Shown in pieces: positions 1-64,000 of a DNA stretch of 64,000 bases (the first letter of the stretch is position 1; every line of letters starts with the position of its first letter). The position numbers and the translations under genes are program-made. The stretch covers positions 4,076,322 to 4,140,321 of the forward strand of contig NZ_CP036273.1 in assembly GCF_007747215.1 (NCBI RefSeq). The letters run 5' to 3'. The stretch is from Urbifossiella limnaea. Its GTDB lineage: Bacteria; Planctomycetota; Planctomycetia; Gemmatales; Gemmataceae. Below the pieces are notes generated by a model. The model was not told the origin of the DNA. It worked only from the letters and a program-made list of their open reading frames with translations, and did no database searches.

Positions 1-441
1 CTGTTCGCGGAGCGGCTCGCCGAGACGCTGCCGGCCGGGACGATCGTGCCGACTCACACGCCGAAGCATGGACCGGACGACGTGCTCGACCTCGTCATCG
101 ACGGCAAGGAGCAGGCGGCCGTGATCGACGTGGCGACGCTGGACGCCTTCCGGAGCGACCGCCCCGGCCGCGGCGCCCAGCTCCGCGTGCTCGCCCAGAG
201 CGACCCGTTCCCCCTCTCGACCGTCGTGTACCGCAAGGACACGCTCACTCCCGAGATGGTCGCCAGGATCAAGTCCGGGCTGCTGAACACGAAGAACGAA
301 CCGACCGGCCGGGCGTTCCTGTTCATGTGGAAGCTGCGCGGCTTCGAGGAGGTGCCGGCCGGGCACGACGCCGAGCTGCGGGCCGTGGCCGCGAAGTACC
401 CCGCGCCGCGGGCCGCGACGGGCATGACGATGCACCCGTAG
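1..441 (+). CDS. PhnD/SsuA-like ABC transporter substrate-binding protein, C-terminal part
   Basis: The reading frame is open from base 1, so this is the 3' end of a gene that starts outside the window; 146 codons are visible. The fragment has the C-terminal lobe pattern of the phosphate/phosphite/phosphonate binding-protein family: a segment around 'AAVIDVATLDAF' (substrate-pocket side, deciding whether the protein 'sees' a ligand), then 'LAQSDPFPLSTVVYRKD', then 'LTPEMVARIKSGLL' and a closing helix. Such proteins bind a small anion or organic ligand outside the inner membrane and pass it to an ABC permease, or serve as the sensor part of a larger protein. The ligand cannot be told from this part. 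No permease or ATPase gene follows; the next gene is a topoisomerase behind a terminator-like hairpin, so any transport partners lie upstream. Confidence 0.7.
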   Translation: MFAERLAETLPAGTIVPTHTPKHGPDDVLDLVIDGKEQAAVIDVATLDAFRSDRPGRGAQLRVLAQSDPFPLSTVVYRKDTLTPEMVARIKSGLLNTKNEPTGRAFLFMWKLRGFEEVPAGHDAELRAVAAKYPAPRAATGMTMHP

Positions 442-471
442 ACGGGCGACCCGGATAATCCCGACGCCCCG

Positions 472-494
472 CAACCCCCGGCTCCCGGGGGTTG
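472..494 (+). terminator. Hairpin terminator after the binding-protein gene
   Basis: A perfect 10-bp stem, CAACCCCCGG at 472-481 and CCGGGGGTTG at 485-494, with a 3-nt loop, lies 30 nt after the stop codon. It is followed by a short T-containing run (TTCGCGTTT). It fits a factor-independent terminator, though the T-tract is weak. Confidence 0.6.
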
Positions 495-550
495 TTCGCG
501 TTTGGTGCGGCCCCGACTACCGACCTCCGCCCGCGGGCGATTAGTGGCTT

Positions 551-556
551 ATACTA
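551..556 (+). promoter_or_regulatory. Candidate -10 box for the topoisomerase pair
   Basis: TATACT lies in the AT-rich stretch TATACTATAAAT, which stands out in otherwise GC-rich DNA about 85 nt before the chosen start. No good -35 is seen. A short stem (CCCGCC 595-600 with GGCGGG 610-615) in the predicted leader could affect expression. Nothing else is recognised between 495 and 641. Confidence 0.35.
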
Positions 557-641
557 TAAATCCGTTCACCAGTCAAATTGGGTGGGTGATTTGCCCGCCT
601 TCTATGATGGGCGGGTGGCACCGAGTTCGGCGAGGCGAGTG

Positions 642-2990
<2,349 letters not shown>

Positions 2991-3037
2991 GTCGAACACG
3001 GCGTTCACGGCAAACAACGACTGATGAGACCGATTCG

Positions 3038-4975
<1,938 letters not shown>

Positions 4976-5028
4976 CAACGGGTGAGGCCCGCCCGTCGCG
5001 GCGGGTGGGCGTTCCCCACACCCGTCCG

Positions 5029-6123
<1,095 letters not shown>

Positions 6124-6132
6124 GCAAGCAAT

Positions 6133-6205
6133 CTCACGCGGAGGCGTCGCGCCGCAGCGAATCCAAGACTCGGGTCTTCGCTGCGGAGCGACGCCTCCGC
6201 GTGAG
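6133..6205. repeat. Large palindrome between gap and pgk
   Basis: Two 29-nt arms (6133-6161 and 6177-6205) are reverse complements with a single mismatch. They flank a 15-nt loop that can form its own small stem (AAGAC at 6165-6169 with GTCTT at 6174-6178). It could stop or process the gap transcript, but its size is more like a dispersed palindromic element than a plain terminator. The pgk frame stays open through it, yet the pgk start lies beyond it at 6225. Confidence 0.85.
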
Positions 6206-6224
6206 CTTCCTCTGGAACAAACGG

Positions 6225-7439
6225 ATGCCCAAGAAGACGCTGTCCGACCTCGGCCCGCTCGCCGGTAAGAGGGTGCTGGTGCGCGTGGACTTCAACGTCC
6301 CGCTGGACAAGAAGACCGGCGCGGTCAAGAACGACCGCCGCATCCGCGGCGCCCTGCCGACCGTGCAGGCGCTACTCGACGCCGGCGCCGCCGTGATCGC
6401 CATGAGCCACCTCGGCCGGCCCGAGAAGGCCACGCCCGAGGAGCGCGCCAACCTGACGACGGACAAGGTCGCCGCCCGCTTCGGCGAGTTGCTCGGCCGG
6501 CCGGTCAAGAAGGCGGCGAACGACGTGGTCGGTCCGGCGGTGTCGGCAGCCGCCGCGGCGCTGAAGCCGGGCGAGGTACTGCTGCTTGAGAACCTGCGGT
6601 TCGACCCGCGCGAGCAGCAGAACGACGCCGAGTTCGCGGCCGCGGTCGCGGGCCTCGCCGACGCCTACGTGAACGACGCCTTCGGCACCTGCCACAACGA
6701 CAAGGACGCCAGCATGGTCGCGGTTCCCGCCGCGATGAAGGCGGCCGGCAAGCCACGGGCCGTGGGGTTGCTCGTCGAGAAGGAACTGACCATCGTCGAC
6801 GGCCTGATGACGGCCCCGAAGACGCCGGTGCTGGCCGTCATGGGCGGGGCGAAAGTGTCCGACAAGATCGCGTTCATCAACGCCCTCCTCTCGAAGGTCG
6901 ATTCGCTCCTCATCGGCGGGAAGATGGCCTACACCTTCCTCAAGCTGAAGGGCTTCGACGTGGGCGCCACCCGCGTCGCCGAAGAGGAACTGGCGGCCGC
7001 GACGCCGCTGCTCGGCCACGTCGGCGGGAAGATCACGCTGCCCGTGGACTGCCTCGCTGCGAAATCGAGCGACCTGGGCGTCACGCAGGTCGTCGAGGTC
7101 GGCGGAGCCATCCCGGCGGATTACGAGGGTGTGGACATCGGGCCGAAGACCCTCGCCCTGTTCGCCGGCAAGATCAACCAGGCCGCGACGGTGATCTGGA
7201 ACGGCCCGGTCGGGTGGTTCGAGCAACCCGCGTTCAGCGCCGGCACCAAGGGCGTCGCGGCGGCGATGGCCGACAGCGGCGCCGTCACCGTGGTCGGCGG
7301 TGGCGAGACGGCGGAGGCGGTGGAGCAGTTCGGCTACGACAGCAAGATGACGCACGTGTCCACCGGCGGCGGGGCGTTCCTCGCTTACGTCGAGGGGCGG
7401 AAGTTCCAGTCCCTGGCCCAGATCGACGACCGCGGCTAA
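6225..7439 (+). CDS. pgk: Phosphoglycerate kinase
   Basis: Transfers the acyl phosphate of 1,3-bisphosphoglycerate to ADP, the step after GAPDH. From ATG 6225 the protein has 404 residues, the normal length. The N-terminal '[10 protein letters not shown]' and 'SHLGRP' form the basic patch that binds phosphoglycerate; 'LLLENLRF', 'NDAFG' and '[10 protein letters not shown]'-type segments follow (here '[11 protein letters not shown]'), and the C-terminal nucleotide site is 'WNGPVGWFE' and '[10 protein letters not shown]'. The frame is open far upstream through the gap region and the palindrome, but only the part from 6225 has PGK similarity. The ribosome-binding site is weak (TGGAAC), so translation may depend on the structure formed by the palindrome upstream. 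Confidence 0.97.
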
Positions 7440-7452
7440 CTCCGAGTTCTTG

Positions 7453-8283
7453 ATGTCTTCGATCCCCCAACCCGCCGACCGGAAGAAGGGCGTCCCGGAG
7501 GGGCTCTGGCTCCGCTGCCCGGGGTGCAAGGCCACGGTCTACCGCAAGGAGGTCGAGGCCCGGCTGTTCGTCTGCCCGGAGTGCGACCACCACTTCACCG
7601 TGCCGGTCCGCGACCGCATCGCCCAGCTCCTCGACACCGACAGCTTCGAGGAGTGGGACGCCGAGCTGGCGCCGTGCGACCCGCTCGGGTTCGTGGACCG
7701 CATCCCGTACGCCCAGCGGCTCGTTGAGGAGCAGGCGAAGACCGGCCAGAAGGACGCGGCGGTCTGCGGCAAGGGGTTCGTCCGCGGCCGGCCGGTCGTC
7801 CTCGGCATCACCGACTTCCACTTCATGGCCGGGAGCATGGGGAGTGTGGTCGGCGAGAAGCTGGCCCGCGCCGCCGAGCGCGCCGCCGACGCGAAACTGC
7901 CGCTCATCTTCGTCAGCGGCTCCGGCGGCGGGGCGCGGATGCAGGAGGGCATCCTGTCGCTGATGCAGATGGCCAAGGTGTCGGCCGCACTGGCCCGGTA
8001 CGATACGGCCGGCGGGCTGTACATTTCGATCCTGACGAACCCGACGATGGGGGGGGTGGCCGCGAGCTGGGCCTTGCAGGGCGACATCCACCTGGCCGAG
8101 CCCGGGGCGATGATCGGCTTCGCCGGCCGGCGGACGATCCGCAACACCGTCGGGCTGGAGTTGCCCGAGAAGTTCCAGACGAGCGAGTTCCTGCTGAAGC
8201 ACGGGTTCGTGGACCGGATCGTCCACCGCCGCGACCTGCGGACCGAGGTCGCCCGAATCATCGACTACTGCGACATCCAGTAA
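7453..8283 (+). CDS. accD: Acetyl-CoA carboxylase carboxyltransferase subunit beta
   Basis: Beta half of the carboxyltransferase that moves CO2 from carboxybiotin to acetyl-CoA, making malonyl-CoA for fatty acid synthesis. The 276 residues begin with the AccD zinc ribbon, C22-x2-C25-x15-C41-x2-C44. The crotonase-type carboxyltransferase fold follows, with '[12 protein letters not shown]' and '[14 protein letters not shown]' forming the CoA-binding and oxyanion regions, and '[11 protein letters not shown]'. The start is ATG 7453; a TTG codon just before is in frame and less likely. It sits 13 nt after pgk and 15 nt before a protein kinase, suggesting one transcript with the lower-glycolysis genes. 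The alpha subunit (accA) is not in this window. Confidence 0.96.
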
Positions 8284-8298
8284 CGCCGTGAGGCGCCC

Positions 8299-9198
8299 GT
8301 GGGCTTCTTCGATTTTCTGACCGGCAAGGGCAAGGACAGGGGCGGGGTCGGTGGCTCGCCGCGCAAGGTGGCGAACATCGCCAAGCGCTTCGAGCTGAGC
8401 GGCAAGACCGGCCAGGGGAGCATGTCCAAGGTCTACCGGGCCTACGACCGCGAGATCGGCCGCAACGTCTGCCTCAAGGTCCTCGACAAGGTCAAGACGA
8501 AGGAGTTCGAGGCCCGCTTCCCCGGCCTGAAGAAGCCGTCCGAGGGCGAGATCTGCATGGCCCTGCGGCACGAGAACATCGTGCGCACCTACGAGCACGG
8601 GCTGACGACGAACGGCGAGCCGTACATCGTCATGGAGTGGGTGGACGGTTACGGCCTCAGCTACCTGGTCGAGACGCGGAACGCCCAGCTTAAGGGAAAC
8701 CGGATCAACTACCTGTCGCAGCTGAGCGACGCCGTCCAGTACATTCACGACTCCAAGTACCTGCACCGCGACCTGTGCGCCCGCAACATCATGGTCAACA
8801 CCGAGGGCGTGCTCAAGCTCATCGACTTCGGGCTCGCGATCCCGTACACGCCGCAGTTCTGCGCCCCCGGCAACCGGACCGGCACCAAGGAAATCATGGC
8901 CCCGGAGCTGCTTGCGCGGCGGACCACCGACCACCGCGTGGACATGTTCGCTCTCGGCGTCACGGCCTACGAAATGTTCACGTTCAGCCTGCCGTGGGAG
9001 CGGTCGATGGACTCGAACGAGTACTCCCGGCGGGTGATGAACACGCCGCCGAAGAACCCGAAGGACGTGAACAAGGACCTGGACGACGAGACGGCCGCCG
9101 TGTTGTTGAAGGGGATCGCCAAGGTGCCGACGGACCGGTTCGGCTCGGCGAAGGCGTTCAAGGAAGCCCTGGAACGCCTCCCGCGGCAGGACTGGTAG
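8299..9198 (+). CDS. Atypical protein kinase with tyrosine-kinase-style catalytic loop
   Basis: A 299-residue cytoplasmic protein kinase with no membrane segment. Visible parts: glycine loop GQGSMSKV (38-45), beta-3 Lys60 ('CLKVLD'), helix-C Glu84, catalytic loop H156-R-D-L-C-A-R-N163, DFG at 176-178 and APE at 201-203. All residues needed for phosphotransfer appear present, but the usual bacterial Ser/Thr loop HRDLKPxN is replaced by HRDLCARN, lacking the Lys two residues after Asp158. An Arg at residue 162, in the AxRN arrangement, is typical of eukaryotic tyrosine kinases. The P+1 region (GTKEIMAPE) looks Ser/Thr-like. The GTG start follows GAGGCG. It is likely cotranscribed with accD, 15 nt upstream. 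Substrate unknown; dual or tyrosine specificity is inference. Confidence 0.85.
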   Translation: MGFFDFLTGKGKDRGGVGGSPRKVANIAKRFELSGKTGQGSMSKVYRAYDREIGRNVCLKVLDKVKTKEFEARFPGLKKPSEGEICMALRHENIVRTYEHGLTTNGEPYIVMEWVDGYGLSYLVETRNAQLKGNRINYLSQLSDAVQYIHDSKYLHRDLCARNIMVNTEGVLKLIDFGLAIPYTPQFCAPGNRTGTKEIMAPELLARRTTDHRVDMFALGVTAYEMFTFSLPWERSMDSNEYSRRVMNTPPKNPKDVNKDLDDETAAVLLKGIAKVPTDRFGSAKAFKEALERLPRQDW

Positions 9199-9201
9199 CC
9201 G

Positions 9202-11457
9202 TCACCCCTGCCGCCGCCCGACCACCTTCAGTTTCGCCTTGTCGGCCACGAATACCTTTTCGCCGTGGCCGGGGAATCGCACCTTCACCCGCCGCAGCGC
9301 GCCGAACCCGCTCAGATCGGTGACCTGCCCCAGCCCGTACTCGTCGTGCTGGACAAGTGCCCCGACTGCCAGGCCGGTGTCCGGCGGCACGACGATCGAC
9401 GCGGCCTCCTCCGGCTTCTTCGGAGGGATGAACGGCCGGACCCCGGTGTCGGCCCAGTCGCGTGCCGCCGGCGCCACCTTCGCCCGCCACTCGTCGGCGG
9501 CCCCCCGCGCGACGTTCCGCGTCATCGACAGGTCTACGTGCTCGACGGACGAGTCGCGCGGCAACTCGCCGAGGAAGCTGCTCGGGATGGCGTAGTTCAG
9601 TTGCCCGCGGAACTCGCGCATCCGGGCGTGGCACAGGTGCAGTTCCTTCATCGCCCGCGTCATGCCGACGAAGCACAGCCGCCGCTCCTCCTCCACGTCC
9701 TCGTCCTTGCCGAGGCTCCGCTCGTGCGGCAGCAGCCCCTCCTCCACGGCCATGACGTACACCACCGGGAACTCCAGCCCCTTGCTGGAGTGCAGCGTCA
9801 TCACCGAGACGTGGTCGGCGGCCTCGTCCCAGCCGTCGGTGTCGGAAGCGAGGGTGATCTGTTCGAGGAAGTCCACGACCTTGCTGTCAGGGTTCTCGTC
9901 GTGGTACTGCTTCGCCGCGGTGACGAGTTCGGACACGTTCGCCAGCCGGTCGGCGTCCTCGGGGTCGTCAGAATCCCGGAGCATCTTCTCGTAGCCGGAC
10001 TGCTTGATGACGAGGTCGATGAGTTCGTGCGGCGGCAGGTCGAGCTTCGTGCGCAGCTCGGTGACGAGCCGGTAGAAGTCGCGGAGGCCGGACGCTCCTT
10101 TTCCCTTGATCTCGGGGATACGGGCCACCTGAGCCGCGGCCGCGAGCAGTGGCATTTCCTCGCGGCCGGCGAACGCCACGAGCCGGTCGAGCGAGGTCTT
10201 GCCGACGCCGCGGCTCGGCGCGTTCACGACGCGGAGGAAGCTGACGTTGTCCTGCGGGTTGGCGACGAGCCGCAGGTAGGCAAGCACGTCGCGGTTCTCC
10301 TTCCGCTCGAAGAACGCCAGCCCCTTCACGATTTGGAACGGCACGCCGTGCTTCACGAACGCGGACTCGAGCGACCGCGTGAGCGCGTTGATGCGAAGGA
10401 AGATGGCGTGGTCGCGGTAGCGGAACCGGCCGGCCTTCACCGCCTCCTTGATCCGCACGACGACGCCCTCGGCCTCGTCGAGTCCGTTGTCGAAGGTGAG
10501 GACGCGGACCGGCTCGCCGGCCGGGTTGTCGGTGACGAGCGCCTTCTTCTTCCGCTGCTTGTTGCGGTCGATGAGCGCGCCGGCGGCGTGCAGGACGTTC
10601 TTTGTGCTGCGGTAGTTCCGCGTCAGCGTGATGACCCGGGCCGCGGGAAAATCGCGCTCGAAGTCGAGGATGTTCTTGATGTCCGAGCCGCGCCACTTGT
10701 AGATCGACTGGTCGGGGTCGCCGACCACGCACAGGTTCGGGTGGTCCACCGACAGCCGGCGGGCCACCTCGTACTGCGCGGAGTTGGTGTCCTGGTACTC
10801 GTCGATCAGCACGTAGCGGAACCGCGAATCCAGGTCGCGGCGGAACTCCTCGTTCAGCCGCAGCGCCTGGGCCGGCAGGTACAGCAGGTCGTCGAAGTCC
10901 ATCGCGTTCGCGGCGCGGAGCCGCTTCTCGTAGCCGTGGTACACCTTCGCCACGGTCTGCGTGAAGAAGTCGTTCGCCGTCTTCTCGTAGCCGTTCGGCG
11001 TGAGCAGTTGGTTCTTCGCCTTGCTGATCGCGCCGCCGAGGCGGTCGGGGCTGAACTTCACGTCGTCCATGCCGGTCGCGGCCAGGGCGTCCTTCACCAG
11101 CTTGTTGCGGTCGTCGGTGTCGTAGATGGTGAAGTTGCGGTCGATGCCGAGGCGGTCGGCGTACTGCCGCAGCAGCCGGGCGCCGAGGCTGTGGAACGTA
11201 CTCACCCACACGCGGTTACCGGGCACGAGCTTCTCGACGCGCTGCCGCATCTCGCCGGCGGCCTTGTTGGTAAAGGTAATCGCCAGGATGCTGCCGGGCC
11301 GCACGCCCTGTTGCAGCAGGTACGCGACGCGGCGGGTGATCACGCGCGTCTTGCCCGACCCGGCCCCGGCGAGGATGAGCAGCGGCCCCTCGGCGTGCGT
11401 CACGGCGGCGCGCTGGTCGTCGGTCAGGTCGGCGAGCAGGTCACCGGGGTCGGGCAC
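9202..11457 (-). CDS. pcrA: UvrD/PcrA-type superfamily 1 DNA helicase
   Basis: 3'-5' helicase for nucleotide-excision and mismatch repair and for removing proteins from DNA. SF1 motifs are complete: Walker A 'AGAGSGKT' (30-37), 'TFHSLGARLLR', Walker B 'LIDEYQDTN', 'GDPDQSIYKWRGSD', 'LTRNYRST', 'VMTLHSSKGLEF' and 'LCFVGMTRA'. The last 50 residues ('VGALVQHDEYGLGQV...') match the PcrA C-terminal Tudor-like domain that contacts RNA polymerase. I chose the GTG start at 11457 (751 residues) because GGAG lies 7 nt before it and the Walker A then falls at the usual place. A longer frame reaches ATG 11553, but it would overlap the divergent acpS-like gene. It is tail-to-tail with the kinase gene. Confidence 0.95.
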   Translation of the reverse strand: MPDPGDLLADLTDDQRAAVTHAEGPLLILAGAGSGKTRVITRRVAYLLQQGVRPGSILAITFTNKAAGEMRQRVEKLVPGNRVWVSTFHSLGARLLRQYADRLGIDRNFTIYDTDDRNKLVKDALAATGMDDVKFSPDRLGGAISKAKNQLLTPNGYEKTANDFFTQTVAKVYHGYEKRLRAANAMDFDDLLYLPAQALRLNEEFRRDLDSRFRYVLIDEYQDTNSAQYEVARRLSVDHPNLCVVGDPDQSIYKWRGSDIKNILDFERDFPAARVITLTRNYRSTKNVLHAAGALIDRNKQRKKKALVTDNPAGEPVRVLTFDNGLDEAEGVVVRIKEAVKAGRFRYRDHAIFLRINALTRSLESAFVKHGVPFQIVKGLAFFERKENRDVLAYLRLVANPQDNVSFLRVVNAPSRGVGKTSLDRLVAFAGREEMPLLAAAAQVARIPEIKGKGASGLRDFYRLVTELRTKLDLPPHELIDLVIKQSGYEKMLRDSDDPEDADRLANVSELVTAAKQYHDENPDSKVVDFLEQITLASDTDGWDEAADHVSVMTLHSSKGLEFPVVYVMAVEEGLLPHERSLGKDEDVEEERRLCFVGMTRAMKELHLCHARMREFRGQLNYAIPSSFLGELPRDSSVEHVDLSMTRNVARGAADEWRAKVAPAARDWADTGVRPFIPPKKPEEAASIVVPPDTGLAVGALVQHDEYGLGQVTDLSGFGALRRVKVRFPGHGEKVFVADKAKLKVVGRRQG

Positions 11458-11498
11458 GGGCTGACTCCATCGGCCGCGTCGGGTAGGCTGAAGGGGTG

Positions 11499-11504
11499 AT
11501 TCTA
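11499..11504 (-). promoter_or_regulatory. Candidate -10 box (TAGAAT) for pcrA
   Basis: On the minus strand TAGAAT ends 41 nt before the pcrA start at 11457. On the plus strand TAGGCT (11484-11489) lies 44 nt before the acpS-like start, so the 76-bp gap probably holds two divergent, overlapping promoters. Confidence 0.4.
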
Positions 11505-11533
11505 CCGCCCCGCCCGGCCGAGGACGACGTGCG

Positions 11534-11911
11534 ATGATCGTGGGGATCGGCACCCAGGTGCTGGAGTGCGCCCGGGTGCGGAAGCTGATCGACCGGCACG
11601 GCGAGGCGTTCCTCCGCCGCGTCTACACCGACCGCGAGATCGGCCGGTGCAACGCCGACCCGCGCACCACGGAGGCGTTCGCCGCGGTGTGGGCGGCGAA
11701 GGACGCCGTGTTCCGGGCGCTCGGCTCGCCGTGGCGGCGCGGCATGGACTGGACCGACGTGGAGATCGGTGCGGGGAACGCCGTTGCGGTCGCCGGCGCG
11801 ACGGCGGACCGCATGACCGCGAAGGGGGCGAGCCGGGTGATGGTGACGACGGCGTTCTGCCGGGCGTTCGCCACCGCGACCGGGATCGCGCTGGCCGACC
11901 GGGCCGGGTGA
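11534..11911 (+). CDS. acpS: Holo-[acyl-carrier-protein] synthase-like protein (AcpS family)
   Basis: AcpS enzymes attach 4'-phosphopantetheine from CoA to acyl carrier protein. The 125 residues match the family in length and layout: 'MIVGIGTQVLECARV' at the N-terminus, 'RHGEAFLRRVYTDREI' (22-36) and 'AAVWAAKDAVFRALG' (50-64), followed by 'WTDVEI'. Two metal-site positions differ from the family norm. The Asp of GIGTD (residue 8) is Gln, and the Glu of the RxAAKEA motif is Asp57. Activity may therefore rely on a changed metal site, or the protein may have another role. It is divergent from pcrA with a 76-bp gap and abuts a small gene on the other strand. Family assignment is firm, catalytic activity less so. 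Confidence 0.8.
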   Translation: MIVGIGTQVLECARVRKLIDRHGEAFLRRVYTDREIGRCNADPRTTEAFAAVWAAKDAVFRALGSPWRRGMDWTDVEIGAGNAVAVAGATADRMTAKGASRVMVTTAFCRAFATATGIALADRAG

Positions 11912-11912
11912 A

Positions 11913-12122
11913 TCAGCCGTTCTCGCCCACGTCCTTGATGAGGTTCCGGGCGGCCTTGTACGCGGCCCGGATGCTCATCGCCCGCCCCTCGATCTGGTCG
12001 GGCGTGAACACCGCCCCCGTGGCCGCCTTCGGAAGCCCGGCCAGGTCGATCGTCAGCGGGAGCAGCCGAAGGAACTCCGTCATCCGGGCGCTCTTCGTCT
12101 CGGGGGTCACGGCGTCGCTCAT
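11913..12122 (-). CDS. Small hypothetical protein
   Basis: A 69-residue protein, soluble in appearance, with no family I recognise. It is probably real because GGAG lies 6 nt before its ATG and its composition (for example 'RMTEFLRLLPLTIDLAGLP' and 'FTPDQIEGRAMSIRAAYKAARNLIKDVG') is that of a folded helical protein rather than an antisense shadow. Its stop lies one base past the acpS-like stop on the other strand. A regulatory or structural role cannot be inferred. Confidence 0.6.
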   Translation of the reverse strand: MSDAVTPETKSARMTEFLRLLPLTIDLAGLPKAATGAVFTPDQIEGRAMSIRAAYKAARNLIKDVGENG

Positions 12123-12174
12123 GGCGGTCTCCGGGTGGGGGCTGTCCGTACCGTAGCGGGTCGGCGGCGGCCGC

Positions 12175-13863
12175 TCAATAGCCGACGGCGGCGCCGTCCT
12201 TGCGGGCCTCGGTGCCGCCGTGCAGCACGTTGGTGGTCGGGTCGATCAGGACGGCTTGGTAGCCGCCGCCGTTCGTGCGCACTCGCTCAACGTGGTGGCC
12301 GCGGCGGGTCAGTTCGGCGACCACCGCTTCCGGGATTCCGTACTCGGCCTTCACGGTACCGCCGCCGGGAGCGGCGGGGCGGCCGGTCGGCGTCGCGTGG
12401 CCGACGTGCTCGACGCGTGGCGCTTCGCCGGCCTGCTGGACGTTCATCCCGAAGTCGAGCAGGTTCACGAGCACCTGTACGTGCCCCTGCGGTTGCATGT
12501 CGCCGCCCATGACGCCGAACGTCAGCCACGGCTTGCCGTTCTTCGTGGCCATTGCCGGGATGATGGTGTGGAACGGCCGCTTGCCGGGTTCGAGGCGGTT
12601 CGGGTGCTCCGGGTCGAGGGCGAACAGGCAGCCGCGGTTCTGGAGCGCGAACCCGAGGTCGGCGGCCGCGAGCCCGGAGCCGAAGCCGAAATAATTGCTC
12701 TGGATGAGCGACACGCAGTTCCGGTCCTTGTCCACGACGCACAGGTAAATCGTGTCCGCCTTGCCGAGTTTCGGGTCGCCGTGCGGCACGTCCGTGGCGG
12801 CCTTCGCCTTGTCGATTCGTAGGCGACGCGCGGCGGCGTACTCGGGCGAAATCAGCTCGCGGACCGGGACGCGGGCGAACAGCGGGTCGGTGTAGAACCG
12901 TGCCCGGTCGGCGTAGGCCAGCTTCTTGGCCTCGATCAAAAGGTGCCAGTAGGCGGGCGACGTGGGGCCGAGTGCCCGCAGGTCGTAGCTTTCGAGCAGG
13001 TTCAACATCTGCAGAACGGCGATCCCCTGCCCCGGCGGCGGCAACTCCCACACGTCCACGCCGCGGTAGCGCGTCGAAACCGGATCGACCCACTCGGACT
13101 TGTGGCGGGCCAAATCGGCGGCGGCGAACAACCCACCCTTGCGCTCAGAGAAGGCGACGAGGCGGCGGGCGATGTCGCCGGTGTAGTACGCGTCGCTGCC
13201 GGCGGCGGCGAGCGCGCGATAAGTCTTAGCCAGCGCCGGATTCTTGAACACCTCGCCGACGCGCGGCGCCGTGCCGCCGGGGACGTACACCTGACGGAAC
13301 TCGGCGTCGCGGTTCGCGTCGGCGCTTCGCCAGTAGCCCGCAATCACCTCGGGGACGGGAGCCCCGTGCTCGGCGTAATGGATGCTCGGGGCGAGCAGAT
13401 CGGCGAAGGTGCGGGTGCCAAACTTCTGCCGCAGCTGATCCCACCCGTCGACACAGCCGGGGACCGACCAGCTGAGCGGCCCCTTCTCGGGAATCTCGGC
13501 AAGTCCCTTCCCGCGGAACAAATCAATGGACGCCTTCCCCGGGGCGCCGCCGCAGGCGTTCAGGCCGTGGAGTTTCTGCGTCTTCGCGTCCCACACGATG
13601 GCGAACAGGTCGCCGCCGATGCCGCACGACATCGGCTCCAGCAGGCCCATCGCGGCACTGGCGGCGATCGCCGCGTCAACCGCGTTGCCGCCCTGCTTCA
13701 GCACGTCGAGGCCGATCTGGGCCGCGAGCGGGTGGCTGGTGGCAACGATGCCGTTGTTCACCACCGTGACCGACCGGCCGGCCTTGAAGGGCTCGGCGGT
13801 CGGCCGCTGGGCGAGAACGTCGTCCGCGAGCAGCAACAGCGTCATGACGGCGAGGGTGCGCAT
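12175..13863 (-). CDS. ggt: Gamma-glutamyltransferase family protein
   Basis: Ntn-hydrolase that cleaves or transfers gamma-glutamyl groups such as that of glutathione; self-cleaves into two subunits. The 562 residues start with a probable signal peptide (hydrophobic stretch 1-18, ending at 'VLAQ'), so it should work outside the inner membrane. The large-subunit hallmark 'GGNAVDAAIAASAAMGLLEPMSCGIGGD' region is at 58-85. The likely nucleophile and cleavage site is Thr371 in 'KADTIYLCVVDKD', followed by the substrate region 'NYFGFGSG' and the late 'PFHTIIPAM' motif. The nucleophile context ADTIY differs from the classical TTH of E. coli GGT and resembles the shorter GGT-like branch, so the true substrate may not be glutathione. 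It ends 52 nt before the small protein gene and starts 6 nt after the heme protein gene, likely one transcript. Confidence 0.92.
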   Translation of the reverse strand: MRTLAVMTLLLLADDVLAQRPTAEPFKAGRSVTVVNNGIVATSHPLAAQIGLDVLKQGGNAVDAAIAASAAMGLLEPMSCGIGGDLFAIVWDAKTQKLHGLNACGGAPGKASIDLFRGKGLAEIPEKGPLSWSVPGCVDGWDQLRQKFGTRTFADLLAPSIHYAEHGAPVPEVIAGYWRSADANRDAEFRQVYVPGGTAPRVGEVFKNPALAKTYRALAAAGSDAYYTGDIARRLVAFSERKGGLFAAADLARHKSEWVDPVSTRYRGVDVWELPPPGQGIAVLQMLNLLESYDLRALGPTSPAYWHLLIEAKKLAYADRARFYTDPLFARVPVRELISPEYAAARRLRIDKAKAATDVPHGDPKLGKADTIYLCVVDKDRNCVSLIQSNYFGFGSGLAAADLGFALQNRGCLFALDPEHPNRLEPGKRPFHTIIPAMATKNGKPWLTFGVMGGDMQPQGHVQVLVNLLDFGMNVQQAGEAPRVEHVGHATPTGRPAAPGGGTVKAEYGIPEAVVAELTRRGHHVERVRTNGGGYQAVLIDPTTNVLHGGTEARKDGAAVGY

Positions 13864-13869
13864 CGGCGA

Positions 13870-16800
13870 TTACCGTTTCGGGGTCGGTGGCGGGGCGGTC
13901 TCCGGCAGTGGCACCTGATGCGGCCGGCCGAGGTACGCGACCAGGTCGCGCACCTCCTCGGGGCGAAGGGCGTCGAACAGCCCATCCGGCATGATCGAGA
14001 TGGCGGTTTGCGTCACGCCCTCGATGTCGGCGCGGGGAAGAACGACGGTCTCGTTCGTGGTGCGGACCGTCAGCCCCTCGGCGGTGTCGCGCGTGACAAC
14101 GCCGGACACGAGCCGCCCGTCGGTGGTGCGGACGTTGGTGACGCGGAACTCGCGCGGCACCACCGCGCTCGGGTCGAGGACGTTTTCGAGGAGGTACTCG
14201 AGGTTCGTCCGCTGCGAGCCGGTCAGGTCGGGGCCAAGGTCGCCGCCCTCGCCGAAGATGCGGTGGCAGCTCGCGCAGTGGCGCGTGTACAGCTGGCGGC
14301 CGTTTACCACGTCGGCGGTGCGGAGGTATTCCGTCGTCAGGGTGCCGCGCCACTTACGGGCCAGAGCGGTGCGATCGCCGGACGCGGGGCGGATCGTGCC
14401 CCACGCCGTGCCCAGCTTCGCGGCCACGGCGGAGTCGTTCAACGCCAGCATTTGACGGGCGGCGACCAAGGACACGTCCGCGCGCGAAACCGACCCCTTC
14501 TCGACGGCCGTGAGAAGTGCCAGCGCCCAGGCGGGACGCGAGCCGAGCGTCTGCACGGCGTCGGCCTTTTCGGCGGCGCTGAACGTTGGGTACGCGGCCA
14601 GCACGCGGGCCGCGGTGGCGTCGTGCGGCACCGCGGCGAGCGCCCGCACGGCCGGGCCGCGGACGGCGGCGTCGGTCAGCAGCGGTTGTAGCAGCGTCGG
14701 CAGGTCGGCGACGCGACGGCGGGCCAGTAACTCGATCGCGGCGGCACGGGCGGCGGGGTCGGCCTTCGCGTCGGCGGCGCGACCCTTCAGGTCGGCGAGG
14801 GCGCGGGCGTTGCCGAACAACACCGCCAGCGCCTCGGCGCGACTCCGCACTTCAGGCACTTCGCTCATCGAAAGCTGAGCGTACACCGCACCCCAGCCCT
14901 GCGGCTCGGGAGCTTCACGGAGGCTCGCCAGTGCCTCCTGGATGCCGGCAAGCACGGGCAACTGCGATGACTCGATCTTCACGTTGTCGAGGTGCTCGAC
15001 CAGGAAGTTAAGGCGGGCGTCGCGCTGGCTGGCGGGGACCGACGCGACCAGGTAGCGGGCGATGTGCCGGCCGATCAGCGGGTGCCGGGCGCTCTCCAGG
15101 AACGCACTCCATTCACTCGGGTGGTCCGTGCTGGCGAGCGCCATTTGCACTGCGTACCAGCCGGCGAGTGCGAGGTTCGGCTCGTCGTTGTCGAGGATGC
15201 GCCACTCGACCAACCGCGCCAGTTTCCGGCCGTCCGCGCCAGTCAGTCGCTGCGACACGCCGGCCGCGAACTGCAACACGAAGGGGGACTCTTCCTTCTC
15301 CACCGCCGCGAGAACGGCCGCGACCGCGGGCGGCATCGGAACCTCGGTCGCCAGCATCAGCGCCCACGCCCGTACGTTGTCGTCGGGATGCGCGAGCAGG
15401 TCCGTCAGCAGTTCCGGCGTCATCCCACCCACGACGTGCAGCGCCCACATCGCCCGCAGCTTCCACGTCACGTCGTCGGTCCCCTTCACCATGCGGACCA
15501 GCGAATCCTTGGAATCCTTCTCCAGCTTCCCGGCCGCGGCGCGCTCCTGAAGCACGCGGCGGGCCTGGCGCACGAACCAGTCGTTGGCGTGGATCTGCAT
15601 CTTCACCAGCTCGGCGTCCGGTAGCTTCGCCAGGTCGCCGGTCCACCGCATCGGCGTGCCGTGGACGACGCGGTAGACGCGGCCGTTGGTCAGGTCGGCC
15701 TTGTCGTAGTTGTGGCACTCGCCGGTGTCGGACCAGTCGGTGACGTACAGCCCGCCCTCGGGGCCGCCCTTCACCGCGATCCCGCGGAACCAGCTGTCGT
15801 TGGCGAACAGGAAGTCCGGGGCGTGCTTGCCGACGTAGCCGCCGGCGTTCCGCTCCAGCCGGTCGCGGTTCAGGCGGTTGCCGTGGATGTTGCACGTGAA
15901 CAGGCTGTTGCGGTACTCCGGCGGGAAGTTGTCACCAAGGTATACGGCCGCTCCGCTATGGGCGTGACCGCCGCCGGCCTCGCTGTGGGCCGCGCTGCCG
16001 CCGACGCCGGTGCTGCGCGAACTCGTCCACGCGCCGCCACCCCAGTGGAGGTGGTCGGCGCAGCTGGTCTGGTACGCGAACACCCACGGGTTCACGTCCT
16101 CGCCGTACATTCGCTGCATGTGCCCGCCCGGCACGACGTGCCACAGGTGGTGGATCACGCAGTTGGTGATGAACAGCTGGCCGTGGTCGTCCCAGTCGAG
16201 GCCGAACGGGTTCGTGGTACCGCTGGCGTACAGCTCGAACGCCTTCCGTACCGGGTGGTAGCGCCACACGCCGCAGTCGAGCTTCACGCGGTCCTTGTCC
16301 GGCGTGCCCGGCTTGCCGACGAGCGATTTGGACTGGATGCCGTTGCACCCGTACAGCCAGCCGTCCGGCCCCCACGCCAGGCTGTTGAAGATGTTGTGCT
16401 TCGTGTCCTTCATGTTCCAGCCTTCGAGAACGACCTCCGGCGGGCCGTCCGGCTTGTCGTCGCCGTCGCGGTCGGGGACGAAGATCAAGTTCGGCACCGA
16501 GCACAGCCACACGCCGCCGTGGCCGACCTCGATGCCCGACAGGTTCGGGCCGTTGTCCAGAAAAACCGTCCGCTTGTCGTGGACGCCATCGCCGTCGGTG
16601 TCCTCCAGAATGAGGACGCGGTCGCTCCCCTTCCCGTCGGCTCGCCACTTCGGGTAACTCATGCACTCAACGACCCACAGCCGGCCGCGGGTGTCGAAGG
16701 TCATGGCGATGGGCTGCACAACGTCCGGCTCGCCGGCGAACAGGGTCGCCTTGAAGCCGGGCGGCAGCGTGATCGCCTTCGCCGCCGCAGCGGCCGGGAT

Positions 16801-16881
16801 GGGCCGGTCGGCGGCCTTGGGTTGGGCCACGACCGGGGAGGCGAGGAGGAGTACGACGGCGGCGGAGGGCCAGTGCTTCAT
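13870..16881 (-). CDS. PVC-type heme-binding CxxCH protein with propeller and HEAT-like repeats
   Basis: A 1003-residue exported protein of a type common in Planctomycetes and Verrucomicrobia. A signal peptide covers residues 1-19 ('VVLLLASPVVAQP'). Residues 25-420 form a membrane-bound-dehydrogenase/NHL-type beta-propeller, with Asp-rich segments such as 'EDTDGDGVHDKR' and 'PDRDGDDKPDG'. A helical HEAT-like middle follows (about 470-830). A C-terminal c-type cytochrome domain has one CASCH site in 'LYTRHCASCHRIFGEGG' with 'GPDLTGS' after it and a candidate axial Met in 'SIMPDGL'. The role is probably electron transfer coupled to oxidation of a carbon compound in the periplasm; the substrate is unknown. 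The frame extends to 17067, but the signal peptide places the start at 16881. A TAGAAT hexamer lies 38 nt upstream. Confidence 0.9.
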   Translation of the reverse strand: MKHWPSAAVVLLLASPVVAQPKAADRPIPAAAAAKAITLPPGFKATLFAGEPDVVQPIAMTFDTRGRLWVVECMSYPKWRADGKGSDRVLILEDTDGDGVHDKRTVFLDNGPNLSGIEVGHGGVWLCSVPNLIFVPDRDGDDKPDGPPEVVLEGWNMKDTKHNIFNSLAWGPDGWLYGCNGIQSKSLVGKPGTPDKDRVKLDCGVWRYHPVRKAFELYASGTTNPFGLDWDDHGQLFITNCVIHHLWHVVPGGHMQRMYGEDVNPWVFAYQTSCADHLHWGGGAWTSSRSTGVGGSAAHSEAGGGHAHSGAAVYLGDNFPPEYRNSLFTCNIHGNRLNRDRLERNAGGYVGKHAPDFLFANDSWFRGIAVKGGPEGGLYVTDWSDTGECHNYDKADLTNGRVYRVVHGTPMRWTGDLAKLPDAELVKMQIHANDWFVRQARRVLQERAAAGKLEKDSKDSLVRMVKGTDDVTWKLRAMWALHVVGGMTPELLTDLLAHPDDNVRAWALMLATEVPMPPAVAAVLAAVEKEESPFVLQFAAGVSQRLTGADGRKLARLVEWRILDNDEPNLALAGWYAVQMALASTDHPSEWSAFLESARHPLIGRHIARYLVASVPASQRDARLNFLVEHLDNVKIESSQLPVLAGIQEALASLREAPEPQGWGAVYAQLSMSEVPEVRSRAEALAVLFGNARALADLKGRAADAKADPAARAAAIELLARRRVADLPTLLQPLLTDAAVRGPAVRALAAVPHDATAARVLAAYPTFSAAEKADAVQTLGSRPAWALALLTAVEKGSVSRADVSLVAARQMLALNDSAVAAKLGTAWGTIRPASGDRTALARKWRGTLTTEYLRTADVVNGRQLYTRHCASCHRIFGEGGDLGPDLTGSQRTNLEYLLENVLDPSAVVPREFRVTNVRTTDGRLVSGVVTRDTAEGLTVRTTNETVVLPRADIEGVTQTAISIMPDGLFDALRPEEVRDLVAYLGRPHQVPLPETAPPPTPKR

Positions 16882-16919
16882 GGCGGGTGCGTCGACCGGG
16901 GAGGGTGGGGAACGGAGCG

Positions 16920-16925
16920 ATTCTA
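16920..16925 (-). promoter_or_regulatory. Candidate -10 box (TAGAAT) for the heme protein
   Basis: TAGAAT on the minus strand ends 38 nt before the start at 16881. The surrounding GGTAGAATC is the same as that upstream of pcrA. Confidence 0.4.
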
Positions 16926-16998
16926 CCGCACGCACCGGCCGGAAGCGATGGGCTGCGGTTCGGCTGAGCGCAAGTTCCGCCCGCGGCCGATTCTTCAA

Positions 16999-17027
16999 TT
17001 GACGGCCGTGGGGGCCGACGGTATCAC
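16999..17027 (+). promoter_or_regulatory. Sigma70-like promoter for the glycine-zipper lipoprotein
   Basis: TTGACG at 16999-17004 and TATCAC at 17022-17027 are separated by exactly 17 nt, and the start codon lies 27 nt further on. This is one of the better two-box matches in the window. Confidence 0.5.
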
Positions 17028-17054
17028 CCCCGACCCACACGAGGAGCGCATTCC

Positions 17055-17651
17055 ATGTCGACCGCACGACCCCGAACCGCTCTGCTGCTCGCAGCGGCCC
17101 TGTCCGGCGGCGGCTGCTCGACCATGAGCAACACCGAGAAGGGCGTCGGCCTCGGCGGACTCGTCGGGGCCGGGCTCGGCACCGCGGTCGGGGCGGCGAC
17201 CGGCAACCCGAAGACGGGCGCCGTCGTGGGCGGGCTCGTCGGCGCGGGCACCGGCGGACTTATCGGCAACAGCGTGGACCGCGAGGATCAGCAGAAGAAG
17301 GAAGTGATCCAGGCAACGGCCGCGGCCAACGCCGCGCAGGCCCAGCGGCTCGGGCTTACCGACGTGATTCACATGGTTCAGCAGGGGCACGACGAGCAGG
17401 TCATCATCAACCAGATTCGCAACACCGGCAGCACCTACTCGCTGACGCCGGGCGACCTCGACTTCCTGCGGCAGAACAACGTGCCGTCGCGGGTCATCAT
17501 CGAGATGCAGAACGCTCGTCCGATCGCGGTGCGGACGCGGCCGGTGATCGTCCGCGAGCAGCCGACGGTGATCTACCAGGAGCCGCCGCCGGTGGTGTTC
17601 GTGCGGCCGGCCCCGCCGCCGGGGTTGTACATCCGCGGGCACATTCACTAA
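17055..17651 (+). CDS. Glycine-zipper lipoprotein
   Basis: A 198-residue envelope protein. The signal peptide ends in a lipobox-like 'LSGGGC' with Cys21 as the lipidated residue. Residues 29-75 form a glycine zipper (GLGGLVGAGLGTAVGAA and GAVVGGLVGAGTGGLIG), a pattern that packs in or on membranes, as in SlyB/OsmB-type lipoproteins. The middle ('LTDVIHMVQQGHDEQVIINQIRNTG') resembles short helical repeats of planctomycete lipoproteins, and the C-terminus is Pro- and Val-rich. GAGGAG lies 8 nt before the ATG. Its stop codon overlaps the stop of the SUI1 gene on the other strand by three bases, so transcripts meet tail to tail. Function unknown; an envelope-structure role is the usual guess. Confidence 0.8.
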   Translation: MSTARPRTALLLAAALSGGGCSTMSNTEKGVGLGGLVGAGLGTAVGAATGNPKTGAVVGGLVGAGTGGLIGNSVDREDQQKKEVIQATAAANAAQAQRLGLTDVIHMVQQGHDEQVIINQIRNTGSTYSLTPGDLDFLRQNNVPSRVIIEMQNARPIAVRTRPVIVREQPTVIYQEPPPVVFVRPAPPPGLYIRGHIH

Positions 17652-18187
17652 CCGCCGGCCCGCTTCACCTTGTAGCCGAGCTTTTCCAGCTCGGCCGCGA
17701 GGCGGTCGCGGTGGTCGCCCTGTATCTCGATCCGCCCGTCCTTCGCGGTGCCGCCGGTGCCGCACTTCGTCTTCAACGTCGTCGCCAGCGCGTCGATCTG
17801 GTCGAGCGTGAGTGGCAGCTCGCTGACCACGGTCACGCCCTTGCCCCGACGGCCGGCCGTCTCGCGGCTCACCTTCACCGTGTGAACCTTCTTCGGCGGC
17901 TCCTTCTTCGCCGGCAACTCGGCCTCGGCCACGACGCGACCGCCGAGCAAGCGGGCGACCAGGCCGTTCACCTGCGTCTCCAGGTCGGTCGCACTCCATA
18001 CCTCGGCCGACGGGTAGCGCGAATCGGCGGAGAAGGCGACGACCGCCGTCGGCTCCGCGCCGCCGGGGTCGCCCGTGCGCGCGTCCCACGGCAGGCCGAA
18101 GCGACCGGCGACGGTCCGGAACACGCCCGCGGCCGCCGTCGCGTGCTCGCCCACGAACAGCACCACCTTCGTCGCCGCCTTCGCCAT
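17648..18187 (-). CDS. SUI1/eIF1 (YciH-like) domain protein with an extra N-terminal domain
   Basis: The C-terminal 80 residues (about 100-178) are a SUI1 domain like eukaryotic eIF1 and bacterial YciH: 'VHTVKVSRETAGRRGKGVTVV', 'LPLTLDQIDALATTLKTKCGTGGT', then 'IEIQGDHRDRLAAELEKLGY'. Such domains bind the small ribosomal subunit near the P site; YciH has been linked to start-site control and stress. Bacterial homologues are usually about 110 residues; this one has 179. Residues 1-85 form an additional domain ('KVVLFVGEHATAAAGVFRTVAGRFG') whose layout faintly recalls low-molecular-weight phosphatases, but the CxxxxxR active site is absent, so I leave it unassigned. The ATG at 18187 is preceded by GGAGGG at ideal spacing. 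Cytoplasmic; divergent from the histidine kinase gene with 43 bp between. Confidence 0.85.
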   Translation of the reverse strand: MAKAATKVVLFVGEHATAAAGVFRTVAGRFGLPWDARTGDPGGAEPTAVVAFSADSRYPSAEVWSATDLETQVNGLVARLLGGRVVAEAELPAKKEPPKKVHTVKVSRETAGRRGKGVTVVSELPLTLDQIDALATTLKTKCGTGGTAKDGRIEIQGDHRDRLAAELEKLGYKVKRAGG

Positions 18188-18216
18188 CGGCCGCCCTCCC
18201 GCCGCACCCTCCCGGC

Positions 18217-18222
18217 TACAAT
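18217..18222 (+). promoter_or_regulatory. Candidate -10 box (TACAAT) for the histidine kinase, possibly leaderless
   Basis: TACAAT ends only 8 nt before the ATG at 18231. If it is the -10 box, transcription would begin at or next to the start codon, giving a leaderless message. No Shine-Dalgarno sequence is seen before this ATG, which fits. Confidence 0.4.
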
Positions 18223-18230
18223 ACGAGTGA

Positions 18231-19549
18231 ATGTCGCACCCACCCTCCGAACCCGACCCGTCACCGGCCCGGTGGGACGTGGCGGCCGAGGCCGTCGCCG
18301 TCAAAATCCGCTGGTTCGGCCTCGTCGTCGGCTACCTGTACGCGAACGTCGTGACCGACGCCGACCCGGTGCCGCTCAACGTCCTCCTCAGTCTCGGCTT
18401 CGGCTTCACCGTTCTCGACACGTACCAGTCCTGGCGCGGCCGCGTCTTCCTCGGCGGGTTGCCGCTCCTCGTGTCGGCGCTGGAAGCCGCGTACATCGTC
18501 CTGCTGTGTTACCTCGACGGCGGCCCCGACAGCCCGTTCCGCCACTTCTCCGTGCTCGCCGTCGTGTGCGCGGCCATCCGCTACTCGCCGGCCGTCACCG
18601 TGTGGACGTGCGGCGTCAACTGCGTCGGGTACGCCGTGCTGTATGCCGCGGTCCCCGTCTACGGCACCAGCATCACCACGCTGCTGTTCACGCTCATCGT
18701 CCTCGGCTGGGTGGCGTGGGCGGCGGTGTCCCTGGTTCGGTTGCTGCGGCGCGTCGGCGACGAGCTCTCGACGGTGAACGCGCAGCTGGAGGCCCGGATC
18801 GCCGAGCGGTCGCGGCAGCTCCAGGAGAGCCAGGCACAGGTGCTCCACCAGGAGAAGATGGCCGCGTTCGGGCTTTTGGCCGCGGGCATCGCCCACGAGG
18901 TCGGCAACCCGTTGACGGCCGTCAGCACCATTGTCCAGATGCTCGAACGGCGCGACCTGGACGATCACACCCGCGAGCGCCTCGGCCTCGTGACGGCGCA
19001 GCTGACACGCATCCAGGGCACGCTCCGCGAGTTGGTGGCGTTCAGCCGACCGGCGAGCGACAGCCGGGGCCGCTGCTCGCTCCGCGAGGTAGTCGACGAG
19101 GCGCTCGGCATCGCCAAGTACTACAAGGGCGTGAAGGGCCGCGAGGTGCGATCGGAAGTCCCGGCCGACCTGCCGCCGATGGTCGGCGTCCGCGACCAAC
19201 TCGTGCAGGTGTTCTTCAACCTCGTGCTGAACGCCATCGACGCTACCGGTAAGGGCGGTAGGGTGGTCATCGCCGCTGAACACGACTCGGGGAAGCTGAT
19301 TGCTACCGTGACCGACGACGGCCACGGCATCGACGCGGCGCAGCGGGAGAAACTGTTCCGGCCGTACTTCACGACGAAGAAGCACGGCACCGGGCTGGGC
19401 CTGTTCGTGACGCGGAAGCTCGTGGACGCGCACGGCGGCACCGTGGCGTGCGAGTCGCGGCCGGGCGAGGGGACGACTTTCCGGCTAGAGTTCCCGGCGC
19501 TGACCCAAAACCCGGGGACGGCGGTCCCTGGGCTTGCTGAGGTGGTGGT

Positions 19550-19553
<4 letters not shown>
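18231..19553 (+). CDS. Membrane-bound sensor histidine kinase (NtrB-like)
   Basis: A 440-residue sensor. The N-terminal 165 residues hold about five or six membrane segments with only short loops, so it may sense a membrane or small-molecule signal directly. A coiled-coil linker (about 172-210) leads to the HisKA domain with phospho-acceptor His222 in 'AAGIAHEVGNPLTAV'. The HATPase domain follows: N box 'NLVLNAIDATG', G1 'DDGHGID', F box 'FRPYFTTK' and G2 'GTGLGL'. It is coupled to the response-regulator gene by an ATGA overlap at 19550, so the two surely form a pair. The HEVGNPL box is typical of kinases that drive NtrC-family regulators. Signal unknown. Confidence 0.93.
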
Positions 19554-20927
<1,374 letters not shown>

Positions 20928-20929
<2 letters not shown>

Positions 20930-20988
20930 GCCGGCCCCGTCAGGGATCGGGGTGCGTACCACGCTCCGTCCCCTGACCGGGCCGGCTC
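20928..20988 (+). terminator. Long hairpin after the two-component operon
   Basis: Arms of 23 nt at 20928-20950 and 20966-20988 pair with three mismatches around a 15-nt loop, starting inside the stop codon of the regulator gene. There is no T-tract. It likely ends or stabilises the two-component transcript. Confidence 0.6.
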
Positions 20989-21023
20989 GGAAATTGCCGG
21001 TTGCCACACACCCCCCGGCCGGG

Positions 21024-21029
21024 CACAAT
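21024..21029 (+). promoter_or_regulatory. Candidate -10 box (CACAAT) for the WD40 gene
   Basis: CACAAT lies 46 nt before ATG 21076. It overlaps an earlier in-frame ATG at 21028, which argues that the later ATG is the real start. Confidence 0.3.
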
Positions 21030-21075
21030 GTCCGCCGTCGTCCCCGCCCCGACTCTCCGCACGGAGCACGTCCCG

Positions 21076-22059
21076 ATGACCCGCGCCCGGCTCGCCCTCC
21101 TCTGCTTCGCCGTCGGTGTCTATCTGCCCGTCGCACCCGCGCAGCCCGGCACCGGGACGAAAGCCCACACCGCCCTGGTCCACGCCGTCGCCCTGTCGCC
21201 GGACGGCAAGACGCTCGCGACCGCCGGGTTCGACAACGTCGTGAAGCTGTGGGCGATCAACGCCGACGGCACGCTCAAGGAACTCAAGGAGATCAAGGGT
21301 CACACCGGGCCGGTGTACGCGGTGGCCTTCCACCCGAAGGACAACGCGGTCCTGGCCACCGCGAGCCTCGACAAGACGGCGAAGCTGTGGAGCCTGAAGG
21401 ACGGCAAGGCCACGACCGAGTTCAAGGGCCACACCGACATCGTCGACGCCGTCGCCTTCTCGCCCGACGGCAAGGTGCTGGCGACCGCCAGCGCCGACAA
21501 GTCTGTGCGGCTGTGGAACCCGGCCGACGGCAAGGAGACGAAGAACCTCGGTACGCACGCCGGCTCGGTGTACGCCGTCGTGTTCTCGCCCGACGGCAAG
21601 CTCCTCGCCTCGGCCGGCGGCGACAACTCGAGCAAGACGGGCAAGGAGCACGTCGTGAAGCTGTGGGACGTGGCCGCCGGCAAGGAGCACAAGACGCTGA
21701 CCGGCCACGAACACCCGGTGACGGCGATCACGTTCGTCGGCGACGAGAAGACGCTGGCGTCGGCGTCGATGGACCGCACCATCCGCTTCTGGGACACGGC
21801 GACCGGCAAGGAAACGAAGAAGGTCGGCCCCACGCCGGACGACCCCTACGCTCTGGCGTGGTCGAAGGAGGCTAAGTCGCTGGGCGTGTGCGGCTACTCG
21901 GGCCGGCTGGCGGTGTGGCCGGCGGGCGCCGACAAGGAAGGGTTCACGGCGCAGGTGAAGTCGCCGGGCTACTGTGTGATCTTCACCCCGGACGGCAAGG
22001 CGCTTATCAGCGGCCACGACAACGGCACGGTGGTGCTGACGAAGATCAGCGCGAAGTGA
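21076..22059 (+). CDS. Exported WD40-repeat beta-propeller protein
   Basis: From ATG 21076 the protein has 327 residues and begins with a signal peptide ('MTRARLALLCFAVGVYLPVAPAQ'). The rest is a run of about seven WD40 blades with the repeated 'H...V.AVAFSPDGK.LATAS.D..VKLW' pattern, enough to close one propeller. WD40 propellers hold other proteins together and have no catalysis of their own. Location outside the inner membrane is inferred from the signal peptide. Many planctomycetes carry numerous such proteins; the partner is unknown. The last 14 bases overlap the 3' end of a small lipoprotein gene on the other strand. Confidence 0.85.
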   Translation: MTRARLALLCFAVGVYLPVAPAQPGTGTKAHTALVHAVALSPDGKTLATAGFDNVVKLWAINADGTLKELKEIKGHTGPVYAVAFHPKDNAVLATASLDKTAKLWSLKDGKATTEFKGHTDIVDAVAFSPDGKVLATASADKSVRLWNPADGKETKNLGTHAGSVYAVVFSPDGKLLASAGGDNSSKTGKEHVVKLWDVAAGKEHKTLTGHEHPVTAITFVGDEKTLASASMDRTIRFWDTATGKETKKVGPTPDDPYALAWSKEAKSLGVCGYSGRLAVWPAGADKEGFTAQVKSPGYCVIFTPDGKALISGHDNGTVVLTKISAK

Positions 22060-22264
22060 GGCCGCGGTCGCCGAGCACCGGCCCCGTCGGCGCGTCCGGC
22101 GTGGCGGGCTCGGCCTCCGGGCGCGGCGGGCGGGCGGCGGCCGCGCGGTCGCCCCGCACGCCGTACCCGCTGCTGAGCAGCGGGTCGCGGTCGTAGGGCT
22201 TCGTCGCGCAGCCGGTTGCCGCAGCGATTACCAGTACCCCGAGCCGCCGGCCGACGCCGCGCAT
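22046..22264 (-). CDS. Small lipoprotein
   Basis: A 72-residue protein with an N-terminal signal and lipobox: hydrophobic 'LGVLVIAAATGC' with Cys19 as the lipid site. The mature part is short, polar and Pro/Ala-rich ('TKPYDRDPLLSSGYGVRGD'). The 'DPLL' sequence after the lipid Cys looks like that of other small planctomycete lipoproteins, which is recall rather than a checked match. The ATG has a strong ribosome site (GGGGGAG about 2-4 nt upstream). It overlaps the 3' end of the WD40 gene by 14 nt in the opposite direction. Function unknown. Confidence 0.6.
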   Translation of the reverse strand: MRGVGRRLGVLVIAAATGCATKPYDRDPLLSSGYGVRGDRAAAARPPRPEAEPATPDAPTGPVLGDRGLTSR

Positions 22265-22342
22265 GTCTCCCCCGCCCGTGCCACGCTCCGGATCGTATCG
22301 GCCGCGTCGGCTCGCCGGCTGAACCCAATCCGGGACCGCCGC

Positions 22343-23155
22343 ATGAAATACGCGATCTGCAACGAGACGTTCGAGGGCTGGGACCACGCACGGGTGTGCG
22401 CCCGCGCCGCCGAGTTCGGGTACACCGGCCTCGAAGTCGCGCCGTTCACCCTCGCCCCGCTCATCACCGACGTGTCCGCCGCGCGCCGAACCGAACTTCG
22501 CCGCCAGGCCGAGGCCGCGGGCGTAAGCATCATCGGCCTCCACTGGCTGCTGGCGAAGACGACCGGCTTCCACCTCACCAGCCCGGACGCGGCCGTCCGC
22601 AAGAAGACCGGCGAGTACCTCGCCGAGCTGACGCGAGCGACTGCCGACCTGGGCGGCACCCTGATGGTGCTCGGATCGCCGTTCCAGCGCAATCTCGACC
22701 CCGGCGTCTCGACGGCCGAGGGCGACGACCGGGCGGTCGATACGCTCAGCCACTGTCTGAAGGCACTCGAGGACGGCCGCGTCACGCTCTGCCTTGAACC
22801 GCTCACGACGGCGGAGACGAACTACCTGACGACCGCGGCCGAGGGGACTGCCCTTTGCCGGCGGGTGGCGCACCCGTTCGTGAAGTTGCACCTCGACGTG
22901 AAGGCGATGTCGTCGGAGCCGGCGCCGGTCGCGGACACGATCCGGGCGAACCGCGAGTTCTTCCACCACTTCCACGCCAACGACCCGAACCTGCGCGGCC
23001 CCGGCTTCGGCGCCACCGACTTCAGGCCGATATTCCGGGCACTCGCGGACGTGAACTACACGGGCTGGGTGTCCGTCGAGGTGTTCGACTACAAGCCCGA
23101 CGCCGACACCATCGCCCGTGAGAGCATCCGGTACATGCGGGAGTGCGCACCGTGA
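22343..23155 (+). CDS. Sugar phosphate isomerase/epimerase-like TIM barrel
   Basis: A 270-residue xylose-isomerase-type TIM barrel. Family features include the opening 'AICNETFEGW', 'YTGLEVAPFT', 'GLHWLL', 'LEPL' (metal-ligand Glu), 'KLHLDVKAM' (Asp), 'HFHANDPN' (His/Asp metal site) and 'WVSVEVFDY' (Glu) near the end. Members isomerise or epimerise sugars or hydroxy-acids or cut abasic DNA; the lack of the AP-endonuclease pattern points to sugar chemistry. No signal peptide, so cytoplasmic. The last four bases overlap the GTGA start of the next gene, so translation of the two is probably coupled. Confidence 0.85.
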   Translation: MKYAICNETFEGWDHARVCARAAEFGYTGLEVAPFTLAPLITDVSAARRTELRRQAEAAGVSIIGLHWLLAKTTGFHLTSPDAAVRKKTGEYLAELTRATADLGGTLMVLGSPFQRNLDPGVSTAEGDDRAVDTLSHCLKALEDGRVTLCLEPLTTAETNYLTTAAEGTALCRRVAHPFVKLHLDVKAMSSEPAPVADTIRANREFFHHFHANDPNLRGPGFGATDFRPIFRALADVNYTGWVSVEVFDYKPDADTIARESIRYMRECAP

Positions 23156-24540
23156 TTCGTCTCCTCTCCCTGCTCGTCGTCGTGGGCTCCGCCCTGCCCG
23201 CGACCGCGGGCGAACTCACCGTCGGGTTCGGCGAAGCCGACGTCACGCCGGCTATCGGGAAGCAGCCTGTGTTCCTCGCCGGGTTCGGGCAGAACCGACT
23301 GGCAAAGTCGGTCCACGACCCGCTCATGGCCCGCGCCGTCGTCCTCGCCGACGGCGGCGACAAGGTCGCGCTCGTGTCCGTGGACGTGGTCGGCCTGTTC
23401 CTGCCGTTCGTGGAATCGGTGCGGGCGAAGCTGCCGGGGTTCAAGTACGTACTCGTGTCGGCCACCCACAACCACGAGGGCCCGGACACGATGGGCCTGT
23501 GGGGGCCGAACCCGCTCCAGCCCGGCATCGACCGCGACTACCTCGGCCGCGTGCAAGTCGCTTGCGTCGAAGCGGTGACGGCCGCGGACAAGGCCCGCGC
23601 GCCCGCCGCCGCCCGCATCGGCACCGCGAAGGCGCCCGAGCTGTTGCGCGACAGCCGGCTGCCGGTCGTACTCCACGACGAACTCGTCGCCCTGCGCTTC
23701 CACGACCCGAAGACGCAGGCGCCGCGCGGCGTCGTCATGCAGTGGAACTGCCACCCCGAGACGCTGGACAGCCGCAACACCGCGGTCACGGCCGACTTCG
23801 TGGGCTACACCGTCGGCCACCTGCGGGCGTCGCAGAAGTGCCCCGTCGTGTACCTCACCGGCACCGTCGGCGGGCTCATGACGCAGCTCGGCCTCAGCGT
23901 GAAGGACGACGCCGGCCGGGAGCTGAAGGACGGCACGTTCGAGAAGGCCGAGCGCTACGGCACGCTCGTCGGACAGGCCGCCGACCGTGCGCTGAAGGCC
24001 GCCGTTCCGCTGGAGCTGACGCCGTTCGACGTGCGCCGGCGCGACGTGCTCGTCCCGATGGAGAACCCCGTCTACCGGCTCGCGTACCAACTCGACGTGC
24101 TGAAGCGGCAGATTTATCAGTGGGACGGCGACCCGACGCCGCCCAAGATGGTGCCGACCACGAACCTGGAGAAGCCCGTCGCGGTGAAGACGGAGGTGGG
24201 CTACCTCAGGCTCGGCGAGTTGGAACTCGCCGCGATCCCCGGCGAGATTTACCCGGAGCTGGTGCTCGGCAAGGTGGTCGAGAAGGCGGAGCCGGGCGCC
24301 GACTTCCCCGACGCCCCGGCCGAGCCGGGTGTTTACGATCAAATGCGCGGCAAGCACCGGATGTTGGTCGGCCTGGCGAACGACGAGCTGGGGTACTTCG
24401 TGCCGAAGCGGCAGTGGGACGAGCGACCGCCGTTCTGCTACGGCCGGCGGTCCGCTCAGTACGGCGAGCTGAATAGTGTCGGCGCCGAGGCGGCGCCGAT
24501 CATTTGTGGCACGTTCCGGCGGCTGGCACGGGGCGAATAG
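23152..24540 (+). CDS. Neutral/alkaline ceramidase-like exported protein
   Basis: A 462-residue protein with a signal peptide (about residues 1-20, ending 'LPATAG'). The body has the neutral-ceramidase N-terminal domain pattern: 'VGFGEADVTP', 'HDPLMARAVVLADGG', 'VSATHNHEGPD' (zinc-binding His pair) and 'QWNCHPETLDSRNTAVTADFVGY'. True ceramidases are about 650-750 residues with a C-terminal beta domain; this protein lacks that domain, as do many planctomycete members whose substrates are unknown. I chose GTG 23152, which overlaps the previous stop and has GGGAG 8 nt upstream; a GTG at 23143 is in frame. Coupling with the isomerase gene suggests breakdown of a glyco- or lipid conjugate, as inference. 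Confidence 0.82.
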   Translation: MIRLLSLLVVVGSALPATAGELTVGFGEADVTPAIGKQPVFLAGFGQNRLAKSVHDPLMARAVVLADGGDKVALVSVDVVGLFLPFVESVRAKLPGFKYVLVSATHNHEGPDTMGLWGPNPLQPGIDRDYLGRVQVACVEAVTAADKARAPAAARIGTAKAPELLRDSRLPVVLHDELVALRFHDPKTQAPRGVVMQWNCHPETLDSRNTAVTADFVGYTVGHLRASQKCPVVYLTGTVGGLMTQLGLSVKDDAGRELKDGTFEKAERYGTLVGQAADRALKAAVPLELTPFDVRRRDVLVPMENPVYRLAYQLDVLKRQIYQWDGDPTPPKMVPTTNLEKPVAVKTEVGYLRLGELELAAIPGEIYPELVLGKVVEKAEPGADFPDAPAEPGVYDQMRGKHRMLVGLANDELGYFVPKRQWDERPPFCYGRRSAQYGELNSVGAEAAPIICGTFRRLARGE

Positions 24541-24553
24541 CCCCGCGCCGCCG

Positions 24554-27500
24554 TCAGTCGCTGGCCCCGACGAAGATGCCGAAGTTGAACCCGACGTCGA
24601 AGGCGTCCTGCCGGCGGATCTCGGCCAGCGTCGGGAACAGGGCGTTCGTCTCCGGGTTGACGCCGGTCACCTTGTACGTCCTGACCACCGCGTCGCCGCC
24701 CGGCCCGAGGCCGGTCACGACGTCGGCCACGCCGTCGCCGTCAGTGTCGGCCGCGGCGACCCGCACCCCCGCCCCGATCGGCGACGAGGGGAGGCCCGGG
24801 TTGAACGGGTCGTTGATGTAGAAGTCGCTCAGCACCGCCCGGTTGATCCCGCTGAAGACGCGGACCTGGGCCTGCTCCCCGGCCCCGGAGCCGGCGATCA
24901 CGTCCGCGAACCCGTCGCCGTTCACGTCGGCCCCGGCGGCGCTAAACCCGGCCCGGCTGTTCGGGTTGAACACGAAGAAGCTCGCCAGCAGGCCGGACGT
25001 GACGCCGTCCACCACCACCACCCGCGGGCCGCCGCCCTCGCCGGCGCTCGTGATCAGGTCCGGCACGCCGTCGCCGTTCACGTCGCCGGCGGCCACCGAC
25101 ACGCCGCCGCGGAACGACATTTCGTACGGGAACACGTCGCGGATCGCGGCCCCGTCGCGGCCGCTGATGACCCGGACGCGCGGGCCGCCGCCGGGGCCGG
25201 TGCCGAGGATGAAGTCGCCGAACCCGTCCAAGTCCACGTCGCCGACGGCCACCGTCACGCCGCCGCGGAACGACTCTTCGTAGCCGAAGAAGTCGTACAG
25301 CTTCTCGCCGGTCAGGCCGTCGTAGGCGGCCACCCGCGGGCCGCCGCCCGGCCCGGCGCCGACCACCACGTCGGCGATGCCGTCGCCGTTCACGTCGCCG
25401 CTGGCGACCTTGAGCCCGTCGAAGAAGTTCTCGAACGGCGTCACCTCGTAGCGGAACGCGCCGGTGATGCGGTCGAACACCCGGAACGTCGAGGGGTAGC
25501 CCGTGTCGCTGCCGACGACGACCGCGCCGGCGCCCGGCACCGCCGGCACGCCCGACTCGAACCCGAGCACGCCGGCCGAGGAGCCGTCGGCGCGGGCGGT
25601 GACACGGACCTGTGTCGGCCCGAGGCTCGGGTCGGTCACGAGCTGGGCGTCGGACCCACCAGGGGCGCTCAGCACGAGCCGGTCGCCGGGCCGGGCCGAG
25701 GGGCTCGGCAGCATGCCGTCGGCGACTAGGTTGAACGTCAGAGAGGTCGGCAGGTCGAACGTGTCGCCCTCGTTGCCGCGCTCGTTACCACCCGCGACGT
25801 AGAGCGTCGAGAACGTCTGGAAGCCGTTCGTGAAGCCGATCCGCACCGGCAGCAGCGGGCCGGCCGCGGCGCTCACGAACGACACCTGCTGCTCGGTGAC
25901 GGTAATGCGGTCGCGGCCGTCGCCCACGACCCCCTCGCCGAACGCCGACTGGAGGCCGGGGGCGCTGGTGCCCACGACCGTAAGCACGTCGTCGTCGCCC
26001 GAGTTGTCCGGGTCGCCGTTCACCGTGAACGAGCCGAGGGCGAACCCGCCGACGGTGACCCCGTTGATGCGGGCGCCGCCGCCGGTCGGCCCGGTCGGGG
26101 AGTAGACGATGCCGGAGCCCGGGTCGGTCGGCGTGCCGAGCGACGTGCCGGAGATGTCGAGCGCGGTAAACGTGTTGGTGCCGCCGCGGCCGTCAAACAG
26201 GAACTGCTCCAGGGTGTCGAACGCCACCTGGATGTTCGCGGGCGTCAGGCCGAGTACGTCACCCGTCTGCGGGCCGACCACTCGGGCGGTGACCGACTCG
26301 TTGGCAGCATTGCCGTTGAACCGGAAGGTGTCGGTGCCGGCCCCGCCGCGGACGACGAGGTTGGCGGTGATCGTGCCGTTGGCGGCCATGGTCGGCGCGT
26401 CGGCGGCCACGTTCACCACGTCGTCACCCGAGCCGCCGTCGATGGTGAGGGCGTAGGCGAGCGAGCGGACGTTGAACGTGTCCGCCGCCGCGCCGCCGAT
26501 GAGTACGTCCACGCCCGAGTAGTTCAGGGGCAGGCCGGTCGCCGAAACGTACGTCCCGCCGGTGCCGTTGTGGGTGAACGTACCGGCGACGCCCGGGGTG
26601 ATGAGGGTGTCGCCGCCGCCGAAGGCGTAGCCGGTGAACCCGTCGATGTTGATGAACCCCTTGGCGGCCGGGGCGGCGACGCCGGTCGTGTTGCCGTAGA
26701 ACCCGTCGACCCCGCCCACGTCGGTGCTGGCGCCGAGCAAGAGGACGGAAATGCCGGTGAACCGGGCGGACGTGTCAATGGCGTCGAGCCCGGCGCCGCC
26801 GTTGATGGTACCGACCAGCGACGCAGCACCGGTGAACGAGAAGGTATCGGCCCCGACGCCGCCGACGACGTTCTCGATCCCCTGGAAGTCGAAGTCGGTC
26901 GTGGGGGTGTCGCCCGTGCCGACGCCGGCGCCGGTGAACCGCCACGCCGTCGCCGCGTCCGGCCCCACGACGGTGTCGTTGCCGAACCCGCCGATGACGC
27001 TCACGACCTTGCTCACGCCCGGCGAGATGATGAACGTCTCGTCGTCGGAGGTGCCCACGAGGCGGATGGAGTCGATGCGGTCGACCCGGTCGCGGTAGTA
27101 GAGCACGTCCTGACTGGTGGCCGGGTCGCGTACGTACACCTCGATGGCTGGCACGTTCGTCCCGGCCGTGCGGTCGAACACGCTCGCCTGCTTCACGGTG
27201 ATGACGTCGGGCACGCCGTCGAACCCGGCGAACTGGTACTGCATGTCCAGCGTGAGTGGGTAGCGGTTCTGGGTCGGCACCCCGCTGACCAGGACAACGC
27301 CGTTGGCCTGATTCATGATGTCCGCCTCGTACCGTGACAGGCGGGTGTTGAACGACAGGCTGCCGAACGGGAAGATGCGGCCGCCGGAGTTCGGCGGGTT
27401 CTGGCCGTAGGATACGACCGAGATGGCGGCGAGGCTGCCGTCAGCCAGTTGCACAAATCCCGCGCTGCCGGAGTCGCCCTGACCCTCACTACTGTCCGGC

Positions 27501-28792
27501 TGTGTAGCGACGAAGTCGCTGCGGAGCGTGGCCTTGTCGACCGCGTCGTGCACGTTCGACCCGGCCCGGAGCGGGCGGAACCCGCCGTCCATGATCGTCG
27601 CCACCTTCACCGTGCCAGTGCCGCCCTGGAGCCCGGCGGGGTTTGCGGTGAGGAGCGGGATGTCGAAGCCGATCTGGTCGAACACGATCTGGTAGGTGCC
27701 GGTGTTGATCCCGGTCGAGGGGGCGCGGACGGTGACCTCGCCGGGGCCGGCCGCGCCGAGGTTCTGCAGGGCTTGCTGGATGCGGTCGGCGGTGGCGGTC
27801 GGGTTTGCCGGGTCGAACACGATTGGGGCGGTGGCGGTGGGGCCGTAGGAAAGCGTGAAGTTGCCCCCGGCGGCGTCGATGGTCAGCCGCTGGGCCTCGG
27901 GGTCGATCAGGCCGTTGACCAGCGTAGTGCTCGTGACCGTGCCGAAGTTCCCGTTCAGCACCAGCGGGTCGGGGTTGTACTGCTGGAACTGGATCCGGGG
28001 GTAGTTGACCAGCGGCAGGAACAGGATTTCAAAGCTCCGCTGGGTGGCGGTCGGAGCCAGCGGGCCGGTGTAGATGGAGCTCACGAGCGTGTTGAACCCA
28101 ATCGCCGCCAGTGCGTTCTGAATCTGGATCGCGGTCGGGTTGAATGGGAGCGGGGCAGTGGTGACCGGTCCCCCACTGGGCCCCTGCACTACGAGTTGGA
28201 ACTGCCCGCCGTTCCCGCTGATGGTGATCCGCTGCAACTCTTCGTTATTCGACTGTCCGGTGAACCCGGTGCCGGTGAGGCCGAACCCGGCCATGTAGTA
28301 CGTCTGGCCGATCTCCGACCGCTGGGCGGTCTGGCCGGCGGTGTACATGGCGTAGTCTTCGACCCCGAACGGGGCCACGGCAGCGAGCGTGACGAGCGAC
28401 ACGTCGCCCACGCCGTCGCTGACGTTCCCCGTCCACTCCGGGTGGTTCCAGACCTCGATAACCGGGATCTGCACGCGGTCGAGGTTCCCGTCCGGGAGGC
28501 GGCGGAAGAAGGTGATGATGTCGCCGACCTGCGGGTCGACGTGGGCGGCGGTGACGATGTGGCGGCTGCCGACCACGAACGCGCCGCGGTCCAGGAGGAA
28601 CCCGGTGCCCCCGCTGCCGACGGCGACCACACCCGTGAAGTCGGGCCGCTCGGTCTGCCCCGGCGGAATCGGGGCGGCGGGAACGACCGGATCGTCGACA
28701 TCCGCGAGGACGGGAACGTCAAAACCCCCGAGGACCGGCGTAACCCGGTCTTCCAGCAGGTTGAGTTCCAGGCGGCTGCGGCGGCGGGTCAT
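24554..28792 (-). CDS. Very large extracellular trypsin-like protein with adhesin-type inserts and FG-GAP repeats
   Basis: A 1412-residue protein. It opens with 'RRRSRLELNLLEDRVTP', the LE-x-RxxP-type N-terminus common on large exported planctomycete proteins. A trypsin-like serine protease domain follows: His84 in 'VTAAH', Asp130 in 'GDVSLVTL' and Ser441 in 'GDSGSAGF'. Between Asp130 and Ser441 lie two copies of a roughly 100-residue beta repeat (about 187-293 and 299-403; each with 'QIQNALAAIG' or 'RIQQALQNLG'). The middle (about 560-1060) has beta-rich, hemolysin- or cadherin-like segments. The last 330 residues hold five FG-GAP/VCBS units of the form 'GDVNGDGxxDxxxGxGxGGGPxV' that should bind calcium. 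The ATG at 28792 has CAGGAG 8 nt upstream. Probably a surface adhesin with protease activity. Single gene, no operon partners. Confidence 0.88.
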   Translation of the reverse strand: MTRRRSRLELNLLEDRVTPVLGGFDVPVLADVDDPVVPAAPIPPGQTERPDFTGVVAVGSGGTGFLLDRGAFVVGSRHIVTAAHVDPQVGDIITFFRRLPDGNLDRVQIPVIEVWNHPEWTGNVSDGVGDVSLVTLAAVAPFGVEDYAMYTAGQTAQRSEIGQTYYMAGFGLTGTGFTGQSNNEELQRITISGNGGQFQLVVQGPSGGPVTTAPLPFNPTAIQIQNALAAIGFNTLVSSIYTGPLAPTATQRSFEILFLPLVNYPRIQFQQYNPDPLVLNGNFGTVTSTTLVNGLIDPEAQRLTIDAAGGNFTLSYGPTATAPIVFDPANPTATADRIQQALQNLGAAGPGEVTVRAPSTGINTGTYQIVFDQIGFDIPLLTANPAGLQGGTGTVKVATIMDGGFRPLRAGSNVHDAVDKATLRSDFVATQPDSSEGQGDSGSAGFVQLADGSLAAISVVSYGQNPPNSGGRIFPFGSLSFNTRLSRYEADIMNQANGVVLVSGVPTQNRYPLTLDMQYQFAGFDGVPDVITVKQASVFDRTAGTNVPAIEVYVRDPATSQDVLYYRDRVDRIDSIRLVGTSDDETFIISPGVSKVVSVIGGFGNDTVVGPDAATAWRFTGAGVGTGDTPTTDFDFQGIENVVGGVGADTFSFTGAASLVGTINGGAGLDAIDTSARFTGISVLLLGASTDVGGVDGFYGNTTGVAAPAAKGFINIDGFTGYAFGGGDTLITPGVAGTFTHNGTGGTYVSATGLPLNYSGVDVLIGGAAADTFNVRSLAYALTIDGGSGDDVVNVAADAPTMAANGTITANLVVRGGAGTDTFRFNGNAANESVTARVVGPQTGDVLGLTPANIQVAFDTLEQFLFDGRGGTNTFTALDISGTSLGTPTDPGSGIVYSPTGPTGGGARINGVTVGGFALGSFTVNGDPDNSGDDDVLTVVGTSAPGLQSAFGEGVVGDGRDRITVTEQQVSFVSAAAGPLLPVRIGFTNGFQTFSTLYVAGGNERGNEGDTFDLPTSLTFNLVADGMLPSPSARPGDRLVLSAPGGSDAQLVTDPSLGPTQVRVTARADGSSAGVLGFESGVPAVPGAGAVVVGSDTGYPSTFRVFDRITGAFRYEVTPFENFFDGLKVASGDVNGDGIADVVVGAGPGGGPRVAAYDGLTGEKLYDFFGYEESFRGGVTVAVGDVDLDGFGDFILGTGPGGGPRVRVISGRDGAAIRDVFPYEMSFRGGVSVAAGDVNGDGVPDLITSAGEGGGPRVVVVDGVTSGLLASFFVFNPNSRAGFSAAGADVNGDGFADVIAGSGAGEQAQVRVFSGINRAVLSDFYINDPFNPGLPSSPIGAGVRVAAADTDGDGVADVVTGLGPGGDAVVRTYKVTGVNPETNALFPTLAEIRRQDAFDVGFNFGIFVGASD

Positions 28793-29045
28793 GAAGTCCA
28801 CTCCTGGCAACCCGGACGCAGGGCCGGGACAGCGTGCAACGGCGGACCGGGCGCGGCGCGAACGAGGGGTCCGAAATGTCCGTACCACACCCACCGCACC
28901 CGGGGCGTGTCATTCCGACGACGCGACCCCGGCGTTGGATGGGTCCGCCGGTGAATCGGTCCCACCCCCGGCAATTTTCCCCGCCCCGACAACCCGTACG
29001 GCCGGCCGCGCCCGGATTTCTCCCCCCGCCGGCCTCGCCAGCGGG

Positions 29046-29051
29046 TAGACT
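29046..29051 (+). promoter_or_regulatory. Candidate -10 box (TAGACT) for the PSD1 operon
   Basis: TAGACT ends 39 nt before the ATG at 29091, the same spacing as other TAGAAT-like hexamers in this window. Apart from this I see no other feature in the 298-bp divergent gap 28793-29090. Confidence 0.4.
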
Positions 29052-29090
29052 AAAGACACCGCCAGCGCCCCCCTCCCGGACCGGCCTGCC

Positions 29091-31400
29091 ATGTCGACCC
29101 GCCTCGTAGTCACCCTCGCCGCGCTGTTTGCCGCCGCCCCCGCGGCGTCGGCCCAGCCGGTGGACTTCAACCGCGACGTACGACCCATCCTGTCCAACAA
29201 TTGCTTCGCCTGCCACGGCCCCGACGAGAAGGAGCGCAAAGGCGACTTACGGCTCGACACCAAGGACGGCGCGCTCGGCGCGATCGTCCCCGGCAACCCC
29301 GCCAAGAGTGAGCTCCTGGCACGGGTCCGGAGCCCGGAGCCGTCCGAGGTCATGCCGCCGGCCAAGTCGGGGAAGAAGCTGACGCCCCGCGAGATCGACA
29401 TCCTCGACCGCTGGGTGAAACAGGGCGGCGGCTACGCCCCGCACTGGGCCTACGTGCCGCCGACGCGGCCGGCCGTGCCGGCGACGAAACACGCGACTTC
29501 CACACCGATCGACTCGTTCCTGTTCTACCGGCTGGAGCGAGAGGGGTTGAACCCCCAGCCCGATGCCGATCGCTACGCCCTGCTCCGCCGTGTCAGCCTC
29601 GACCTGACCGGCGTCCCGCCGACGTGGGCCGAGGCCGCGGAGTTCGCCCGCGACAACGGGAAGGCGGCTTACGAGCGGCAGGTGGATCGGCTCCTGGCGA
29701 GCCCGCGGTTCGGCGAGCACTGGGCGCGGCTGTGGCTCGACCTGGCCCGCTACGCCGACAGCGCCGGCTACGCCGACGACCCGCCGCGGACGATCTGGAA
29801 GTACCGCGACTACGTCATCCGGGCGTTCAACGACAACCTCCCGTTCGACCGGTTCACCGTCGAGCAGCTGGCCGGCGACCTGTTGCCGAACCCGACCGAG
29901 GACCAGCTGACCGCGACGGCGTTCCACCGCAACACGCTCACGAACAACGAGGGCGGCACGAACGACGAGGAGTTCCGCAACGTCGCCGTGGTGGACCGCG
30001 TGAACACGACGTTCACCGTGTGGATGGGCACGTCGATCGCGTGCGCCCAGTGCCACACGCACAAGTACGACCCGCTGACGCAGCGCGAGTTCTTCGGCCT
30101 GTTCGCGTTCTTCAACAACACCGCCGACGCCGACCGCAGCGACGAGTCGCCACTGCAAGAGTTCTGGGTTCCGGAGACGCGCGAAAAGCGCCGCCGCGCC
30201 GAGGCCGAGGTCGCGTCGCTGGAGACAATTCTCAAGGGGGTAAAGGCCGACCAGCTGAAGGCCGACCGCGACCGGCTCGCCACGCTGAAAAAGCAGTTGC
30301 CCGAGCTCAAGCCGCTGGCGACGGTGCCGGTCCTGAAGGAGTTGCCGCAAGGCCAGCGCCGTGTGACGAAGCTGCAGTTCCGAGGCAATTTCATGGACCT
30401 GGGCGAGGTCGTGACCGAGGGCGTCCCGGCCGCCCTTCACCCCCTCCCGGCCGGCGAGAAGAGCCGGCTGACCCTGGCAAAGTGGGTCGTGAGCAAGGAC
30501 AACCCGCTGACCGCCCGCGTGGTGGCGAACCGCTTCTGGGAGCAGATTTTCGGTACGGGCCTGGTCCGCACGAGCGAAGAGTTCGGCGCCCAGGGCGAAC
30601 TGCCGAGCCACCCCGAACTGCTGGACTGGCTCGCCGTCGAGTTGCAATCCGACTGGAACGTCAAGCGGTTCCTCCGGCTGCTGGTCACGTCGGCGGCGTA
30701 CCGGCAGTCGTCGAAGGTGACGCCGGCGCTGGTCGAGCGCGACCCCGAGAACCGGCTGCTGGCCCGCGGCCCGCGGGTGCGGTTATCCGCCGAGATGGTG
30801 CGCGACCAGGCACTTGCCGCCGCCGGGCTGCTGAGCCCGAAGGTGCTCGGCCCGTCGGTGAAGCCGCCGCAACCGAGTCTGGGGCTGAGCGCGGCGTTCG
30901 GCCGCTCGATCGACTGGCAGCCGAGCACCGGCGAAGACCGTTACCGCCGCGGCGTTTACACCGAGTGGCGGCGGTCGAACCCGTACCCGTCGATGAGCAC
31001 GTTCGACGCCCCCAACCGCGACGCCTGCACCGTCCGCCGGGCCCGCACGAACACGCCGCTGCAAGCCCTCGTGACGATGAACGACCCGGTCTACGTGGAG
31101 GCCGCGCAGGGGCTCGCCCGCCGCGTCCTCCGCGAGGGCGGGGCGACACCGGCGGAGCGAGCCGCGTACGCTGTTCGCACCGCACTGACCCGCCCGCCGA
31201 CCGACACCGAGGTGGCGCGGCTCGTGAAGTTGTACACGGACGCCCGTGCTGCGTTCGACAAGGACCGCGGCCGTGCGGCGCAGTTCGCCACGAACCCGTT
31301 GGGGGCGCTCCCCGCGGGCGTGGACGCCGCCGACGCCGCCGCGTGGACGACGGTGGCGAGCGTGCTGCTGAACCTGGACGAGATGTTCATGAAGCGCTGA
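29091..31400 (+). CDS. PSD1 and planctomycete cytochrome C domain-containing protein (DUF1549/DUF1553)
   Basis: A 769-residue exported protein of a class greatly expanded in Planctomycetes. A signal peptide ends at about residue 21 ('ASAQ'). A PSCyt1 cytochrome domain carries the heme site C38-F-A-C41-H42 with 'VMPP' downstream. DUF1549 (about 135-340) includes 'RVSLDLTGVPPT', 'WARLWLDLARYADS' and a second CxxCH at 318-322 ('CAQCHTHKYDP'). DUF1553 (about 465-700) has 'NPLTARVVANRFWEQIFGTGLVRT' and 'TNTPLQALVTMNDPVYVEAAQ'. It is followed 20 nt later by a DUF1501 gene, the classic pairing. The pair is thought to act in periplasmic breakdown of complex carbon, but the reaction is not established. 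Slightly shorter than many relatives, which often have a concanavalin-like insert. Confidence 0.95.
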   Translation: MSTRLVVTLAALFAAAPAASAQPVDFNRDVRPILSNNCFACHGPDEKERKGDLRLDTKDGALGAIVPGNPAKSELLARVRSPEPSEVMPPAKSGKKLTPREIDILDRWVKQGGGYAPHWAYVPPTRPAVPATKHATSTPIDSFLFYRLEREGLNPQPDADRYALLRRVSLDLTGVPPTWAEAAEFARDNGKAAYERQVDRLLASPRFGEHWARLWLDLARYADSAGYADDPPRTIWKYRDYVIRAFNDNLPFDRFTVEQLAGDLLPNPTEDQLTATAFHRNTLTNNEGGTNDEEFRNVAVVDRVNTTFTVWMGTSIACAQCHTHKYDPLTQREFFGLFAFFNNTADADRSDESPLQEFWVPETREKRRRAEAEVASLETILKGVKADQLKADRDRLATLKKQLPELKPLATVPVLKELPQGQRRVTKLQFRGNFMDLGEVVTEGVPAALHPLPAGEKSRLTLAKWVVSKDNPLTARVVANRFWEQIFGTGLVRTSEEFGAQGELPSHPELLDWLAVELQSDWNVKRFLRLLVTSAAYRQSSKVTPALVERDPENRLLARGPRVRLSAEMVRDQALAAAGLLSPKVLGPSVKPPQPSLGLSAAFGRSIDWQPSTGEDRYRRGVYTEWRRSNPYPSMSTFDAPNRDACTVRRARTNTPLQALVTMNDPVYVEAAQGLARRVLREGGATPAERAAYAVRTALTRPPTDTEVARLVKLYTDARAAFDKDRGRAAQFATNPLGALPAGVDAADAAAWTTVASVLLNLDEMFMKR

Positions 31401-31420
31401 CCCCGGCGCCCGGAGACCCG

Positions 31421-32854
31421 ATGCACCCCTCCCTGCTCGCCACCCGACGCCAGTTCCTCGGCGCGTCCGGCCTCGGCCTCGGCGCCCTCGCGCTGGCGGA
31501 TGTTGCCGGTGCCCAGGACATCCCGATCAACGCCGCCCGGCCGATGGCCCCGCGGGCGCCGCACTTCGCGCCGAAGGCGAAGCGCGTGATTTATCTCCAC
31601 ATGTCGGGCGCCCCGCCGCACCTCGACCTCCTCGACTACAAGCCCGAACTCGTCCGCCACGACGGCGAGAACTGCCCCGACGTGTACCTGCGCGGGAAGC
31701 GGTTCGCGTTCACGTCCGGCGTGCCGAAGCTACTCGGCACCAAGCAGCCGTTCCGGCGGCACGGCAAGAGCGGCGTGTGGATGTCCGACGCCATCCCCGG
31801 CCTGCACGCCGTCGCCGACGACGTGACCGTCATCCGCTCGATGAAGACCGACGAGTTCAACCACGCCCCAGCCGAGTTACTGCTGTACACCGGGTTCGCC
31901 CGCCAGGGCCGGCCGAGCTTCGGCTGCTGGACGACTTACGGCCTCGGCAGCGAGAACCAAAACCTCCCCGGCTTCGTGGTGCTCATCTCCAACGGCGTGC
32001 AGCCGAGCGGCGGCCAGGGCTGTTGGGGCAGCGGCTTCCTGCCGAGCGTTTTCCAGGGCGTGCAATGCCGCTCGCGCGGCGAACCCGTGCTGTACCTCTC
32101 CGACCCGCCCGGCCTCGACCGCGACACCCGTCGCATGGGCCTCGACGCCCTCCGCGACCTGAACGAGCAGCAGGCCGCCGAGCTCGGACACCCCGAGACG
32201 CACACCCGCATCGCGCAGTACGAGTTGGCCTTCCGGATGCAGATGAGCGCCACGGAGGTGATGGACATCGGCCGCGAGCCGGCGAAGGTGCTCGAGAGCT
32301 ACGGCGCGCAACCGGGGGCCGGCACGTTCGCCAACAACTGCCTGCTGGCCCGGCGGCTGGTCGAAGCCGGCGTGCGGTACGTGCAGCTGTTCGACTGGGG
32401 CTGGGACTTCCACGGTACGAACCCGAACGAGGACATCCGCGACGGCCTCACGCGCAAGGGGACGGTCACGTCCCGCGCTGTGGGGGCGCTCATCAAGGAC
32501 TTGAAGGCCCGCGGCCTCCTCGACGACACGCTCGTGATCTGGGGCGGCGAATTCGGCCGTACGCCGTTTCGCGAGGGCCGCACCGCCGGCGGCCAGGTGT
32601 TGGGGCGTGACCACTTCCCGGACTGCTTCTCGCTGATGCTCGCCGGCGGCGGCATCAAGGCCGGTCACACCCACGGCGAGAGCGACGAGCTCGGCTTTCG
32701 CGTCGGCCGCGATCAGGTCCACGTCCACGACCTGCAGGCGACGTTGCAGCACTGCCTCGGCTTCGACCACACCCGGCTGACGTACCGCTTCCAGGGCCGC
32801 GACTACCGGCTGACCGACGTACACGGCAAGGTCGTCCGCGACGTCCTCGCCTGA
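31421..32854 (+). CDS. DUF1501 domain-containing protein
   Basis: A 477-residue partner of the PSD1-type protein upstream. The N-terminus has a twin-arginine signal ('ATRRQFLGASGLGLGALALADVAGAQ'), so it is probably exported folded, perhaps with a metal. DUF1501 belongs to the alkaline-phosphatase/sulfatase-like superfamily: 'VIYLHMSGAPPHLDLLDYKP' near the start holds the first metal-type Asp and His, and 'WGGEFGRTPF' and 'GRDHFPDCFSLMLAGGGIKAG' near the end give further metal-type residues. The ATG at 31421 has GGAG at good spacing. No reaction has been proved for the family, to my knowledge. It is followed by an alpha/beta hydrolase 14 nt later, suggesting a four-gene periplasmic unit. Confidence 0.94.
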   Translation: MHPSLLATRRQFLGASGLGLGALALADVAGAQDIPINAARPMAPRAPHFAPKAKRVIYLHMSGAPPHLDLLDYKPELVRHDGENCPDVYLRGKRFAFTSGVPKLLGTKQPFRRHGKSGVWMSDAIPGLHAVADDVTVIRSMKTDEFNHAPAELLLYTGFARQGRPSFGCWTTYGLGSENQNLPGFVVLISNGVQPSGGQGCWGSGFLPSVFQGVQCRSRGEPVLYLSDPPGLDRDTRRMGLDALRDLNEQQAAELGHPETHTRIAQYELAFRMQMSATEVMDIGREPAKVLESYGAQPGAGTFANNCLLARRLVEAGVRYVQLFDWGWDFHGTNPNEDIRDGLTRKGTVTSRAVGALIKDLKARGLLDDTLVIWGGEFGRTPFREGRTAGGQVLGRDHFPDCFSLMLAGGGIKAGHTHGESDELGFRVGRDQVHVHDLQATLQHCLGFDHTRLTYRFQGRDYRLTDVHGKVVRDVLA

Positions 32855-32868
32855 CCGGGGAGGCTCCC

Positions 32869-33987
32869 ATGCGTAGCTCCGTCGCCGTGCTCGTGATCGT
32901 CGTCGCGCTCGTGCCGGCGGTCGCCGCCCCGCCCGGCGACCCGCCCGCGTCGATCGCCAAGTTCTTCCGGCCGCCGACCGAGTTGGAAAAGGACTTCGGC
33001 CCCTACCGTTCGCCGCTCCTGTTCGACGACGGCAGCCCCGTCCGTACCCCCGCCGACTGGCACAAGCGCCGGGGCGAACTACTCGCGTACTGGCACGGGC
33101 GGATGGGCGCGTGGCCGCCGCTCATCGAGCGGCCGAAGATCGAGTACGGTGCGAAAGAGAAGCGCGACACCGTCACGCAGCAGCGGGTGAAGATCGAGAC
33201 CGCCCCGGGCCGGGTCGTGGAGGACGCTTACCTGCTCGTTCCCGACGGGCCGGGGCCGTTCCCCGCGGTCGTGGTCGTCTTCTACGAGGCGGACACGGCG
33301 GTCGGCAAAGGCAAGGGGCCGCTCCGCGACTTCGCCATCCAACTCGCCCGCCGCGGCTTCGTGACGCTCTCCGTCGGCGGCGACCCGAACACGTACTACC
33401 CGACGCGGGAGACGTGCCGCATCCAGCCGCTGTCGTTCCACGCCTACGAGGCGGCGAACTGCTACCAGCTTCTGGCGTCGCTGCCGTTCGTGGACGCGAC
33501 CCGGATCGGCATCACCGGCCACAGCTACGGCGGCAAGTGGGCGATGTTCGCGGCGTGCCTGTTCGACCGGTTCGCCGCCGGGGCGTGGTCCGACCCCGGG
33601 ATCGTGTTCGACGAGGCGCGGTCGAACGTGAACTACTGGGAACCGTGGTACCTGGGTTTCGAGCCGGGCAAGGCCCAGCAGCGCGGCCGTGGCATCCCGA
33701 ACGAGAAGAATCCGCGTACCGGCCCGTACAAGCGGATGATGGACGAGAAGCGCGACCTGCACGAGCTGCACGCGTTGATGGCCCCGCGGCCGTTCCTGGC
33801 ATCGGGTGGCGCCGAAGACCCGATCGGACGCTGGAAGGCGCTCAACCACAGCGTCGCGGTGAACCGGGTGCTCGGCGTCGAGAATCGTGTGGCGCTCACG
33901 ACTCGGCCGGCGCACGACCCGAGCGAGGAGTCGAACGCCGCGCTGTACACGTTCTTCGAGTGGGCACTCGGTCCCGTCAGAAAGTGA
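32869..33987 (+). CDS. Exported alpha/beta hydrolase (acetyl-xylan-esterase/dienelactone-hydrolase type)
   Basis: A 372-residue hydrolase with a signal peptide (hydrophobic 5-20). The fold is clear from 'FPAVVVVFYEAD' (oxyanion region), the nucleophile elbow G217-H-S219-Y-G-G, and the C-terminal 'RPAHDPSEESNAALYTFFEW' with the catalytic His. The Asp or Glu of the triad probably lies in 'GGAEDPIGRW'. Relatives include acetyl-xylan esterases and peptidases annotated as 'dienelactone hydrolase family'. In this operon with PSD1 and DUF1501 proteins it likely removes ester groups from a carbohydrate or related polymer in the periplasm, which is inference. Confidence 0.88.
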   Translation: MRSSVAVLVIVVALVPAVAAPPGDPPASIAKFFRPPTELEKDFGPYRSPLLFDDGSPVRTPADWHKRRGELLAYWHGRMGAWPPLIERPKIEYGAKEKRDTVTQQRVKIETAPGRVVEDAYLLVPDGPGPFPAVVVVFYEADTAVGKGKGPLRDFAIQLARRGFVTLSVGGDPNTYYPTRETCRIQPLSFHAYEAANCYQLLASLPFVDATRIGITGHSYGGKWAMFAACLFDRFAAGAWSDPGIVFDEARSNVNYWEPWYLGFEPGKAQQRGRGIPNEKNPRTGPYKRMMDEKRDLHELHALMAPRPFLASGGAEDPIGRWKALNHSVAVNRVLGVENRVALTTRPAHDPSEESNAALYTFFEWALGPVRK

Positions 33988-34002
33988 TCCCCGGAGGCGC
34001 CC

Positions 34003-34968
34003 GTGTTCGCCGCCCTCGCGCTGACGCTGTTCCCGCTACCGCCGGCCCCCGCGCACGTCGGCGCCGCGAAGGCGCTGCCGCTGCTGGCGAAAGCCGCCAC
34101 CGGCCACGCGGACCAGAAGACGTGCTTCGCCTGCCACAACCAGGCGCCGCCGCTGATGGCCCACCGCGCCGCCGTCGGCCGCGGCTTTGCCTCGGCGGAC
34201 GCGCTGTTCAAGGCGCAGGCCGAGCACGCCGTGGGGTTCATCACGGCCAACCGCGAGCGCTTCGTGAAGGGCCAGGGCACCGGCGGCGGCGTGGACACCG
34301 CCGGCTCGCTGCTCTTCGCACTGGAGCAGGCCGGCCACAAGGCCGACGAGAACACCGCGGCCGTGGTCGAGTACCTGCTCCAAGCCCAGGCCGACCGCGA
34401 CCACTGGCGGACCGGCTCGAACCGCCCGCCGACGGAGGCGAGCAGCTTCGCCACGACGGCACTCGCCGTCCGGGCGCTGAAGAAGTGGGCGACGCCCGAG
34501 CAGCGTGAGCGCGCCGACAAGCGCGTGGCCGCGGCCCGCTCTTGGCTCATCAAAACGCACCCGGCCGACACCGAGGACCGCGTCTTTCGGCTGTTCGGGC
34601 TGAAGGCGGCGGGTGCGGGCGAATCCGACACCGCCGCGGCCGCGTGGGAGTTGCTGAAGGCACAGCAGCCCGACGGCGGCTGGCGCCAACTCGACACGAT
34701 GACGTCCGACGCCTACGCCACCGGCACCGCGCTCGTGGCGCTGAAGGAAGCCGGCGGGTTGGCAGCGAATCACCCGGCGTACTCGCGCGGCGTCGAGTAC
34801 CTGCTGCGGACGCAGCTACCCGACGGGTCGTGGCACGTGCGGTCGCGGAGCAAGCCGTTCCAGCCGTACTACGAGAGCGGCTTCCCGCACGAGAAGGATC
34901 AGTTCGTTTCCGTGGCGGCGACCGGATGGGCGACCACTGCGCTGGTATTCACGGCGCCGCCGCGGTAG
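34003..34968 (+). CDS. Squalene-cyclase-fold protein with a c-type heme site
   Basis: A 321-residue exported protein. A short N-terminal hydrophobic stretch (about 1-18) is followed by one heme site, C41-F-A-C44-H45. The rest is an alpha-alpha barrel of prenyltransferase/squalene-oxidase repeats, for example 'VVEYLLQAQADRDHW', 'WELLKAQQPDGGWRQ' and 'GVEYLLRTQLPDGSW', with 'DAYATGTALVALKEAGG'. The DxDD acid motif of class II terpene cyclases is not present, so terpene cyclisation is unlikely; the fold may bind a ligand next to the heme. The GTG start has GGAG 6 nt upstream. It is the last gene of the PSD1-DUF1501-hydrolase unit, 15 nt after the hydrolase. Confidence 0.85.
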   Translation: MFAALALTLFPLPPAPAHVGAAKALPLLAKAATGHADQKTCFACHNQAPPLMAHRAAVGRGFASADALFKAQAEHAVGFITANRERFVKGQGTGGGVDTAGSLLFALEQAGHKADENTAAVVEYLLQAQADRDHWRTGSNRPPTEASSFATTALAVRALKKWATPEQRERADKRVAAARSWLIKTHPADTEDRVFRLFGLKAAGAGESDTAAAAWELLKAQQPDGGWRQLDTMTSDAYATGTALVALKEAGGLAANHPAYSRGVEYLLRTQLPDGSWHVRSRSKPFQPYYESGFPHEKDQFVSVAATGWATTALVFTAPPR

Positions 34969-34976
34969 CGCAGCCG

Positions 34977-35930
34977 CTACTCGTAGATCGGGCAGAAGGT
35001 GTTGAATGCCGCCTCGGCGAAGACGCCGGGGTCGTTGAAGCGGCGACCACGGTCCAGCGCCGAGATCGCCGCCATCTCCGCCTCCGTCAGCGTGAAGTCG
35101 AGCACCGCCAGGTTCTCCGCCAGCCGCTCGGCGCGGCTCGTTTTCGGCACCACCGCCGTGCCGCGCTGCACGCCCCACCGTAACAGCACCTGAGCCGGTG
35201 TCTTCCCGAGGCGCGTCGCGGCCGCGGCCACGGCCGGTTCCGTCATCACCGACTCGTCCGGCGTCGCCATGCCGAGCGGGACGTAGGACGGCGCCCCGAG
35301 CGGCGAGAAGGCCGTCACCGCGATCCCCTCCGCCCGGCAGAAGCGGACCAGTTTCTCCTGCGTCAGGTACGGGTGGAGTTCGATCTGGAGCACCGCCGGC
35401 CGCACGCGGCAGCCGGCGAGCAGGTCGCGCAGCTGGGCGGTGCCGACGTTGCACACGCCGATGTGCTTCACGCGCCCGGCGGCGTGCAGGTCTTCCATCG
35501 CGCGCCACGTCTCGGCCAGCGGAACGGGTGCGAAGCGCATCCCGCCGGCGGAGTCGGCCGGGTCGAAGAACCAACCCGGCGGGTAACGCGTCTCGAACGG
35601 AACGAACGCCTGCGCGATCGGGAAGTGGATCAGGTACAGGTCGAGGTAGTCGAGCTTCAGGTCGGCGAGGGAGCGATCGAGCGCCGGCCGAACGTGCCCC
35701 GCCGCGTGGTACGTGTTCCACAGCTTCGACGTGACCCACAGGTCTTCGCGTCGGCAATGACCCGCCGCGAGCGCGGCGCCGATGCCGTCGCCGACCTCGG
35801 CCTCGTTGCCGTAGTCGCACGCGGAATCGAGGTGGCGGTAGCCGAGGCGAACAGCTTCGGCAACGAGGCCGGCGGCGGCGGCGTTCGGCACCTTCCACAG
35901 GCCGAGGCCGACGGGGGGGATTGGGGTCAT
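34977..35930 (-). CDS. Aldo/keto reductase
   Basis: A 317-residue NADPH-dependent reductase of the AKR superfamily acting on carbonyls in the cytoplasm. The TIM barrel has the family tetrad: Asp of 'HLDSACDYGNEAEVG' (with Tyr in 'CDYGNE'), Lys in 'WVTSKLWNTYH' and His in 'YLIHFPIAQAF'. 'IGVCNVG' and 'QIELHPYL' follow, and 'AVVPKTSRAERLAEN' is the nucleotide 2'-phosphate site, ending with 'FNDP'. I chose the ATG at 35930; an in-frame ATG at 35942 would add four residues and neither has a clear ribosome site. It lies downstream of the FAD oxidoreductase on the same strand, 21 nt away, perhaps cotranscribed. Confidence 0.92.
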   Translation of the reverse strand: MTPIPPVGLGLWKVPNAAAAGLVAEAVRLGYRHLDSACDYGNEAEVGDGIGAALAAGHCRREDLWVTSKLWNTYHAAGHVRPALDRSLADLKLDYLDLYLIHFPIAQAFVPFETRYPPGWFFDPADSAGGMRFAPVPLAETWRAMEDLHAAGRVKHIGVCNVGTAQLRDLLAGCRVRPAVLQIELHPYLTQEKLVRFCRAEGIAVTAFSPLGAPSYVPLGMATPDESVMTEPAVAAAATRLGKTPAQVLLRWGVQRGTAVVPKTSRAERLAENLAVLDFTLTEAEMAAISALDRGRRFNDPGVFAEAAFNTFCPIYE

Positions 35931-35951
35931 GCGGGGTAGCATACGGACGGC

Positions 35952-37640
<1,689 letters not shown>

Positions 37641-37654
37641 CGCCGCTCCACGCG

Positions 37655-37747
37655 GGAATGTCGAATGACGAATGACCCACCAATGACGAAGGAAGACCCG
37701 TTCTGTCTTACTTCGTCATTGGTGGGTCATTCGTCATTCGACATTCC
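37655..37747. repeat. Perfect 37-bp inverted repeat (palindromic element)
   Basis: Arms at 37655-37691 and 37711-37747 are exact reverse complements over 37 bp, with a 19-nt loop that holds a small inner stem (AAGAC 37693-37697 with GTCTT 37705-37709). The arms consist of near-repeats of ATGACGAATGACC-like units and are much more AT-rich than their surroundings. It occupies nearly the whole 118-bp gap between the regulator and FAD oxidoreductase genes, both on the minus strand. It looks like a non-autonomous dispersed palindrome rather than a simple terminator. The origin is unknown. Confidence 0.92.
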
Positions 37748-37758
37748 CCGAAAGGGGT

Positions 37759-38334
37759 TCAGTCGTCGCGCTTGGCGTCGGCGATGGCGCGGATCTTCTC
37801 GCCGAGGAGGGCCACGTCGAACGGCTTCTTGAAGGCGTCGTTGAAGCCGTACTGGGCCAGCTGCTCCGGGGCGGCCTCGTCCTCGCTCGCCAGGCCGACG
37901 ATCAGCGTGCCGGTGTGCGTCTCGTCGGCCCGCAGGCGTGCGACGATCTGGATGGCCTCGCTGCGGCCCAGGCCGAGGTCAATGATGATCGTGTCCGGCT
38001 GGAAGTTGCCGGCGAGCATCCCCGCCTCGAACCCGCTGTTGGCGTACTGGAACTTGTAGTCCTCGTCCTCGGGCAGCAGTTCCTTAATGCGGTCGTTGAA
38101 CAGCTTCTCGGTGCCGATGAGGAGCACCTTGTGCCACTCCTCTTCTTCGAGCTCCCCGAGCGGCATGCCGTGTTCCTTCAGGAACCGGATGAGCTGTTCG
38201 CGGGGGATCCGCCGGTCCTGCGAGCCGGGGATACGGTACCCCTTCAGCCGGCCGGAGTCGAACCACTTCGACACCGTCCGGGGGGCGACCTTACAGATCT
38301 TGGCGACCTGTCCGGTGGTGAACACCTTTTTCAT
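37759..38334 (-). CDS. Excisionase-type HTH plus receiver-domain regulator
   Basis: A 191-residue regulator with the domain order reversed from most response regulators. Residues 3-57 are a MerR/excisionase-type HTH ('FTTGQVAKICKVAPRTVSKWFDSGRLKGYRIPGSQDRRI'). Residues 68-186 are a receiver domain with the likely phospho-site Asp119 ('IIIDLGLG'), Ser150 and Lys169/170 ('FKKPF'). The acidic pair after the first strand is reduced to one residue ('LLIGTEKLF'), so phosphorylation may be weak or replaced by another input. The ATG at 38334 has GGAG 9 nt upstream. No histidine kinase is adjacent. Gene targets unknown. Confidence 0.85.
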   Translation of the reverse strand: MKKVFTTGQVAKICKVAPRTVSKWFDSGRLKGYRIPGSQDRRIPREQLIRFLKEHGMPLGELEEEEWHKVLLIGTEKLFNDRIKELLPEDEDYKFQYANSGFEAGMLAGNFQPDTIIIDLGLGRSEAIQIVARLRADETHTGTLIVGLASEDEAAPEQLAQYGFNDAFKKPFDVALLGEKIRAIADAKRDD

Positions 38335-38932
38335 CGCGAGGCACTCCGTTTGAACTCGCTTGACCCCGCACCCCGCACGTACGACCCGCCCCGGGGGAAT
38401 GGGGCGGGCCGGTGAGCTGGCCATCCGTGGCGGGCGGCGTGTCTGGCCTCGGTCGCGGGCCAAGGCGCCGCGCCGGGTGTGGGGCTGTGGATCACCAACG
38501 GGGGTCCGCAACCCAGGCCGATCCCGGCCGGTCGGGCCCGAAGCTGCGGCCCGGACGCCGGCCGCGGGGAGGCGGGCGGGTCCGGGGGGCCGGGCGGGTG
38601 GCCCGGGTGCCGCAGGCGACGGCTCCGACGCAACCTGTTTCGACCGGAGGAACCGCCCGACTTTGCAAAACCCGCGAAGATGGGGGCTGTGCGGTCGGCT
38701 GCGGCCGGCTCGGGGGTTTGGGTCGTTGGGGCGGGCGGGTCCCGGGGCCGACCGTCGGCCCCGCGGGCGTCCCCGCTGTCAGTCCCAGTAATCGTGCCGG
38801 ATGGAGGTGTGTCTTGGGTGTTGCTTCGCGTCCGGGGAGTGCCTTCCGTGGCCGGCGGACAGGTGGGACCGGTTGGTCCGGTTCTACCGCCCCGCCGTGC
38901 CATGATAGCGCCCGCGGCAAGTCCCGTTCGCG
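38335..38932. other. 598-bp gap without a recognised gene
   Basis: Extremely GC-rich DNA between the regulator and acetyltransferase genes, both leftward. Frames are open on both strands, but their translations are low-complexity Arg/Pro/Gly/Ala sequences with no domain. A minus-strand GGTAGAAC (38880-38887) resembles the recurrent -10 hexamer and would give the regulator a leader of over 500 nt. A short less GC-rich patch lies near 38655-38670. I see no tRNA or known riboswitch. It may be a long 5' leader or a decayed gene. Confidence 0.4.
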
Positions 38933-39415
38933 CTATTCGGCCGGTGGCAGGAGTCGCTTCGAGAACACCACCAGCCCGTCGCCGTCGGCGTAGAAGTCGG
39001 GGACCGTCGCGGGCTGGTCGTAGCCGTACTTCCGGTAGAACCGGCGCGTCGGCTCGTAGTGCGGCGTCGACGACGTCTCGATCAGAAGCAACCGCCCGCC
39101 CTGCCCTCTCACGTCCTGTTCGACGAACTCCAGGAGTTTCCCGCCGAGCCCCTGTCCCTGCCGCGCGGCGTCAACGGCGATCCAGTACAGGTACCACGTC
39201 CGGTCCGTCATGGGGGCCGGGGCGTGGTATACGTAGCCGAGCAAATCGTCACGTTCGTCCCACACGAAGCAGCGGTGGCCGAGGTCGGCGTTGGCCGCGT
39301 GAAAGTCGTCGAGCACCTCGCGGAGCGTGTCCAGTTCCAGCGGCTTGAAAAAGCCGGTGCCCGCGGTCAGGGCGACGAGGGCGTCGGTGTCGGCGGCGGT
39401 CGCGGGGCGGAGCAT
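38933..39415 (-). CDS. GNAT family N-acetyltransferase
   Basis: A 160-residue acetyl-CoA-dependent transferase. The start 'MLRPATAADTDALVALTAGTGFF' is the usual GNAT opening. Motif A, the acetyl-CoA pyrophosphate loop, is 'WIAVDAARQGQGLGGKLLEFVEQDV' at about 92-116, with the R/Q-x-x-G-x-G/A core. The B motif contains 'YEPTRRFYRKYGY'. The substrate could be an amine, amino acid or protein; nothing nearby decides it. The frame extends to 39523, but the family start is the ATG at 39415. Cytoplasmic; the neighbouring ROK kinase is divergent. Confidence 0.88.
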   Translation of the reverse strand: MLRPATAADTDALVALTAGTGFFKPLELDTLREVLDDFHAANADLGHRCFVWDERDDLLGYVYHAPAPMTDRTWYLYWIAVDAARQGQGLGGKLLEFVEQDVRGQGGRLLLIETSSTPHYEPTRRFYRKYGYDQPATVPDFYADGDGLVVFSKRLLPPAE

Positions 39416-39546
39416 GGCGAAGGATACCACCCAGGTTTCCAGGCTTCGCACGGCCCGTGTGGTTCGGCCAGTTGTCCGGCCCGGCGAGACGGGTAAGACA
39501 ACGCATATCCGGTTCGACCGCACACGCCCCGGCCGCGAGAGGGCCG

Positions 39547-40479
39547 ATGCTCCTCGGAATCGAAATCGGCGGCACGAAGCTCCAGCTCGGCCTCGGCCGC
39601 GGCGACGGCACCCTCGTCGCGTTGTGGCGTGGTAGCGTCGAGTCCGCCGCCGGCGGCGACGGAATCCGCCGGCAGATTGTGACCGCCGTTCCCGAATTGC
39701 TGAAGTCCGCGGGGCTGACTCACACCGACCTGCGTGGCGTCGGCGTGGGCTTCGGCGGGCCGACCGACGACACCACGCAGCGCGTCATCAAGTCGCACCA
39801 CGTCGCCGGGTGGGACGACTTTCCGCTCGCCGACTGGGTGGCCGAGCTGACCGGACTACCGACCGTCATCTGCAACGACGCCGACGTTGCGGCGCTGGCC
39901 GAGGCGACGCACGGCGCCGGCCGCGGGCTAAGTCCCCTGTTCTACATGACGGTCGGCACCGGTATCGGGGGCGGGCTGGTGATCGACGGCAAGATGTACC
40001 GCGGCTGTGGCCGGGGGGCGGTCGAAATCGGCCACCTACGCGTCCGCGACGGCGACATTTTGGAAGCCTACGCAGCCGGCTGGGGGATCGCCGCCCGTGC
40101 CAACCGCCTGGCCGCGACCGACGAGCGGTACGCAGCCCTTCGCCGATCGGTCGGCCGCGACCTGACCGGCAAGGACATCGCCACCGCAGCGGCCGCCGCC
40201 GGCGACCCGGCCGGGCGCGACGCTCTCGACTTGGCTCTGGACGCGATCGCCGAGGCGCTCGGCCAGATGATCAAGCTGCTGTGCCCGCGGCGCGTCGTGA
40301 TCGGCGGCGGCGTGTCACTCATGGGTGACGAGTTATTCTTCGAGCCGCTCCGCCGCCGCGTCTCGGCCGCCGCCTTCCCGCCGTTCGCCGGTCTGACGGA
40401 CATCGTCCCCGCGGCTCTCGGCGAGGAGGTGGTGATCCACGGCGCCCTCGCGTTGGCACGGCAGCAGCTCGGCGGGTAA
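39547..40479 (+). CDS. ROK family sugar kinase (first copy)
   Basis: A 310-residue protein of the ROK family (glucokinase or N-acetyl-sugar kinase type). Features: 'MLLGIEIGGTKLQLGLG' (phosphate 1), 'GVGFGGPTDD', 'CNDADVAALAEA' (the catalytic Asp), 'VGTGIGGGLVIDGKMYRG' (phosphate 2) and 'VVIGGGVSLMGDE' (adenosine). The His of 'EIGHLRV' is present, but the zinc-finger CxCGxxGC of many ROK proteins is missing. No HTH, so a kinase rather than a repressor. GAGAGGG lies just before ATG 39547; the frame begins at 39457. A second ROK gene lies 1.3 kb downstream. Likely phosphorylates glucose or a related sugar on entry to metabolism. Confidence 0.88.
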   Translation: MLLGIEIGGTKLQLGLGRGDGTLVALWRGSVESAAGGDGIRRQIVTAVPELLKSAGLTHTDLRGVGVGFGGPTDDTTQRVIKSHHVAGWDDFPLADWVAELTGLPTVICNDADVAALAEATHGAGRGLSPLFYMTVGTGIGGGLVIDGKMYRGCGRGAVEIGHLRVRDGDILEAYAAGWGIAARANRLAATDERYAALRRSVGRDLTGKDIATAAAAAGDPAGRDALDLALDAIAEALGQMIKLLCPRRVVIGGGVSLMGDELFFEPLRRRVSAAAFPPFAGLTDIVPAALGEEVVIHGALALARQQLGG

Positions 40480-40500
40480 ACTGCGGACCAGGAGGTGAGT

Positions 40501-41118
40501 ATGTCGCCGACGCAGCCTGCCGCCGTACCGACGACGCGCATGACGGTGGACGAGTACTGGGAGTTCGTCAACCGCCCGGAGAACGCCGACCGCCTGTTCG
40601 AACTCCACAAGGGGAGAGTCGTCGAGATGAGCCGCCCGACGACTCTCCACGGCATTGTCGCCGCGAACATCGGGACCGACCTCACGGTCTACGCGAGGCG
40701 GGTGAGAAAGGGGTTCGTGACGGTGAACGACGCGGGCGTCGTGCTGGAGGAGAAACCCGGCACGGTCGTCGGGCCGGACGTGGCGTACTTCGTCGGCATC
40801 AAACGGTTCGAGGACGTACCCCCGAAGTGGTCCGACCGCCCCCCGGTGCTCGCCGTCGAGGTGCTGTCGCCGAACGACAAGCCAGGCAAGGTGACGCGGA
40901 AGGTAGACGACTACCTCAAGGGCGGGGTCAAGGTCGTATGGGTGGTGGACTACGAGGAGCGGAGTGTCACCGTCTACCGGCCCGATCTGGGGCACACCGT
41001 CGTGGACGCGGGCGCGGAGTTGGCCGGCGATCCGGAACTCCCGGGTTTCGTCTGCCCCGTGGATCAGTTCTTCGTCCTACCCGAACGCGATGAGTCGGAC
41101 ACTTCCCCAGCCGAGTAG
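40501..41118 (+). CDS. Uma2 family (DUF820) PD-(D/E)XK-type protein
   Basis: A 205-residue protein of the Uma2 family, which is greatly expanded in cyanobacteria and planctomycetes and has a restriction-endonuclease-like fold. Motifs: 'MTVDEYWEFVNRPEN' near the start, 'ELHKGRVVEMSRPTTLHG' (active-site-like E and K), 'VVGPDVAYFV' (Asp), 'AVEVLSPNDKPGKVTRKVDDYLKGGVKVVWVVD' (the E-x-x-S-P motif and Lys). All residues of the predicted nuclease site seem present. Biological role unknown; such genes often occur in many copies and some may be mobile. The ATG at 40501 has a near-perfect GGAGG 5 nt before it. It sits 21 nt after the ROK gene and overlaps none. Confidence 0.88.
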   Translation: MSPTQPAAVPTTRMTVDEYWEFVNRPENADRLFELHKGRVVEMSRPTTLHGIVAANIGTDLTVYARRVRKGFVTVNDAGVVLEEKPGTVVGPDVAYFVGIKRFEDVPPKWSDRPPVLAVEVLSPNDKPGKVTRKVDDYLKGGVKVVWVVDYEERSVTVYRPDLGHTVVDAGAELAGDPELPGFVCPVDQFFVLPERDESDTSPAE

Positions 41119-41119
41119 C

Positions 41120-41764
41120 ATGGCACCCGTTCGCATCAAGATCTGCGGCGTCACCACGCCGGCCGACGCCCGCCACGCGGCCGAGGCCGGGGCCGACGCC
41201 CTCGGGCTGAACTTCTACCCGAAGTCGCCTCGCTTCCTCACGCCGACAGCCGCCGCGGCAATCGTCCGGGATCTGCCGCCGTTCACCGCGACCGTCGGCG
41301 TGTTCGTCGGGACGCCCATGCGGCAGGCGTGCGCGGTGGCGTTCCAGCTCGGCCTCCGCGCCGTACAGAGCTACAACGACCACCCGCCCAGCGACGACCC
41401 GTTCCCGTTCGCGCACGTCCCGGCGTTCCGCGTCGCAGACGCCACCCAGCTCGATGCCGTGCGCCGCTTCGTCGTCGCCGCCCGCGCCGCCGGCCGCGCC
41501 CCTTCTGCCGTGCTGATCGACTCGTTCGTCGCCGGCCACATGGGTGGCACCGGGCACGTCGCACCGTGGCACCTCCTGGCCGGCTTCGACCCCGGGGTGC
41601 CCGTGATCCTCGCCGGCGGACTGACGCCCGAGAACGTCGCCGACGCCGTCGCCGCCGTGAGGCCGTGGGCGGTCGACGTCGCGAGCGGGGTCGAGAGCTC
41701 GCCCGGCGTCAAGGACCCCGACAAGGTCGCGCGGTTCGTGCGCGCCGTCCGCGATTGTCATTGA
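41120..41764 (+). CDS. trpF: Phosphoribosylanthranilate isomerase
   Basis: Converts phosphoribosylanthranilate to the 1-(o-carboxyphenylamino) deoxyribulose phosphate in tryptophan synthesis. The 214-residue TIM barrel has the family start 'RIKICGVTTPADA' (general-base Cys in 'KICG'), 'GADALGLNFYPKSPRFL', 'VGVFVG', 'VILAGGLTPENVADAV' and 'VDVASGVESSPGVKD' (phosphate loop). The usual 'LD(S)...VQLHG' segment reads 'AVQSYNDHPPS', a departure from consensus. It begins one base after the Uma2 stop. No other trp genes are present, so the pathway is scattered, as is common in planctomycetes. Confidence 0.92.
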   Translation: MAPVRIKICGVTTPADARHAAEAGADALGLNFYPKSPRFLTPTAAAAIVRDLPPFTATVGVFVGTPMRQACAVAFQLGLRAVQSYNDHPPSDDPFPFAHVPAFRVADATQLDAVRRFVVAARAAGRAPSAVLIDSFVAGHMGGTGHVAPWHLLAGFDPGVPVILAGGLTPENVADAVAAVRPWAVDVASGVESSPGVKDPDKVARFVRAVRDCH

Positions 41765-41782
41765 GCCGCACCGCACCATTTC

Positions 41783-41788
41783 TAGAAT
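41783..41788 (+). promoter_or_regulatory. Candidate -10 box (TAGAAT) for the second ROK gene
   Basis: TAGAAT in 'TCTAGAATTG' ends 46 nt before ATG 41835. This suggests the second ROK gene starts a new transcript after trpF. Confidence 0.4.
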
Positions 41789-41834
41789 TGTCGCCGTCCT
41801 CGAACCTCGACCTGCCGCAACGCAGGGGGATCAC

Positions 41835-42788
41835 ATGAACGGCGGCTACTGGCTCGGAGTGGACCTCGGCGGCACGAAAATCCTCACCGGCCTGTTCGAC
41901 GACGACCTCAAGCTTCTCGCCAAGTCGAAGCAGCCGACGCGCGCCGACGACGGCCCGGCTGGAGTGGTCGGCCGCATCATTGAGGGCGTCGAGGGCGTGC
42001 TGAAGGAGGCCGCCATCGACCCCGCGCAGGTTCGCGGCATGGGACTCGGCGTGCCGGGGCAGATCGTCATCGGCACGACCACCGTCAAGTTCGCGCCGAA
42101 CCTCGACTGGCACGATGTGGACGTGGCACCCCTGCTACCCGCCTCCTGGAAATGGCCGGTGATGCTGGAAAACGACGTTCGGATGGGAACGTTCGGCGAG
42201 TTCGCCTACGGCGCGGCGAAGGGCGCCCGCAACGTCTTCGGCGTGTTCGTCGGCACCGGCGTCGGCGGCGGGCTGATCCTGAACGGCGAACTCTTCACCG
42301 GCTTCAACGGCAACGCCGGCGAGGTCGGCCACGTCATCGTCCACTGGCGGCGCGGCAGCAGCCTGGAGAGCATCGCCGGCCGGAAGTACATGATGAAGCG
42401 GGCCAAGGAGGTGCTCGACGACGCCCCGAAGCGCGTCCGCAAGGAGTGGAAGAACGTCGACCTGGCGAAGGTGCGCAGTTCGCAGCTCGCCGAGTTCTAC
42501 CAGAAGGGCGACCCGGTGGCGGTGCAACTGGTGGACGACGGTGCCCGCGCCCTCGGGGCGGCGGTCGGCGGGGTGGTCAACCTGCTGAGCCCGGAAGTGG
42601 TCGTGATCGGCGGCGGCGTCGCGGGGGCGCTCGGCGACCCGTACATCGAACGCGTCTGGGAGTTGGCCCGCCGGCACACGCTGCCTGGGGCGGCCGACAA
42701 CGTCCGCTGCGTCGCCGCGGCGCTCGGAGACGACTCCGGCGTCATCGGCTGTGCGGCGTACGCGCGCGCCCGGGCCTCACGGTCGTAA
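41835..42788 (+). CDS. ROK family sugar kinase (second copy)
   Basis: A 317-residue ROK protein, probably glucokinase-like. Features: 'WLGVDLGGTKILTGLFDDD' (phosphate 1), 'GMGLGVPGQIV', 'LENDVRMGTFGEFAYG' (catalytic Asp), 'FGVFVGTGVGGGLILNGELFTG' (phosphate 2), 'NAGEVGHVIVHW' and 'VVVIGGGVAGALGD' (adenosine). The His of EVGH is kept but the Cys zinc motif is replaced by a Lys/Arg-rich insertion ('GRKYMMKRAKEVLDDAPKRVRKEWK'). It differs enough from the first ROK gene (39547) to be an old paralogue rather than a recent copy. The next gene, an inositol-phosphatase-family member, lies 27 nt downstream. Confidence 0.88.
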   Translation: MNGGYWLGVDLGGTKILTGLFDDDLKLLAKSKQPTRADDGPAGVVGRIIEGVEGVLKEAAIDPAQVRGMGLGVPGQIVIGTTTVKFAPNLDWHDVDVAPLLPASWKWPVMLENDVRMGTFGEFAYGAAKGARNVFGVFVGTGVGGGLILNGELFTGFNGNAGEVGHVIVHWRRGSSLESIAGRKYMMKRAKEVLDDAPKRVRKEWKNVDLAKVRSSQLAEFYQKGDPVAVQLVDDGARALGAAVGGVVNLLSPEVVVIGGGVAGALGDPYIERVWELARRHTLPGAADNVRCVAAALGDDSGVIGCAAYARARASRS

Positions 42789-42815
42789 CCCAACCCGATA
42801 CGGACAACCGACACG

Positions 42816-43592
42816 ATGAATCGCGACTGGCAGACCCGCTACGAGCTCGCCGTCGAAGCCGGCCGCAAGGCCGGCGACCTGGCCCGTGCCTATTACGAGA
42901 CGACGTTCGACATCGAGAACAAGGCCGACGACACTCCCGTCACCGTCGCCGACCGGCAGGCCGAGCAGCTCATCCGAAGCCTGGTCACGCAGTCGTTTCC
43001 CGACGACGGCTTCCTCGGCGAGGAGTTCGGGGACCAGCCCGGCGGCTCCGGCTTCCGCTGGGTCATCGACCCGATCGACGGCACCCGCTCGTTCATCCGG
43101 CACATCCCAATCTGGGGCACGCTGATCGGCCTGGAGTACCGCGGCGAGCCGATCGGCGGCGTCGCCTACGCCCCGGTGCTCGGGCAGGTGTACCGCGGGC
43201 TCCGCGGGGACGGCGCGTTCGTGAACGACCGCCGCATCCACGTGGCGAAGACCGACAAGCTCGGCGACGCGCTGATGTGCTACAGCAGCCTCAACTGGTT
43301 CACCAAGGTCGGCCGGGAGAACGCGTTCCTCGAACTCGTGCGGCGGACGCACCGGCAGCGCGGGTTCGGCGACTTCTACGGGTTCTGCCTCGTCGCCGAG
43401 GGGGCGTGCGACTTCATGATCGACCACGGCGTCCACGAGTGGGACGTGTCGGCCCTGAAGGCGATCGTCGAGGAGGCCGGCGGACAGTTCACCGACTGGG
43501 GCGGCACGCCGACCACGACGACGCCGGACGTACTGGCCAGCAACGGCCTTCTGCACGCCGACGTGCTGGCGATCTTGCGCGACACCCCGTAA
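42816..43592 (+). CDS. Inositol monophosphatase family protein (HisN-like)
   Basis: A 258-residue Mg-dependent phosphatase. The metal and catalytic motifs are complete: 'DTPVTVADRQAEQLI', 'FLGEEFGDQ' (Glu), 'WVIDPIDGTRSFIRHIPIWGTLI' (Asp-Pro-Ile-Asp-Gly-Thr) and 'EWDVSALKAIVEEAGG' (Asp). The 'RSFIRHIPIWGTLI' and 'GFCLVAEGACDFMID' sequences resemble the HisN branch (histidinol-phosphate phosphatase) more than inositol monophosphatases proper. Inositol phosphate, histidinol phosphate or adenosine bisphosphate remain possible substrates. Cytoplasmic; follows the second ROK gene closely. Confidence 0.9.
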   Translation: MNRDWQTRYELAVEAGRKAGDLARAYYETTFDIENKADDTPVTVADRQAEQLIRSLVTQSFPDDGFLGEEFGDQPGGSGFRWVIDPIDGTRSFIRHIPIWGTLIGLEYRGEPIGGVAYAPVLGQVYRGLRGDGAFVNDRRIHVAKTDKLGDALMCYSSLNWFTKVGRENAFLELVRRTHRQRGFGDFYGFCLVAEGACDFMIDHGVHEWDVSALKAIVEEAGGQFTDWGGTPTTTTPDVLASNGLLHADVLAILRDTP

Positions 43593-43692
43593 CCGCTGTT
43601 GCCATTCCGCGGCCGTACGCGAAGAATGACACCACGGCCGATGTCGGCCGCCCCGCCTCGCCGTCCCCTCCCCCGTGCAGGAGTCGCGCCCC

Positions 43693-44481
43693 ATGCGCTG
43701 CCGCTTGTTCAGCCTCGCCGCGTTCGCCGCGGCCGCCGTGCTCCCCTCGGCCGCCGCCCAGCCGCCCGCCGGCTGGTCCAACGTGAAGGGTCAGATTACG
43801 TTCCCCGCCGGCGCGCCGATCCCCGAGCGGAAGGCGCTCGATGTGACGCAGGACAAGGCCCACTGCTTGAGCAAGGGGCCGATCCCGGACGAGACGCTGA
43901 TCGTCAACGGCAAGAACCGTGGCATCAAGAACGTGGTCGTGTGGCTGCGGCCGGACGACATGAACGCCAAGTCGAAGCTGCCGGCCGAGCAGATTCACCC
44001 GTCCGACAAGGGCCGCAAGGCCGCCGAAGTGACCATCGACCAGCCGTGCTGCATGTTCACCCCGCGGGTCACGCTGGTGCGGGCCGGCGACACGCTGGTG
44101 GCGAAGAACTCGGCCCCGGTGGCGCACAACTTCTTCTGGACGAGCGGTAACAACGGCGACCACAACCCGACGATCCCGGCCGGCGGTTCGCACAAGATCG
44201 GGCCGCTGAACCCGGAGACGGCGCCGATCCCGTACAAGTGTACGATCCACCCGTGGATGAACGGCGTCGTCCGCGTGTTCGACCACCCGTATTACGCGGT
44301 GACCGACGACGACGGCAACTTCTCGCTGGCGAACGCCCCGCAGGGGAAGTACCGCATGGTGGTGTGGCACGAGAAGGTCGGCTTCCTCGGCGGCAAGGAC
44401 GGCCGGTTCGGCACGCCGATCGAGATCAAGGGCGACGCCACCCAGTTGAAGGCGATGGACTTCGGCGAGCTTGCGAAGTAA
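43693..44481 (+). CDS. Exported cupredoxin-like protein with a regulatory beta domain
   Basis: A 262-residue protein with a signal peptide (1-22, ending 'SAAAQ'). The cupredoxin fold at about 110-200 has a full type 1 copper set: His145 in 'APVAHNFFW' and C183-x2-H186-x2-M189 in 'YKCTIHPWMNG'. It is therefore likely to bind copper and carry electrons, like plastocyanin or azurin relatives. The C-terminal part ('YAVTDDDGNFSLANAPQGKYRMVVWHEKVGF') is a carboxypeptidase-regulatory-like beta sandwich, which often aids binding to the cell surface or to another protein. I chose ATG 43693, with CAGGAG 9 nt upstream; the GTG at 43675 is in frame. A perfect 15-bp hairpin follows. It may accept electrons from the many heme proteins of this organism, as inference. 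Confidence 0.88.
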   Translation: MRCRLFSLAAFAAAAVLPSAAAQPPAGWSNVKGQITFPAGAPIPERKALDVTQDKAHCLSKGPIPDETLIVNGKNRGIKNVVVWLRPDDMNAKSKLPAEQIHPSDKGRKAAEVTIDQPCCMFTPRVTLVRAGDTLVAKNSAPVAHNFFWTSGNNGDHNPTIPAGGSHKIGPLNPETAPIPYKCTIHPWMNGVVRVFDHPYYAVTDDDGNFSLANAPQGKYRMVVWHEKVGFLGGKDGRFGTPIEIKGDATQLKAMDFGELAK

Positions 44482-44494
44482 TCCCGGCTCGACA

Positions 44495-44528
44495 GCGCGG
44501 GTTCTGGCCCAGCGGCCAGAACCCGCGC
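44495..44528 (+). terminator. Perfect 15-bp hairpin after the cupredoxin gene
   Basis: GCGCGGGTTCTGGCC (44495-44509) pairs exactly with 44514-44528 around a 4-nt loop, 13 nt after the stop codon. No T-tract follows, so it may be a stability hairpin or a terminator that needs no U run. Confidence 0.7.
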
Positions 44529-44642
44529 CGACCAGCGATTCGACACCTCGGCGTCACCCGCTCAACACTCGCAACTCCCGCGCACGTTACCAGTCTCGTT
44601 GGCCCGGCTCAGTGCCGCGGCCGACCGAGTTCCACCATCGCT

Positions 44643-44670
44643 TTGACTTTTTTTAAACGCACGCCATAGT
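44643..44670 (+). promoter_or_regulatory. Candidate promoter for the kinase-PilZ gene
   Basis: TTGACT (44643-44648) and CATAGT (44665-44670) are 16 nt apart, in an AT-rich patch with a run of eight T. The start codon lies 95 nt downstream. Nothing else is recognised in 44529-44765. Confidence 0.45.
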
Positions 44671-44765
44671 TGTCGACAGAACGGTCACAATCGTCGGAGC
44701 CGGTGTGCTCCGCACGCCGAGATGTCGTACCCGGGCCTGCCTGGTCCCGTTGTGGGAGTTCGCCC

Positions 44766-45983
44766 ATGAAGTCTGCTCGCGCCCGCGAATTTCAACTCCC
44801 GGTCACCACCCGCTACGAGTTCGAAAAGTTGCTGGGGAGCGGGGGTATGGGGGTGGTCTACCAGGCCCTCGACCGCCGGACGGGTGAGCGGGTCGCCATC
44901 AAGGTCCTCCGGTTCCAGCCGTCGGCGAACCCGACCCTGTTCAAGCGGATCGAACGGGAGTTCCGCTCGGCCTCGAACCTCGAGCACCCGAACATCGTCC
45001 GGGCGCTGGCGTTCGAGACGGACGAGCGGAGTTGTTTCCTCGTGTACGAACTGATCAACGGCGGTAGCCTCGGAGACCGGCTCGACAACCACGGGCGGAT
45101 CCCCGAGGTGGACGCCGTGAAGTTGATTACCCAGGTTGCCCAGGCGCTCCACTACGCCCACTCGTTCGGCGTAATTCACCGCGACGTGAAGCCGGATAAC
45201 GTGCTGATCCTGCCGAGCGGGCGGGTCAAGTTGACGGACTTCGGGCTGGCCAAGGAGTTGGACAACGACGAGGAACTGACCCGGCAGGCGAGCGGGCTGG
45301 GGACGCCGAACTACATGGCCCCGGAACAGTTCGTGGACGCCCGGTCGGCCGGTGTCCAGTGCGACGTGTACTCCCTCGCGGCCACCCTCTTCCACCTGCT
45401 CACCGGCAGAATCCCGTTCGACGGCAAAACGGACCTGGCGATTCTGACGATGAAGGAGCGTGGGATCGGAACGTCCCCCCGGGCGCTGCTACCCGGAATC
45501 AGTGGGCGGGTCGATGCCGCCATCCGGGCTGCCCTCAACCCGGACGCGACCAAGCGGCCCGCGACGGTCCTCGAGTTCTTCAAGCTACTCACCGCCAGAA
45601 CCCGGCTCGGGCGACCGGGCGCCGTCCCGAACCTCACCCAGTCTGCCGCTCCCGACGACCGTCGGGTGTCGTGCCGGCACACCCTCAAGGTCGGGGCGTG
45701 TGGGGTGGTCGATACGACTCTCCACGGTGGGACCGAGGAAGTCTGGCCGCTCGTCGTCCGCGACGTTTCCGGGACGGGGATCGGCGTGACGTTGGCCCGC
45801 CGGTTTGAAGTCGGGACGGAACTCGGGATCGAACTCCACGCCGGCCGCGAGCCCGGCTTGCGCCGGTTCGCGGCGCGGGTCGTGCGCGTCCAGTCGGACC
45901 GTGGCGGGTACTGGGTCCACGGGTGCGTCTTCGACCCGCCGATCCACGAGGACGATGTCGCCGGCTTGCTCGAGTTCGCCTGA
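44766..45983 (+). CDS. Serine/threonine protein kinase fused to a PilZ domain
   Basis: A 405-residue cytoplasmic protein with two domains. The kinase (about 16-280) is canonical: GSGGMGVV loop (25-31), Lys46, catalytic loop 'HRDVKPDN' (138-145), 'DFG' (158-160) and 'GTPNYMAPE' (179-187). The C-terminal PilZ domain (about 296-400) has both c-di-GMP motifs, R300-x3-R304 and D333-x-S-x-x-G338. No transmembrane segment separates them, unlike most PknB-type kinases. It should sense c-di-GMP and change kinase output accordingly, which is inference from the domains. The ATG at 44766 has GGGAG 7 nt upstream; the longer frame from 44670 lacks a site. Single-gene unit with its own promoter, ending beside a hairpin shared with pyrG. 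Confidence 0.93.
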   Translation: MKSARAREFQLPVTTRYEFEKLLGSGGMGVVYQALDRRTGERVAIKVLRFQPSANPTLFKRIEREFRSASNLEHPNIVRALAFETDERSCFLVYELINGGSLGDRLDNHGRIPEVDAVKLITQVAQALHYAHSFGVIHRDVKPDNVLILPSGRVKLTDFGLAKELDNDEELTRQASGLGTPNYMAPEQFVDARSAGVQCDVYSLAATLFHLLTGRIPFDGKTDLAILTMKERGIGTSPRALLPGISGRVDAAIRAALNPDATKRPATVLEFFKLLTARTRLGRPGAVPNLTQSAAPDDRRVSCRHTLKVGACGVVDTTLHGGTEEVWPLVVRDVSGTGIGVTLARRFEVGTELGIELHAGREPGLRRFAARVVRVQSDRGGYWVHGCVFDPPIHEDDVAGLLEFA

Positions 45984-45997
45984 CCCGCCGCGCCTGA

Positions 45998-46017
45998 GCC
46001 CGGGCTGACGGCCCGGG
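45998..46017. terminator. Hairpin between convergent kinase-PilZ and pyrG genes
   Basis: GCCCGGGC at 45998-46005 pairs with GCCCGGG at 46011-46017 in the 44-bp convergent gap. It could serve both directions; there is no T-tract. Confidence 0.45.
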
Positions 46018-46027
46018 AAGGCGAACC

Positions 46028-47641
46028 CTACTGCCTGGCGAGCCGGTACTTCACGGCGGCTCCGACGAAGTCGCGGAACAGCGGGTGCGGCTTCGTCGGC
46101 TTCGATTTGAACTCGGGGTGGCACTGCACCGCCACGAACCACGGGTGCCCCGGCAGCTCCAGCGCCTCCACCAGCGTGCCGTCCGGGCTCGTGCCGCTGA
46201 ACACCAGCCCGGCCGCGCTCAGCCGGTCGCGGTACAGGTTGTTCACCTCGTACCGGTGGCGGTGCCGCTCGTGGACCACGTCCGCCCCGTAGGCCTCCCG
46301 CGCCTTCGAGCCTGCGGCGAGGTGGCACGCGTACGACCCAACCCGCTGCGTCCCGCCGACGTACTCGATCCCCTCCTGCTCGCTCATCAGGCACACCACC
46401 GGGTGGGCGCACGCCTTGTCGAACTCGGTGCTGTTCGCGCCGTCGAGGCCTGCGACGTGGCGGGCGTACTCGATCGTCGCGCACTGGAGTCCGAGGCAGA
46501 TGCCGAAGAACGGCAGCCCCGTCTCGCGGGCGTGGCGGATCGCGTCGATCTTCCCCTCGATGCCGCGCTTGTCGAAGCCCCCCGGCACGAGCAGGCCGTC
46601 CACGCCGGCGAGCATCTTCGCCGCCCCCTCCTTGTGCAGCTCCTCCGAGTCGATCGTGGTGACCTCGACCGTCACCTGGTTGGCAATGCCGGCGTGGTCC
46701 AGCGACTCGTACACGCTCTTGTACGCGTCGCGGTGCGTCACGTACTTGCCGACGAAGCCGATCTTCACCGTCGGTCGCGGCTGCTTCATCCGGGCCAGCA
46801 TGTCGCGCCAGTCGTCGATCCGCAGCGGCTGCGTCAGTTCGAGCCCGAGCTTGGAGGCCACGAGCTCGTCCACTTTCTTGTCGGCGAACCCGAGGGGCAC
46901 CTCGTAGATGCTGAACTCCTTGTCCTTCTCCTCGATCACCGCCCGCGGCTCGACGTTGCAGAACAGGGCGATCTTGTCGATGTCGCCCGGCGGAATCGTC
47001 CGCTCCGTGCGGCACACCAGCACGTCCGGCTGGATGCCGATCTTCCGCAACTCCATGACGCTGTGCTGCGTTGGCTTCGTCTTCAGCTCCTTCGCCGCCT
47101 TCAGGTACGGCACCAGCGTGAGGTGAACGAACAGGCAGTTCTGCTTCCCCACGTCGAACGCGAACTGGCGGATCGCCTCGAAGAACGGCATCCCCTCGAT
47201 GTCGCCGACGGTGCCGCCGATCTCGGTGATGACCACGTCCACGTCCGGCGTCGCCAGCCGGGCGATGCAGTGCTTGATCTCGTTCGTGACGTGCGGGATG
47301 ACCTGGACCGTCTTCCCCTTGTACTTCCCCTGCCGCTCCTTCCGCAGGATCGTCTCGTAGATGCGGCCGGTGGTCAGGTTGCAGCCGCGGTCGAGCGACA
47401 CGTCCGTGAACCGCTCGTAGTGGCCGAGGTCGAGGTCGGTCTCGGCCCCGTCGTCGAGGACGTACACCTCGCCGTGCTGGTACGGGCTCATCGTGCCCGG
47501 GTCGACGTTGAGGTACGGGTCGAGCTTCTGCATCCGAATCTTGAAGCCGCGGCGCTCGAGCAGCAGCCCGATCGACGCCGAGGTGAGTCCCTTGCCGAGC
47601 GAACTGACAACGCCGCCGGTGACGAAAATGTGTTTGGCCAT
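46028..47641 (-). CDS. pyrG: CTP synthase
   Basis: Makes CTP from UTP, ATP and glutamine in the cytoplasm. The 537 residues have both halves of the enzyme. The synthetase domain begins '[24 protein letters not shown]' (ATP loop) with '[20 protein letters not shown]'-like sequence at about 140-160 (here '[11 protein letters not shown]'). The glutamine amidotransferase domain has '[11 protein letters not shown]', the nucleophile Cys in '[11 protein letters not shown]', and C-terminal '[13 protein letters not shown]' with the catalytic His and Glu. Length is normal (about 530-550). The gene is followed downstream on the same strand by nothing within 28 nt of the convergent kinase gene; kdsB lies upstream of it on the same strand, with a hairpin between, so the two may be separate transcripts. 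Confidence 0.97.
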
Positions 47642-47675
47642 GTGGTGAACGCCCCCGGTGGTCGGTGAACGGAGC

Positions 47676-47699
47676 GGGGCCGGCGCTGCCGCCGGCCCC
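47676..47699 (-). terminator. Hairpin between kdsB and pyrG
   Basis: GGGGCCGGC (47676-47684) and its exact complement at 47691-47699 form a 9-bp stem with a 6-nt loop, in the 137-bp gap between the two leftward genes. It would end part of the kdsB transcript; no T-tract. Confidence 0.5.
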
Positions 47700-47778
47700 G
47701 TCAGTCACTCCTACCCCCACTCTATCGCCCGACGGGCCGCGGTCCAATGGCGGTGCCGCCGGATCACGCCGCCACCGC

Positions 47779-48540
47779 TCACGCGGCCCGGCGCGACCGC
47801 CTCTCTCCGTAGGCCCGGACGAAGGCCGCGTAGTCGGCCGGCGTGTCCACGCCGCGGTGGGCCTGCGCCACCCGCCCGACCTGGATCGTCCCGCCGGCCC
47901 CGAGCACCCGCAGCTGTTCGAGCTTCTCCGCCTCTTCCAGCGGGTGCGGCGGCAGCCCGGCCAGCCGCAGCAGGAACGCGCGCCGGTAGGCGTACACGCC
48001 GAGGTGCTGGAGGTATCGCGGCGGCCGCGCAGCCAGGTCCGGCTCGCCGTCGCGCGTCATCGGGATCGGGCTGCGCGAGAAGTACAGCGCGCGGCCGCGG
48101 TCGTCGCACACCACCTTCACCACGTTCGGGCTGAGGTACGATTCGCGGTCCGGCAGCGGCGTCGCCAGCGTCGCCATGTCGGAGCCCGGGTCGGCGACGA
48201 GCAGCCCGACCAGCTGGTCGATCGCCGCCGGCTCCAGCTGCGGCTCGTCGCCCTGCACGTTCACCACCACGTCGGCCCCGATGCCCCGCGCCACCTCGGC
48301 CACGCGGTCGGTGCCGGACGGGTGGTCCGCGCGGGTCATCACGACGTTGCCCCCGAAGCCCTCGACCGCGGCGCGGATGCGCTCGTCGTCGGTGGCGACG
48401 ATAACCAGTGACGCCGTCTTGGCCGCGGCGGCCTGCTCGTAGACGTGCTGGATGAGGTACTTGCCGGTCTCGCGGAGGAGCGGCTTCCCCGGCAGCCGCG
48501 ACGACGCGAACCGGGCGGGAATGACGACGGCGACGCGCAT
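47779..48540 (-). CDS. kdsB: 3-deoxy-manno-octulosonate cytidylyltransferase (CMP-KDO synthetase)
   Basis: Couples KDO to CMP, activating it for lipopolysaccharide core synthesis. It uses CTP, whose synthase is encoded next to it. The 253 residues have the family motifs: 'VAVVIPARFASSRLPGKPLL' at the N-terminus (CTP loop), 'VVMTRADHPSGTDRVAEVA', 'VNVQGDEPQLEPAAIDQL', 'LYFSRSPIPMTRDG' and 'QHLGVYAYRRAFLL', ending near 'EKLEQLRVL' and 'GVDTPADY'. The ATG at 48540 has GGAGG 9 nt upstream. Its presence supports a Gram-negative outer membrane with LPS. Confidence 0.95.
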   Translation of the reverse strand: MRVAVVIPARFASSRLPGKPLLRETGKYLIQHVYEQAAAAKTASLVIVATDDERIRAAVEGFGGNVVMTRADHPSGTDRVAEVARGIGADVVVNVQGDEPQLEPAAIDQLVGLLVADPGSDMATLATPLPDRESYLSPNVVKVVCDDRGRALYFSRSPIPMTRDGEPDLAARPPRYLQHLGVYAYRRAFLLRLAGLPPHPLEEAEKLEQLRVLGAGGTIQVGRVAQAHRGVDTPADYAAFVRAYGERRSRRAA

Positions 48541-48579
48541 CGGGGCCGACCTCCGTGTCGGGAACAGGTAGGGCGGCTG

Positions 48580-48609
48580 ATTACACCGTAGAAGTGAAAC
48601 GAGTTGCAA
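48580..48609 (-). promoter_or_regulatory. Promoter for kdsB
   Basis: On the minus strand TTGCAA (48609-48604) and TGTAAT (48585-48580) are 18 nt apart, and the -10 box ends 39 nt before the start at 48540. The gap is AT-richer than its surroundings. Confidence 0.45.
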
Positions 48610-48640
48610 GCCCACCCCGGGTGCCGGGTGACTCGCCCGG

Positions 48641-49024
48641 TTAGCGCGGCTTGGGTCCGGTGCCGTTCTGAAGGAACGCCGACACCCGCTGCTTCAGACG
48701 GCGGTGGGCCGGGCTGCTGCCGTTGCACAGCTGCAGAGCGTCTCGGACGTTCAGGCCCGGGTCGGGGAACGGCAGCTTCGCCAGCGCGTCGTCCACCGAC
48801 CCGGTCAACGTGTAGCGCGTGTCGAAGCCCGGGGCCACGTCGATGGAAAAGCCCCGAAGGGTCTCCAGGTCGCGGTAGAAGCCGCGCACGTCGAGCTTGA
48901 GGCGGGTGAGGAGGAGGCGGCGCGACTGCGGCCCGTCGCCGAGGAGCGTGAGGAGCTTGTACAGTCGGGCGGCGCGCTGGGCCGTCAGTGCGGCGGTCGG
49001 CGGGCCGACCTTCTTCCTCGCCAT
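48641..49024 (-). CDS. Small winged-helix (HTH) regulator
   Basis: A 127-residue protein. Residues 17-75 look like a winged HTH of the DeoR/WYL-regulator type ('AARLYKLLTLLGDGPQSRRLLLTRLKLDVRGFYRDLETLRGFSIDV'), in which the recognition helix is 'DVRGFYRDLETL'. The C-terminal WYL sensor domain of the longer relatives is absent; instead there is about 50 residues of unassigned sequence ('YTLTGSVDDALAKLPFPDPGLNVRDALQLC'). It would bind DNA without a large sensor. The ATG at 49024 has GGAGGAG just upstream, so the start is secure; the frame is open to 49159. Targets unknown; leftward like its neighbours. Confidence 0.78.
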   Translation of the reverse strand: MARKKVGPPTAALTAQRAARLYKLLTLLGDGPQSRRLLLTRLKLDVRGFYRDLETLRGFSIDVAPGFDTRYTLTGSVDDALAKLPFPDPGLNVRDALQLCNGSSPAHRRLKQRVSAFLQNGTGPKPR

Positions 49025-49168
49025 GGCTCCTCCGGCCGTCCCCGGGCGCCCCGCCTCCCTGCGGGTGACCAGGCCGCGGGCCGGGGGAGAGATCGTCCCG
49101 CGGGCGGCGCCGGTCGAAACATTGGACGTGAGTCTAGAGACGCCCGCGGGGGAAAGCAAGCACGCAAA

Positions 49169-50410
49169 TCACCGCGCCCACCGGTATACCGTTAGCCCGG
49201 TCAGGTCGCGGACGAACAAGTCGTCGCCGGCGGCCGCGAGGTGCGCCCACGTCTCGGACGCGGCCACTTTCGTGCTGCCGAGCGGCTCGAACTCGCGCGG
49301 ATTGGCCTTCACCAGGAACAGCGTGCCGCGGCTGTCCAGGCCCAGCAGCTTGTCCCGGTTGGCGATCAGGCTCCAGTAGTCGCTGAACCGCTCCTCGGTC
49401 CGCCACGCCTCTTTCCCGGCCGCCAGGTCGAAGCACGCCAGCCGCCGGTCGCGGCCGAGGAGGTAGGCGTGGCCGCCGACCACGACCGGGCTCGTCATGT
49501 GGCCCTCGTACTTGACCGACCAGCCGTCGCGGGCCGCGAACCCTTCGCTGTTCGCCGTCACGCGGAACACCTGCGTCGTGCCCTCGTAGGTGCTCGTGAA
49601 CACCCCGTCCGGCGCGACCGGCTGCGGCGTCAGGATGTTCATGCCGCGGAACGCCGGGATCGTTCGCGACCACAGGACGCGGCCGTCGGCCGGGTCCACG
49701 CCGGCCATCTTCGTGCGTGTCTGCACGAGGAGTTGGTCGCGGCCGTCGAGCTTGGCCAGCACCGGCGAGGAAAACGCCGAGCCCATCATGCCGCCGCCGT
49801 CGGTGAGCGACCGCCACTTCACCTTGCCGGTAGCCTTGTCCACCTTCGCCAGCCCGCCGCCGGCCTGCACGTACACGCCGTCCGGCGCGACGAGCGGCGA
49901 GCAGACGAACCCGAAGTCGGGGGGTGAGGTGCCGTACTCCTTCACGAAGTCGAGGCGCCACCGCTCCTTGCCGCTGGCGGTGTCCAGCGCCACGAGCACG
50001 TCGCGGATGCCGGCCACGTACAGGGTGTCGCCGTCAAGGGCCGGCGTGGAGCGGACCCAGCTGCCGTTTCGGGCGGCGAAGAACGGCACCGTCAGCGAGC
50101 CGTCCCACTTCGCCTGCCACTTCTGCTTCCCGGTGGCGCGGTCGAACGCCGTCACCACCTCGACCTTCTTGTCGACCGTGGCCGTGGTGAAGACCGAATC
50201 GGCCGAAACGATCGGCCCCGAGTAGCTCGGCCCGAGGTCGTCGGCGCGCCACAGCTTCTGGAGGCTCGCGTCGGTGAGGCGGTCGGGCCACGCCGGGCCG
50301 GTGAACACGCCGTCGCGGGTCGGGCCGCGCCACTGCGGCCAGGTGGTCGGTTCGCCGGCGAAAACGGGTGCGGCCGCGAGCGCGGCCGCCAGGAGGACGG
50401 GACGGGTCAT
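49169..50410 (-). CDS. Exported PQQ-type beta-propeller protein
   Basis: A 413-residue protein with a signal peptide (about 1-18, 'LLAAALAAAPVFAGE'). It is a PQQ-like (quinoprotein alcohol dehydrogenase-like) propeller: 'WPQWRGPTRDGV' near the start, followed by repeats such as 'VVTAFDRATGKQKWQAKW', 'LVALDTASGKERWRLD' and 'LACFDLAAGKEAWRTE'. These resemble BamB-type or outer-membrane-assembly propellers as well as quinoproteins, but the catalytic residues for PQQ-alcohol oxidation are not evident. It likely binds other envelope proteins. GGAG lies 7 nt before the ATG at 50410. It is 17 nt after the sigma factor gene on the same strand, so the two are probably cotranscribed. Confidence 0.85.
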   Translation of the reverse strand: MTRPVLLAAALAAAPVFAGEPTTWPQWRGPTRDGVFTGPAWPDRLTDASLQKLWRADDLGPSYSGPIVSADSVFTTATVDKKVEVVTAFDRATGKQKWQAKWDGSLTVPFFAARNGSWVRSTPALDGDTLYVAGIRDVLVALDTASGKERWRLDFVKEYGTSPPDFGFVCSPLVAPDGVYVQAGGGLAKVDKATGKVKWRSLTDGGGMMGSAFSSPVLAKLDGRDQLLVQTRTKMAGVDPADGRVLWSRTIPAFRGMNILTPQPVAPDGVFTSTYEGTTQVFRVTANSEGFAARDGWSVKYEGHMTSPVVVGGHAYLLGRDRRLACFDLAAGKEAWRTEERFSDYWSLIANRDKLLGLDSRGTLFLVKANPREFEPLGSTKVAASETWAHLAAAGDDLFVRDLTGLTVYRWAR

Positions 50411-50427
50411 CGGTACTCTCCGGGGGG

Positions 50428-51201
50428 CTACGAGAGGGCGCGGCGGAGTTTGTCGAGCGCCTCGGCCTGGACCTGCCGGACGCGTTCCTTGGACAGACCA
50501 ACTGCCCGACCGACGCTCGCCAGCGTCGGGGCGTGGCCGTCGGCGGAGAACCGGTGCGCCAGAATCCGCTTCTCGCGCTCGGTCAGCAATGGGTGGTCGT
50601 CGCGGAGGTACTCGTCGAGGCGGAGGCTCCCGGACGACGCGAGTTGGTCGCCGCTCGGCCGGCCGCCCGGGTCGCCGTCGGGGAGGGCGTCGAGCGACAT
50701 GGCGCGGGCCAGCCAGTCGGACGCGAGCCGCTGCGACAGCCGGGACAACGCGCGCACGATGCAGGTGTAGGCGTACGTGCTGAACCTCACGTCGAGCCAC
50801 GGGTTGAACGCGGCGACCGCCTGGATGAGGACGACGTGGCAGTCGCCGACCAGGTCGTCCGCCCGGTTCGACACGGACATCCGCCGCCGGACGGCGCGGT
50901 AGACGAGCTTGCGGTTGCCGAGGACGATGCGGTCGCGGAGGGCGAGATAGACGCCGTGCCAGCGCATCCGACCGCCGGCCGTGCGGGCGGTGTGCATCCG
51001 GTAGGCGGCGTAGTGCATCCGCCGGGCGTGGTCGCGGGTCACGTCGTCTGGCATGTACCGCGCCTCAAAATCGCCGGCGGCGTCGAGTGCGGGGCGGGCG
51101 GCGTACAACTCGTCGGCGCCCGGCGCGTCGAACGACGGGTGGCGGACGTACCCGGGTAGCGCGTCCAGGCGGGAAACACGGCGGGTGGCGGAGATGGTCA
51201 T
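50428..51201 (-). CDS. Sigma-70 family RNA polymerase sigma factor
   Basis: A 257-residue sigma factor larger than ECF types. Regions 2.1-2.4 are seen around 'KLVYRAVRRRMSVSNRADDLVGDCHVVLIQAVAAFNPWLDVRFSTYAYTCIVRALSRL' (region 2.3 with FSTYAY). Region 4 HTH is at the C-terminus ('LTEREKRILAHRF' ... 'TLASVGRAVGLSKERVRQVQAEALDKLR'). The polar N-terminal 75 residues resemble a short region 1.2. Region 2.4, the -10-recognition helix, ends in 'CIVRALSR' instead of WWIRQAI, so its promoters probably differ from the vegetative type. It is divergent from a CarH-like regulator with 276 bp between, and a good promoter lies there. Confidence 0.9.
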   Translation of the reverse strand: MTISATRRVSRLDALPGYVRHPSFDAPGADELYAARPALDAAGDFEARYMPDDVTRDHARRMHYAAYRMHTARTAGGRMRWHGVYLALRDRIVLGNRKLVYRAVRRRMSVSNRADDLVGDCHVVLIQAVAAFNPWLDVRFSTYAYTCIVRALSRLSQRLASDWLARAMSLDALPDGDPGGRPSGDQLASSGSLRLDEYLRDDHPLLTEREKRILAHRFSADGHAPTLASVGRAVGLSKERVRQVQAEALDKLRRALS

Positions 51202-51338
51202 GGCACGCTCCGTGAGGGCGGCTTGTGGACGATTCGAACGTTTTGCCGCGGCCCGTCATTACCTAAACCGGCCGATTTCGGCCCAATCACACACTCAGCA
51301 ACGGATCACCGCTGACAGAAACGACCAAATCGTTCATT

Positions 51339-51367
51339 AGTATCGACCGGAACCCCGCCGGTGTCAA
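51339..51367 (-). promoter_or_regulatory. Strong promoter for the sigma factor gene
   Basis: On the minus strand TTGACA (51367-51362, a full -35 match) is followed after exactly 17 nt by GATACT (51344-51339, 4 of 6). Transcription would start near 51330, giving a leader of about 130 nt. AACGA and TCGTT (51320-51324, 51330-51334) form a short inverted repeat over the start site, a possible operator. A weaker plus-strand TATAGT (51423-51428) may serve the CarH-like gene. Confidence 0.6.
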
Positions 51368-51477
51368 GGGTGGAAATCGGACGAATTCGCCGCCCGATGT
51401 GCCGTGTGGCCCCGGAGGCGGCTATAGTTGGGGTGCCGAAGCTCTGCCCGCGACGCCCTGGAGACTGCGCGAAACGC

Positions 51478-52410
51478 ATGAATCGTCCACATTCCTCCGC
51501 CGAGCCGCCGGACTCTTCGGGGTCGCGGTACGTCAGCACCGCGGAGGCGGCCGTGGCCCTCGGCGTCAGCGTCACCACCGTCAAGCGGTGGGTGGACGAC
51601 GGCGTCATCCCTGCGCACCGTACCGTCGGCAAGCACCGCAAGCTGCTCGTCGCCGACCTCTACCGGCTCGTCCGCGACGGCGCCCTGCCGCAGGCGGACC
51701 TCGGCCGGCTCCTTGGAAAGGCCGCGACGGACAACGACCCGGAGGTCGTTTATCGCCGGCTTCTCGAAGCGGTCCGCACCGGCGACCTGAATGTCATCTC
51801 GTTGCTGATCCCCGCGGCGTACCGGTCCGGCATCTCGGTCAAGACGATGGCGGACGGCGTGTTCGCGCCGCTGATGCGGCAGGTCGGCCACGAGTGGGAG
51901 GCGGGCCGGTTAGAGGTGATTGACGAGCACCGCGTCACGCAGGCGTGCGTCGGCGCGCTGTACGCCCTGGCCGCGGAGCTCCGGCCGACCGCGGGGGCCG
52001 ACCGGCCGGTCGCCGTCGGCGGGGCGCCGGAGCACGATCACTACGTGCTGCCGACGCTGCTGGCACAGCTGACGCTGCTCGAAGCCGGGTGGGATGCGGT
52101 GAACCTCGGCCCGCACACGCCGATGAGCGCGTTCCGCACCGCCCTCGACGACCTGCGGCCGGCGCTGGTTTGGGTGTCGGCCACGCACGTCACCGACCCG
52201 GCGACGTTTCTGGCCGAGTTCAACGCCTTCTCGCGCGAGGCCGAGGAGCGTGGAGTCGCCGTCGCGGTCGGCGGGCAGGCGCTGACGGAAGGGCTGCGGC
52301 GCCAGATGCGTTACACGTCGTTCGGCGACGGGCTTGGTCACCTGGCCGCGTTCGCCCGCACTCTCCACCCGCAGGCGCGGCCGCCGCGCCGCGGCCGGCC
52401 CGCCTCCTGA
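51478..52410 (+). CDS. CarH/LitR-like cobalamin-binding transcriptional regulator
   Basis: A 310-residue regulator with three parts. An HTH of the excisionase/MerR type (about 18-62: '[38 protein letters not shown]'). A helical B12-capping domain (about 85-165) with the CarH signature W140-x9-E150-H151. A B12-binding Rossmann-type domain (about 175-295) in which '[32 protein letters not shown]' parallels the CarH cobalamin motif, with His188 the likely lower ligand and 'LGPHTP' matching 'LGPDTP'. Members use adenosylcobalamin to sense light and leave DNA when photolysed; some lack cobalamin use. The ATG at 51478 lacks a nearby strong ribosome site (GGAG lies 14 nt upstream). It is divergent from the sigma factor. 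Light or B12 sensing is inference. Confidence 0.85.
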
Positions 52411-52412
52411 AG

Positions 52413-53207
52413 TCACCCGCCTCGCTCGGCGTCCGTCACCGGCCGCACCGGCATCTGCTGGGCGTCGAGCCCGCCGTCCACGTTGATGACGGCCCCCGTC
52501 GCGTAGCCGGCGCGGTCGGACGCGAGGAACACGAACCAGTGGGCCACGTCCTCGACGGTGGCGATTCGGCGGATCGGGATCTGGTCGATCACGGCCGCGC
52601 GGCCGGCGGGGTCGGACTTGAGCCCGAAGTCGGTCAGCGGCGTCTCGACGAGGCCCGGCGCCACCGCGGCGGTCGTGAACCCGAGCGGCGCCAGCTCGAC
52701 CGCCAGCTGCCGGCACAGGGCGTTCACGGCACCCTTGCTGGAATCGTAGAGCGTGTGCAGCGGCTCGGACCGCGTCGCGTTCAGCGACGTGGTGAACAGC
52801 ACGCGGCCGCCGCGATTCAGAGCGGTGGCGCGCCGCACCACCTCGCGCGTCAGCGCCAGCCCGACCCACACGTTCAGCCGGAAGATGAAGTCGAAGTGCC
52901 CGCGCGTCAGTTCGGCGAGCGGCGGCTCCTTGTACGTGCCGACGTTGTTCACGAGCACGTCGACGCCGCCCATGCCGTCCCACGCCTCGGCGACGAGCCG
53001 CTCCGGCTCGCCGTCGGCGAGCAGGTCGGCGCGGGTGTAGCGGGCGGCGGGGTAGTCGCTGAGAAGCCGCTGCACCTCGCGGAGCGCGTCGAGCGGGTGC
53101 TCGCTGGTGAGCGTGACCGCGGCACCGGCGGCGAGCATCGCCTGCGCCACGCCGAGGCCGATCCCCTGACTACTGCCGGTAACCAGCGCCCGCTTCCCGT
53201 TCAGCAT
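52413..53207 (-). CDS. Short-chain dehydrogenase/reductase
   Basis: A 264-residue SDR with the classical motifs: 'ALVTGSSQGIGLGVA' (NAD(P)-binding, TGxxxGxG), 'DVLVNNVGTY' (NNxG), catalytic Ser in 'LFTTSLNATR', and the Y-x3-K pair in 'LYDSSKGAVNALCRQLA'. The C-terminal 'VNVDGG'-like ending is here 'INVDGGLDAQQM', as in many oxo-acid and sugar oxidoreductases (FabG-like). The substrate cannot be read from sequence. It lies tail-to-tail with the CarH-like gene, the two stop codons being only two bases apart, and is divergent from the SMP-30-like gene with 56 bp between. Confidence 0.9.
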   Translation of the reverse strand: MLNGKRALVTGSSQGIGLGVAQAMLAAGAAVTLTSEHPLDALREVQRLLSDYPAARYTRADLLADGEPERLVAEAWDGMGGVDVLVNNVGTYKEPPLAELTRGHFDFIFRLNVWVGLALTREVVRRATALNRGGRVLFTTSLNATRSEPLHTLYDSSKGAVNALCRQLAVELAPLGFTTAAVAPGLVETPLTDFGLKSDPAGRAAVIDQIPIRRIATVEDVAHWFVFLASDRAGYATGAVINVDGGLDAQQMPVRPVTDAERGG

Positions 53208-53263
53208 CGTATCCTCTCCCAGGGCTGTCCGTAACGTACCAGCCGCCCCGCCGGGAGAACACC

Positions 53264-54229
53264 GTGCCGACCCCCAGCACCACCGCGACCGTGCTTTTCA
53301 CCCCCGACGAGGACGAGGAGGGCTTCCTCCCCGAGGGGCCGCGACCGATCGTACTCGACGGGCGCGAGGCGCTGCTGTGGGTAAACATCCAAACGGCCCC
53401 GGACGCGACGCAGGGGGCGCTGCACGTCCGCTACTGGGACACCGGCGGCACCGAGTCGTGGGCGCTCCCCGGCCGGCCCGGCTTCGCCCTGCCCACCGAC
53501 CGGCCCGGCGTCGTGCTCGTCGGGCTCGACCACCAGGTGGGCACGTTCGACCTCGATTCCTACGAGTGGACGCCGCTCGGCGCCGTCCCCGACCCGCACC
53601 CGCGGACCCTCATCAACGACGCCGAGCCGACGCCGGACGGGCGGGCGGTCGTCTTCGGCACGAAGGACACGCGGTTCGCAGACCCGCTCGCGGGGCTGTA
53701 CCTGCTGACGCTCGGTGACAACCGGGTGTCACGCCTCCGCGGCGGGCAGACGTGCTCGAACGGCAAGGTGATCACCGCCGGCGACGGCGGGCTGACGCTG
53801 TTCGACATCGACACGCCGACGAGGACGGTGGTGCGCTACCGGCTCGACGCGGCGGCGCGGGAACTTGTCGAGGCCGGCGTGGCCCTCGACCTCCGCGGCG
53901 AGCCGGGATTCCCGGACGGGATGGTGGACGCGGGTACCGAAACGGTGATCGTCGCGTTCTACAACCCGGAGCCGGTCGCGGCCGGGCGGGCGGTGCGGTA
54001 CGACCTGCGGACCGGGGCGGCGGTCGAGGAGTGGACGACGCCGGGTTCGCCGCGGGTGACGTGCCCGTGCCTGGTGCGGCACGGCGACGGCGTGCGGTTG
54101 GTGCTGACGACGGCGACGGAGGGGATGCCCGCCGAGCAGCGGGCGGCGTGCCCGGCGGCCGGGAGTCTGTTTGTTGCTGAGACGCGGCTCGCCGTCGCGC
54201 CGGCGTCGCCGGCGGTACGGCTGGCCTGA
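53264..54229 (+). CDS. SMP-30/gluconolactonase-like beta-propeller protein
   Basis: A 321-residue protein with the SMP-30 pattern: 'LPEGPRPIVLDGREALLWVNIQ' (metal Glu region), 'NDAEPTPDGRAVVFGTKD' (Asn/Asp of the metal site), and 'FPDGMVDAGTETVIVAFYNP' with the second Asp. Family members hydrolyse sugar lactones or act on small cyclic esters, using a bound divalent metal. No signal peptide is seen (it starts 'MPTPSTTATVLFTPDEDEEGF'), so it is cytoplasmic. The start is a GTG with GGGAG about 8 nt before. It is the only gene on this strand until the next operon, ending at an excellent intrinsic terminator. Confidence 0.85.
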   Translation: MPTPSTTATVLFTPDEDEEGFLPEGPRPIVLDGREALLWVNIQTAPDATQGALHVRYWDTGGTESWALPGRPGFALPTDRPGVVLVGLDHQVGTFDLDSYEWTPLGAVPDPHPRTLINDAEPTPDGRAVVFGTKDTRFADPLAGLYLLTLGDNRVSRLRGGQTCSNGKVITAGDGGLTLFDIDTPTRTVVRYRLDAAARELVEAGVALDLRGEPGFPDGMVDAGTETVIVAFYNPEPVAAGRAVRYDLRTGAAVEEWTTPGSPRVTCPCLVRHGDGVRLVLTTATEGMPAEQRAACPAAGSLFVAETRLAVAPASPAVRLA

Positions 54230-54234
54230 CGTAC

Positions 54235-54258
54235 GGCCGGCACGAGGCCGGCCCTTTT
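54235..54258 (+). terminator. Intrinsic terminator after the SMP-30-like gene
   Basis: GGCCGGC (54235-54241) pairs with GCCGGCC (54247-54253) around a 5-nt loop, followed by CTTTTGTT. This is the most textbook-like factor-independent terminator in the window. It sits 2 nt before the stop of the leftward TolC gene. Confidence 0.75.
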
Positions 54259-54259
54259 G

Positions 54260-56680
54260 TTACTGCGACACGTTTACCGGCGGCGCCCCCGACGGCGGCA
54301 GGCTTGCCGGGATGCCGCTGGCATCTGGCGTTGACAGTGGCGGCACCGTGGGCCGTGCGCTCGACGGGCCGCCCTCCGGTACCGGCACCGGATTCGTCAT
54401 CGGGGCGATCGGCTGGAACCGCGGCACCGTCACCGTCCCGCTCGGCGTGAAGAACGACCCCGGCTCCGGCGTCCCCGCCGGGTTCGCCACCGGCCCCGGC
54501 TGGACCATCGGCAGCGGCCGAGGCGCTGCCGCGCCCGGGCCGGGCACCGGCACCGGCACCGCCATCGGCTGCGGCTGCGGCAACGGGGCCGGTACACCGG
54601 GACGCACCTCCGGCTGCGGCACCGCGTTGAGGTCGGGCGCGGCCGGCAGGTTCAACAACTGCGGCAGGCCGCCCGGCGCCGGACCCGCCGGCCCGAGGTT
54701 GTGCGGCGGCGAGTGCGGGGTCGGGTCGGTCGCCGGCCGCTCCCGCAGCTTGATCGCCGCTTCCACCCGCGCCCGTTCGTGGTCGGCCGCCCGCTCGCGG
54801 ACGAACTGCGGCAGCGGCCCCTCCGCCATTGTGATGCTGTTGTACCGCTGGATCGTCCCCTTCGCGAATTCGAACTCCGCGAGCGCCGAGTTGTACTGGG
54901 CGATGAACTGGAACTCCTGCGCGATCGAGTCCGCCAGGTCGCGTTGCACCTGGAGGTAGTTGAAGTAGTCGGCCGACTGGAACGACCCGATCTCGATGCG
55001 GATGCGGACCCGGGCCACGAACTGCTGGAGCGCCTCGCGCCGCGCCCGGGCCGGCCCGATCAGGGCGTACGACTCCGCCACCCGGCGGTGCTTCTGGATG
55101 AGGTACTCGACCGCCTTCAGCTCCGCGTCGCGCAGCTGGAGGTAGTTGCGGGTCAGTGTCATCGTCTGCTGCCGGACCTGGGCGTTGGCGTCGCGGAAGC
55201 CGATCGGCATGTCCAGGCGCAGGCCGAGCGTCCAGCTGTTGAACTGGTTGTTCCCCAGGCTGGCGAAGGCGTTCCCCGGCGTCGTGCCGCCGGCGCCGAT
55301 CAGCTCGGAGCCGTCGAGTCGGGTACCGAGGCCGGCCACGTCGTACTGCGCGAACGAGGTCAGGTTCGGGCGGCGGAGGTTCCGCGCCAGCAGCAGGTTC
55401 AGCTGCTGGATCTTCACCTCCTGGCGGGCGAGCATCAGCTCGGGCCGGTACGTCACCGCCTCCTGGGCCGCCTCGTAGAAGTCCGGGCTGAACGGGGCCA
55501 GGTTCGGCTCGTCGGCCGGGACGATGCGCTGGCCGTCGTCGCTCCGCAGGCCGAGCAGCTTGCGGAGCTGGCGCTCGCTCTCGAGCACCTGACCGCGGGT
55601 CGCGATCACCTGACCGCGGAACAGTTCGAGCTGGGCGCGGGCCTGGTCGAGTTGCTGCGGCGGGTCGATGTTCGGCACGCGGGCGGCGGTGAACCGGTAG
55701 CCCTCGTAGGACTGCCGCAGACCCTCTTCGCGGGCGTACAGGTTGTAGTACGCGGCGTACAGGTTCCAGTACGCCGTCTCCACGTTCGCCAGCAGGTAGT
55801 TGACCGACGCCTCGAACTGGCTCCGCGACTGGTCGGACCGGATGCGGGCGATCAGGATGCCGTCGGTGCCGCCCTGGACGATGCCGCCGGTGCCGCCGGT
55901 GGGCCCCACGCCCTGGATCAGCTGGCTCCGCGGGGCGAGGTTCGCCGGCGTGATCTGGTTCACCTCCACGCCGAACAGTTGCAGCAGCGGCTGCTCGAAC
56001 GAGAATTGCACCCGCGGCGTGTAGTTCGGGTTCACGAACCCGGCCTGGTTCGCCCCCGACGCGAACTTCGAGTAGTCCACGCTGAACGTGACGCCGGCGT
56101 AGCCGCCGCTCGGCAGCGGCTTCACCAGGCTCGTGTTGAACGAGGCGGCGTCGCGCTGCTGCTGGAACGACAGGAACTGCGCGGCGACCGGCTGGTCCAC
56201 CTTCTGCCACGTCATGCTGCTGAGCCAGCGGACGTCGAACCGGGACAGCGAGCGCTCGATGCTGGCCTGGTTGTAGCCGGGGTCGATGGCGAACGCGCGG
56301 ATCGAGTCCGTGCTGTTGTTGAGGCCGAAGTTGAAGCCCGGCAGCTGCTCGCTCCCGAAGCCGAACTGGTTCGGGTTCTGGCCGCCGACGTTCCCCTGCT
56401 CCAGGGCGATGGCGATGCACTCGCGGAGCGTCATGAACCGCGGCGGCCGCGTGGGGTCGAGCACCGTGGCCGGCCCGAGGCCGCCGCCGGGCCGGTCCAC
56501 GAGCGGCGGCATGATCGTGTCGTGTACGTTCGATTCGAGGTTCGGCGGCAAGCTGGCGGTCATGACCTTGGCGTGGTCGCCCGGCTCGAACACGATCTGC
56601 TGCTTGCAACCGACGACGCCGCCGAGCCCGGCCAGAACGCAGATGCGGAGTACCAGCGTTGTCCAGGTGTACCGGCTCAT
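54260..56680 (-). CDS. TolC-family outer-membrane efflux protein with a long proline-rich tail
   Basis: An 806-residue outer-membrane channel protein. Its signal peptide ends in a lipobox ('LAGLGGVVGC', Cys25), so it is likely a lipoprotein like OprM/NodT. The two TolC repeats follow: the first around 'SRSQFEASVNYLLANVETAYWNLYAAYYNLYAREEG', the second around 'RDAELKAVEYLIQKHRRVAESYALI', each with long coiled helices. TolC is about 450-490 residues; here there is an N-terminal extension and a C-terminal tail of nearly 170 residues, rich in Pro, Gly and Val, that may span the periplasm or bind cell-wall material. The family partners with MacB- or DevC-type exporters, and such a set of genes is divergent 1.4 kb away (58100-61354). 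The ATG at 56680 has GGGGGGA at good spacing. Confidence 0.9.
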   Translation of the reverse strand: MSRYTWTTLVLRICVLAGLGGVVGCKQQIVFEPGDHAKVMTASLPPNLESNVHDTIMPPLVDRPGGGLGPATVLDPTRPPRFMTLRECIAIALEQGNVGGQNPNQFGFGSEQLPGFNFGLNNSTDSIRAFAIDPGYNQASIERSLSRFDVRWLSSMTWQKVDQPVAAQFLSFQQQRDAASFNTSLVKPLPSGGYAGVTFSVDYSKFASGANQAGFVNPNYTPRVQFSFEQPLLQLFGVEVNQITPANLAPRSQLIQGVGPTGGTGGIVQGGTDGILIARIRSDQSRSQFEASVNYLLANVETAYWNLYAAYYNLYAREEGLRQSYEGYRFTAARVPNIDPPQQLDQARAQLELFRGQVIATRGQVLESERQLRKLLGLRSDDGQRIVPADEPNLAPFSPDFYEAAQEAVTYRPELMLARQEVKIQQLNLLLARNLRRPNLTSFAQYDVAGLGTRLDGSELIGAGGTTPGNAFASLGNNQFNSWTLGLRLDMPIGFRDANAQVRQQTMTLTRNYLQLRDAELKAVEYLIQKHRRVAESYALIGPARARREALQQFVARVRIRIEIGSFQSADYFNYLQVQRDLADSIAQEFQFIAQYNSALAEFEFAKGTIQRYNSITMAEGPLPQFVRERAADHERARVEAAIKLRERPATDPTPHSPPHNLGPAGPAPGGLPQLLNLPAAPDLNAVPQPEVRPGVPAPLPQPQPMAVPVPVPGPGAAAPRPLPMVQPGPVANPAGTPEPGSFFTPSGTVTVPRFQPIAPMTNPVPVPEGGPSSARPTVPPLSTPDASGIPASLPPSGAPPVNVSQ

Positions 56681-56889
56681 CGTTCCCCCCGTCCGTCGGC
56701 CGTGCGCCGCCACCGTCCCCCGGCGGCGGCGGCCGACGTCCGGTTGAACGGACGAGGGTGCGCGGCCGCCACGGTGGGGCGTCCGGGAACCTATCGGCCG
56801 GACCGTGAGGAAGAATTCAGCGACTTTGCCGGCGGTAGCGGCTGTGTGGCCCGTGCGGCGCACAACCTGGAGAAGCTGTGGGGTTCGGC

Positions 56890-57216
56890 TCAAGTAGCGT
56901 CGGCGGGGCGCTCCGCGTACTGCGGGGCGACGGCGACGACGGGGAGGCCGAGGAGCCGCTTCAACGGAATCAGCTCGCCCACGTCGTTCCCCTCCACGCG
57001 GTGCCCCACCCACTGGAGGAAGTAACCGAGGACGATCGCGCCGGCGCCCCAGTACCACTCGGCGAGGAACAGCAGCGGCACCCCCGCGAACGCGAGCGGG
57101 ATGCCGACCATGTGGACGGCGAAGTTGAAGCCGTTCCGGTGGCGAGTCAGCCAGTTCCGCCGCGCCCGACCGGCGAACGCGATCAACTTCCGGGCGATGG
57201 GAAAGCGGTGCGACAT
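56890..57216 (-). CDS. Mpo1/DUF962-like integral membrane protein
   Basis: A 108-residue membrane protein of the DUF962 family, whose yeast member Mpo1 is a heme or iron-dependent fatty-acid alpha-dioxygenase. The core 'NWLTRHRNGFNFAVHMVGIPLAFAGVPLLFLAEWYWGAGAIVLGYFLQWVGHRVEGND' holds the conserved His residues (HRN, FNFAVHM, GHRVEGN) expected to bind Fe(II) and two or three membrane spans. The 'H...N' and 'GH..E.N' patterns are intact, so dioxygenase activity is possible. It is leftward, 133 nt before the TetR start region on the other strand, and it is divergent from the TetR gene; 209 bp separate it from the TolC gene. Confidence 0.78.
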   Translation of the reverse strand: MSHRFPIARKLIAFAGRARRNWLTRHRNGFNFAVHMVGIPLAFAGVPLLFLAEWYWGAGAIVLGYFLQWVGHRVEGNDVGELIPLKRLLGLPVVAVAPQYAERPADAT

Positions 57217-57291
57217 GGCGACTACGATAGGTCGCCGCGCGAAACACGGGTAGGCGTTGCACGTGGGGAGCAATCGCATAACGAGCAGGAC

Positions 57292-57320
57292 TTGACCACG
57301 AAACAAACGTTTGCTATGTT
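57292..57320 (+). promoter_or_regulatory. Promoter with an embedded palindromic operator for the tetR-like gene
   Basis: TTGACC (57292-57297) and TATGTT (57315-57320) are exactly 17 nt apart. In the spacer is the perfect 10-bp palindrome CAAACGTTTG (57304-57313). A repressor bound there would block polymerase, as expected for self-repression by the TetR-type protein encoded 36 nt downstream. The operator assignment is inference. Confidence 0.6.
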
Positions 57321-57355
57321 CCCAACAGACGATTGAAACCGATGTTTGGGACGCG

Positions 57356-58048
57356 ATGACATCTCCCCTTGCGACCCCCGAGCCGAGTGACGCCCGCGAG
57401 CGGCTGTTGGCCGCGGCCGAGGTCGAGTTCGCCGAGCGCGGCTACGACGGGGCGACGGTCCGCGAGATCACCCGGCGGGCGGGCGCGAACATCGCCGCGA
57501 TCAACTACTACTTCGGCGACAAGGAACGGCTGTACGTCGAGGCGGTGAAGTACGCCCACAGTTGCGCCACCGGCGGCCCGCTGCCGACGGCACCCGTGGG
57601 CACGACGCCGGTGCAGCGGCTGGCGGCGTTCATCCGCGAGATGCTGCGGCGGATGCACGCCCCGGCCCGGCCGACCTCGATGAAGCTGATGATGCGCGAG
57701 ATGACCGACCCCGGGAAAGCGGCGAACGTGGTGGTGGACGAGTTCATCCGGCCGATGGCGTTCGCGTTGCGCGAGCATCTCCGCGCCGTGCTGCCGGGCC
57801 TCGACGAGAAGCGGCTGCTGATGACCGGCTTCAGCGTCATCGGGCAGTGCCTGTTCTACCGCCAGAACCGGCCGGTCGCGGAGCTGATCTTCGGCCGGGA
57901 CGCGATCGCCGAGCTCGACCTGGACGCGGTGGCGGATCACGTCGTGCGGTTCACGCTGGCCGCGCTCGGCGAAGGCCCGCCGATCGCCGAAACCAAGACG
58001 GATGGCCACAAAAAGGCACGAAAAGACACAATAATGAACGATCTTTAA
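57356..58048 (+). CDS. TetR/AcrR-family transcriptional repressor
   Basis: A 230-residue regulator. The N-terminal HTH (about 11-57) reads 'ARERLLAAAEVEFAERGYDGATVREITRRAGANIAAINYYFGDKERLYVEAV', the standard TetR pattern. The C-terminal ligand domain (about 90-215) has the CerR/DUF1956-like 'RPTSMKLMMREMTDPGKAANVVVDEFIRPM' segment, found in repressors of export systems. It precedes a permease-ATPase-adaptor set and is surely its regulator. The last 14 residues ('GHKKARKDTIMNDL', from about 217) are encoded by the left arm and loop of a 74-bp palindrome, so the natural C-terminus was probably altered by its insertion. A promoter with a 10-bp palindrome lies upstream. I used ATG 57356; a TTG at 57311 is in frame. 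Confidence 0.92.
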   Translation: MTSPLATPEPSDARERLLAAAEVEFAERGYDGATVREITRRAGANIAAINYYFGDKERLYVEAVKYAHSCATGGPLPTAPVGTTPVQRLAAFIREMLRRMHAPARPTSMKLMMREMTDPGKAANVVVDEFIRPMAFALREHLRAVLPGLDEKRLLMTGFSVIGQCLFYRQNRPVAELIFGRDAIAELDLDAVADHVVRFTLAALGEGPPIAETKTDGHKKARKDTIMNDL

Positions 58049-58078
58049 TTTTTGTGTCTTTTCGTGCCTTTTTGTGGC
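58005..58078. repeat. Perfect 27-bp inverted repeat overlapping the end of the tetR-like gene
   Basis: Arms at 58005-58031 and 58052-58078 are exact complements over 27 bp, with a 20-nt loop. They are AT-rich (GGCACGAAAAGACACAA-like) in a GC-rich setting. The left arm and loop encode the final 14 codons and stop of the TetR-family gene. The repeat sits between it and the permease gene and could form a stem in the operon message. I recall similar 'ATKRHEKTQ'-encoding palindromes in other planctomycete genomes; that is memory, not a check. Confidence 0.92.
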
Positions 58079-58099
58079 TAATCTGCCGGAGTTTACGCC

Positions 58100-59247
58100 A
58101 TGAATTGGGTCGCGCTCAAGATGCTGACCGGCGACCGCACGAAGTACTTCGGCATCGTCTTCGGCGTCAGCTTCGCCGCGCTGTTGATGGCGCAGCAGAG
58201 CGCCATTTTTTGCGGCCTGATGCGGAACACCACGAGCCAGATTCGGGACATCCAGGGCGCCGACCTGTGGGTGATGGACAAGAACGTCCAGTTCATCGAC
58301 GACGTGAAGCCGCTGAGCGAGAACGACCTGTACCGCGTCCGCGGCGTCCCCGGGGTGAAGTGGGCGGTGCGGCTGTACAAGGGGCTCGGCCGCGCCCGCC
58401 TGACCGACGGCAACTTCCAGCAGGTCATCATCCTCGGCCTGGACAACGCCACGCTCGTCGGAGCCCCGCCGCCGTGGCGTGTGTTGCACGGCAGCGTCGA
58501 AGACCTGCGCCGCCCGGACGCGGTGTTCATCGACGAGTTCGGCTGGCGTTACCTGTTCGGCGACGAGCCGTTCGTGCCCGGGGCGAAGACGCTGGAGCTG
58601 AACGACCGCCGGGCCGTGATCGTCGGCGTGTGCGAGTGCAGCCCGACGTTCCAGACGTTCCCGATCCTCTACTGCACGTACTCGCAGGCGCTCCAGTTCA
58701 TCCCGCAGGAGCGGAAGACGCTGTCGTTCGTGCTCGCCAAGGCGGAGGACGGCGTGAGCCCCCAAGAAGTCGGGCAGCGCATCGAGGCGCAGACCGGCCA
58801 CAAGGCGCTGACCGACGACGCCTTCGTGTGGACGACCATCGGCTACTACCTGAAGCGGACCGGCATCCCGATCAACTTCGGCATCACCGTGGCGCTCGGG
58901 TTCGTCGTCGGCTGCGCGATCGCCGGGCAGACGTTCTACCTGTTCACGATCGAGAACCTGAAGCAGTTCGGCGCTCTGAAGGCTATGGGCGTCGGCAACC
59001 TCCGGCTCGTCGGCATGATCCTGCTGCAAGCCGCGGTGGTCGGCGTCATCGGGTACGGCATCGGCGTCGGCGGGGCGGCGCTGTTCGGGTACGTGTTCGA
59101 GCGGGTGGTGAAGACGGCGCCGCCGGCGTTCTACTTCCCGTGGCAAATCCTCGCCCTCACGGCCGTCGCGGTGGCGGTCATCGTCACCGCCGCGGCGCTC
59201 GTGAGCATGCGGCGCGTCCTGTTCCTCGAAGCCGGGGTGGTGTTCCG

Positions 59248-59251
<4 letters not shown>
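58100..59251 (+). CDS. devC: MacB/DevC-type ABC transporter permease
   Basis: A 383-residue inner-membrane permease of the FtsX/MacB superfamily. One N-terminal membrane span (about 17-37), a large periplasmic domain (about 38-255), then three C-terminal spans (about 268-295, 318-345 and 350-375) ending '[13 protein letters not shown]'. This is the DevC layout of cyanobacterial DevBCA systems that export glycolipids through TolC. The motif '[19 protein letters not shown]' is family-typical. It overlaps the ATPase gene by ATGA (59248-59251). With the ATPase and the HlyD adaptor it would form an exporter working with TolC (54260-56680). The exported compound is unknown. Confidence 0.88.
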
Positions 59252-59976
<725 letters not shown>

Positions 59977-59987
59977 GAGGACACTCG

Positions 59988-61055
59988 ATGTTCACCCGCT
60001 ACGCCCTTCCCGCCCTGGCGGTCGTGTCGTTCTCCTTCGCCGTCGTGCAGATGACGAAGGCCCAGCAGAAGGCGCCGCCGGTCAGCCCGACCGTCGAACC
60101 CGCTCGGGCGCCGTACCAAACGGCCGTGTCCGGCGCCGGCCTCGTCGAACCCGAGACGGAGAACATTCGCGTGGGCGTGAATCTGCCCGGCGTCGTGAAG
60201 GTGGTTCACGTCCGCGTCGGGCAGGAGGTGAAGCCCGGCGAGCCGCTGTTCGAGCTCGACGACCGGCAACTCCTCGCCGAGCAGGCGATCCGCCGCGCGA
60301 CGCTCGCCAGCGCCCGCGCGTCGCTCCAGAAGCTGCAGGAAATGCCGCGGGCGGAGGAACTGCCGCCGCTGCGCGCGAAGGTGGCCGAGGCGCGGGCGTC
60401 CCTCGACGACAAGGTGAAGCAGTACGCCCGCCTCCAGCGGGCCGGCGGCGGCGTGTCCGACGAGGAACTCATCGGCCGCCAGATGGCCGTCGAGGTCGGC
60501 AAGGCCCAGGTGGCGAAGGCGGAGGCCGACCTGGCGCTGACCGAGGCCGGGGCGTGGCAGGCCGACAAGCTCGTCGCCGCCGCCGCCGTTGCGCAGGCCG
60601 AGGCGCAGCTGGCGCAGTCCGCGACCGAGCTTATGCGGCTCAAGGTGACCGCCCCGTGGATGAGCGCCCCGGACGGCGCCGCGGTGACGTTCCGCGTGCT
60701 GCAGGTAAACGTGCGGCCGGGCGAGTACGTGGCCACGGCCCCCGGAACGGCGATGGTGGCGCTCGGCACCGTCGGCCGGCTCCACGTGCGCGTGGACATC
60801 GACGAGAACGACATCCCGCGCTTCCGCGCCGGCATCCCCGGCACGGCCAGCCCGCGCGGCAACCCGCGGACGACGTTCCCGCTGCGGTTCGTCCGCGTCG
60901 AGCCGTTCGTGATCCCGAAGCGATCGCTGACCGGCGGGAATACCGAGCGGGTAGACACGCGGGTGCTCCAGGTCATTTACGCGATTGACAGCCCGAACCC
61001 GGGTCTTTATGTCGGGCAGCAGATGGACGTGTCCTTGAACGCCGCCACGCCATGA
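59988..61055 (+). CDS. devB: HlyD-family periplasmic adaptor subunit
   Basis: A 355-residue membrane-fusion protein that links the inner-membrane exporter to TolC. A single N-terminal membrane or signal segment (5-25) is followed by 'VSGAGLVEPETENIRVGVNLPGVVKVVHVRVGQEVKPGEPLFELDDRQL', the biotinyl/lipoyl-like half-motif. A long coiled-coil hairpin (about 105-210) and the second lipoyl half with a beta-barrel ('LGTVGRLHVRVDIDENDIPRF') follow, ending 'GLYVGQQMDVSL'. AGGAGG lies close before the ATG. The last four bases overlap the start of the small lipoprotein gene. Together with DevCA and TolC it makes a complete tripartite exporter. Confidence 0.92.
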   Translation: MFTRYALPALAVVSFSFAVVQMTKAQQKAPPVSPTVEPARAPYQTAVSGAGLVEPETENIRVGVNLPGVVKVVHVRVGQEVKPGEPLFELDDRQLLAEQAIRRATLASARASLQKLQEMPRAEELPPLRAKVAEARASLDDKVKQYARLQRAGGGVSDEELIGRQMAVEVGKAQVAKAEADLALTEAGAWQADKLVAAAAVAQAEAQLAQSATELMRLKVTAPWMSAPDGAAVTFRVLQVNVRPGEYVATAPGTAMVALGTVGRLHVRVDIDENDIPRFRAGIPGTASPRGNPRTTFPLRFVRVEPFVIPKRSLTGGNTERVDTRVLQVIYAIDSPNPGLYVGQQMDVSLNAATP

Positions 61056-61354
61056 CCCGCGCCCTGCCGCTGCTGTGCGCCCTCGCGGGCGTCGGCTGCG
61101 ACGACTCCGACGCCCGCCGGCAGCGCACCGAGCTCGACGGGCTCGTGAAGCAACGGCAGTACCTCACCCTCCACCAGTCGAACCTCCGCATGGCGGCCGA
61201 CGCCGAGATCGCCGGCCGCCCGCTCGACCAGCTGCCGCCCGACAGCGCCGCCCGCCTCACGGTCTTCCAGGTGCAGTACATCGAGGCCGAGCGCCAGCTC
61301 AAGAAGGTGGACGCGGACATCGAGTTGGTACAACAGCCGCAGCAACTGTACTGA
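61052..61354 (+). CDS. Small helical lipoprotein of the export operon
   Basis: A 100-residue protein with a signal peptide ending in a lipobox ('LAGVGC', Cys16). The rest is helical and likely coiled coil (about 25-95, 'QRTELDGLVKQRQYLTLHQSNLRMAADAEIAGRP'), with no known domain. The start overlaps the HlyD stop (ATGA at 61052-61055), so its product is made with the exporter. It may brace the adaptor or channel in the periplasm; that is inference from place and form. Ends 18 nt before rpe. Confidence 0.72.
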   Translation: MTRALPLLCALAGVGCDDSDARRQRTELDGLVKQRQYLTLHQSNLRMAADAEIAGRPLDQLPPDSAARLTVFQVQYIEAERQLKKVDADIELVQQPQQLY

Positions 61355-61372
61355 CCCACACCAGGACACGTC

Positions 61373-62053
61373 ATGGCCGCGATTGCCCCGTCGATCCTGT
61401 CCGCCGACTTCGCCCGCCTCGGCGAACACGTCCGCGAGGTGGAAGCCGCCGGGGCCGACCGCGTCCACGTGGACGTGATGGACGGCCACTTCGTGCCGAA
61501 CCTCAGCATGGGGGCCGTGGTCGTGAAGGGGCTGCGGCCCGCGACCCGGCTGCCGCTCGAGGTTCACCTGATGGTCACCGACCCGGACAAGTTCCTCGAC
61601 GGCTTCGTGAAGGCCGGGGCCGACAGCCTGATCGTTCATCTCGAAGTGCTCCCCGACCCGCGGCCGATGCTGAAGCACATCCGCGGCACGCTCGGCAAGA
61701 AGGCGGGGCTGGCGTTCAACCCCGACCTGCCGGTGAGCCGCGTCGAGCCGTACCTCGCCGACATCGACCTGGCGCTGTGCATGACGGTGTTCCCCGGGTT
61801 CGGCGGGCAGGCGTACATCCCCGCGAGCAACGACCGCATCCGCGAGCTGCGCGGGCTGGTGAACCGCATCAACCCGGCGTGCGAGATCGAGGTGGACGGC
61901 GGCATTGACGCCACGACGATCGGCGCGGCGGCGGGTGCGGGCGCGAACGTGTTCGTGGCGGGCACCGCGGTGTTCGGCGCGAAAGAAGGTCCCGCCGCGG
62001 CGACCCGCCACCTGCGGGAGTTGGCCGCGCGAGCGGCCGGCGGCGGTGCCTGA
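61373..62053 (+). CDS. rpe: Ribulose-phosphate 3-epimerase
   Basis: Interconverts ribulose 5-phosphate and xylulose 5-phosphate in the pentose phosphate or Calvin pathways. The 226-residue TIM barrel is close to the usual 215-225. Features: 'APSILSADFARLGEHV' (catalytic Asp), 'VHVDVMDGHFVPNLSMG' (metal His and Asp), 'PLEVHLMVTDPDKF' (His), 'MTVFPGFGGQAYIP' (phosphate loop), and 'EIEVDGGIDATT' (second catalytic Asp). The ATG at 61373 follows a CAGGACAC stretch. It is separate in function from the exporter but 18 nt after it, so readthrough is possible. The GMC gene on the other strand ends 2 nt after its stop. Confidence 0.96.
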   Translation: MAAIAPSILSADFARLGEHVREVEAAGADRVHVDVMDGHFVPNLSMGAVVVKGLRPATRLPLEVHLMVTDPDKFLDGFVKAGADSLIVHLEVLPDPRPMLKHIRGTLGKKAGLAFNPDLPVSRVEPYLADIDLALCMTVFPGFGGQAYIPASNDRIRELRGLVNRINPACEIEVDGGIDATTIGAAAGAGANVFVAGTAVFGAKEGPAAATRHLRELAARAAGGGA

Positions 62054-62055
62054 GC

Positions 62056-62702
62056 CTACCCGATGTGGCGCGCCAGCCGCAGCGCCAGGCCGCCCAGCGC
62101 CCGCACCGGGTTCGCCGCCGTGCTGACCGGCAGCACCGACATGTCGCAGACGTACACGCCGGTGGTGCCGTACACCTTCAGGTTCTCGTCCACGACGGAC
62201 CGCGGGTTGAACGCCGCGTCGCGGTTCGCCTTCCACGGCATCCGCAGCGTGCCGCAGGCGTGGTGGACGGTGCCCCAGCCGAACGGCCGGAGTTCGTCGT
62301 TGATCCCACCGTAGCGCTTCGTCAGCACCTCCACGTCGTTGAATTCGGCGAAGACGCGGTCCCGCGTGTCGTTCAGCATGTTCATGAACTCGGCGGCCGT
62401 CTTGTGCCAGCCGGCGACGGCCGGGAACCGCGAGTCGAGCAGGTCGCCGAGGTCGGCGAACCGCTTGAAGCTGACGAACGGCGTGTACCCGTCGTTGGCG
62501 TGCGAGTGGATACCGTTCTGGTCGTCCAGGCAGTTGGCGAAGCTGAACTTGATGTCCACCCGCGTCCGGCTCGGGTCGTGGTCGACGAGGCCCGCGGACG
62601 GGTCGTTGTTCCGCAGGTGCCAGTACTCGTGGTTCACGTTCATCTCGACGTTGAACGGGTACTGCACGTGGCCGTTGCCGTCGAGCGTCCCCCTGGAATA
62701 GA
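62056..62702 (-). pseudogene. GMC family oxidoreductase, 3' part (interrupted by an IS)
   Basis: The C-terminal end of a GMC-type flavoprotein (FAD alcohol or sugar oxidase). The catalytic region is seen: 'GWGTVHHACGTLRMP' (with the active-site His pair) and 'YVCDMSVLPVSTAANPVRALGGLALRLARHIG' (FAD contact and second His/Asn). The frame is open through the target duplication at 62693-62702 and is cut there by an insertion sequence. It rejoins, in frame, with the part beginning at 63938: across the IS the protein reads '...AKIVFYS' then 'RGTLDGNGHVQYPFN...'. The gene is thus broken in this strain. Its 5' portion lies outside the window. The truncated product would lack its FAD-binding N-terminus. 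Confidence 0.88.
62693..62702. repeat. 10-bp target site duplication, left copy
   Basis: CTGGAATAGA directly flanks the left end of the insertion sequence and is repeated exactly at 63938-63947. Confidence 0.93.
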
Positions 62703-62779
62703 CAGGACGATTGCAAAGTCCAGAATTCCGGTTAACGTGTTGACGGGTTGCGAGTTACTCACCTCGGGATGGAGCCCCG

Positions 62780-63912
62780 ATGTCACCCACTTCCGACTCA
62801 CTGGTCGCCGCGTTCCGCCAACTCACGGACCCTCGCCACCGCCGTGGTGTCCGCCACCCGTTCGCGGGGTTACTGTCCGTCGTCTTCCTGGGGCTGCTGA
62901 GCCGGCACCCCGACTTCGCCTCCCTCGCCCGGTGGGCCAAGCGGCACTGGCCGGCCCTCCGGGAGGCGTTCGGGCTGACCCGCCCGTACGCCCCGCACGC
63001 GACGACCTACAGCCGCGCGGCCGCCGCCTTCTCGATCGACGAGTTCCGCGGCGCCCTGGCCGGGTGGCTCGCCCGGGTGATGGCCGACGCCCCGACCGCG
63101 GCCGCGGTGGACGGGAAGACGAGCAAGCAGGCCCACGACGCCGACGGCGACCCGATCCACGTCCTCAACGTGTTCGCCCACGACGCCCGGGTGTGCCTGG
63201 CCGACTGGCCGATCGGGGACGGGAAGGAGACCGAGCCCGAGGTCCTCAAGGCCCACCTGGACGAGTTGTTCGCCGCCTGGCCGTCGCTCCGGGTGCTGAC
63301 CGGGGACGCCCTGTTCTGCCAGCGCCCGCTGGCCCGGGCGATCGTCGAGGCCGGGCGGGACTACGTGCTGGCGGTCAAGGACAACCAGCCCGACCTGCAC
63401 GAGACGATCCGGGCCGCGTTCGCCGACGCCACCCCGGCGTCGGCGAGCGCGACGGCGCGGGGAAAAAACGCGGGGCGGTCGAGACCCGGCGGGTCTGGTG
63501 CGACGCGGCGACGGCGGACTACGCCCGCGAGGCGCTGAACGTCCCCGGCCTGCGGGCGGTCGTGCGGGTGGACCGGGAGACCCGAGGGGCCGACGGCGCC
63601 CGGACGTGCGAGACGCGGTACTTCGCCACCAGTCTCGACCCGGCCGTGGTGACCGCCGCCGCGTTGCTCCGGCTCGTTCGCGGGCACTGGTCGGTGGAGA
63701 ACAGCCTGCACTTCGAGAAGGACCGGTGGTGGGACGAGGACCGGCACGTGTGCCGCCGGCCGGGGTTGGCCGAGCGCTTCACGACCCTGCTGAGCGCGGC
63801 CGTGAGCGTGTTGCGGGTACTCAACCCCGGGGGTAAGGGCGAGCCGCTCAAGGCGCAAGCCGACGCCCTCAACTGGGACATCGAACGCGCCATCAACCTC
63901 ATGACCCGCTGA
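62780..63912 (+). CDS. ISAs1-family transposase, two frames joined by a probable -1 frameshift
   Basis: The first frame (62780-63538) starts 'SDSLVAAFRQLTDPRHRRGVRHP', the ISAs1/DDE_Tnp_1-associated N-terminus, with the first catalytic Asp (D111 in 'VDGKTSKQ') and the second (D176 in 'LTGDALFCQ'). From about residue 230 it would read unrelated sequence. The true continuation is in the -1 frame, ending at 63912: 'GAVETRRVWCDAATADY...' through 'GHWSVENSLHFEKDRWWDEDRH' with the catalytic Glu. The switch point is A AAA AAC (63463-63469), in the right frame for a -1 slip. The joined product is 377 residues, a normal ISAs1 length. Either slippage makes full transposase, or a base is missing in a homopolymer. 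Start is ATG 62780. Confidence 0.9.
63463..63469 (+). promoter_or_regulatory. Slippery heptamer A AAA AAC for -1 frameshifting
   Basis: The zero-frame codons are AAA (63464-63466) and AAC (63467-63469), the classical X XXY YYZ set-up. A -1 slip here joins exactly the two transposase halves. GC-rich sequence follows and could form a stimulating stem. Confidence 0.65.
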
Positions 63913-63937
63913 TACCTGCGACTTTGCAATCGTCCTG

Positions 63938-64000
63938 CTGGAATAGAAGACGATCTTAGCGTGCTCGTCGGGGCTGATCGGGATGCGGGGGTTGCCCGCG
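63938..64000 (-). pseudogene. GMC oxidoreductase, portion upstream of the IS
   Basis: The minus strand encodes 'AGNPRIPISPDEHAKIVFYS', which continues in frame, once the IS and one target copy are removed, into the C-terminal part at 62056-62702. The first ten bases are the right copy of the target duplication (63938-63947). The gene continues beyond the window. Confidence 0.85.

Follow-up and report, generated by a model that had tools for sequence, protein, structure and literature searches.

The kinase gene at 8299..9198 of the window, a stretch of 64,000 nucleotides from Urbifossiella limnaea, raises two questions. Its catalytic loop, HRDLCARN, lacks the lysine that Ser/Thr kinases carry two positions after HRD (HRD+2) and recalls the HRDLAARN of receptor-type tyrosine kinases (PTKs), which leaves its specificity to be explained. 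It also stands behind three metabolic genes on the same strand, so that its role in the cell is in question as well.

5071..6123, + strand: gap, glyceraldehyde-3-phosphate dehydrogenase (Pfam Gp_dh_N and Gp_dh_C)
6225..7439, + strand: pgk, phosphoglycerate kinase, 404 aa (homology of the neighbours and gene order)
7453..8283, + strand: accD, acetyl-CoA carboxylase carboxyltransferase beta (Pfam Carboxyl_trans and Zn_ribbon_ACC)
8299..9198, + strand: kinase gene, GTG start, 299 aa, kinase domain with no extra domain predicted

The open reading frame that an earlier note on this DNA had claimed is present, and the Pfam search found a complete kinase domain in it: Pkinase matches residues 32-288 at 154.2 bits against a curated cut-off of 31.7, and PK_Tyr_Ser-Thr matches at 114 bits. 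The end of accD lies 15 bp before the kinase start; for accD itself the first ATG is at 7453, and a TTG one codon earlier (7450) is also possible. Very long antisense open reading frames, such as 7285-8934 on the − strand, overlap accD and the kinase gene and look like shadow frames of high-GC DNA.

Orthologs were collected by BLAST over 59 related genomes, 50 of which contained a clear ortholog, giving 51 sequences (one genome has two). These scored 185 to 685 bits, and the next kinases reached at most 124 bits; no ortholog was found at an ortholog-level BLAST score in 9 of the 59 genomes. The features of the window kinase are given below with their conservation among the 51 members.

8299..8328, + strand: N-terminal hydrophobic/basic peptide MGFFDFLTGK (column of residue 8 is Phe in 46/51)
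8407..8433, + strand: glycine-rich loop TGQGSMSKV, residues 37-45 (G40, M42 and S43 invariant, n = 51)
8476..8478, + strand: K60, the beta-3 (VAIK) lysine (51/51)
8542..8544, + strand: E82, presumed alpha-C glutamate (51/51; model helix 82-88)
8746..8748, + strand: H150, at the site of the alpha-E "STK-histidine" (51/51; criterion from excerpts of PMC4771162)
8764..8787, + strand: catalytic loop HRDLCARN, residues 156-163 (translation of the reading frame and alignment of 51)
8776..8778, + strand: C160, which replaces the HRD+2 Lys (Cys 44, Asn 4, Ser 2, Gly 1; n = 51)
8782..8784, + strand: R162 at HRD+4, proposed stand-in for the lost Lys (Arg 48, Lys 3; n = 51)
8824..8835, + strand: DFG and the DFG+1 Leu, residues 176-179 (D, G and Leu 179 in 51/51, Phe 177 in 45/51)
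8866..8907, + strand: end of the activation segment and P+1 loop, PGNRTGTKEIMAPE, residues 190-203 (alignment, n = 51)

All ATP-site residues are kept in the window kinase, as had been claimed: K60, E82, D158, N163, D176-F-G178, A201-P-E203 and D215. Across the 51 members K60, E82, D158, N163, D176, G178, P202, E203, D215 and R280 are invariant, and with them the Hanks-type marks (beta-3 Lys, alpha-C Glu, HRD Asp, Asn, DFG Asp, APE Glu and F-helix Asp). The alignment further shows G191, N192, R193, G195, P202 and E203 to be invariant in the P+1 region, where the P+1 Thr, T196, is Thr in 47 members, Ser in 2 and Cys in 2. An AlphaFold2 model of the window kinase gave a closed, complete kinase fold with a mean pLDDT of 92.5 and a pTM of 0.88. 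Comparison with the nearest relative yielded a dN of 0.078 and a dS of 0.36; the dN/dS of approximately 0.2 indicates purifying selection.

The reading of residues 156-163 as HRDLCARN, without Lys at HRD+2, proved to be a true one, and it is a local version of the HRDxCPRN motif that marks one planctomycete kinase family. Lys was found at HRD+2 in 0/51 members; HRD+3 is Pro in 48, Ala in 2 and Ser in 1, and HRD+4 is basic in all 51. A pooled set of 148 distinct proteins (136 of a Planctomycetia core and 12 outer members) showed the same, with no Lys at HRD+2 (0/148) and with Arg or Lys at HRD+4 in 147/148, the exception being a single His. Among the 136 core members HRD+2 is Cys in 129, Asn in 4, Ser in 2 and Gly in 1, HRD+3 is Pro in 128, Ala in 3, Thr in 3 and Ser in 2, and HRD+4 is Arg in 132, Lys in 3 and His in 1; the 12 outer members have Cys (11) or Ser (1), Pro (12), and Arg (7) or Lys (5) at these positions. 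The pooled set includes loci L105-L184, in which loop frequencies are biased: they are the best 80 loci of a scan that had the loop among its three patterns, with those of Zavarzinella formosa and Limnoglobus roseus among them. The 51-member set is unbiased. Four ordinary HRDxKP kinases (L195, L196, L200 and L201) were left out of the pooled counts, as was L199, which has a broken frame with 38 aa recovered. The kinase gene at this last locus (G135:C54) resembles the family but is interrupted by an in-frame TAG, and it is possibly a decayed copy. The family kinase also occurs in metagenome-assembled genome records titled Bacteroidales and Kuenenia (L116; L137, L150 and L177), and these titles look wrong. 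Because HRD+3 is mostly Pro in the family, the CARN of the window is a Pro-to-Ala variant. Exact HRDLCARN was found in 3 of the 148 distinct proteins, namely the window kinase, L055 and L112; the Ala that completes the PTK look is derived and confined to the window's close relatives. HHD replaces HRD (a non-RD form) in five core members (L050, L052, L053, L054 and L102), four of which belong to family f3 and have Asn or Gly at HRD+2.

Within its own genome the loop is an oddity. The U. limnaea genome gave 144 Pkinase matches, some of which are fragments of a single domain, and this kinase number is in line with the 98 to 140 Ser/Thr kinases given for Gemmataceae in excerpts of PMC11032199, a count across the phylum. 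Lys stands at HRD+2 in 111 of the genome's 118 HRDxxxxN pattern hits, which makes HRDLCARN odd within this kinome; among the 5 listed of the 7 non-Lys hits, only the window kinase coincides with a Pkinase match. The window encodes a second kinase at 44814-45560 on the + strand (G000:C1:4121135-4121881), with an HRDVKPDN loop, and this is the genome's best Pkinase match at 189 bits.

HRDxCPRN kinases occur throughout Planctomycetia, and outside it in further classes of Planctomycetota. Random scatter of the loop among PknB relatives, which the earlier note had named as one of its refuting cases, was rejected by a tree built without the four loop columns: 88 rows lack the Lys and have a basic HRD+4 (His in one), and 86 of them form one group with an SH-aLRT of 91; the Planctomycetia core of 75 rows has an SH-aLRT of 100. 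The loop is hence heritable, and a lysine-less loop with a basic HRD+4 is a clade mark of the planctomycete HRDxCP[RK]N family. A filter at 72% identity had removed 90 of 197 rows from this tree, and L244 was removed since no HRD was found in it. The tree was computed by a quick method and has long outgroup branches, so the family's outer limit is less sure than its core; L226 (HRDVSPKN) and L227 (HRDISPRN) have a basic HRD+4 yet fall outside the family group. The idea that the missing Lys is unique to this family was rejected, because HRDITPQN, HRDVSPQN and HRDICPNN also occur in the phylum. HRDITPQN recurs within one family of the phylum (L231, L232 and the f50 genomes). Among its listed hits, the loose pattern used to look for such loops matched mostly ordinary HRDxKP kinases.

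The best matches by sequence and by fold are of the Ser/Thr type. The top VIA-align fold match of the model was PknB of M. tuberculosis (Z 30.7, rmsd 2.8, 257 aligned residues, 30% identity), and the 50 fold matches listed are all named Ser/Thr kinases or CASK, although further matches beyond this list may include tyrosine kinases. PknB also came first in a PDB sequence search, with 102 bits versus approximately 50 bits per kinase copy for EGFR. The EGFR entry, fourth by whole-sequence E-value, was set aside as support for a PTK, because the alignment shows two kinase copies of approximately 50 bits each. Matches to the PADLOC PD-T4-6 models were likewise set aside as a sign of a defence role, these models being generic for Ser/Thr kinases.

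Excerpts of PMC4771162 describe the AAR Arg of tyrosine kinases as hydrogen-bonding the Tyr hydroxyl, and the alpha-E histidine as a feature that Ser/Thr kinases retain and tyrosine kinases have lost. The Arg of the window kinase sits where this Tyr-bonding Arg sits, which would favor a tyrosine or dual-specificity kinase whose HRD+4 Arg forms a Tyr-accepting pocket, as the earlier note proposed. The same is favored by LIMK1, which is active with the lysine-less loop HRDLNSHN, phosphorylates Ser and Tyr, and has Leu at DFG+1 (excerpts of PMC8750758), as does every one of the 51 members. Such a specificity is nevertheless unlikely. The alpha-E His is present in 51/51 members, and the P+1 Thr is a conserved Ser/Thr-kinase mark, the P+1-loop Ser/Thr that contacts the catalytic loop in excerpts of PMC6213207. 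The substrate-binding Arg and Trp of the PTK P+1 loop, R789 and W790 of EphA3 (excerpts of PMC4771162), were not found at positions 198 and 199, which are mostly N/D/E and Y/I among the 51 members (E198 and I199 in the window kinase) in a register against EphA3 that we aligned ourselves. The Pkinase score also exceeds that of PK_Tyr_Ser-Thr by the bits given above. In comparison with the AAR of PTKs, HRD+4 is basic throughout the 51 members, but HRD+2 is mostly Cys and HRD+3 mostly Pro. The description of the loop as PTK-style thus stands for the Arg at the receptor-type HRD+4 position and is unsupported for kinship or overall likeness, given the best match to PknB and the retained P+1 Thr and alpha-E His. 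Descent from tyrosine kinases was rejected because of the two retained Ser/Thr-kinase marks (alpha-E His and P+1 Thr) and the Pfam and PDB scores, and the family most likely resembles tyrosine kinases at the HRD+4 residue only, with no kinship. Since LIMK1, an accepted Ser kinase, also lacks the HRD+2 Lys, its loss is no bar to membership in the wider kinase group. The window kinase is predicted, from its sequence, to be most likely an active Hanks-type Ser/Thr kinase. A preference for Ser is suggested by the P+1 Thr together with the Leu that every member has at DFG+1, if this Leu acts as in PAK1, where a bulky DFG+1 residue goes with Ser preference (excerpts of PMC8750758).

The context of the gene was then compared among loci. 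In the first set, 31 of 41 loci have accD immediately upstream of the kinase in the same orientation. Upstream sequence reaches 900 bp or more at 131 core loci, and 99 of these show the adjacency too, as do 3 of 10 outer loci. The gap between accD and the kinase has a median of 98 bp (range −6 to 370, core loci, by alignment ends). An even draw of 392 phylum genomes gave an accD-adjacent kinase in 26 of 38 kinase-bearing Planctomycetia genomes and a non-adjacent one in 12, as sorted by eye from coordinates. By comparison, gap was found within 4.5 kb in 31/136 core loci and pgk within 3.5 kb in 22/136, with at least 3.4 kb of upstream sequence at 91 of the 136. At least two further families of the phylum show the accD linkage as well (L185, L186 and L194): at L185 pgk and accD stand beside the kinase, and the distant L194, of another class, repeats the gap-pgk-accD-kinase order of the window. 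The earlier note had taken the neighbors as a hint at control of central carbon flow. The gap-pgk-accD order is confirmed in the window, and the neighborhood is conserved, for accD far more than for gap and pgk; since the accD link is stronger than the gap and pgk links, the hint moves to fatty-acid synthesis. Several large neighborhood clusters were wrong-frame shadow frames of high-GC DNA and were ignored.

Not every accD locus of this kind has the kinase. A comparison set comprised 19 accD loci from genomes where no family member was found or where the kinase lies elsewhere (G147 being cut at a contig end). Within a few kb of accD, any kinase was found in 1 of these 19, an ordinary HRDLKPSN kinase at L210. 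Its gene (G076:C531), with a product of approximately 570 aa, immediately follows accD in the same orientation in a kinase-rich genome, and the pair is perhaps an independent pairing or chance. Both gap and pgk lie near accD with the kinase absent at L206 and L212, which implies that the gap-pgk-accD row may predate the kinase link; gap and accD without the kinase are present at L222. Conversely, the lysine-less loop is retained at the 32 of 131 core loci that lack accD adjacency, which shows that it does not depend on accD. In the first set, 6 of the 7 members with a residue other than Cys at HRD+2 are unlinked (L044, L045, L050, L052, L053 and L054) and L041 is linked, which represents few events on the tree.

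Nearly all members carry the N-terminal peptide ahead of the kinase domain, in a form like M-[N/S/G]-F-L-K-x-L-F followed by a linker. Residues 1-20 have a pLDDT of approximately 50 and are unstructured in the AlphaFold2 model. The peptide could bind the membrane or a partner protein, for example the carboxyltransferase. In some other bacteria AccD itself starts with a hydrophobic/basic peptide. Such an N-terminus was found in 2 of 89 planctomycete AccD sequences, by a rough pattern on the fetched loci.

These data suggest a mechanism in which an old planctomycete family lost the HRD+2 Lys and fixed a basic residue at HRD+4, Arg162 in the window kinase. This Arg most likely reaches the place of the lost Lys, beside the catalytic Asp158 and the gamma-phosphate, in a placement that may be likened to that of the Arg in the HRDLAARN of receptor-type tyrosine kinases. 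That the HRD+4 side chain makes the contacts to the phosphate and the catalytic Asp that the Lys once made would be the economical reading of the loop. The presence of Gln or Asn at +4 in other lysine-less loops, and the HRDLNSHN of LIMK1, imply that a basic HRD+4 is dispensable and that the Arg may serve something else. The kinase would be made together with AccD from the gap-pgk-accD-kinase row, and its putative target, either one of the acetyl-CoA carboxylase subunits or a protein associated with that enzyme, would allow entry into fatty-acid synthesis to be adjusted. Taken as a whole, a soluble, active Ser/Thr kinase of PknB fold, in which Arg162 replaces the Lys, which is made with AccD and whose substrate is acetyl-CoA carboxylase or its pathway, has in our estimate a little under an even chance of being right. 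The kinase activity, the role of Arg162, the Ser preference and, above all, the substrate are what we infer here.

Other explanations agree with parts of the same data. As the gap-pgk-accD row occurs without the kinase, the kinase could be a passenger, that is, an active Ser/Thr kinase with a substrate unrelated to AccD, whose gene travels with a stable row and whose N-terminal peptide directs it to the membrane. The unlinked core loci, the kinase-free rows at L206 and L212, the gap-accD pair at L222 and the conserved Phe of the peptide agree with this; the excess of accD links over gap and pgk links, and their repetition in at least two other families, speak against it, and we consider it somewhat unlikely. 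The absence of the catalytic Lys throughout the family, together with HHD in place of HRD in five core members, might instead point to a pseudokinase or a kinase of low activity, serving as scaffold or ATP-sensing regulator of the carboxyltransferase. This appears quite improbable in the face of the invariance of the remaining catalytic residues (the Asp of HRD and that of DFG among them), the low dN/dS, and the activity of LIMK1 without the same Lys (excerpts of PMC8750758).

The kinase might also act on a small molecule or a lipid and not on a protein. In the family, 39/51 members have a secondary Pfam match to APH, 47/51 to ABC1 and 9/51 to Kdo. Kinases of the APH, ABC1 and Kdo types also lack Lys at the HRD+2 place. 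We regard this as very improbable, since Pkinase matches 51/51 members and is the top match in the member shown, the activation segment is complete with its APE, and the best folds are protein kinases. A bolder version of the AccD-linked Ser/Thr kinase proposed above would make it a bacterial counterpart of the AMPK-ACC switch: an ancient operon kinase dedicated to acetyl-CoA carboxylase, with N-terminal docking, a re-engineered loop and, possibly, a redox-sensitive Cys near the Asp as well as specificity for Tyr or for both kinds of residue. This combination is doubtful. AMPK acts on acetyl-CoA carboxylase in the control of the first step of fatty-acid synthesis.

The family kinase has an ordinary fold, and it is the catalytic loop and the gene partner that are unusual, in a variant that is well conserved. 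Of the two, the accD context is the stronger surprise. The excerpted text of PMC11032199, which classed kinases by K-D-D sites, does not mention the HRDxCPRN loop, and the strings HRDICPRN, HRDLCPRN, HRDLCARN, HRDVCPRN and HRDXCPRN were not found in the literature searched. Nor did any paper of that literature bring together accD, acetyl-CoA carboxylase, phosphorylation, bacteria and a Ser/Thr kinase. If our reading is true, the family would be a natural case of a bacterial Ser/Thr kinase, apart from the tyrosine kinases, in which the Lys was lost and a basic residue stands two positions on. It would then offer a clean system for the role of HRD+4 and for whether this position sets the choice between Ser/Thr and Tyr. 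The kinase kept beside accD across classes makes phosphorylation control of bacterial acetyl-CoA carboxylase directly testable.

Among known systems, the PknB/Hanks-type bacterial kinases have in common with the family the fold, the GxGxMSxV loop, the P+1 Thr, the alpha-E His and the ATP-site residues. The family differs from them in the change of the HRD+2 Lys to Cys (in a few cases Asn, Ser or Gly) and in the fixed Arg or Lys at HRD+4, and also in the absence of a membrane or PASTA part and in the link to accD. LIM kinases (HRDLNSHN) are also otherwise complete kinases without the HRD+2 Lys (excerpts of PMC8750758), but they have no basic HRD+4, belong to the eukaryotic TKL group and have another substrate and other domains. 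Receptor-type PTKs (HRDLAARN) likewise lack this Lys and have Arg at HRD+4, and the window copy shares even the Ala at +3; in contrast to them, the family has Pro at HRD+3 in most of the core, the P+1 Thr and the alpha-E His, and is without the PTK P+1 Trp and Arg. The HRDITPQN, HRDVSPQN and HRDICPNN loops of the phylum have similarly lost the HRD+2 Lys and kept the HRD+3 Pro, but they have Gln or Asn at HRD+4 and occupy tree positions separate from the HRDxCP[RK]N family. Finally, AMPK would be analogous to the role proposed here, as a kinase that controls the first step of fatty-acid synthesis, although its homology to the family is limited to the kinase fold and the bacterial role is a predicted one.

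Follow-up and report, generated by a model that had tools for sequence, protein, structure and literature searches.

Our analysis strongly supports the idea that a CarH/LitR-like regulator gates the gene of a sigma factor at this locus, because the pairing of the two genes is conserved and because a conserved box lies on the sigma promoter and occurs also at sigma genes that have no regulator beside them. In its parts the locus falls within the LitR/CarH-like superfamily, and as a circuit it is akin to LitR-LitS of Streptomyces. Judging from sequence comparisons, we consider it likely that the regulator is a repressor responding to light or photo-oxidative stress, which would sit on 9-bp repeats and gate the sigma factor, and that the sigma factor would in turn switch on a protective regulon. 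The features concerned are located as follows in the window, i.e., the whole 64-kb stretch of DNA that was analysed.

49169..50413, minus strand: PQQ_2-type beta-propeller gene, about 14 bp after the sigma factor gene and on the same strand
50428..51201, minus strand: gene of a sigma-70 family factor of 257 aa (Pfam, NCBIfam, alignment)
51226..51243, minus strand: putative operator box 2, AAACGTTCG-AATCGTCCA, in the sigma leader (25.3 bits, perfect match)
51319..51336, plus strand: putative operator box 1, AAACGACCA-AATCGTTCA, starting 2 nt past the -10 element, over the predicted sigma start site
51339..51367, minus strand: sigma promoter TTGACA-N17-GATACT, reading toward the sigma gene
51472..51489, plus strand: putative operator box 3, AAACGCATG-AATCGTCCA, overlapping the regulator ATG (15.8 bits)
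51478..52410, plus strand: regulator gene, 310 aa, ATG at 51478
Regulator aa 18-61: BldC/excisionase-type HTH (Pfam)
Regulator aa 92-164: four-helix B12-binding_2 domain (Pfam)
Regulator about aa 175-299: B12-type Rossmann domain (AF2 model, fold matches)
51895..51930, plus strand: codons of the capping motif W140-x9-E150-H151, which with G137 gives GxxW and EH (alignment)
52036..52053, plus strand: B12 motif segment D187-H188-Y189-x2-P192 (alignment)

The regulator, the divergent sigma factor and the putative operator

The regulator has the layout of the LitR/CarH-like superfamily, namely a MerR/BldC-type HTH with B12-binding_2 and Rossmann domains. Pfam recognises the HTH as HTH_17 (46 bits against a cut-off of 27) and the four-helix domain as B12-binding_2 (38.5 bits against 23); the Rossmann half stays under the Pfam cut-off, yet it is clear in the AF2 model (pLDDT 88.6). 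The fold of this model matches that of CtMerR, a proven B12 photoreceptor (8jbs/8jbt, Z 25 over 220 residues; PMC11796333), other matches being photocobilins (Z 23), TtCarH (Z 20) and the SCHIC domain of AppA (Z 19), and BldC is among the nearest solved HTHs to that of the regulator. The NCBIfam CarH equivalog is not reached (59.3 bits against a cut-off of 400). A longer frame beginning with GTG at 51361 was rejected as the start of the regulator: it lies too far upstream, and the homologs begin at the MNRP start, which corresponds to 51478.

The divergent sigma factor and the promoter facing it, both pointed out in an earlier note on this DNA, are borne out by our data. In the protein, region 2 spans aa 96-154 and region 4, of the Sigma70_r4 type, spans aa 206-253; region 3 was not detected in it, and it passes the TIGR02937 model of the sigma70-ECF superfamily (55 against 42.9). 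The promoter pattern TTGACA-N17-GATACT was found once against 0.1 expected, and its TTGAC -35 element is kept in most aligned relatives. The N-terminal extension of about 90 aa carries the motif Y-V-x-H-P-S-F, and an aromatic/aliphatic-x-H-P-x-F motif is common to the sigma factors of Gemmataceae-type loci and several others; such an H-P-x-F-like motif precedes region 2 in the sigma factor described here and in those of loci L104, L106 and L155. It is possibly a contact site for a regulator or for RNA polymerase.

The relatives that we compared come from 30 contigs and from 73 of 294 Planctomycetota genomes. A divergent sigma gene lies within 900 bp of the regulator in 35 of the 90 relatives, among them 11 of the 60 loci of the phylum survey set. 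The 35 take in nearly all of the Gemmataceae-type loci, nine survey loci from other families of the same class, and two whose family belongs elsewhere in the phylum. Close relatives of the PQQ-propeller gene (46-72% identity) adjoin the regulator in some 22 loci, their arrangement varying: in Gemmataceae the gene follows the sigma gene, and in L102, L103, L108, L109 and L112 it stands immediately behind the regulator. In L102, where the sigma gene is divergent, the PQQ-propeller, amine oxidase, DUF1365 and CFA genes come after the regulator. The PQQ_2 beta-propeller protein looks like a part of the response. Beyond this gene, at 46028-49159, come pyrG, kdsB and a small HTH-type gene, whose synteny with the module in several Gemmataceae is probably mere conserved gene order.

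In an alignment of 19 Gemmataceae-type intergenic regions we found one element to be conserved, AAACGTCCA-AAACGTCCA, which repeats directly and in tandem with a period of 9 bp. The matrix built from it included the box at 51319 among its training sites, and the boxes at 51226 and 51472 were left out; the three boxes are all among the top four sites of the 64 kb, and when the intergenic region was shuffled 1000 times with its dinucleotides preserved, no shuffle matched the observed top score. A search of the 7.8-Mb genome gave only five sites with no more than one mismatch; three of these are at the regulator/sigma locus, and the only two perfect sites both lie in the regulator-sigma intergenic region. 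Box 3 overlaps the regulator ATG, which may explain the conserved MNRP N-terminus. One of the five sites, at 50197-50214, is a weaker one of 17 bits that falls within the coding sequence of the PQQ gene and may be due to chance.

The earlier note had placed a short inverted repeat, AACGACCAAATCGTT, over the sigma start site. Its position over the predicted start site holds good; its inverted form does not, since a 9-bp direct repeat is present in all 19 aligned loci and the palindromic look is peculiar to the copy at this locus. In the 60 loci outside the training set, we counted 55 direct repeats of period 9 within the 26 kb around the regulator versus 9 in 586 kb elsewhere, and near the regulator other periods are found 0 to 6 times and inverted or everted forms 0 to 2 times. 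An inverted-repeat operator was therefore rejected, being neither conserved nor enriched in the test loci, and the 11-bp period of CarH operators showed no enrichment in these 60 loci either. A detectable box near the regulator is missing in 24 of the 60 survey loci. The candidate operator thus has the BldC-type pattern of 9-bp head-to-tail direct repeats, and the locus as a whole has the LitR-LitS-type layout, a regulator divergent from a sigma gene with a candidate site on the sigma promoter, as suggested by conservation.

The sensor pocket and the cobalt-ligand position

CarH proteins are defined by two motifs, both of which are required: W-x9-EH, and D/E-x-H-x2-G/P-x41-SxT/V-x22-27-GG, the His of which is the lower axial cobalt ligand (PMC9304148, PMC8156234). 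The capping signature noted earlier at residues 140-151 is present in the regulator as W140, E150 and H151. The B12 motif reads D187-H188-Y189-V-L-P192-x41-S234-A-T236...G265-G266 and is intact except that Tyr189 (codon 52042-52044) replaces the cobalt-ligand His. The earlier note had proposed His188 as the ligand, and this proposal has to be abandoned: His188 is located one residue earlier, H204 of CtMerR aligns with Tyr189 in a gapless stretch (PEGDLHEIA in CtMerR, PEHDHYVLP in the regulator), and H177 of TtCarH falls on Tyr189 when aligned through the B12 motif. The spacing of the motif and the variability of the position, where some Gemmataceae-type loci have Gln or Leu and Pro is usual elsewhere, likewise rule His188 out. 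The published light signature consists of GxxW, EH, GxxH and GxxxP (PMC11796333); the regulator has three of these four, with GxxxP provided by G211 and P215, and reads H-D-H-Y in place of GxxH.

This replacement extends over the phylum. Among 90 planctomycete relatives Tyr occupies the ligand column 69 times, His 6 times and some other residue 15 times; 60 of the relatives have EH as the cap and 26 have ER, the ER being found in Pirellulales-type rows. In the tree, TtCarH, CtMerR and two survey rows, all four with His, split with a support of 100/95 from the other 88, 69 of which have Tyr, in a tree whose bootstrap is not fully settled and whose relatives were gathered with a profile of the regulator's own family. 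Because the axial His is Tyr across the phylum, the regulator is not a CarH by the published definition and light signature, as far as its sequence tells, and the period of the candidate operator likewise sets it apart from CarH. The missing cobalt ligand makes direct light sensing by the regulator doubtful, and direct B12 photosensing is unlikely given the usual His-on chemistry. Two relatives, L019 and L028, have lost W, EH and the ligand His and kept the HTH, so that their sensor pocket looks degenerate; L115 (genome G108) carries a tandem pair of family regulators, the second of which (aligned as L062b) is without most of the pocket residues.

The box across genomes and the photo-oxidative gene set

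In 95 genomes of the family there are 59 perfect sites, of which 27 immediately precede the regulator; these 27 are spread over 24 of the 52 genomes with a regulator. About 32 perfect sites lie away from the regulator, compared with 30 for a reversed-pattern control. Since the remote sites equal this background, the direct regulon in Gemmataceae appears to be the regulator/sigma locus alone; a dispersed direct regulon in the genome studied here was rejected for the same reason and in view of its mere five sites with at most one mismatch. The light genes do not adjoin the box in Gemmataceae.

The picture is broader in the phylum. The strict box AAWCGTTCAAAWCGTTCA has 29 exact copies in 294 Planctomycetota genomes and none for the reversed control, and 27 of the 29 adjoin regulator, sigma, fasciclin, FolE/photolyase or amine oxidase/DUF1365/CFA (furan-fatty-acid) genes. 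Fasciclin genes are the commonest carriers in Planctomycetota outside Gemmataceae, accounting for 15 of the 29 boxes, usually with no regulator in the locus (L168-L170, L173, L178-L181, L183-L187, L191 and L192). Five boxes are at sigma genes, four of these (L167, L174, L177 and L189) with no regulator in the locus; two are at FolE, regulator and photolyase genes, one at regulator and amine oxidase/DUF1365 genes, three at regulator, CFA and TIGR01777 epimerase genes, and one at a regulator alone. The boxes in L182 and L188 have no recognised target among the genes tested. In most of the sigma, FolE and amine-oxidase cases the box lies 2-10 nt past the -10 element of a TTGAC-type promoter, a position expected to block initiation, as for a repressor. 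A sigma-specific promoter at the fasciclin genes (GTGGTCA...TCTACAAA upstream of the box) was also considered and discarded, as its three genomes belong to one genus and are too related.

The gene neighbourhood was assessed independently. Within about 5 kb of the 60 survey regulators we counted DUF1365 12 times, amine oxidase 12, CFA 11, photolyase 8 and FolE 6 times, and at least one of these genes is near 24 of the 60; the counts are raw ones for low-copy genes, without a random-locus baseline. The singlet-oxygen regulon of Rhodobacter contains the same functions, represented by phrA, cfaS, RSP_1090/1091 (UfaO/UfaD), the fasciclin RSP_1409, folE2 and the sigma factor RpoHII (PMC7074977, PMC7380195). 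A link of the regulator to light or photo-oxidative stress is therefore supported by the predicted regulon in other planctomycetes, the evidence stemming mostly from families other than Gemmataceae. In the genome studied here DUF1365 is absent, which rules out a DUF1365 operon, and the evidence for a photolyase is weak.

The proposed circuit, its alternatives and known systems

We infer the binding by the regulator, the repression, the signal and the sigma regulon in the following form. The regulator would bind the tandem 9-bp direct repeats head to tail, in the fashion of BldC. In the uninduced state it would cover both its own start codon and the point where transcription from the sigma promoter starts, and the sigma gene, and probably also the co-oriented PQQ-propeller gene, would be off. 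Release of the regulator would follow a signal in its CarH-like sensor domain, for which light or photo-oxidative stress is the likeliest candidate, after which the sigma factor would be made and the protective regulon switched on.

Two other readings concern the input of the circuit; both are compatible with sigma gating, thus the probabilities that we give them are not exclusive of it. One could argue that the regulator is a true CarH, in which Tyr189 does not prevent the binding of AdoCbl (base-on, five-coordinate, or by way of His188 or His186 in Gemmataceae) and whose tetramer dissociates when light breaks the Co-C bond. The Rossmann/helix fold is like that of CtMerR, GxxW, EH and GxxxP are kept in an otherwise intact B12 motif, and AdoCbl could be available, as the genome encodes a PduO-type adenosyltransferase (a BtuR-type one was not found in it). 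However, 69 of the 90 relatives have Tyr for the axial His and others have S, A, F, D, G, N or T, the residue at the position of His188 varies, the EH cap becomes ER in Pirellulales-type rows, and an Arg at the ligand position is taken to leave too little room for AdoCbl (PMC11796333). We therefore judge this reading unlikely. It is credible, if somewhat short of probable, that the regulator is a B12-independent repressor with a CarH-like fold, whose input is a partner protein or a ligand such as heme or a porphyrin, as modelled on CarA with CarS, class II LitR with its LOV protein and the SCHIC domain of AppA. The SCHIC domain, which binds heme, is a fold neighbour (Z 19), and the cobalt ligand is lost. 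Class II LitR acts through a LOV partner (PMC9758184). Against this reading, the Ado-capping W and E are conserved nearly everywhere and are hard to explain without an adenosyl-type ligand, and no LOV- or CarS-like partner gene conserved beside the regulator was found. Between the two, a non-canonical ligand or partner is favoured over true CarH chemistry.

A nutritional sensor, which would respond to the level of B12 and not to light, could be proposed from the B12-type domain and the adenosyltransferase, but we hold it to be quite improbable, as the neighbour and box genes are those of photo-oxidative protection and not of B12 synthesis or transport. It is hardly conceivable that the two genes stand head to head by accident and that the regulator works elsewhere: although 55 of the 90 relatives have no adjacent sigma gene, a conserved box that is near-unique to the locus lies over the sigma promoter, and the box is found also at sigma genes without an adjacent regulator.

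The preferred reading, a repressor on 9-bp repeats that gates a sigma factor, combines traits of several known systems. With CarH (Thermus, Bacillus, Myxococcus) and CtMerR (Chloracidobacterium) the regulator shares the N-terminal HTH, the four-helix and Rossmann B12 domains, W-x9-EH, GxxxP, the motif D/E-x-[ ]-x2-G/P-x41-SxT-GG and a direct-repeat operator (here a candidate one) over a promoter. It differs from both in Tyr189 for the cobalt-ligand His and in its predicted target, a sigma factor; its HTH is nearer to those of CtMerR, BldC and excisionase than to that of CarH, the operators of which consist of 11-bp nAnnTnnACAn repeats (PMC8156234), as opposed to the 9-bp AAACGTCCA here. BldC has the same type of HTH and binds 9-bp repeats head to tail (PMC5859096), AATTCGGAC as compared to AATCGTTCA here, but it is a regulator of development in Streptomyces and lacks a sensor domain. 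Class II LitR proteins (PplR/PmlR2 of Pseudomonas) are B12-independent members of the family that repress photolyase, folE and ufaM-type genes; in contrast to our regulator, which has both halves in the model, they are without the Rossmann half, and they use TGTACA-N12-TGTACA. The gene set of photolyase, CFA/furan-fatty-acid, fasciclin, GTP cyclohydrolase and second-tier sigma genes is shared with Rhodobacter RpoE-ChrR (with RpoHII), which is run by an alternative sigma factor and an anti-sigma factor instead of a CarH-like putative repressor.

The LitR-LitS light circuit of Streptomyces, with which the earlier note had compared the locus, likewise has a CarH/LitR-type regulator controlling a sigma gene that relays the response. 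LitS is of the ECF type and drives carotenoid genes, none of which were found near the locus; the sigma factor here is of another family and the axial His is absent from the regulator. The part of the comparison that concerns sigma gating by a CarH/LitR-like regulator is upheld, and the B12 photoreceptor with His188 is not. LitR-LitS is a fair analogy, but in Streptomyces light-activated LitR promotes the transcription of litS (PMC12705666), which differs from simple repression.

In a search of literature accessible without subscription, no paper joining CarH, Planctomycetes and a sigma factor was found. One may extend the scheme, in a way that we regard as speculative and rather doubtful, to Tyr-type B12-fold light sensors throughout the phylum, which would hold cobalamin differently or bind another tetrapyrrole and act on BldC-type 9-bp operators, with one dedicated sigma factor in Gemmataceae. 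Light sensing by planctomycetes is little documented, and a concrete and testable regulator, operator and gene set are now proposed for it. The Tyr in place of His raises the question of whether a B12 fold senses light without an axial His or whether its ligand has changed. In this proposal CarH-like sensing and BldC-like DNA binding would be joined to a photo-oxidative gene set known from Rhodobacter.
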